NCBI GenBank assembly: GCA_029582155.1 | Contig: CM055902.1 | Coordinates: 17,825,011-17,889,010 of the forward strand | Reading direction: 5' to 3' | DNA from: Panopea generosa | Taxonomy: Eukaryota > Mollusca > Bivalvia > Adapedonta > Hiatellidae | Length of the DNA stretch: 64,000 nt | Notes under the pieces: generated by a model | What the model was told of the DNA's origin: nothing | Databases searched by the model: none | Seen by the model: only the letters and a program-made list of their open reading frames with translations | Shown here: one piece after another, positions 1 to 64,000 of the stretch | Layout: each line of letters begins with the position of its first letter | Position numbering within the stretch: position 1 is the stretch's first letter | Position numbers and translations under genes: made by a program

Positions 1-1890
1 TGGAAATTTGTGACCATGTGTGGTAATTTGTGGCCATGTGTGGTCATTTGTGAACATGTGTGGTCATTTGTGGCAATATATGTTCATTTGTGGCAATGTG
101 TGGTCATTTGTGGCCATGTGTGGTCATTTGTGGCCATGTGTGGTCAAATGTGGCAATGTGTTGTCATTTGTAGACATGTGTGGTCATTTGTGGCCAAATG
201 TGGTCATTTGAGGACATGTGTGGTCATTTCTGGACGAGTAAGTGTTGTAATTTGTGGCAAAGTGTGGTTATTTGTGGCAATGTGTGGTCATTTGTGGCCA
301 TGTGTGGTCATTTGCAGACAAGTTAGTGTGGTCATTTGTGGCAATGTGTTGTCATTTGTGGCCATGTGTGGTAATTTGTAAACAAGGTAGTGTGATCATT
401 TGTGGATAAGTCAGTGTGGTCATTTGTGGCCATGTTTGGTCATTTGTGGCAATGTGTGGTCATTTGTGGCCATGTGTGGTCAATTGTGGCAATGTGTGTT
501 CTTGTGTGGCCATGTGTTGTCATTTGTGAACATGTGTGGTCATTTGTGGCACTATTTGGTCATTTGTGGCAATGTGTGGTAATTTGTGGCCATGTGTGGT
601 CATTTGTGAACATGTTAGGTCAATTGTGGCAATGTGTGGTAATTTGTGGCCACGTGTTGTCATTTGTGGCCATGTTTGGTCATTTGCGGACAAGTAAGTG
701 TGGTTATTTGTGGCAATATGTGGCCATTTGTGGCCATGTATGGTCATTTGTAAACAATTCAGTATGGTCATTTGTGGATAAGTCAGTGTGGTCATTTGTG
801 GCCATGTGTGGTCATTTGTGAACATACGTGGTCATTTGTTACAATATGTGTTCTTGTGTGGCCATGTGTTGTCATTTGTGAACATGTGGTCATTTGTGGC
901 AATATGTGGTCATTTGTGGACATGTGTGGTCATTTGTTGACATGTGTGGATATTGTGGCAATGTGTGGTCATTTGTGGCCAATTGTGATCATTTGTGGCA
1001 ATATGTGATCATTTGTGCCCTTGTGTGGTCATTTGTGGCCATTTGTGGTCATATGTAGCAATAAGTTGTCATGTGCTGTCATGTGCGGTCAAATTTTCAA
1101 ACTTGGCTAAACACATGTTTTTTTAAGTATACCATTGCAATGTGGTCATTTGTGGCAATGTGTGGTCATTTGTAACCATGTGTGGTCATTTGTGGACATG
1201 TGTGGACATTTGTGGCAATGTGTAGTCATTTGTGGCCATGTGTGGTCATTTGTGGCAATGTGTGGTCATTTGTGGCCATGTTTGGTCATATGTGGCCATG
1301 TGTGGTCATTTGTGGCTAGGTGTGGTTATATGTGGCAATATGTAGTCATTTGCTGCCATGTGCGGTCAAATGTGACAATGTGTGGTCATATGTGGCAATG
1401 TGTGGCCGTTTACGGTCATATGTGGATATTGTGGCAATGTGTGGTAATTTGTGGACATGTATGGTCATTTGTTGCCAAGTGTGGTTATTTGTAGAAATGT
1501 GTGGATATTGTGGCAATGCATGGCAATTGGAGGCCATGTGTGGTCATTTGTGGACATATGTGGTCATTAGTGGCCACGTGTGGCCATTTGTGAACATGTG
1601 TGGTCATTTGTGGCAATGTGTGGTGATTTGTGGACATGTGGTGATTTGTGGACATGTGTGGAAATTGTGACAATGTGTGATTATTTGTGGACATGTGTGG
1701 TCATTTGTGGCCAGGTGTGGTTATTTGTGGCAATATGAGGTCATTTGTTGCCATGTGCGGTCATATGTGGCATTGTGTGGTCATTTGTGGCCGTGTGTGG
1801 TCATTTGTGGACAAGTGTGGTTATTTGTGGAAAAGTGTGGTCATTTGTGGCAAAGTGTGGTAATTACTGACAAAGTGTGGTCATTTATGG
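1..1890. repeat. 20-bp minisatellite array
   Basis: The sequence is a degenerate tandem array of a roughly 20-base unit (TGTGGTCATTTGTGGCAATG). Units ending in CAATG and units ending in CCATG often alternate, giving a 40-base higher order. The array runs in from the left edge of the window. A non-repeat stretch at about 1091-1134 interrupts it. Open frames on both strands only reflect the repeat period and are not genes. Confidence 0.95.
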
Positions 1891-2299
1891 TAAGCTATAA
1901 CAAAAAGTGCAACATTTATAGTATTATCAGTTTTTTATCAGCTTGATACAGAAAACAACTGAACAAAACGTCAAATTAAATTAATGTTTTAACGTGTTTC
2001 ACTACTATATCTAAAACATTCGTGACACCACTAGTGTTACAACGTATTACTGCTTATACTTATAGTATGGCAATGCATTTACAGTAATATTTGTATATCA
2101 TATCAATATGGCTATACCTTCCCGTGGATAAATATTTATAAAGAACAGAGCAAAACATCTTTTATTTCGTAATAAAGTGCATTGTACAACATAATTTGAA
2201 ATAAATCAATTACTATTACAACGATCCAGGGAGTATATATTGCATTTTTACCGTGTAACTTAAAACAATTTTATTTACAGCTGATTGCTATCAATGACA

Positions 2300-2758
2300 T
2301 TAAAGGAATTATATTGGCATATTACCGTCAATTCCTTGTCCTTAATACACACGCCCAGCATAAGATACACTTATAACTTAGAGATATACGCGTCTAAAGT
2401 GTCTAATTACATAACCTCTTTATTACAAACATCTGGTTTCTGAGGCCACGTTTTTGTTTTTGTTTTCAACGAACCGCTTTCGGGTTTCCGATCAATCATC
2501 GGATAACATCGTGAAGACTCGTTTCCGATCTCGTTTTCGAGGCTTTGTTCGGGAAGTTTACGGAGTTCAATGTAAACATTGTGCAATACTTTATTACGGG
2601 ACGTATTAAAGTTTTGGCCAATATTCAATTACTGTTAATTTGATAACTTTCAAGTAAATAAAGGTTATATGTCAATACATAAACATTATTTTGTGCACAC
2701 TGCATACAGGAAAAGTCTGGATTAACAGCGTGTTTGTGTTACTTGCCAATCCCTTTAA
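2300..2758 (-). mobile_element. MITE, TTAA-flanked family, copy 1
   Basis: The element begins TTAAAGGAATTATATTGGCA and ends with the inverse TTGCCAATCCCTTTAA. Three more copies lie at 23924-24403, 27794-28270 and 49358-49690. This copy is inverted relative to them. The TTAA at both edges fits a TTAA target-site duplication, as in piggyBac-type elements, although the TTAA could be part of the inverted end. The short open frame inside (about 73 residues) recurs with changes in other copies and is not a host gene. Confidence 0.8.
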
Positions 2759-3714
2759 ACTCGCCTTTAAGTTTAAACGTTTTGTTTATGTATGATACGA
2801 GTTCATGCCAATCGTCGTGCTTATAAACATCACTGTTTATACTGATATACTACAGATTACTATCAAAAATACATGCTTTAACACTCAGACATGGGTCTAC
2901 ATTACGAAGCGTTTGTATTTTTACATGTCCAGTGTCCATATGTTTCATTAAACAACTGACATTCAACAATTTACTTTTAACTAAATATTATGCTTCAAGA
3001 GTTTGCGCCGGTCCTCTCCTGGTAATATTTTATAGAAAGGAATTTAATAAAACCCGCCAGATATTTTACAACTCACAAATGCAAGTGGTTCCAAATTGAA
3101 ACGTAGAGTGAGTAGATGCCCTTTAACATCGATAAAATAATGTTTTACTAGAAGTTTAGATTCATTTTAACAGATTTGATAATTGTTCCGAAAAAACCCC
3201 CCAAAAAAACCAACCAATTATCACATCTTGCGGAATGATATTTTTCTTAAGGCTACTAAAATAGTAATAAGTGCAAATGATTCAATCGAAATTCCTTGAA
3301 ACAAAATAGATAGAAAAAAAAGTCTTTGGCATACTGACGTTGTGATAGCAGGTGAGGTGTGAGTGTGCGATGGTTTATATCAGACAAAAGATTGGGATAT
3401 GCATTAATTGAAATATATTTCAAGAGAAAAGAAATAAAATGTATTGCATTGATAACGTTTTATTTCTAAAACCAATAGATATATTCAACATTACGTAGAT
3501 AACGTTTAAGGCATAACATCAATATTGGTAGGTTTTGTTCCAATAGCTGACACATAATGCAAATCAAGTTTCGGAAATAGCTTCGATAAAAATAATAAAT
3601 CTTATTTTCTTACTTAATGTTGATGGTAAATTAATTAGATAATTTGTGCAACATTTGTGGTTTTATCTTAATATATACAGGCGGGTTCGTCTAGCTCAGT
3701 CGGCAACGCTGAAG

Positions 3715-4159
3715 GTCTCACTACACAGTTGAAGTTTGTTCTTTGTTCTTTATAAAATAAGGTCTTGGATTTCCATGGTAAAAAAAAGTATTCCACATAG
3801 ATTTTTTTTCATAGCAGGAATGTATACCCATATAAAAATGCACAATAACTGGTAGGTTAACCACCTTGATTTTTAAGAGTGTACAGTGACATCTTGAGAT
3901 TTTTTTGAAAAAAGAAGAAGTCCTCAAATGCTCATAAATACATGCATATGTCGTAATACTATAAAAGTCACTTTTTTAACACCAGTGATGTCTTATTGCA
4001 GTATATGCTATGCCAACTTTTGCTCTACTCATCTGCAGCAAGAAATCACTACCACTATGAACCATTTTGAAAAAATCCAAACCAAATTACATAAACCTTT
4101 TTTTAAGTGTAAGAATCATGATACCGTGGGGGAAAAGGGGTGTAACTGTGTAGTGAGAC
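3715..4159. mobile_element. Inverted-repeat element splitting a tRNA-like SINE head
   Basis: A perfect 16-base inverted repeat bounds this stretch: GTCTCACTACACAGTT at 3715-3730 and AACTGTGTAGTGAGAC at 4144-4159. To its left is a tRNA-like box A (TAGCTCAGTCGG, near 3691). To its right is a box B with a downstream SINE-like body (GTGAGTTTGAATCCCC, near 4172). Together the flanks look like one SINE head opened between boxes A and B. No clear target-site duplication is visible. The open frames inside show no similarity to a known protein. Confidence 0.6.
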
Positions 4160-7110
4160 GTCAAGGGGTCGTGAGTTTGAATCCCCACCCGGTCACAGGA
4201 TATGTGATGATTGGTTATGAACGTTGCTCTACGGTGCTTCTAAGTCTCGATCTATTAATATATAGCGAAATTGTCCGTGATTTCTAGAGATAAGATGTGT
4301 CTAGTATTGGTTAGCGGATACCAGGATGTATCTAACCGATAAGCTCAAGGTTCACGAAACCCCAAAAATTGCCCTGTATAAGTTGATACAATTAAACCCT
4401 AATTATTTGCAAAATTCGATGTTGTTTTTTTTAAAATGTATTTTAATTTTACGCTTTTTGCTTCATACAATATCATCAAAGTGTGCGTGTTCAAGGAAAT
4501 TATGCGTTTTTTCCCCTACATTGTAAGTCATTTTATGTAAATATCATGTTTTTTAATAGTGAAGACACTCTTGCGACCGGACAACATTAACATATATTAC
4601 TCAGAGTGTACCTGTCAATGACCAAACTAAATATCTTTAAATAGCAAGAATACCTTCATAATAAAAGAATTGTTAAATGCAAAAAAGTAGGACATAAATG
4701 AGAGAAAATGAGCGATTTCTTTTCACCCTCTTTGGAATCATTCTATGAACAGAAAATCATAGAATTAAAATATATAATTATTCACATTTTGATACAAATA
4801 ATCCATTTTTTTATATTGAGTGGCGCTGTCTTTTTGAAACTATACGAATTGTGACCATTTTATGTACAACTTTGACAGATTAATTTGTTATACATTATCC
4901 ATTATAAGTATGCCATTGCTTGCAAAATGTTTTAACCATGAGGAATTTAATAGGCGGATCCCGGATAGTTTTGTTGTTTTGTTTAGAGATATCTAGGGAT
5001 GTTGGCTTGTGTCCCAACCCTCTTGCTTATATGCGTTTTTCAATGATATAAAGAGCTATATACTAGTAATATTATTGATATGTTATTGTATTGTTATAAG
5101 CAATACAAATGTTTAAACTATAACTTTAGAGTTGTCTTTAAATATGGGACGAGTTGTCTTTAAATATGGGACAAGTTGTCTAAAGATGTGGAAAAAGTTA
5201 TCTTAAGACGTGTTGCCTTTGAGAAGACCTGGGCCCGGTTGTGTAAAGAGCTGTTAACTTTAACCGGGTGTTAAATTGAAACTACGTTAAAGTTAACATG
5301 GCGTTAAGTCTGTTGTATGAACTAACGTTGTACTTAACATTGGATTTTAGCGTTAAAGTGAAGTGAATCCAAGATGGCCGTTTTTGTCAAACAGAGATTT
5401 CGCGCTCCTATGAACTTTCGAAGATCACACCACTAAGATGGATTATCGGATGATGGGATTGTATCTAGGTATAGATTTAGTGAAGCAGAATTGGACTTTG
5501 TGGAGGATATTTTATCTGACCGGTACCATGTTTGCATGTGTGATTGGGTTAATTTATTTCGTTGCATTTTCTATCCAAATAATAAACTTGAAATTATTTC
5601 CTGAAAATGCCGTCTGTCAGTAAACAACTCCATTTTGTTAATCCTAACCCCTACTTTGTACCCCAGACCGAAGAGCCACACCTCCCTCCTTTTTCTCTCT
5701 TGTTATAATCACTATAATCACAATATACTGAAATATAGATCCAAAAAAAAGCTAACTCGCATATTAAAACTATTTCGTCGTGATTATACTATAAGCTGTT
5801 TTGAAACACTTCCAACAACCTGTAACACAATTCAAAGTCTTATCAAATATCTGCATTTCGTTATTGTTACTAGATAAACATGTTAACAGAAGGAAAAAAA
5901 AAGAAAACAAAAAAAATCATCCGACAGCCTCTTGAACTCGATTGCAAACTGCGATAAACCGATCACATACTGCGGCAGTCTGGGTTATCTGAAGTGTAAT
6001 AATTACGCGCCAGTAAAACTGATAAAACACCGTTCGTATTATACAACTGTATCTCGCGTTCATTTTGTATATTAACACCTGAGAGTAAAGTCAGTCTCTT
6101 TTACACTATTGAGATAAAATTTTTATAGACATAATTTTAGATTGCCGTGAAACAAAATGTCTGCGAATCAGTTAGTAAAAAGCATCATCATTAAAAGCAA
6201 TGCCGACTGATCCAAGTTTGAGTTTCCCTATACGCCTTACAGCAAAAATGCACACTTCCTGAGAACTTTCCATCAATATAATCAAGTAAGCTATGTTTTT
6301 TTTATTTATTACACATTTAGTTTTCCTTTTTATATCACTAAAAAGTTGGAGCCAAATTCAGAAACTTAGTTTGCTGGGAAATAAATCTTAAATCTCCAGC
6401 TATCAGATATACATTCCTATCAAATTTCACCTGTCAGATATAAAAAAAAAATAGAAATAAGAAATTACCGGACCATCTTCATCTGCCCCTTTTTCCTTAA
6501 CCACTGCCAAAAACATAACGGTAAGCCGAATCACATTCATACATGTATATATATACTCTACCAATGTTTTAGCTATTAGATAGATGATGGTAACACTAAA
6601 TCAGTTTATACATGTAACATACAAAACAGTAGGAATTGGAAGTTTACAATGGTCGATCACGTGATAATTCCAGTTGTACATCCGTAATGTTGTTGTTGTT
6701 TTTTTTAAAGCGCAATGATATACTGAATTAGTAAAATGAATCTTAAATAACGACACGATCAAAACCCTTGGATACGTGTTTTATTATGAACTGTAACATG
6801 AATACATTCACAGGAGAGAATATCGGGACTTCTTCTTCGAAGATTCTCAAAAGAAGTATCTTTACCAATTATCAAAACAGCAAATTGTATGGAGTGACGA
6901 CAAATGTACATGTACAAACATAAAAACATTAATTGTTCATATAGTTGCATGTTAATGTTGTTTCTGGACCCTCCGTGTCGAAGTGGCTTAAGGTGCCATC
7001 TCAAGATCACTTACCTCTCACCGCTGAGGTCGCGTCTAGCTTGATCTTAAACCTTTAGGCCTAAAAAATGTTTGTTTGTTTCCGATTTAATTGCCAAATA
7101 AATTACGGGT

Positions 7111-7142
7111 ATGTAGGTAGGTAGGTAGGTAGGTAGGTAGAT
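7111..7142. repeat. (TAGG)n microsatellite
   Basis: Seven or so copies of TAGG run in tandem. No coding role is visible. Confidence 0.9.
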
Positions 7143-9850
7143 AGAGATTTTTTTAAACTAGATTTTATGTTGTGTCAATGATACATCATGTATTTTAACA
7201 TGTTTTGTATGCTATCTATGTACTTTTAATGTTTATGAATATAAATTGAGATAAAATCAACCAAACAAAATTTAAAAAAATCATCTTATGCTTGTCGTTT
7301 CTGTGCTTAATAATAAAGACACCCATACTGACATATTATTGACTTTGCGTTCATTTTTTATCAAGCCTGTTTTGTCTTTTGGGGATCTTTATAAAGTGGT
7401 TTCCAAGGTACAGTCGGACATGAAATGTGTAGCTTTATACCTAATTATGACCTTTGTGTCCAAGTATGACCTATATATTTTAGCTACGGACATGTATCTT
7501 GCAGAAAACATGTCGTCTAGTTGTGGTTTAAATATCAATTACCTCCAATGGTAACCTTCACCTTTGGGCTATTGACTTGGACCTTTGTGTGTCACATAAT
7601 ATTGTCGTTATTAATTGTGCTAAGTTATTTGGTAATATATTAAGATATTATATGTAACATTAAAAAATTATTGAGAAATCAACTTAACATTTATATCTTA
7701 AAATGATTCATGGATGGACATTCACATCAACCAAATATTTTTGTTTCTCAAGCCAGTCAAAAATCTAACCAAAAGAAACAACAAATTAAAAATGTAATAT
7801 TTCTATTTTTATTGATCAAACAAAAAAGAAAAAACAAAAACATCGTAAGCAAAGGTATAGTAATGTTATATATCAATATGGGATATTGATGGTAAAGAAA
7901 TTTAATATCATAATTAGAAATGTCGGAAATCGATAAAGACAATTCAATGACAATTCTGGTTTCGTCAAAATACCGGCTCGGTTGCTTTAACAGAATAGTG
8001 TGCATACGAGTCCCGGGACGCAATTAAATTTTAAAAACTAGTCCTCGGTCAAAAATGTGGAGACGCAGGGGTAAAAACCCTGATAGACTACTATTTTGAA
8101 ATGATGCCATGTGCACGAGTGCTCTGTAATGGTTTATACATTATAAGTGTTTCCATGACGTTTGATGAATGAGCGGAAAGAGAAAAAAGTAAACGATTTT
8201 CCCCTCGCAAAATCGGTCAAAAAAGTGAGGGGGCTAAAAAAATATGGTCGATCGGGATACCGGAAACAAATAAATGTTTAGACCTTATGTGAGTAACGAA
8301 GCAGTCACTTGCGGAAGACCAGTGATTTTACTCAGAATTATACTGAGGTATTTTCCCGCCAATGGATATGGTGCCGAATATAGCATAACTGTGTTGAAAA
8401 TGATGTTAAACTCCATTAAATGTTGCTTGTGAGATTAATTCAAAGAATGTGAACATATTCGCCATGATGCTTATTCCAGATGTGCAAATCAAACGTTTGG
8501 GCTACTCTCCAGAACAACACAAATTTATAAACACCGTGCAAAATATTGGAATAAACTTACAATCAATACGTCGAACACATAACAAAATCAAAATAATTCG
8601 AGAACATAAAATGACAAGACAAACAAATTTCTTATCTGAATCTAAGGTGTTTTGGAATACTGTCAAAATAATGACTTTGTTTTATAGCATTAATGTCTGT
8701 ATATAGCACTTATTATAAAGAGAGATGATAAACTCTATTTCTAAGGTCTCTATCTTTAAGATAATTTATCATTAAAAGATGAATGATAAAACTATAATTA
8801 ATGATTCAAAAAATAATCATGAATAGAACACACCATTTTTAAGTAGGTGTTTTCCTGAATAATATGTCAGAGGTTTTTGTACAGGCAAGATCGGTATACT
8901 GCGAATTTCATTCGGCGTAAGTTGTAAGAAGTTTACTTGAAATTTACAGCGGCAAAGTGTACTTGAAACCTTGGAGGAGCTTAATTGCTTTGGGGTAAAG
9001 TACATTGCGACAAAGATTGTTTCTAGCTATTGGCTTTGGGAAAGCTTGGTGTTTGAAAATCATAAGATTAGCACTTGGGCTGGAACTGGGGATTGTCTCA
9101 TGCACATTAATTTAGTTTGATGTTTTTAGTTTGAAACTGTTCTCTGCTAAAACTTGGCTTTGTTTCATGCACATTAGATTTGTTTGAAGATTAAGTTTGA
9201 AACTGTCTTCAAACATATAGGTGTATTTTTATACTGGAACTGAGCAGTGTTCCAAGCATATAGTTTTGGTTTGAGTTTGAAACAAGTCTCAAAGATATGG
9301 TCTCATACGGGTCTCATCATTTAAAATAGTGTTGAGCAACAATTAGTTCAACACTACAGGGTTTGAAACATTATACTGTATACAGTTGATTGGTATGATC
9401 ACTTGTCTGTATGATTTCTAAATATTAGAATCATTTTATAACTGTTTTTGTTTGAAGTTTACTAATCATGAGGCAAGAAGCCTGAGAAAGCCTTTTGAAC
9501 AAAATCGTATAACATAGTTTCAAGCTAGGCTATTTCACAGCTTAATCCAGTGAAGACACAGTCGCCTTACACAAGATCTGTTTTAATTTCAAGATACTAA
9601 CCCAACATCTTGATAAATACGCTAATCCATCTCAGCTCTCATTTTGTCTCCACGGCATTTTCTCCCTAATAGCTGACGATTATATTAAATATAGGAATAT
9701 TTTTTTTTACCAAAACCCTTTTTTTTTTGTAGGTTTCTTGTTTTTAAACAAAACACTAGATACATAAATAAACATCTAAATGACAGTCTGCTGAAATACT
9801 AAGGAAATCACCAATCACCAAGGCAGGAGGAGCTTTGTATCAACCAATCA

Positions 9851-9887
9851 CAAGCCGGGCCCGATTAGCTCAGTTGGTTACGCGCAT
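9851..9887 (+). mobile_element. 37-bp SINE head with 14-bp target-site duplication
   Basis: This short insert carries a tRNA box A (TTAGCTCAGTTGG) and matches the start of the SINEs at 60621 and 22808. It stops before box B. Perfect 14-base direct repeats, GTATCAACCAATCA, lie on both sides at 9837-9850 and 9888-9901. The duplication indicates a separate insertion event rather than decay of a longer SINE. Confidence 0.75.
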
Positions 9888-10523
9888 GTATCAACCAATC
9901 AAAACACTTATCAGAATCCCGTTACAACTGTTGTCCAAAAGGAATTATTTTCGACGCTTGCGTTTCACTGAATGATACATTGACAATCTGTGTTTTGATT
10001 GGCTGAGACAGACACATTTCTATAAACTTTAATGTTGATATTTAACTAAAATGAAGATATCCGGTGAAAGCAATTGTAGGTATCTTGTGTAAGTTACTGG
10101 TAACATTAAACATCTATTATGCAAAAAATTAAATAAAGAAATAATCATCTTAAAGATTTTCCGCTGGAAATCGCCATAGTTGTCCGACTATTTGAATTGA
10201 CCAATCAGGGATAATGTGATAATGGCAGAAATTTTATCAGAATCCCGTTACATTTTTTTCACAAATAATTAATTGTTAAGACGCTTATTTTAGAAAAAAC
10301 AAGCGTCGAAGATGATCACGACTTTCGGTCAAGTACTTCTTCAATGGTCTTTTCCAAATAAATTATACAATATTACCATATTAACTTAATCAAATGTGGA
10401 TATGAACTATTGTTTTTTGACAAGGTTATTCCCTCCATTTGCTAAGTATTTGCTTTACACAGAAATGCATTTGACACAATGTGTTTGGAATACCTGGGAT
10501 CAATTTAAATAAATATGTGGAGC

Positions 10524-10735
10524 GCGTGGTTTAGTGGTAGAGCACCGAACCCATGTTTGGAAGATCGTGGGTTCGATATTCCGCCACGGTTATGTGTTGT
10601 GTCCTTGAGCAAGACACTTGTTCCACATATGCTTAGTACTGGTTCTACCCAGGAAGACTTCGAGCGTGCTTTGTCTGAGTTGTAAGAACTTGTTTCACAA
10701 TCGAAGTAAAATAAATAAGTTTAAATAAACTTCGT
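10524..10735 (+). mobile_element. tRNA-derived SINE
   Basis: A tRNA-like head has box A (TGGTTTAGTGG) and box B (GGGTTCGATATTCC). It is followed by a body that includes ACTGGTTCTACCCAGGAAG, also present inverted at 13935-14107 and 49805-49985. It ends in an A/T-rich tail (AAAATAAATAAG). The head lacks a matching acceptor stem, so it is not a functional tRNA gene. Confidence 0.75.
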
Positions 10736-11548
10736 GAGTCTAAGATTTTCGTACGTAAAGTTGTACCATTATTTTAGGAATATAAAACAAGACTTTCGAA
10801 CTGTCTTGTGGCGATGAAAGAGAACCATTAGTTGCATTGTGAGACTTAAACTGACGAACGATAGCAAAACGGGTTCCTGTTTCATTGTTGTTAAACGTTT
10901 TGGTAATCCATGTAACTAAAGCAAAAACATCGTTCAAACGCAACACTATCAACCAAATTATCATAAGATTACTTTTCAAAACTCGGACATGTGCACCGCC
11001 TCATTGATATAATGGCTGAATGTCTACCTTGCACGCCGGATGTCACAGTACAACAGAACACTTATAATACGTCAGTTAGGTGTTAACTAAAGCAGACGGC
11101 ACGACCATTATTTAAGGCTAAAAGATTGCAGAAAGCAAATTCAGCATCGGAGTTAACACTATAATAAATCACCAAGTTTGTTTCAAATACAGGTCCAGAC
11201 GGAATGAGATCACAGAGGATAGTATTTTTGTTAAAAAAACATTCGCCGTGATGAAACGCTTTCATGGTCTTAGTTAATGAATGTAATTATGGTTTAATGT
11301 GTAATTATTGTTAAAAGAGTAATTATGGTAAAAGTTGTAATTATAGTAAATGAAAAAAACCCAACATCCCTGTAAACAAAAAAGCCTTGATTTGTTGACT
11401 TGTACACTTGAAACATGCAACAGTCTTCAAAGTATCAGTATAAGCATCAAGACGATGTTGCCATTAATTTAGTCACTATAGGTAAATAGCACGTTATAGA
11501 ATATTATTTTGGTTTGTTTCATGAACATTTTATGGTATCTTGTTGCAG

Positions 11549-14500
11549 CCATTGTCGTTCGCTACTTGACGGGAAGATACTTGACTGAATATGCGCATAC
11601 ACCGGAAATGACGTACGAAAGGACAGTTATGGTAGAAGGAAGACCAGTTCCTGTAAAAATAACAGATATATCAGGAAAGGTAAGTTTTTGATACAATAAT
11701 TTTGGAATTTAAAAATGCTATTTTATATTTTGTTGTTGATTTTTATATATTTATTTCTCAGTTAATTATATATGATAAATTTACCGCTAGATGTTTGATG
11801 TTACAAACTGTTTTAAATAATACAGCCTATAACAAAAAATAGTGAAATTTCATGTATATGTCACTTGCTAACATTGAAACTGGCATGCTCCGCAACTCAT
11901 GAACATACGAAATCAATATTCGCCCGACAAAGTGAATGCGGTATTTCTCTAACCCCGACAGCATCTTTTCAATTAAACCGAACAAAGAGAACTTAAAATG
12001 AAACGAAACCGTCTTGCCCGAACTGCGACACATTACAGTGTAGAATTTTTATTAATATTTTAAAAAACAATTATAAACTTAAGTTTTGTGACAAAATGAA
12101 CATACAAGAACGACTGATAATGATAATGCCAATGTCTCCAATACGTGTACGTTTTCATCTGAAGGGCATGCCAACCAGCATGACATAGCATTTGGAAATC
12201 CTCGAGCACTGCTCGCACTTTTAGTGCTCCCGCAGCAAGTTTGATTCGGAGAATTGAGCGAGGTGTTCCGAGTGCATGAAATTGCTGATTTCGCCATTGT
12301 ATAGAATCATCATTTATGTATGGCTTGGATCGTGCAACTTTGGAATGTTTTTATAAATGCACGCGTTCGCACCACAAATCATTGGTGTACACTTGATGAA
12401 TTGTACGATATTATTCTGAAAAGGTTAAAGTTTCCAAACTGTCAGATAAATTAATCAACACGTTATGGTAGAATTATTACGACCAGCTTATCGAACCCAC
12501 CTCTAATTATTGTCTGATTAGACAGACAGAAAATTGGCAGCGCTCATTTATGCCATATGTACTGATACACGAGTGGTATTCCTGTTACACGAACTTTTAT
12601 CTAAATATATCTATATAGCATTATATTTGTTCAGAAACTTCATAACGTAGAATAATCAATCAGAAATATATTTGCTCTACTGATACAGTGGCACGTATTC
12701 CGTCTTTTGATTCAAAACAAGTCTAAATTATCCGTGTACACGTGTGTTCGGTAAAATAGTCACGTGGCTTGTTGCATTACACGTCATTCGACTCCATCAA
12801 CATCTCGGGTTGTTTTTTTTTACTCAGTAGTTTGCAGTATCAAAACTTTTCACTCATTTGACAAGACGTAGACGTTGTGATTTTAACATATTTGATTAAT
12901 TCCAAAATATGCATTTGTATTTCTAGAGCTGTTTTAACAGAAGACTTTTATTTGTTTATCGTTTGTTTTTTGTTGTTTTTTTCACTGTTAATTCATGACA
13001 AATTTATTTCTCCATTTTGCTGACAAGTGTGTGACAGTTACGGAAGTCTCTAACGTATGTGAAAAATTATCACTTTATGATTGGAAGGATCAGTATATCT
13101 GGACCCCTGCCCTACCCCTGAAATTCTTAATAAATATATAATAATATCGATATAATTTAGTTAAAATGCTGATAAACTATACTTTGACCCCTTTTAGAAT
13201 CTGTGGACCCCTTTATATTTTCATCAAATAAATAAGTAAAAATAGATAAATTTAGTAAAAAGTATGTACTAGATTTGACCATTTTCTATACAGTAACTGC
13301 ACAGTAACTAGTAACTTCCCTGCCCCTCATTCCAAGTATTAAAAGGATCAAACACGTGAGCCTGCATTAGAGCCCTATCCCCACCCCCACCCAACTGAAA
13401 TCATGTAACCAACGACGACCATGTCTACTTATAAACGTTGAAAACGTTTATAGATACCCTATATAATGTTTATTCTAAACAAAATGACAGACTGACGTTA
13501 GTTCGTTTTTCAACTTTCTTTGTTCGTTATTCACCTTGACGTGTAACACCTCCATTGGTTTTTCATATCATTTTATAATGAATAAAGCATTTCTGAAAGC
13601 GTAATTTTCATTACATGCATAGACAAAACCATATCAATGACAGGAAAATTATGTTTTATTGTTTGGTAACATCTGCAGTGTCAAAATATCTTAGAAAGTT
13701 TTATTTAAGGTTGTTTTTCTGATCAATGTAAACCCTGTTTACAAAGTAAATATATACGCAGAAATAACGTTTACACTTTTACCCCACTTTCCAAATATCT
13801 TTTCTAAATTCAAAACACGGTACTGCTGTCAAAATGTTTCAAATACATCAATAATACCATTTAAATCGCGAATAAGGAAAATGCATTTTAAATAAAATGA
13901 AACAAGCATTAGTTAGTTTATACTAATTTATTTTAACTCGAGTTAGAAGAAAGCTCAAAGCTTATATGGACCGCTCTTTAATTGGCTTTTTGGGTAGAAC
14001 CAGTACTTGGTGTTGTTATAAGAGGCATCGGGTCGAGCTGGGGATCGAGTCTGCAACACCTGGCGTGCGGCGGTCAACACTCTATCTACTAAACTACCAC
14101 CCGACTTAACGAGTATCTATCACCGCCATAATACGACGGGAGCACTTGTGTCCAATATGTTTATTGAAATCAATCCTAGCCATAATTACCTCCTATATAG
14201 AAGATTTGCATTATTTGAATAAAGACAATTGAAAAACTAATAAAAATACTTTATTCTGCTGAACAGTCACATTGAAAAATAATATGTTTTAGAACATCGA
14301 CCAGAAATCAGGGAACAAGGAACTACTAACTAAAGTTGACGCAGTTGTCGTTGTTTACGCCATTAATGACCGCCATAGTTTCGACCTGGCTGAGGGGATC
14401 TGTGATTGGTTAAGACGAGACAAGAAACCTTCAACGCATGTTCCAGTGGCGTTATTGGGAAACAAGGCTGACCTTGCACATAGAAGGTACGTCATTACCC

Positions 14501-17500
14501 AGAGTGCATTATTCACTGTAAGAGTAAAAACATGTAATCCAAATCAAAACTGGCATAGAAATTAGCAAGAAACATATGCAAATAACTACAAGTGTGGGTA
14601 ATGCAGGAGGTCACCGTTACCAATTAACTTTGGATGTCATTTTGCCTTTGGAACATGGTAAGAACGTGTTTACGATATGTAATAATAACTTGCGGTTTCT
14701 CCACGTGTGCGTTTTACACACTGTTTATTGTTTTAAGAAGCAATTAAGAAGTTTATTGTTTTTACAATTGTTGACATTTCAACAAACGTGTTTTACTGTA
14801 TAGAATAACATAAACTGTTTGTTAATGTTAAATCTCTAAGAAAACAGACAATAGACACGTGCTGTACGGAAAGCTACGATTAAAGGTGTTGGCTATCTTT
14901 GATGGAATGTTTTTGGTCATGCCATGCTATGAAAAGCATTCTACTGCATGCATTGATATGCTATCGCCCCCAGAGAAAATTGTTGTGTGTGTTTGATTGA
15001 TTATCAACGTGTGTTTTAGAACAAAAACAATACTGCAGGGATATGCATGATAACGAATAAAATGTATTGATCAAGGACACATCACGTGATACCATAGCAG
15101 GATCACGTGGTGTGTCCATGAGTTAGGAGAGTTTTTTTTTCATCAAAAGGTAGTACATGTATATTTTTAGCCAGGTTGACATTTAGAGTGCAATTTACGT
15201 TAATCACAGTTAAACAATTATTTCACGATCGATTGATAATGACAGTCATAATTCATAAACAGTCGCGTGGCGAAAAATGTAAAAAAAGTATGGTGTGCCA
15301 ACAAGATAAAAATAACCGCTACCAGTACACCGTTGAATAAGTGGTGCATCAGCATATAAACATGATAATGCTCTACAAAAATATAGGAAATAGGTAATGT
15401 ATTTTTAATTAAGATATCCATATTCAATGCCAGATATAATAGAGAAAGGTATTACGGATACGCGATATAATGACGCTAGTTTGACATTTCCGCGTATTCG
15501 ACATGAAATTAACCCCAACCCTTCCTCTAACCATCTCAGCCTCCAAAACTAATGACTTAAACATCTAAATATCGGAAGACAAATAACGAATATCAAACTA
15601 ACGTCCTACTGCTCACAAGAGAATGTGTAGTTTATCATTGCTTTGCTACACAACACGACGCAAACTGTTATTTGAATCTAAATAATGACATTAATCCGAT
15701 TCATTTTCGCACAAACGATCAGAAACCTGTTTGCACTAAAACAAATTGAAACGCAATTGTCTTTAACAATATGGCGGTATTTATCGGCTGTAATGACGAG
15801 CTTAAAGTAAATACAATGATTTCTATTTGTAACGCAGAATTACATTTACAACATATTAAGTAGTTAAAACGAGAAAATAAAAATCAAGTATGCCATGATG
15901 AATTACCTGCAGCTGTAAATTAATTAAGTTTCAAGTAGATGTTCCCGCCATTTAGCTCTCCGCTTTACAAACATTCATAAACAAATTGTGTATAGTGTTT
16001 ATTGTAATACATTCATTTTGTTGTCTGTTTTTTTTCATCGATTACGAAATAAACACTGTGGTGTATATGAATAATTCACAATGGCGTGCATGAAGGAAGC
16101 GATCCATTTTGGTTCGCAAAAAAAGAAAACCCCAACAATACCATGTGTTCAATTTTATAACGCCTCATTTAACGTTGATTATTTTCAACGAGGCTCGATG
16201 CCTTTTTCAACACATTAGAAATTATATATGACTTCCAGTTTAATAGTTTTAGGAATATTTCAGAATGAATTATAGCAATTAAACCACAATCCTTTCGATA
16301 TTAACACGCAAACCGTCTCATAATAAAGTGTTTGGACAGACTTACACTCGAACCCTCGACATGACCTTCATACGCACATGACCTTCCACAATGTTTCCAT
16401 AGAGAACGCCAAATTGTCGATTAAAACCTGCAGCGGTTTATGCGTTTTATCGTTATCGTTGCTATGTTACCTCATATTAAAATGTCCGGATTATTCTGTT
16501 AGATGTATAAAATAATGATTATTTAATTTTGGAAAGTATATACGTATAATTATGATAAGATGTAAAGGATATTAAGTACTCTATAAATATTTTTGAATTC
16601 CCTCTATTATTCATTTTAGAGCCGTTTATATTGCCTGAGTATACCTGTGTGTTTGGTGTAAGCGTATTTATTTAATTAACATAGATTGTGGGACAATTTC
16701 TTACTACTAGAACCAGTCAAAACACGCTCGAAGTCTTTCTAGTCTGTAGTAGGGTTCCAGTTCTCCCGACTGGGTCCGTTCACTAGCAATGTTGGGAAAG
16801 CCCCATTTGAGCACGTTGATTGGTCAGTTGCTTCAACTGAAAGATTGAATGACTTCACAGTTAAGTTAGCGTTCAATTGCTATGAATTGTGGGACAGGCA
16901 TAGACCTGATTCTGGAGATATCAGGTTCTGGGATAGACTTAAGTTCTCCTGTGTAGAACCAGACAATTCACACTCAAAATCTTCTTGGGTAGAAATAGAA
17001 CCAAACAAGTATAAACAGTGTTTTGCCCAAAGACACCACGTTAATGGTGGATGATCAAACCTCCAACCCTAGGTTTGATATTCCAACCATTGAACCAGGT
17101 ATAACAGGTATTAGATCGACTAATGAAAATTGTGAATACATTTTAAATGTTGCTACTACCATTATCTAATATAAGTTGTGTATTTTTTTACAAAATTAGT
17201 AGATTAACGAATATACATGTATTGAGTGTTTTTTCCAATAGGGGTGTAAAGTGTCAAAAAACAGACGACTTGGAATGGCGGAATGATGGTTACCTGGTAA
17301 CGGAGACGTCGGCGTCTGCTGATTCTACAGACATCGTCAAAGTTTTCAATATGTTAATTAATAAGGTCAGTGTATTTCATGTATTTTCAAACAGACACAC
17401 GGTAATGTTGAAAACAGTGTCACCCAAGGTCAGAGGTCATCAATCTTCAAATATTAACGTCTGCAACTTCATATTTAAGACAAGATTAACGTTTTCTTCA

Positions 17501-19940
17501 TTAAATATCAGTATCTTCAGAATGTAAATCCATAATTATGTCTTTTTTTCTACAACTATGACAATGCGGAAATTCAAATATAATATATTTAGCAGTTTTT
17601 GGTACAGCTGACCGTAAACGTATTTTGTTTATTCTGCCAACCACTCCACTCCCACATCCCCACCCTGCTCACCCGCCATCAAATACAATGCAGACATGAT
17701 GATCTGCATGCTGCATAAACCGGAATCTGACATCATGCAGATACTGTGTAGTTTTCAAAATTAGTGTCAGGTGAAAATTCAACAAAATTGCCGTGTATCC
17801 ATTTGACATTGCAGCAGACGGTACAGTGTTTCCTTTCAAACTGAGATGATGGATAAAACATAAGTGAATACGTGCTTTTTATAATCTCTTAAATGTCTCC
17901 ATTTTATTATAAACAGGCGTATTTTCCATCAGGTAAATAGCGCGTGTTCTCAACTATGAACTTTAATAGTTTATTTATTGCCAGACTATTGCTGTTTAGA
18001 TACAGTGCAGAGAAAATTGTTTTACGGTATGTTGTTACGTTACTTGTTTTTTAAAAACAGCACTTAACAATTTTGATTGTTTGTTCATTGTTTTGTCTTT
18101 GCACGATTTTAAAGATTGATTGTTTTATTATGCCAAATAACGCATATTTAACATAGTGTGCACACATGCAAATTATCAAACTTTCAAGTATTCTTAAAAT
18201 AGTTTTATAAGGTATATTGTTTTGTCAGAATTACCGTTTTATGTACTTTAGGATGTTTCTAAAGTAGAGGTACAAATGTCTGCTTCCGCACACATCCCAA
18301 TCACATTAGATTGACACAAAATATTCTGTGGTTCCTGATTTCTGTCATGTCGTCTTGTTATTTTGTTGGGGTGAAAGGACAACGGAATGACATGAACTAA
18401 ATGAATATCATTGTCAAGTACCATGCGATCGAAAGATCGTTAAATTATGCAAGACAGTAAAGCGACAGAACGACATAACAGGACTCACACCACTATTATC
18501 TCCCTTGAGTACTCCAGACCTACAGATGAAGGAGGTAGAAATAAAGCTTTAGTTCTCTTTTTCTTCTTTTTTTAGGGCTTTGTACTGCAATGTTTTGTTT
18601 TTTGCTAGCATGAGTTAAATGGTCAGTATTTTAGAAATCACCACTGAAAATTTGATGCTGATACCAGCTTTCTGGACAATTCTGTGTCATTTCAGAATTG
18701 TTGGTTCGAACCGCATCTAGGGCGAATAGTTGACATATTATTGCTCTGGAAATTGATAGGTCTCACAAAAGCATTGAATTTAAAAAAAAACAACCTGGTC
18801 AAGGTATACTTTTTTTTCTTTACAATTGCATATCTTGTACCAGTGAAGAATTTGAGCCTAGACACATACTGCAGAATTTAATTTTTCACTCTGTTTTGGA
18901 CATAAATGTTACAATTGAGCCCTTTGGGAAATGTAATAGTGGTGTGAGACGATAACGTAAGGTCGGCAAATATGTCGCTACGGCAGTGCACTACAACAGG
19001 ATGCCAAGGACAACACGACAGAATGGCTGGACAACTAGCTCAACACGTGTGATTGATTGAATATTTATCGTCATTGTTATACCATCGAGGGCTAACTGAC
19101 GATCAGTTAACCTATCTACTGTTTCCTGGGATCCTGAAAGGTTAACAAGTACTCGAGCACACCCCATCTCCGCAAGTAACAAATAGCTTTTCCACTTGAA
19201 TCAGCAGTGAGAAACGAATGATGATTAGACACAATGTCATATATCAACCATCATGGAGATTGTGGCCGGGCGGGGACTCGAAGTCACGACCACTGGATTG
19301 ATAGTTAGACGCGCTAACGACTGAGCTTATCGTGCCCGGTTAAACATGTGTGACACAAAAGTACCTTTCATCGCGACACTACGGCTCCTAAATATGTCAT
19401 TCTTTCTCCCACCAAGTGCCAACGCTTTCGCATAAAATTTACCAGCATTTTGTTGCCAATGAACCACCAAACCAGATAATGTCGTCATGATTATTCTTGT
19501 CGTTCTGTAGCTCGTTCGCCCCAGCAGATGGCTACGATGAAATGTTACATTCCCGTCCTAGAACTATATGTTAATTCTGAAGGCAAAGAGTGGACTTTTA
19601 GATATTTGGATACACTTTATTCAATTATTTGAATGATTTAGTATGTTTAATCACAGAAACCGGCTATAGGGCTGTGCCTTATTCTTACAAAATTTTAATT
19701 CTATTCATGTGAGAGTACATTGAAAGTTTCAAACTTATTGCATTGACTCAATACTTAAACAATATTATACTTTATTAAACCAATGTGTTCTCTTTTTTCC
19801 AGATACTAGAAAAACGCGATATAACGATCAAACAGCAACGGAAACTATCTCAGAATCCTTTGGGATCACCGAAGTTAATCCGGGCAACTTTAAAAAGACG
19901 ATTTAGTGTGTTTACTCGCGAACGAACGTCCTCAATGTGA
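11549..19940 (+). CDS. Ras-like small GTPase (RERG/RASL11 type), 5' partial
   Basis: Four exons join in frame: 11549-11679, 14293-14486, 17242-17365 and 19803-19940 (TGA), each with an AG acceptor and, for the first three, a GT donor. They encode about 195 residues of a small GTP-binding protein. Visible G-boxes are DISG (G3, where most Ras proteins have DTAGQ), NKAD (G4) and ETSA (G5). The first exon seen starts with two bases of a split codon and reads AIVVRYLTGRYLTEY, the stretch that follows the P-loop in this family. The P-loop exon must therefore lie upstream, and I could not find it. An in-frame ATG at 11509 would give a form without a P-loop. The C-terminus is basic (LKRRFSVFTRERTSSM) with no CAAX box, as in RERG/RASL11 proteins, which are not prenylated. 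Switch II has K where Ras has the catalytic Gln61, so hydrolysis may be atypical. Introns hold SINEs and a 16-bp inverted repeat. Confidence 0.85.
13935..14107 (-). mobile_element. tRNA-derived SINE in the Ras-like gene
   Basis: Read on the minus strand, a tRNA-like head has box A (GTAGTTTAGTAGATAGAG) and box B (GCAGACTCGATCCCC). Its body carries the GGTTCTACCC motif and ends with AAGCTTTGAGCTTTC. It belongs to the same family as 10524-10735 and 49805-49985 and sits in the intron before the exon at 14293. Confidence 0.7.
15075..15117. repeat. 16-bp inverted repeat with CACGTG cores
   Basis: GGACACATCACGTGAT (15075-15090) and ATCACGTGGTGTGTCC (15102-15117) are inverse copies with one mismatch, separated by 11 bases. 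Each arm contains an ATCACGTG motif, a possible E-box, in an intron of the Ras-like gene. Function is unknown. Confidence 0.7.
16690..17060 (+). repeat. Dispersed repeat (GATTGGTCAGTTGCTTCAAC family)
   Basis: The motif GATTGGTCAGTTGCTTCAAC, then GCTATGAATTGTGGGACAGG, recurs diverged at about 28600-28735 and 29160-29300. The repeats also share a CCAGTTCTC...GGTCCGT block. This copy lies in the intron before the GTPase exon at 17242. The superfamily is not recognised, and the short open frame over it is not a gene. Confidence 0.55.
18480..18815 (+). repeat. Dispersed repeat, inverse of 41622-41950
   Basis: This stretch starts with ACTCACACCACTATTATCTC, contains GGTTCGAACCGCATCTAGGG and ends near AACCTGGTCAAGGTATAC. 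The reverse complement of almost the whole stretch is found at 41622-41950, and a short end piece is at about 37550-37568. The two long copies are well conserved. I do not recognise the family. Confidence 0.7.
19071..19341 (-). mobile_element. tRNA-derived SINE (GATCCCAGGAAAC family)
   Basis: On the minus strand the head has box A (AAGCTCAGTCGTTAGCGCG) and box B (GTGACTTCGAGTCCC). The body includes TTGCGGAGATGGGGTGTG and GATCCCAGGAAACAG and ends CCCTCGATGGTATAAC. It belongs to the same family as the copies at 22808, 50848, 54499 and 60621. It lies in the last intron of the Ras-like gene. Confidence 0.8.
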
Positions 19941-20464
19941 TAAAATCGTTTTGTGTTGTTATGCGTGTACTTGGCATAGTGAAGTTCTTGGAAATATAAT
20001 TTTATATTTTTAGTTCAGACCGATATATTCGACACCGAGACGTCCGGCGTCAAGTATTACATGTTTATCTAGAAGTGTGTCTTCATCTCCGATCAAAATA
20101 TACGTCATTACCGTGCAGCGTTGCTTCGAATACTATGTTGGGTTAAGACGAATGTTTTGTTGATGTTTTGTGGTACATTTTGTTATGCTTGTGCATGATG
20201 TGGAGATTTATTTGCCAACGTGAACTACGCGGCAAAATTATGTCGCAAAACGGTGATACATTTTAACCGTGCTGTGATTAGAATCGCACCAATAGCCATT
20301 ATGTCAGATCATTCTAATCCAACAGGCGCAAGTTATGGATTTGATTATGGTACATTGAATACTATTCACAAACGTAGAAAGCAGACAACATGTGTTCTAT
20401 ATTGTACACATCTTCAATCTACAGGTATTTCAGTAATCGTTATCTCAGTCAGAAATATATGAGA

Positions 20465-20470
20465 AATAAA
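20465..20470 (+). terminator. Possible poly(A) signal of the Ras-like gene
   Basis: An AATAAA hexamer lies about 525 bases after the GTPase stop codon at 19940. It is the first one on this strand that I noted there. No transcript data support it. Confidence 0.3.
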
Positions 20471-22257
20471 ATATGTTTTAACCAACCTCAGTCATATGTT
20501 TTTGAAATGAAGTATGATAAAACAGACATTTCAATCAAAGCTTCTGAATCGGTTAATAGCCCATAAAACATATCAGAGAAATTTGAATGGCGGTAAACGC
20601 TCTTACACACTCGTTCGTCTTGATCGCACGTTTATCTTGGAAAAGCAAGTACAATTATCGGCAATTACCTTAGATGAGTAGTTTTTTTTTTCCAAAAGTT
20701 TGAGTATCAAGAGCAAATTAAAAACAAAAGATATGGAATGTATTTAGTAAATTATTAAATTTACTTTAGCTTATAAGCTGTATTAAATGAACGGTGTGTA
20801 TTTAGTAATCAGTTGCTTTTGATTAATGAACAAATTCGTTTAAATACGAAAAAAAAAATGGAATGATAAAAAAGTAAAGTGCATTACACAGCCTAGTGAG
20901 AAAAACATTTTGGACAAAAACAACGTTGCGCACGTGTGGCATTGTATACTTCAGTGTACGAACAAATGCCTATTGGATGGTACTTGTGCATCAACTTGTC
21001 AGATTTAATATATGATTCACATTTTCATATGATAAACTGATGTTCGTTGTTGTTTAATGATAAGTTTAAGTGCAGTTTACGTCGAAAGTGAGGGATTTGT
21101 AATAAAAAATATTTTATTTTCAAAGTTTACGTTTTCGAATGATTTATCCGGACGTCAAAAAGGAGACGCACCCGAAAACAAATTACACATGTTTTTTTCC
21201 TACGCCGGACTATTCTGGTACTTGGACAAAGACAAGAGACGATGGAGGGAAATGCTATATATTTCGTTTATAATGTTTACATTACATAAGTTGTTTTGAT
21301 AAACAAGAATCTACTATACACAAAAAATATATTATATTTATGTTCGACTTATTTGTTTATTTACCTACGAGTGTATACAAAATGGATTTATTATTCAATA
21401 TGGCCATACAGTTGTTTTAATAGTTTTGTTATTTGTTATAATAAATAGTATCACTCTGTATGAGGTAAATAGTAACAACCCGAGCTGTGTAATATCTGAC
21501 TCAAGGATCACGTGACGCAACCAGAAAACGAAAACAGCAGACGAAACTTCAATAAAAATGTTGTTATTATTTAAAAAACCCAACCCCTCCCCCTCCCCTC
21601 CCCCATTATGTTCCTGCTGTATATTTCCAACCCATTCTTGGCACAGAAAGATCATTGAATGACCATAGGTATTTCTATTCCACCGTTGTCCGATTTTAAT
21701 TTTGCATTTAAATCTTCATCTTGTGCCATCATTAAAGCTAACATCCGGTCAGTTAACCTACCCACACTTCTCTGATACAGGGATCGCTTGAAATCACAGT
21801 GTTATGCCATGTCATGTTTTTTTTCTTCAATTATTTGTAATATTTTAGGGGAAGGGCCGTAACTAATGTTGTGAGAACTTGTGTCCCAACCCCATTGCTG
21901 CAATTATCAATGCAATAAAATATGATTAAACGTAAATGTCTAAAGAGAAATCAAAGTGTGTCTCCGTAAGAATTTGATTTATGTCAGTATCGCACGTCTG
22001 GGCAATCTTGAATTATATGTGTTATTTTACATTTTATTACTATCTTTTGACCTGTAATTTACATCTGCTTAACATATCTAACGGTATTAAACATTGAAAA
22101 AGTCACTAAAATAGTGAATGCCTTTATAAAACAAAAAATAAATACAATAATACTGTCGGAGGACGGAACACTCGACTTTTGATGTTTGCATTTAACCAAC
22201 AGTAGCTGAAAGAAATTGTAAAATAATATGATGAATGCTATCAATATCTTTATATAG

Positions 22258-22439
22258 TACAGTCAAACCTGTCTTAAGCAGCCAGTCAAGGGAAGGAGAA
22301 AATGTGACTTTTTAAGACAGGTTGTTGCTTAATACAGGTTAATTTACTTTGAAAGCAAAGAAATGAGAAATAGAAAATATGGTTGCTTAAGACAGGTGGC
22401 TGCTTAAAAGAGGAGATCGGTTACACAGGTTTGACTGTA
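22258..22439. mobile_element. 182-bp MITE with TACAGTCAAACCTG ends
   Basis: The ends are inverse copies: TACAGTCAAACCTGT at the left and ACAGGTTTGACTGTA at the right. Sub-terminal GCTTAAGACAGGT motifs recur inside. TA at each edge fits a Tc1/mariner-type target site. A related copy starts at 52536. There is no coding capacity. Confidence 0.85.
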
Positions 22440-22807
22440 TTTAGTATAGTGAGAATGTACTTCTAACAAAGTACAAGGAAATGTTACGGTACTTTCCCCC
22501 ATTAGTTATTCACTTTAATACTGAACACACAAACTAAATTAAATGCTCAATCAAATCCCAAAAGTATTTTCTGAGATATTTTTTTTTAAAAACATTTTAA
22601 TCAGTTTTTGAAGTATAATACATGTAGGTACAATAGTTCTGCATAAAACAGAGGTGTTCCCCTTCTTGTAGTGAAGACATTTGTGAAGTTTCATTGACGT
22701 GTGCATTGTAGTTACTGAGACATAAGCTTGATATCAAACGTATTCAACTGAGTATAAGTTTTCATAAAATCAAATCAGTCATCTCACGTTTTCCCTTTAG
22801 TCCAGCA

Positions 22808-22990
22808 GGGCCCGATTAGATGAGTGATATACGACATTGTGTCACTACCATTCATCTTTCACCGCTGATTCAAGAGGGGTAGTTGTCAGTTACTTGCGGA
22901 GATGGGTTGTGCGCAGGTACTGGTTAACCTTTCAAGATCCCAGGAAACCGTGTATAGGTTAACTGACCGTCTGTTTGCCCTCGATGGCAA
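22808..22990 (+). mobile_element. SINE (GATCCCAGGAAAC family), lacking box B
   Basis: It starts GGGCCCGATTAGATGAGTG, jumps past the box B region, and continues with ATACGACATTGTGTCACTAC, TTGCGGAGATGGG and GATCCCAGGAAAC to CCCTCGATGGCAAC. Compared with 60621-60880 an internal piece of the tRNA-like head is missing. Confidence 0.7.
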
Positions 22991-23923
22991 CACTTCACTC
23001 CATTTAATGGTTGAAACACACATGTGAAGTTTCATGAGTTTTAGACAAAAAATTTTTTATTGACAATAAATATACACATATATGAATTACATGCACACGG
23101 GGAATATTTAGATAAAAAAGGCAAAAGGGTATGGCCACAAGTGACCACCACATTAGTTACGGCCATCCCATTGAAACGACGACGATGGCAAAGTATTAAT
23201 TTTGATGAACATATTAAGTGAAAATGTACACATGTAGAATCCATTTTAGCAAGTTAACTTTCCGTCAATATTATTCTGCTTAAAATTTAAGCCTTTACTG
23301 TCATAAACTTTGGAATTGCAACAAAACACCATACACGTATTCAATTTCTAGAGGATGTGTAATTTGGTGATATATATCAATTAACTAATTAACTGTGGAA
23401 TGATCAGTTAAAATATTTATTGTTTATTATAATAAAGTTAATTAGCATGAATAAAAATTATAAATATATTTACAGCATCCCATTAATTTACCCAAGCAAT
23501 TTAATTAAAGAATCGATCGTTTTCAAAAGTGGCATAACGCACAATGTCCAGTTTAATGGAATCGTTTGAGTTTGTAATGATTTATCAAACACTAAGCATA
23601 AAGGCTTATATTCATATTGTGTTTTTGCATTTTTTAAATATGGTTTATTAAATCAGAACCAGCACAGTTGTTAACCTGCAATCAGTTAATCCCGTCGTAA
23701 CATGTTCCGTAATAAGAATATTAAATTTTGATAGTCGATTATCGGTTAATCCCATCTGACCCCTTGAATCCACTTTACGGCAGTGATCATGACCTTGCCT
23801 AAAAACATAAACCGAAATATCCAAGCATGAAGAGGCTATTATTCTGCCTAATATTAAAAATAAATTACCGCATTTGATCCATTGAGTCTCATATATGGTA
23901 GATGACACTCACATGAAGTTTCA

Positions 23924-24403
23924 TTAAAGTGATTATATTGGCAAGTAACACAAACACGCTGTTAATCAAGACTTTTTTTTTGTATGCAGTGTGCACAGAA
24001 TAATGCTTATGTATTGACGTATAACCTTTATTTACTTGAAAGTTATCAACTTAACAGTAATTGAATATTTGCTAAAACTTTAATACGTCCCGCAATAAAG
24101 TATTGCGCAATAATTACATTGAACTCCGTAAACTTCCCGAACAAAGCCTCGAAAACAAGATCTGGAACGAGTCTCCACGATGTTATACGGTGATTGATCG
24201 GAAACCCGAAAGCGGTTCGTTGAAAATAGCAAATGTAAACAAAAACAAAAACGTGGCTTCCGAAACCCGATGTTTGTAATAAAGAGGTTATGCAATTAGA
24301 CACTTTAAACGCGTATATCTCTAAGGTATAAGAGCATCTTCATGCTGGGCGTGTGTATTTAGGACAGGGAATTGACGGTAATATGCCAATATAATCCCTT
24401 TAA
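23924..24403 (+). mobile_element. MITE, TTAA-flanked family, copy 2
   Basis: This full-length copy of about 480 bases begins TTAAAGTGATTATATTGGCA and ends TGCCAATATAATCCCTTTAA. It has the same interior as 27794-28270, including ACACAAACACGCTGTTAATC and GGAAACCCGAAAGCGG. The open frames on its minus strand are not host genes. Confidence 0.85.
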
Positions 24404-24582
24404 TGTAAGGGCAGTAATTAGCATTACGAGCATGCCTAACTTAAACCGAAAAATGCTACTCCACCGCTGACGCCGGGGCAAGTACAATAGCTCCCTTTAA
24501 AACAATAAGTCGAGCTAAAACGGTAATGCTATAATATAATATCAGACTAGTTCGTATATGTTTATATACGAAATATTACAGT

Positions 24583-25478
24583 TTACATGTAATATCCCAT
24601 TTTCTTAAGCATAATATATTTCATGCTCATCCACCAATTTGCCTTCATGCTTCGTATATATTCGTTCATAGAAACTGCCTTGCTTCCGCCAACCATAGTG
24701 AAAGGTTTCACATTGCGCATGCGCATGTTGAACCTCTTGGAATAGTTCATATTTTGTCTGTTTATATATTCCACGTTGCTTGTACTCATAGCTTGAGGCC
24801 TGTTGGGATCTGCTGTGGGTGAATTATTTTTTCGAGCAGAACGAAGACCTGCCATGAAACTTGGCCTGTTTGTCATGGGTTGCAGACTCGTTCTGCCCCT
24901 AGAGCCTCTTACACTCCCGTTCAAACTGGGACGTTGAGTTTTTCTGGCGTCACTCATACGCGGCATATTGACAACAACTGGAACAGAGTTCCGATTCATA
25001 TTAGCTGACATTAAAACAGGATTTCTATTCAGATTTGGAACCAGTGCATTTCTGGAGTCAGCCATGCGTGGCATATTGGCCGACGTCATATTGCCCGTCA
25101 TCATCATGGCGGCAACGGGAACTGGCATTGGCAAAACAGGACCCCTCGTTCGCATAAAATTGGCTTCTATAACGCGGTCGTTGAGAGGTTGAGTGGTGCG
25201 ATAGTTACCAAACCGAGAGTTGAAGTCTCCCCGGGACACAAGTCCAGTAAGTTCAAACCACTGAAACATAAAATGAGACAATGTCTTTTCTGTCGCAGAT
25301 TTATCTCTCCATCTTTCTTATCTACCTTATATATTTGTCCGTCTGTACTTCCGTCCGCGCGCATGCTCACTCGTCGGTTCGATCTCTCGCACAACTGACA
25401 GCCCGTCCGTTCCTCCCTCACTCATTGCCAGCCTGTCCGTCGGTCCGTCCGTCCGTCCGTCCGTCCGTCCGTCCGTCC

Positions 25479-25535
<57 letters not shown>

Positions 25536-28500
25536 CATTATAAGAAACTTACTGCTCGTTCTGTGACCCGTATGGGCTCCCGTAATATTAGCCAGCGTAC
25601 AGATTCATGACACAACGGTGTTGTCGTACTTCCACGATAAGTGTAGAATTCACATTCTCTGTTGAAAAACATGGCCATATCTACCTCTGTACTATAATTC
25701 TGCTCTGTAAATATATATATGTATATATATAGGTTTGAAGTTAATGCAGTCGTCCATGCACTCGCTTCTTAGCAAACGCCCTCCTAATAAGACTGGACCC
25801 AGTATTTTTTTTTTAAAGGAAAACCACACAGTATACGCGAATATTCGTTGTTACAATATGTAAAACGATGAAGTCACGATGTTCGAAATCACGATTGCGA
25901 TTAGAAATCACGATTACACGATGGGAAAGTTACGTGACATCACCTTGACTTTGACATGGTGACATCCCTATTTCGCAATCGCACTTCTCCGTCACCTTGC
26001 CATGGTAACATTGCAGTATGGTGCTCTGAACCTGACTTTATATCGGACAAATCATGAAAATCGTTTTAGTGGGTTTTTATTGATGACTTATGTGATATTT
26101 TGCGCCGGTTCGTAGTATTACAAATAAAACCAGTTTTTTTTTCAATTAAAACTTACGATATGGTGATATGGGTGGGATATTTCTAGTCAAGAACTCGGAG
26201 AATCTTGAAGTTTCGCCGTTGTCTACAGCAGTGTCCGCTATTTTCTGAAAACAATAGTCAAGTCCCTCGTATTATTTTACAAAATGCGTGTTAGACTAGA
26301 ATATATTTTACTGTTTTAAATATTTTAAAAGCTTTGACATGTGTATTTCCAATTAACACATTATCATGTTTCCAATATTAGCATTAACGAGTGGTCAAAC
26401 ATTGACTAGTTTGTCAGCTGACAATAAGGTGGAATTTCATTGGTCAATATATGTTTCGAAATCGTTTGAGAGGTTAGGTTGTGTTTTACAGAAGTCTCTT
26501 CACCACATACAAATTGTTAACAATATTACATATGTACTGCATGTCACATATAAGGGTAAACAGTCAAAACAACATATACTTTACAGTATAAATACCATGA
26601 TATACATACAATCATAGGCGTAGGAGCCGGGGGCCAAATTGGGGTGCCAACATATACTTTCTCATACATCCTAATACACTCTCTCCTCAGGTTGCCCCCG
26701 CCCCCACCCGCCCCACCCCCATAATTGAAACGCTCTTACACCAATGACAATATGGGAATCCCGGCTTTAGAGGATTTAACTATCGCTATCGTTTGAACTT
26801 TTGAACTATTTATATATGCATATAAAACAAAGCAATTCAATCATAACAGTTAATGCAGTTAGACCCGTACCTGCACTAGAATAACTATGACAACAACGCC
26901 GTCCGGTTTGTCGTCTGCTTCCTGTAGGTCCTTGTATTTATTATTGTGGAAGACAAAATGAAGCTGAAATATGCAATATGATACGGTTATAATTAGAGTG
27001 GGGGTACATCGTACACCGGATACTGACCTGTAATTGTCAGACTTTTTTTTAAAATTGGGGAAAATTTTGCTCAGCAATGTAAACCGAACAAGACTATCGA
27101 CAATTCAGTACGACGTTATGAGAGACTAATGCGTAACTGATATAAATCAGTTTCAAATGCTCATAAACACGTGAAATGAAGCAGACCTGTGTGTAGTTGC
27201 TGTTTTGATGGGAGTTTAACGTAATTTACAACAAAAAAGTTACGGTATGTGATACCCAGTACAATTGTCAACTTAGGGCCTTAGAATAAGGCAGGCTCTG
27301 ACCGTCATCACTTCATAAAAAAACCCACAAACCACGACCTTTACAAGTTGTATTTTTTAAATTGATTTTAGCCAGCTTCCCCTACCCTTCCGGTACTGAG
27401 GAACTACATACCTCCCCTTCAAACCTGATACCGTCAAGTGTATGTTCCGACCCGGCAGACATGATACCGCTACCTCGGAATCGGCGACCCTAAAAAAGAA
27501 TATAAAAAATATTGTTAAGATTGTAGTTCTTAATATTCAAAAATGCATATGTTTTTTTTTTATAGTAGTCTTCAACATCGCTAAAATTTGTTTTGTTTCA
27601 GTTTTTATTACACTCATTTAGTGCTTAACCCCATTTCACAACCAATGGAATCGCTTTTGTTGCTCTTATTTGTTAAAACAGCCTACAAAATAACTTAAAT
27701 ATTAGAAGTTCGTTCTTAATAATTAGTATTAAGTCATCATTGCGCAATCCTGAATGAGTCATGTACAAACTACAAAGTCTGTGAGAGCTATGCTTAAAGG
27801 AATTATATTGGCAAGTAACACAAACACGCTGTTAATCCAGACTTTTCCTGTATGCAGTGTGCACAAAATAATGCTTATGTATTGACATATAACCTTTATT
27901 TACTTAAAAGTTATCAAATTAACAGTAATTGAATACTGGCCAACACTTTAATACGTCCCGCAATAAAGTATTGCGCAATGTTTACATGGAACTCCGTAAA
28001 CTTCCCGAACAAAGCCTCGAAAACGAGATCTGGAACGAGTCTTCACGATGTTATCCGATGATTGATCGGAAACCCGAAAGCGGTTCGTTGAAAATGGCAA
28101 ATATAAACAAAAACAAAATCGTGGCTTCAGAAACCCGATGTTTGTAATAAAGAGGTTATGCTATTAGACACTTTAGACGTGTATATTTCTAAGTTAAAGT
28201 GTATCTTCATGCTGGGCGTGTGTATTTAGGAAAGGGAATTGACGTTAATATGCCAATATAATCCCTTTAAAAACAGCTCACTTTGGGTTTCTTAATTGTT
28301 AAATTTTTACTTAAGGAACACTTATATTAATACTTAGTTCATATCGATGTCTTTGAACTTGCGTCATTATCAAAGTGTCATCGAGTTCATCAAGGTCCTA
28401 CAACTGCATCCAAAACCAATGGTTTCAACATATTTTATTTCCAATATTAACATTATAATTAGAGGTTAATCGACGTAATTTTCCTATTATGGGATATAGT

Positions 28501-31429
28501 TCCCTTGGGCTGTTCACATATCTTGTCAAAATCGAGTGACGTAATTGTTTAATATTCACTAACAGGCTTTCGATATTAAAGTAGACTGGTGAACAGACCC
28601 AGTTCTCGCTACTCGGTCCGTCATATAACAGTTAGATTTGATCACTTTCATTGGTCAGTTGGTTCAGCGGCAGTTAGGATAGCGCGTAAGTGCTATGAAT
28701 TGTGGGACAGACATAAAATTCCGATTCCATTTTGACCAGATATGTGAACAGCCCAAGGGAACTATATCCCATTGGGGTTTTGACATGATATCTGATTTGG
28801 GAGATATTAGGGACTCGGATAGTTAGCATATTTCAGTATTAATAAAAACGTTTCATTATTAGAGGTGTCTGATTATATACAAGTTCCACGTTGAATATCG
28901 AAACACGAAGGCTGCAATCTACGAATATTAAGTTGATTTATTAATTAATGTAGGAAAGGAGAAAATAACGAAGCTTTTAGGGAGCTTCAAACGAGGACAT
29001 GGGTGATGACTCGGGTCTACAAACATATTCTAAAAATTAAAAAATATTTGTTTCATGGGGAAGCAATAAAGGGTCATTATTCAAAGGTTCTTCACGTATG
29101 TCTGTGAGATAAAGAGCATTTAAAAACAAAGTGGCATTAGACTGTAGGAATAGTCCTAGCCCTCCGAGCTGCTGATTGGTCAGTTGCTTCAACGGAAGTT
29201 AAATTACGTCACGATTTGGCAACCACAATGGACTGTTATGAATTATGCGACAGGCAGGGAATTCCATGTGTTTACATTAAGGTTTAACATACCTGAATTG
29301 GAAGATACCATGTGCTGGAATAGACTAAAGTGGCAAATACCTTCGGTAATGGCAAGTGTAAAGCGGGAATGCTACATACATTTACTTTTTTTAAACAAAA
29401 GTAAAACAAGTGTTGGGTAATGCCGTTATTTGTGATTAACATTGAGGTATGGAGCAAAATCCATCAAATTTTATTTATGTCATACCTGTTGATGAATATG
29501 TTGTTGTCAATAGGAAGGATCACCCGTAACCGAGTGCCTTTGTGTGTTCGAGCCCAGCTCGGTCAAAAATGGTATATGAGAAAGGACGTACATTCTACTA
29601 CTAAGATTCATTCTGTTCTAAGTTTGCATCTCAGCCAGTATAACGGGATGCCATATATTACTTGTCAAATGTTTAAAATGGCTGATATGTCTGGCGTAAT
29701 GGTCATAGTCCCTTTCTACGGACTGCCAACGTGTTGACAGCAGTGTTATAAGTACATCTGCTCGGCTTAAAATGGTATAAAATATCACCGAAAATGGTCT
29801 AGCACTTTTACAGTGGATTGGTAAACCTCTGTTGTCAGTCAATTTTGTCATGGTACTTCCCAATACTATATACTCGGAATTCTTCTATATTAATCCCATG
29901 GTTAAAGGGAGATATTTGAAAGAAAGTGGAATAGTTTGGTGTTTTGAATGTACAATATACAACAGACTAACCTGTAGTTCAAAGTTGCGGCCTGTGACAC
30001 CTCCGTAGTGAAGATGGAAGTCGTGCATGTAGTATGTACCGGTACGGTATGGTATATTCGTTAGCCGGTACGCCATGGGGGTCTCCGGTTCGAACTCTGC
30101 GGTGTGGCCTGTTAACAACACGTCAGTGTCAGTTAAAGTCAAATATGGTATTTTCAGAATCAAGAAATTGGCAAAATCTAAAATCAGATGTGGTGGACTT
30201 TTACCTACAAGTTGTTTGTTTGATTTTGTGAGGTTAAATAATAATAATAAATATATAATTATAACCATAAAGTTTTCGGAGCTTATGGTACATACAATTA
30301 CATCACTTTTACTTGGTACTCGTTAATCTTCGCCAGTATGTTCGGACGTTTAAACGCCAACACCGTACAGCTACTCGTGAGTGCGATCTATAAATGGTAT
30401 TGATTTATTAACGGCAATATCACTATTAACGTTCGGACATCCAATATTAATTTACGGATATACACAATTTATAAGAGTGCCAGGTAAATTCTAACGCACA
30501 ATACACGAGTGCTCTTCAATAAACACGTGTACGGTACTTAATATATTATCAACAAACTGCACGTGTTTTACGGGGAACATTGCACACACCTCCCAGACGC
30601 TCCACTTACCGTTGTTCTTTATTTTGCCCTTCAGGATATTACTGGTGTACAGCATTGTGGGGCACTGACAGGAGACCCCATACCGGACCAGGTTCGTCTG
30701 GATGTCTACTGGAGACTGATTTCGACCCCCGCAGCTTTCACTATACGTCCGCGGCCAGTTGTATACACCTGCAATGTTTACTATAATTATGTTGTTGTTG
30801 TTGTTGTTGTTATTGTAATATATTTACATCGCTTATCATACTATTTAGTGGAACTATTCTACAGTAGTTATTGGACCCTCATTTGGTTATCTATGGACTT
30901 CGCCGAGTTGGTCCAAATGCATCTTTCAATTAAGCGACAATATGTATAAGTTAAATTTTTGTTCGAGGGAAAAAGCTAAACTATATATATGGAAAGCTTG
31001 TTCTCAGAAAAAAACACACCTTAGGCTACAGAATTGTCTAAAATGACCGAACTTCTTGATGTACTGAAATGACAAAACTGAGTATCTTATTGTGTCATAA
31101 TTAATACGTAACGGTGTTAAGGCCTATGTAATAATTTTTGATATTGGTTTATTTGTTGTTGTTGTTTTTTGTTGTTATTTTTTTTTCAAATATATAGTCG
31201 CATACAACACCTCTTACCCCTGGCTAAAAAGAACAAAGTATAAATGTAAAAAGTGAAGAAACATAACAAGAGCAAAGATACCACACAAACCTAACATATT
31301 GGTTCGATCAGGGTCATAGTTGAATCGCGTCCTACTGTCAACCACCCATTGGTACAGCGTGGACGACGTCACTCCGGGTACATGCAGCGTTACTAACAAG
31401 CAGACGATTTTAACAACAGACGTCTCCAT
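24583..31429 (-). CDS. Secreted alpha-carbonic anhydrase with basic Met-rich tail
   Basis: Eight minus-strand exons join in frame to 491 residues: 31429-31291, 30768-30610, 30108-29972, 27489-27412, 26963-26871, 26244-26157, 25656-25553 and 25260-24583 (stop). The family hydrates CO2 to bicarbonate. Residues 1 to about 20 form a signal peptide (METSVVKIVCLLVTLHVPGV). The domain spans about 27-301. Zinc ligands are H131 and H133 (FHLHYG) and H173 (LHFVFHN). H101 (NNGHT) matches the proton shuttle His64, and E160 (GSEHT) and E171 match Glu106 and Glu117. C59 and C247 match the disulfide of secreted members. GSTTTPLC keeps Thr199, but Leu198 is Thr. R287 in NYRTTQPLNDR fits the usual C-terminal motif. 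The tail, 302-491, has by hand count about 26 Met, 30 Arg/Lys and 5 Asp/Glu, with a repeated NMPRM(A/S)D block. Such a tail recalls nacrein-type shell enzymes, whose inserts are usually acidic or Gly-Asn-rich; that link is inferred. The exon 7 acceptor is chosen by frame. Confidence 0.9.
25441..25532. repeat. (GTCC)n plus (CT)n microsatellites in carbonic anhydrase intron 7
   Basis: About ten GTCC units are followed by about 26 CT units. On the gene strand this reads (GA)n then (GGAC)n. It starts about 20 bases after the exon 7 donor at 25552 inside a 292-base intron. Read-through from exon 7 meets a stop codon within a few codons, so the repeat is not translated in that frame. Confidence 0.95.
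27794..28270 (+). mobile_element. MITE, TTAA-flanked family, copy 3
   Basis: This 477-base copy runs from TTAAAGGAATTATATTGGCA to TGCCAATATAATCCCTTTAA and gives the clearest view of the family's inverted ends. It sits in intron 3 of the carbonic anhydrase gene, in the opposite direction to that gene. The 72-residue open frame inside is part of the element. Confidence 0.85.
28489..28772. mobile_element. Foldback element with inverted ends of about 47 bp
   Basis: ATGGGATATAGTTCCCTTGG at 28489 is mirrored by CCAAGGGAACTATATCCCAT ending at 28772. Pairing continues inward (CTGTTCACATATC with GATATGTGAACAG, then TTGTCAAAATCGA with one mismatch) for about 47 bases. The middle holds a diverged copy of the repeat family also seen at 16690-17060. 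It lies in carbonic anhydrase intron 3. Confidence 0.85.
29150..29300 (+). repeat. Dispersed repeat, copy of the 16690-17060 family
   Basis: CTGATTGGTCAGTTGCTTCA, then CTGTTATGAATTATGCGACA, match the copies in the Ras-like gene and in the 28489-28772 foldback. It lies in carbonic anhydrase intron 3. The open frame from 29184 runs through it and is not supported as coding. Confidence 0.5.
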
Positions 31430-32211
31430 ATTTCACTGCCACACTAGCTGAACGTCAGCTGGAAATTTAAATTTGACGGTCTAGACAATTTTACAGATAA
31501 AATCACAAACAGTGAAGCGGCCATACCTCTCACTAATGGTTGACTATGATACACGGATATTTAGACTGTGCTCTGTTTATTATCAAATTTAATGGATTAC
31601 ATTATAGAGACTCAGTCTACATCTGTGCTAATGTGCATGCGCACACGGCAGTTCTGTACATATAAAAAATACACTTTTCCAGACATCATAAAGAAATGTT
31701 ATAATTCCCTCGCATACGTCAAACACTTTCGAAGTCCTTCTTTACATGCCATATATCTATGTTTAACAAATACATATTCATCTGCGACGCTTGCTTTTCT
31801 AAAAAACAGTCGTCTTGAATGGTTCTACCATAAACAAAAATCAACGGTATCCGGATAACGTTTTTGATTGACCAATTCAAATATTCAGAATACTGTAATA
31901 ACTATTATGTTTTTTTTAATTTTATATTTGATGAATATCTTGGACAAGATAATTGCAATGACTTTCATCGGAATTTGTTTTTCAAATATCTTTAAACATA
32001 GCTGTTGCGCATGTCTGTTTGTTTCAACCAATCAGATTTTATTTCCAAGTTCAAACGTTTTTCTGCACAAAGTGCCAAGGCGTTTGCCTTTAGAAAATCA
32101 AGCGTAGCAAGTCATGAAGACTACGTATCCTCCTTTTAGACAGAAACTGCCAGAAAGAGGTATAAAGTTAATTGAGGCATAGCACCACCATTGGCTTCCG
32201 CGGGGAAGTCG

Positions 32212-32525
32212 CATAATGGCGGTTATAAATAATCCCTTTGTGCTCTTCTTAAGATGGTCATTTTTATTTGAATGGCATTATTGATGTAGTTTTAACATTT
32301 TGAAAACAGTCTCATGTTTGAATTGTGAATTCAGAAAAAAAAATGATGCTTGAAAATCGGGACATGAATACATGATTTCGGAAATCGACTTTCACTTTGT
32401 CAGCAGTGCACACACTGAACAGAAAAAAATCTCTTGGATTACATATGACCCCTACTTTTCGTTTCATAATTTAGTTGTGCAGAGGTTGAAAACGTTCACT
32501 TCTTTCATGGGTCTTTCTCTCCATG
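32212..32525 (+). repeat. Diverged dispersed repeat, mate of 35559-35890
   Basis: Both stretches share ATTTGAATGGCATTATTGAT, CATGTTTGAATTGTGAA, AAAAAAAATGATGCTT, ATGAATACATGATTTCGGAA and ACCCCTACTTTTC in the same order. They differ by many substitutions and small gaps, so the duplication or the two insertions are old. Confidence 0.7.
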
Positions 32526-32774
32526 AATGACAAGCACGCGAACTTTTTTTTATTTCAAATCAAATCAAACTTTATTGGCAATTTAGGCAAACATTTGCCT
32601 TTTACCATTTACAGTGTTTTTGAATTAGTATGGCCAAGACACAATACACAAACAAATCATAAATATAATACACATACAAGTTATGTAATAAGCTATACAC
32701 ATATTGATTATATTCACTATAAATAACAAATAAAGAACAAATATCAACGGCGGGCTGACACTTTGAGTTTATTG

Positions 32775-33290
32775 GTATGTAACGAAAACCGAATAACGAT
32801 TTAGTGCGCATTTTACGAAAACTATGTTACGAAAACGAATAAATAACTAGTGCGCATTTTACGAAAAATATGTTACGATAACTAAATAAACAATTAGTGC
32901 GCATTTTACGAAAAATATATTACGAAAACTGAATAAATAATTAGTGCGTATATTACGAAAAATGTGTTGCGAAAACCGGATATATTATTAGTGCGTATAT
33001 GACGAAAACTATTTTACGAAAACTGAATAAATAATTAGTGCGCATATTACGAAAAATATGTTACGAAAACTGAATAAATAATTAGTGCGTATATTACGAA
33101 AACTATGTTACGAAAACTGAATATATTATTAGTGCGTATATGACGATAACTATGTTACGAAAACTGAATAAATAATTAGTGCGTATATTACGAAAAATAT
33201 GTTACGAAAACTGGATAAACAATTAGTGCGCATATTACGAAAATATGTAACAAAAACTGAATAAATAAGTAACGCGCACATTACAAAATA
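32775..33290. repeat. 47-bp minisatellite
   Basis: About eleven copies of a 47-base unit run in tandem. The unit contains TTACGAAAACTGAATAAATA and ATTAGTGCGTATATTACGAA. Units alternate between GCGCATTTTACG and GCGTATATTACG forms. It follows a sequence with AAATCAAACTTTATTGGCAA (about 32565), which resembles a retroelement end but was not classified. Confidence 0.9.
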
Positions 33291-34606
33291 AATATATATA
33301 TATAACTGTAGCAGCAGATAAAAACCAAGTGCAATATAAATAATGCTAATCCTCCCAAACGTCTCCTTAGCAGACGTTATCCTCCTTGATCACGAATGAT
33401 CTCTAATAATAGATAAGTATTACCATGGAAACTTGGTTTATATACCTGTACGCACTAAGATCGACAAAAATAAATGATATAAAATATGACAATTAAACAT
33501 GAAACTACGTACTGGTATTTAATAATATCGAGGGCTCACTTACTCTCTCCATTTAAGGAAATCGCATTTGCGTTGGTTTACTTTCAATATCCCTTACATA
33601 ATTACTAATTTCTTGATTCATTTTTTTTAAATACAACCAGGACGTCATTCAGGTTGATCAGTCCTATTGTCGCACCGTACATAAAAGGTATTCCCGATGT
33701 AGCTTCAAATTGTAAAAAAAAAGTTTAAAAATAAGCCAGTGCTTACATCACAAATCATAATTCCATTGTTTAGAACAGCAAGCGTGTTTAATAAAACAAA
33801 CAAACAAATCAAATATAAAAAAAATCTAAGTAACTTACAAGCTTAGCTCAAACCGCCGTGTGTCCCTAACGTAACACTTCTGTGTCTGTACAGCGAAACA
33901 TCCAACCTTTTGGTCTTAATGTCTCTCAAGCAGTTGTGAAACTTACAAAAAATATGTGTTAACATGGTCACGTGATAACTAGTTTATATTTGGAGAGACA
34001 GGCTACAAGAGATCGCGTTTTATCTGAATCATCCCTCGTCTGTAAATCCCCTTGTTAACACAGAAAGCGTTTTTGTAACCCTTAAATTTTGTCCAAGTAC
34101 GAGGAAATACACGAACGCATCGGATGAAAGTACATTCGGAAAAAATGCGCCGTTATATAAGATAAAACTCTTTCCTTCAATGAAATGAGTTTTTGTGTTT
34201 GGTTGATATATAGGGAATACTAGATGAGTGCCTTTCCCGGCAATGTTTATAAGGTGAGGCTTAGAAAACGCAACAATGGAGATAATCTTTATAATAGATG
34301 GTGATAGGATAAAAAAATATATCTCTTTGACGTGCAGTTAGCTGTCCAAAGCTACAGCTATAAGCACTGCGTTACATAAACTGTTTATTTTCGTTTGTTT
34401 TGGGTAAAATATCTATCATATTTCACGAATAATTGTTACAATAAAACAGTTACAGTAAACAAATGTCTGAGTTTACTTTTTTTTTTAAACATTTCACTCA
34501 TTTTTTGTTTTAAAGAAATTCTAAAACTGCTGCAAGCTTAATTAATCAATCCGTAAAATTACATACATTTATATTTCTACTTAAACAAGATATATCTTGG
34601 AACTGT

Positions 34607-34770
<164 letters not shown>

Positions 34771-35558
34771 GCTTATTGAACTACGGTGAATGTTTGGGTA
34801 TATAATGTATCATATGAAATGCGCTCTATGATGGACACAATAAAGGTGCTTAGTAAAGGACCGAAGGATAAATGGACCAATGGATGGACGGACAGACGGA
34901 CACACGGTACGCCGGTGATCAGCAGGAGTCAAGCATGCGTAATACTAGTTTAAATTGAATTCCCTTTAGCAACTGCTCGCCGCTCGAAGCATGATAAAGC
35001 ATTACCTAACAACACCATACAAATTTTCATACCATCTGTATTCGGTCTAAGGTCCTGTTTTTGGCCTATTTGGTGATTATTTTAGCATTCAAAGCATGTC
35101 AAAACGTGTCAAACTAGATCCTTTTAACCTCGACAGAAATCATAAAATGAATGTTCACGAGAAATAGAAATGAAAGGAACAAAACAACTTCTTTAACAAG
35201 AAATTGTGTTACATGCTTGTTCCATGTAGTACAAGTGTAGCACACGCGGCGGCGCTAGCACGGTGGGTAATATGAGCTAATGTTTAAACTTGAAAGAGAC
35301 TTAAATAATATACATGAGCTCATGCCTCGAACAGTTAAAGGCTTTATAGCAACACGTAGGTAAAGAAACTTAATGAGTGTTGTTGTTTTTCATAAAGTGG
35401 CATTTTATCGCATAAAAAATGGCATGAATGAAAATATTGGTAGATCATATTTTTTTTCAACTGGGATAGGGATGGGGGAGTGATCGAGAATTTACTTAAA
35501 ATCAAACTTGTATAGCTCATCAATCTTACATACTCGGACAATTCCGTCATCCTTCGGT

Positions 35559-35890
35559 ATAATGGTGGTTATAAATAAACCTCGTTTTTTCTTCTTTAAA
35601 AATGCATTTTTTTTATTTGAATGGCATTATTGATGTATTTTGAACATTTTGACAGCATTGTCATGTTTGAATTGTGAAATAAGAAAAAAAAATGATGCTT
35701 TGAATTTGGCGTATGAATACATGATTTCGGAAGTCTACTTTCACTTTGTAAACAGTGTACACACTGAGTGGAAAAAAATCTCTAATAATTTTTATGACAC
35801 ATGACCCCTACTTTTCTCATCATATTTTGATAGTGTAGAGGTTTGACAAACAGTAAAATGTAAGTTTTACATCTTTCATTTGGGTCTCTC
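35559..35890 (+). repeat. Diverged dispersed repeat, mate of 32212-32525
   Basis: This is the second copy of the repeat described at 32212-32525, in the same direction. It starts at ATAATGGTGGTTATAAATAA and ends near TTTGGGTCTCTC. Confidence 0.7.
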
Positions 35891-37234
35891 TATGATAACA
35901 CATCAATCTGATCACCTCGGTCTTTATGCTACGTAATAGTATTATACGATCGATATTGTACGATTGATATCACAGGCGTCATTGTAAGAACCACAACAGT
36001 GTTATTTTCACAGAAATTGGTCACAGAAACTGTTTATTTACATGCGACAGTACACAGCAGGTGGAAGATATTCAACAAAACAGTACGTCAATATTGTAAT
36101 AAAAAAGAGTTATAGAACAGATGATATCTAGAACATGTCCATGTGGGTATATATATATACATATATTGTCTGATTGATTTCAACATCAAACTAAACAAAT
36201 CATTCATCAGTTAAGAATATTCTTAAGAATGGGTGGTGGATATCACCCCAGGATTCTGGAATGTCACTAAGTATGCATCTATGTACATCTATGCATTTCT
36301 TTTGAAAGGTTCAGGGTCAAAATGTGCTTTTAACCATTTTCGTTGAAACACGCATTTTGAAAATCTCAGCGGGGTTCGAAGCCCACATCCCCTTCTGAAT
36401 TCGCCAGTGTCAAATCAACGTCTCGAAAAAAGAGTGCCAGAGTCACACAAAATGCAATTACTGTACAAATGTCTTGTTCAATTTACAAATCACTTCGTCT
36501 GCACTATCACTATTAAATTTTGATGCAATAATATAGTTGTCTGTGTCACGTTTGGTCAAACAAAACATCTTGTTAACACAGCATTTATTACTCTCGTCAC
36601 ACAACTGATTAAATATAGACTGACGTATGAACATGTAAACACGTGACAACTTGACAGGCCTGATGTCATTTCCGGTGCCGGTAACAAAATAAGTGAACAA
36701 ACCTCAGCATTTAATACTGTTTTCATACTGCACGTGTCAATTACAAAATTGGTACGGTACACACATACATATTTTTTATTTTAATCTGTCATTGTTTTAA
36801 TAATATACGCAAGAAAAATATTTCAAAATAGTGTCTATAAACCAAATAGGGCCTATTCATAAAGATTGTTTATATGAAATATGGACATATTTGACCTTAT
36901 TTGCTATAACTAGACAATGCTTCAGATATAAAACTGAATAATATGCCTCCTCTAACCCATTCCCACTAGAAGTTGCCTTTAGGCCATTATAAATCAATTG
37001 CTAGATTATCATCCAATTTTTTTTAAAACTGGGGAGTTTATTTTTTTTTTACGCCATGTTTTTTTTAAAGATTAGATCCGCCATTGAATTGATACACTTC
37101 ACTGTTTTTTATTAAACTAACCACGTGGCTTGGCACCATGACGTCACTAGCTCTGATTGCGTAAGTGCAACCTAGGGGTAACACAATGCACGGGACGCAC
37201 AATAAAATGTACGGGTTACTCCCCGTACAACTTA

Positions 37235-37521
37235 ACCTACTTACCTACCTACCTACAGTTACCTACATACCTACCTACCTACCTACCTACCTACCTTCCT
37301 ACCTCCCTCCCTCCCTCCCTCCCTCCCTCCCTACCTACCTCCATCCCTCCCTCCCTCCCTACCTACCTACCTACCTACCTACCTACCTACCTACCTACCT
37401 ACCTCCCTCCCCTCCCTCCCTCCCTCCCTCCCTCCCTACCTACCTCCCTCCCTCCCTCCCTCCCTCCCTCCCTCCCTCCCTACCTACCTACCTACCTACC
37501 TACCTACCTCCCTCCCTCCCT
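37235..37521. repeat. (CCTA)n/(CCTC)n microsatellite
   Basis: Blocks of CCTA and CCTC tetranucleotides alternate for nearly 300 bases. The Leu-Pro-Thr-Tyr and Leu-Pro-Pro-Ser open frames across it follow from the repeat and are not coding. Confidence 0.97.
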
Positions 37522-37719
37522 GGTTCAAGATATGCAATCATAAAGGAAAAAAGGTATACCTTGACCATGTTAATAAATAAGTTCAAACTATAGTAGAAAA
37601 GGCCAAAATTTGCCACCTGAAATTTAGACAAGTGCCTCCAGTTGCCTATCTTAATATGTCTCTGATAAAATTGATCAAATTAGGTACTTTTTTTCATTAA
37701 GGACAATACCCCTGGATCT

Positions 37720-37800
37720 CTTAAATTAGGCCTTTGATCCCTGGATCTCTAAAAGTAATGGCCAATGTTCGCATAATCTCTGAAAATAAATGGCCATGTT
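37720..37800 (+). repeat. Short direct repeat, mate of 42141-42220
   Basis: CCTTTGATCCCTGGATCTCT, then AAAGTAATGGCCAATGTTC and AAAATAAATGG, occur here and again at about 42141-42220 in the same direction. Downstream, GGATCAAACCCGGGTCCCG (37893) on the minus strand reads like a tRNA box B. These may therefore be parts of a SINE family, which is not proven. Confidence 0.55.
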
Positions 37801-39107
37801 CTCCAGTTCTCCAACACCCCCGGGAGGGCGTTTCTTTTACATGCGGGTGTACAACACCGATTCATAAGACATGTGGGAAACACTTTCCAGTGCCATGTAG
37901 AGGATCAAACCCGGGTCCCGTGGAATGCTAATCAAACTACACAACCACTTTACTTGGGCGCCACAATAAAAATAGCCGCGGAATTCAGAACAATATCAGG
38001 CGCGTAGCGTGACAACTTTGGAAGGTACTCAGGGCAGGACGTGCGGTGGTGGTTCCAGTTCCGCTGGTGGGAGTCCAGGGAAACTTCCCCCGTGGCATTT
38101 TATTTGAAATAGAAGTAGAAATGATGACTTTCTTTTCTTAAGATTTTATTGACCATTTGACTAGAAGACATTATTTAAAAACTAATAACCTACATCGGGA
38201 AATGTCGGCCCGAACTGCACACTCTAACTTAGGTCGATGTTTTACATAAAGGACACAGTGGACACTGTCACTTTATGCATGGAACAGTTCATGACGAAAC
38301 TTTTATGCACTTTTATGTAATCCGCTCCTGGTGCATTTTTATTGCTTCTTTCTACTTTTAGTCTTTTCAATATTTACGCTTTGATTTGAATATTACTCAG
38401 CTGAGTATGCCTTGCTACGCGCCTGAATATATGCGTACGTTAACAACCTCCCCCTCCCTCGACCCATCCACACACTTCATTGTCAGGGATGGTGGTTACT
38501 ACCGAATATGATAATGATCATAATGCTTAACTTTAAAACATGTTTTGCTCTGATAAAACAATACAACATTAAGAGTTGGGGTTACGATATATACTGGTTG
38601 TGCACATCTTACGACATATAGCGTCAAAGGTGCGATATTTGGCGACATATGGTTTTGAGACATTAAACGTTGGTACCAGCAATGCGACATATAACGTTGG
38701 TTTCGACATAAGCGTCGGTGCGGCATTTAACGCTACCAAAAAGAGATTTACCATCGCAGCTGAATATACAACACTAATTGTGTTTTTTTTGTATTCATCA
38801 TGATTACTTATTTATCATTGCGCCAATCAGCTTGCGTATTTAAACAGTATGGTAATTGCTTATTTAAATATATAGTGTATATTTGAAGAACAAGTTGTAA
38901 TACTGTAAAAAAATATAATAATATCCTGTGTGACGAGCCGGTAAGTTCAGATTATTTGTATGTTGAAAGCAGTTTTCTCTACTTTGTTTGTAAATGTTTG
39001 CTGAAATGTAAATGGTGTTTTATCGTATGTAAAATACCATTCATTCGTTCATTAAATGTTTGCAAAAATACAGTTTGATTAGATTAGATTTAACCTTTCT
39101 CCAATCT

Positions 39108-39590
39108 CCATCTCCATAGTTTGGCTCTCAGTCAACATCTACATTGTTTAGCTCCCAGTCAAAATCTACATTGTTTTGCTCTCAGTTAATATCTACATAG
39201 TTTGGCTCTCAGTGTACGTCTACATAGTTTGGTTCTCAGTCTCCATCGACATTGTTCGGCTCTCATTGTACATCTTCATTGTTAAGCCCCCAGCCGATAT
39301 CTCAGTAGATTGTTTTGCTCTCAGTCGATATCTACATAGTTTGGCTCTCAGTCGATATCTACACAGCTTGGCTCTCGGTGTACGTCTACATAGTTTGGCT
39401 CTTAGTCTCGTCTACATTGTTTAGCTCCCAGTGGATAAGTACATTGTTTGGCTCCCAGTCCATAGTTTAGATAACAGTAGTCGATATGTACATTGTTTTG
39501 CTCTCAGTCTACGTGTACATAGTTTGGCTCTCAGTCTACATCTACATTGTTTGGCCCCGAGTAAATATCTATGTTGTTTGGTTTTCAGTA
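39108..39590. repeat. 27-bp minisatellite
   Basis: A degenerate unit of about 27 bases (core TAGTTTGGCTCTCAGTC with TATCTACA) repeats about 17 times. The open frames with repeated VWLSVYVYI are artefacts of the period. Confidence 0.9.
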
Positions 39591-40105
39591 AATAAAGAAC
39601 TTTGTGATAAAGAAAGAAAATTGAGCAGATATAGGAGCAGGATGATTAAAGCTATAGTGTTAGAATAATCATTTACCAAAATATGAAAGCCACAGTAAAT
39701 ATGGACTCAGATTGGTTTGTCCAAACACCAGAAAAAAGAAGTTAGTGTAGTATACATAAGAAAGATAGGGAGAAGAGAATGAAAGGGGCACAATCATCCA
39801 CGACCGGTGACTGTAGCAATTGTAAGATAACCACATCCCAAAAGATGGGTTAACCTCAATTTCTTGAGGATTTGAAAACTAGGCTATCTGCTGTACTTGC
39901 AAACCGCCAAACATAAATGGATACTATGTACATATTTCGGGGTATTTTATACTCACCAACAAAACCTTTCAGTTGGTTAAAACAATTTGCATAGCATAAA
40001 ACGTATATCAAACGTATGAATTAATTCCATTTCCGGTCAACTAGAATTACTCCCCTTTCAAGATTTAACAACTTTAAAAGGTGTTAACAGTTACGTTATT
40101 ATTAG

Positions 40106-40200
40106 GCTCCAAAGTGGTGCAGTGGTTTACGCCTTTAACTGTCAATCCGGATGTCGTGTGTTCAAACCGAAGTCAAGGCGAAAAAAAAATAATAAAAAAA
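40106..40200 (+). mobile_element. tRNA-like SINE head with A-rich end
   Basis: A tRNA-like segment has box A (AGTGGTGCAGTGG) and box B (GTGTTCAAACC), followed by an A-rich tail with AATAAA. A similar head on the minus strand is at 41153-41232. The arms do not form a full cloverleaf acceptor, so a SINE is more likely than a tRNA gene. Confidence 0.5.
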
Positions 40201-41152
40201 ATTATTTATTTTATGATTTTTTCTTAATGAAAATATTAACTATATTAAACTAACATACATTATTTATAATATATTACACAGACACGTGATATATTTTACG
40301 GATATGCGTGTATGACACTAAACATATTAATAATAACGATGATGTTGTGTTGTGTTTGTTTTTATGTTAAAAGGCAAGTTTGATTATAAGTCTAATCTGA
40401 TAATTATTAGTGGTGACTATTAGTTATGTAAGATTTTTGGAGGCTGCCTTTACGCTATAACATATATAGCTTCCACATATTTTTGCGTAAGCATCATTAT
40501 ATCTCCTGAAAATACCTCTCAGAATGCAGGAAATGCAATCTGAAAGTCTTTTTTTCTGCTGGGACATGCCCCCAGACCCTACTAGAACCTGTTGGGCTTA
40601 CACGTCATTTTAGGGTCAGCTACGCCGCTGGTTTCCTTAAGTAAAACGTCTATCACAATCTTCTCTATTATTATTCACACATCAGCATAATAGGCAAAAT
40701 CCATGTACTGTCTTCTTTTCTTTGTTTAAAATATCTATGGTCTATGGCTTGAACTTTCAGAGAAAAGGTGTTCTTTAAGTTTCCTTAAAAATGTGCTTGT
40801 AAGCCCTGTGGCACTGCGCATTTTTGGTTCAATCACGCTGGTTCAAGAACTTCAAGAGTTTGTGGTTATACAAATGCTGTGCGAGTTTGGATAAGATTCT
40901 TTGAAAAATGTGGGGGATGCTATAGCTTCTACAAGAAAAAGGTTAACGGATGGACGGTGGACGATTTACCACGACATAAGCCCTGCTGGTCTTTGGCAAA
41001 TAGAGTCAAAGAAGATATCGACGGAAGGACAGAAGCGACAAAGAAATGAACAGCTGAACGGTTAATTTACAAAAGGCAATCAATACACATAAATAATCAT
41101 AAATACACATAAATAATTGACTTTATTGTGTAAACACGATCTAATAAAAAAA

Positions 41153-41232
41153 AGTAGACGCTGGGTGGGATTGAACACCAGTCCTTACGATCCGAAATCG
41201 ACGACATTAACCACTGCACTATTCTGCCTTTA
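41153..41232 (-). mobile_element. tRNA-like SINE head
   Basis: On the minus strand this reads AATAGTGCAGTGGTTAATG (box A) and GGTGTTCAATCCCACC (box B). It resembles the head at 40106-40200. Confidence 0.45.
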
Positions 41233-41621
41233 CTCATTAGAACTATAAATAAATCTTTGTTCGCAATTAGCATCCAAAATTGATTTCGGGTACATACGAT
41301 TGTGCAGGGGCCCAGACTAACACGTAAGAAACTTCCAAAGCTGTCAAAAGCTGTTTCAAGCAGCCGACATCTCATTTAAAAAGTAAATTATGATCAAGTA
41401 TAAAAATTATACATAAAATCAGTGACTTAATTACAGAAACTGGCAGGCTTATAGCAATATAATGTCCACGGCACTTTTAGTATTTCTATAATAACTCTTC
41501 AATTCTTGGTCTGAATTTAACAATTTTGGTGCCAAAGTAAAGCTGATAAAATGATGACCAATTCCAATTATCAGTTATTTAATAATTTTCTTCTGAATTT
41601 AAATTATTACGGATTGAAAAA

Positions 41622-41950
41622 AGGTATACCTTGACCAGTTTTTTTTTAAATTCAATGCTTTTGTAAGACCTATCAATTTCAAGGGCAATAATATGTCAAC
41701 TATTCGCCCTGGATGCGGTTCGAACCAACAATTCTGAAATGACACAGAATTGTCCAGAAAGTTGGTATCAGCACCAAATTTTCAGTGGCGATTTCTAAAA
41801 TACTGACCATTTAACTCATGCTAGCAAAAAACAGACCATTGCAGTACAAAGCCCTGAAAAAAAAGAAGAAAAAGAGAACTTAAGTTTTATTTCTACCTCC
41901 TTCATCTGTAGGTCCGGAGTACTCAAGGGAGATAATAGTGGTGTGAGTCC
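41622..41950 (-). repeat. Dispersed repeat, inverse of 18480-18815
   Basis: This is the reverse complement of the repeat in the Ras-like gene, starting AGGTATACCTTGACCAG and ending GATAATAGTGGTGTGAGTCC. About 23 kb separate the copies. Confidence 0.7.
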
Positions 41951-43273
41951 ATTAGTCGTCTGCTCCTTTGACCAATCCGTCACGGAGATCCCTTGTTAAA
42001 AGTGATATTAAACATGATAATCAGCAAGTCTTTATTCAATGTTAAAGTTTAGTGAAATTTAATCTTAATTGAAGTCCTCAGCAAATTGCACTTACCTTGC
42101 ACAGCGTGCTAACCATTCACTATTAAGGACAATATCCGTAGATCTCTAAAATTATGCCTTTGATCCCTGGATCTCTGAAAGTAATGGCCAATGTTCCCCA
42201 GATCTCTAAAAATAAATGGTCACCCGTGAGGGCCTCATACATACACTTGCAACATATTATAAAGAACATTTTGCAAACATACACGTATATATTTGCCGTA
42301 TCAATCACAAATGACAAGGCGTGGTATTTCCCGTGGAAATTTACTCTTTGTCGAACGAAATACAAAGCATGGCTTACGGAAATGATTAATACATTTTCAA
42401 AATCTTCAGTGTTTTCAATTGTCGTGTTACTCATGTGCATTAAATTCACGATTGACCGATCAAAGTTTAATTTATAACTTAACAGACTTTACAGATATAT
42501 AGACGTAGGAACGGGTTGGGGTGCACAACCTTAGGAGAGCGTGTATGAGGATGTACTGCCAGGCCACAAAGTATATGCTTAACCTGAATATTGCTCCCTA
42601 TCTTACCCCCACCCCTCCCGGCATCTACACCTTTCAGGTAGATTTAAATTCACCGTCTGTCTACTCAAGGTAGGGAGAGTTATCTCATTTGCACGTGCCT
42701 AACGCACTTTCATTCATAAAAAAAATGTATAGTCCCATTAGAATGTCACCGATAATAATTGTTAATGTATTAACAAAAGTCTAAAATGGCATCATCGCGT
42801 GGGACCGCAAAATAGACCGGTCCATTTTTCTCCTATGTTAAAAAAAACAAAAGAAAATCTTTACTAGAATATGTGAAATATTCAGAGTATATATTGTCCG
42901 GTCAGCTATTTTCTCTGGAAGTTCAGCAAATTAACCGAAGTGATCTTTATATGTATTGAAATTTGCACACACACTATCAAATAAACATTATTTATAAAAA
43001 ATAAAGTTTAATTTTATCACATTATTATCTAAAATATTGATTTTAAACATCATTTCATTAATTGGCAGTTCATTTCGGTAGTTTTGCTGAAATTTCAGTA
43101 AATATACGCACTTTTCGCTACAAAAATAAAATAACCAGTCTGGTGTACGTGCTGTATGTCACAGAACCAGTCAATAACATCAAAATAAAAGAAACACGAG
43201 TCTGAATAAACTCGAAAATAATCGAATTAAATCAGTCACTGTTCATTAAACTGCATTTTTTATTACTGTATGT

Positions 43274-63917
<20,644 letters not shown>

Positions 63918-64000
63918 CAGCAACCCATTTGTAGACTTACACTGGAAACCTGAGATCGGGAACCTTTAAGATCTTAGATGCAGCTCTATAAATACTTTAA

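Follow-up and report, generated by a model that had tools for sequence, protein, structure and literature searches.

In the 64,000-nucleotide stretch of Panopea generosa DNA analysed here (the window), a minus-strand gene encodes an alpha-carbonic anhydrase (CA) that runs on, in frame, into a basic tail of 190 residues rich in Met, Asn and Arg. The product may be a secreted, catalytically competent enzyme that is tethered by its cationic, mostly disordered tail to an extracellular matrix, a reading to which we give an even chance. The gene (31429-24583) has eight exons that join in frame into 507 residues, with a single terminal stop and none internal, and its introns follow the GT..AG rule in seven of seven cases. 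Exon 8, stop codon included, corresponds exactly to 24583-25260. A preliminary description of this segment had reported a last exon running about 190 residues beyond the enzyme domain; the count is exactly 190 (25155-24586), and the proposed combination of a CA with an in-frame coding tail is borne out by the match to the Pfam family PF00194, the eight in-frame exons and the open 190-codon frame. The features of the gene are as follows.

Exon 1, 31291..31429, minus strand: start codon, putative signal peptide with h-region IVCLLVTLHVPGV, N-terminal linker
Exon 2, 30610..30768, minus strand: CA domain begins; C59 of a possible extracellular disulfide
Exon 3, 29972..30108, minus strand: proton-shuttle position H101; zinc ligands H131 and H133 (FHLHYG)
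Exon 4, 27412..27489, minus strand: basic insert ends before GSEHT; gatekeeper E160
Exon 5, 26871..26963, minus strand: third zinc ligand H173 (LHFVF)
Exon 6, 26157..26244, minus strand: CA domain
Exon 7, 25553..25704, minus strand: YTYRGSTTTPLC, gatekeeper T260, C263
Exon 8, first 35 codons, 25156..25260, minus strand: end of the CA domain (RTTQPLNDRVIEANF)
Basic Met/Asn/Arg-rich tail, 24586..25155, minus strand: 190 residues (318-507), wholly inside exon 8
Repeat block copy 1, NMPRMADSR, 25051..25077, minus strand: from residue 344
Repeat block copy 2, NMPRMSDAR, 24943..24969, minus strand: from residue 380
Stop codon, 24583..24585, minus strand: end of the joined reading frame

A repeat some 480 bases long, its ends inverted (23924-24403), starts about 180 bases past the CA stop codon, and an ATTAAA at 24404 adjoins its end. 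Further copies lie at 27794-28270, in intron 3 of the CA gene (inverted ends, for example, TTAAAGGAATTATAT/ATATAATCCCTTTAA), at 2297-2750 and at 49358-49687. Elsewhere, a 2.5-kb near-perfect inverted repeat (44358-46872; 96.5% over 2535 bases against its own reverse complement) is either real or an assembly fold-back. It carries a frame with a GIY-YIG domain, as in Penelope-like retroelements, twice and in opposite orientations. The window also holds a 1.9-kb minisatellite (6-1890) that contains long open frames and is built of about 93 copies of a 20-base unit, with 75% matching, and a tandem repeat with a 34-base unit in about 17 copies (62810-63396), which open frames of 230 and 185 codons overlap. 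Two putative plus-strand exons, chosen by eye (17242-19940), would supply the 86-residue end of another gene (KRRFSVFTRERTSSM, then a stop); the best match of this product to a solved structure (E 1.5) is not significant. Rfam shows no match within the window.

The alpha-carbonic anhydrase family PF00194 is the sole Pfam domain found in the protein at E up to 0.01. It matches residues 49-317 with E 2.7e-50 and nearly full length (profile 4-254 of 254). NCBIfam, a prokaryote library, has no match in residues 1-317. Alignment with two solved CAs places H131, H133 and H173 at the zinc-ligand positions, E160 and T260 at the gatekeeper positions and H101 at the proton-shuttle position of the standard CA numbering. 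C59 and C263 presumably occupy the disulfide positions of extracellular alpha-CAs. By this alignment the catalytic residues are intact, and the enzyme is predicted to be catalytically competent. The closest solved structure among the best 60 of 226 matches is CA6 (3fe4; E 5.9e-35), followed by CA3 and CA2, an order that ranks similarity and is no tree. CA6 is a secreted isozyme; its 278-residue chain is matched as far as residue 259 and has no tail of such length. A basic insert with RRFR, within GVTGRNFELQGRRFRGSGIMSA, accounts for 15 gap positions in the CA6 alignment and 17 in that with CA3 and is missing from both of these aligned structures. It lies between the first two zinc histidines and GSEHT and spans the exon 3/4 boundary (27412-27489 with 29972-30108). 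The isoelectric point is 6.51 for the first 317 residues and 9.84 for the whole protein.

No 19-residue window of the protein has a higher hydropathy than that at the N-terminus (mean 1.66), which is read, by inspection, as a putative signal peptide. The best such window in the tail reaches a mean of 0.98, with no transmembrane-like stretch, and thus no membrane anchor is seen there. A secreted enzyme, as proposed earlier, would fit both features, and we infer secretion. Of the six N-glycosylation sequons of the protein, four are in the tail. The tail also carries KR (457), KK (501) and RxxR (400, 422) sites, so that trimming after secretion is possible.

The affiliation with nacrein-type CAs suggested in the preliminary description is not supported. 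Nacrein, N66 and nacrein-like proteins resemble the putatively secreted Panopea CA in being secreted alpha-CAs that usually bear a low-complexity part. None of the four nacrein-typical peptides of Song et al. (QSPIN, GSEHS, PMEA and YTY(E/A/P)GSL(T/S)TPPC; PMC4066178) is present in the Panopea CA, which has QSPVD, GSEHT and the exon 7 peptide given above instead and lacks PMEA. Its CA domain is a single unbroken Pfam stretch, followed by the basic tail and split by no low-complexity sequence, whereas in nacreins Gly-X-Asn or acidic repeats are described as dividing this domain (PMC3374290, PMC4066178). In two other papers, the nacrein repeat is assigned to the C-terminal region or to the C-terminal end (PMC6639325, PMC6599672). 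The unbroken domain alone is not decisive, because mussel NACRs without such a repeat are reported to group with nacreins (PMC6639325). One of them, MgNACR, keeps only the first zinc histidine and has Gln at the other two places (PMC6639325), in contrast to the Panopea CA with all three. The latter could still work like a nacrein, as a secreted CA whose extra part is directed to a matrix, though it lacks two nacrein features.

The 190-residue tail contains 26 Met (13.7%), 23 Asn, 21 Arg, 19 Ser, 16 Pro and 9 Lys, and neither Cys nor His. Its 30 Arg and Lys stand against 3 Asp and 2 Glu, giving a pI of 11.89. These computed values equal the earlier hand count (about 26 Met, 30 Arg/Lys and 5 Asp/Glu) and agree with the view of an added part that is basic, not acidic. 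The tail is coding sequence, as its frame and ATG statistics demonstrate. The tail frame is free of stops, of which the other sense frames have 19 and 7, and ATG triplets number 26 in frame but 2 and 0 in the others. A chance open frame is ruled out: none of 5000 dinucleotide-preserving shuffles stayed open, and none of 3000 reached 26 in-frame ATG (mean 6.4, maximum 15). Codon usage lends no support to a coding tail, because the synonymous codons of the tail fit intron base composition slightly better than core codon usage (-1.070 against -1.125 in mean log-likelihood); for the core, the values are -1.203 and -1.073.

A block NMPRM(A/S)D(S/A)R had been described as repeated about 40 residues apart. 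The repeat is present, but the spacing is 36 residues (344 and 380). The pairing extends to 17 residues with a score of 54, which one in 300 shufflings of the tail residues also reaches, and the internal repeat is probably real but modest. The two blocks share seven identical residues, two of whose seven codons differ silently, and the copies are therefore no fresh DNA duplication. The charge-hydropathy rule puts the tail on the disordered side and the core on the ordered side, so that the tail is probably disordered.

If the tail is a tether, its Arg and Lys residues would contact acidic proteins or anionic polysaccharides, with hydrophobic contacts of its Met/Pro-rich parts assisting. The CA would thereby be held in the extracellular matrix, where it could interconvert CO2 and bicarbonate on site; in a shell-bearing animal, this matrix would be the shell or periostracum. 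Tethering and matrix location are suggested by precedents: Lottia CAH2, basic anchoring domains and Met-rich insoluble scaffold proteins. CAH2 of Lottia gigantea (Lotgi1|239188, B3A0Q6) is described as a signal sequence, one CA domain and then a low-complexity tail of 26% Asp, 23% Gly, 22% Arg and 13% Asn (PMC3374290). It is found in the shell, where it makes up 0.88% of the identified proteome, and is disordered at 415-633 (PMC4094399). The Panopea CA shows the same layout of putative signal peptide, one CA domain and long tail that is disordered by the composition rule, the two proteins being likened by description. They differ in charge, as the whole-protein pI is 5.87 for CAH2 (PMC4094399) and 9.84 for the Panopea CA, with its still more basic tail. 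The assumption that shell CAs carry acidic or Gly-Asn additions fits the cases examined, with the qualification that the CAH2 tail holds its 22% Arg beside 26% Asp (PMC3374290).

Basic domains are known from shell proteins for which the source texts, as far as available, name no CA domain. In KRMP-3, the lysine-rich region accounts for the effects on CaCO3, and carbonate, acidic proteins and anionic sugars are its postulated partners (PMC4498902). In KRMPs, the basic domain is joined to a Gly/Tyr domain, unlike in the Panopea CA. For Tridacna shell proteins, Lys/Arg-rich basic domains were suggested to anchor polyanionic polymers or to interact with bicarbonate (PMC8217771). Among other CAs, Haliotis laevigata has two that are predicted to be secreted, one mainly in nacre and flagged for a disordered region, the other almost only in the prism layer and flagged as Q/G-rich (PMC6003135). 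Abalone Hdh CA I (337 residues, pI 6.54, 2.4% Met; PMC8082251) provides an ordinary-length contrast to the 507 residues of the Panopea CA. A disordered tail alone is no pointer to a matrix, because the 347-residue tardigrade RvCA5 bears one without a predicted signal peptide (PMC12899995). RvCA5 is likewise an alpha-CA with conserved zinc and shuttle histidines and a disordered C-terminal extension, but it is extended at both ends, whereas the Panopea CA has a C-terminal tail and a putative signal peptide.

Further observations count against the tether. The Met- and aromatic-rich last 45 residues lie marginally on the ordered side of the charge-hydropathy rule (0.472 against 0.469), the mean TOP-IDP values of core and tail are nearly alike (0.050 and 0.077), and in KRMP-3 chitin binding resides in another region, the basic one not binding chitin (PMC4498902). 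More tentative than the tether as such is the narrower idea of a charge-reversed matrix CA, a working enzyme fused to a basic Met/Asn/Arg-rich scaffold module in a shell-forming animal and held on an acidic or Met-rich framework. We regard this as possible but somewhat doubtful.

Pinctada MRNP34 is, by its name, reportedly a Met-rich shell protein. A Met-rich region occurs in most of the proteins identified in insoluble nacre, prism and ligament of Pinctada; the recombinant Met/Glu-rich part of one of them, NU-5, aggregated, and NU-5 knockdown led to disturbed nacre tablets (PMC7591529). The Lottia shell contains the basic, Met-rich proteins MRP (pI 9.62, disordered) and GMP (18% Met, pI 11.24) (PMC4094399). 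With its 13.7% Met, the Panopea tail could accordingly be a co-assembly module whose Met-rich stretches enter and cross-link into an insoluble Met-rich scaffold of shell, periostracum or ligament and turn the enzyme into an integral component of it, its charge being secondary. This alternative is unlikely, though it deserves to be weighed: Lottia MRP and GMP and Pinctada NU-5 and LMP are Met-rich like the tail, and MRP and GMP are also basic, but these precedents are likened by description only and are no CAs, no CA domain being named for them in the accessible portions of their sources.

The Met-rich bias, better known from shell scaffolds, counts, if only indirectly, against a second alternative, that of a non-shell CA secreted in mucus, gill, gut or egg coat and held to glycosaminoglycans by its basic tail. 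CA6 as the best solved relative would fit this explanation, which we consider rather improbable. Mussel mantle alone is reported to express ten alpha-CAs, most of which belong to the membrane-associated/secreted cluster (PMC6639325), and a secreted CA therefore need not be a shell protein.

The tail could also be a fast-drifting low-complexity addition without a specific partner. Repetitive low-complexity domains are held to speed the evolution of shell proteins (PMC4897951), part of the tail probably stems from internal duplication, and no homolog of the tail was found in Pfam, solved structures, or prokaryote or viral contigs, all of them poor places for relatives of an animal low-complexity tail. 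A known domain was rejected, as the single Pfam match of the tail (E 0.065) scores 13.7 bits against a cut-off of 27. With exon 8 as query, a fibronectin chain matched part of the tail (E 0.18) and CA6 the end of the CA domain (E 0.92) among solved structures, and the tail alone gave one match (E 1.6); these weak matches are taken as chance. Prokaryote contigs yielded 20 matches to the tail pattern and viral contigs one, none of them confirmed, and neither is an expected home of an animal relative. A transposon or window repeat was likewise rejected, since searching the window with the tail by blastn and tblastn (E up to 1) returns no other copy, only the tail itself, its own internal repeat and one 19-base match (E 0.36). 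Against drift, the phase-specific Met enrichment and the uninterrupted 190-codon frame suggest some constraint on composition. We consider this alternative improbable. Finally, binding of copper(I) or scavenging of oxidants near the enzyme by Met clusters of the tail (MMM, two MPRM, MRM and MSM), for which the Met motifs of copper transporters are a known precedent, is very improbable, as the high positive charge disfavours cation binding and the tail is devoid of His and Cys.

Literature searches over largely open-access full texts found no CA with a basic Met/Asn/Arg-rich tail, which is weak evidence of absence, and no paper combining NMPRM with carbonic anhydrase. Met-rich basic shell proteins and the idea that basic domains anchor polyanions have already been published separately, and their union in one protein was not found in the parts of the literature covered. 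If the Panopea protein is a charge-reversed matrix CA, the enzyme would be held by a charge opposite to that of the classical nacreins. With its catalytic residues intact and a basic, Met-rich part instead of an acidic one, this enzyme is a natural contrast for asking which property of the low-complexity parts carried by several shell CAs matters. Should it too occur in the shell, calcium binding by the added part would be no common reason for the fusion, and tethering would be the better general explanation.
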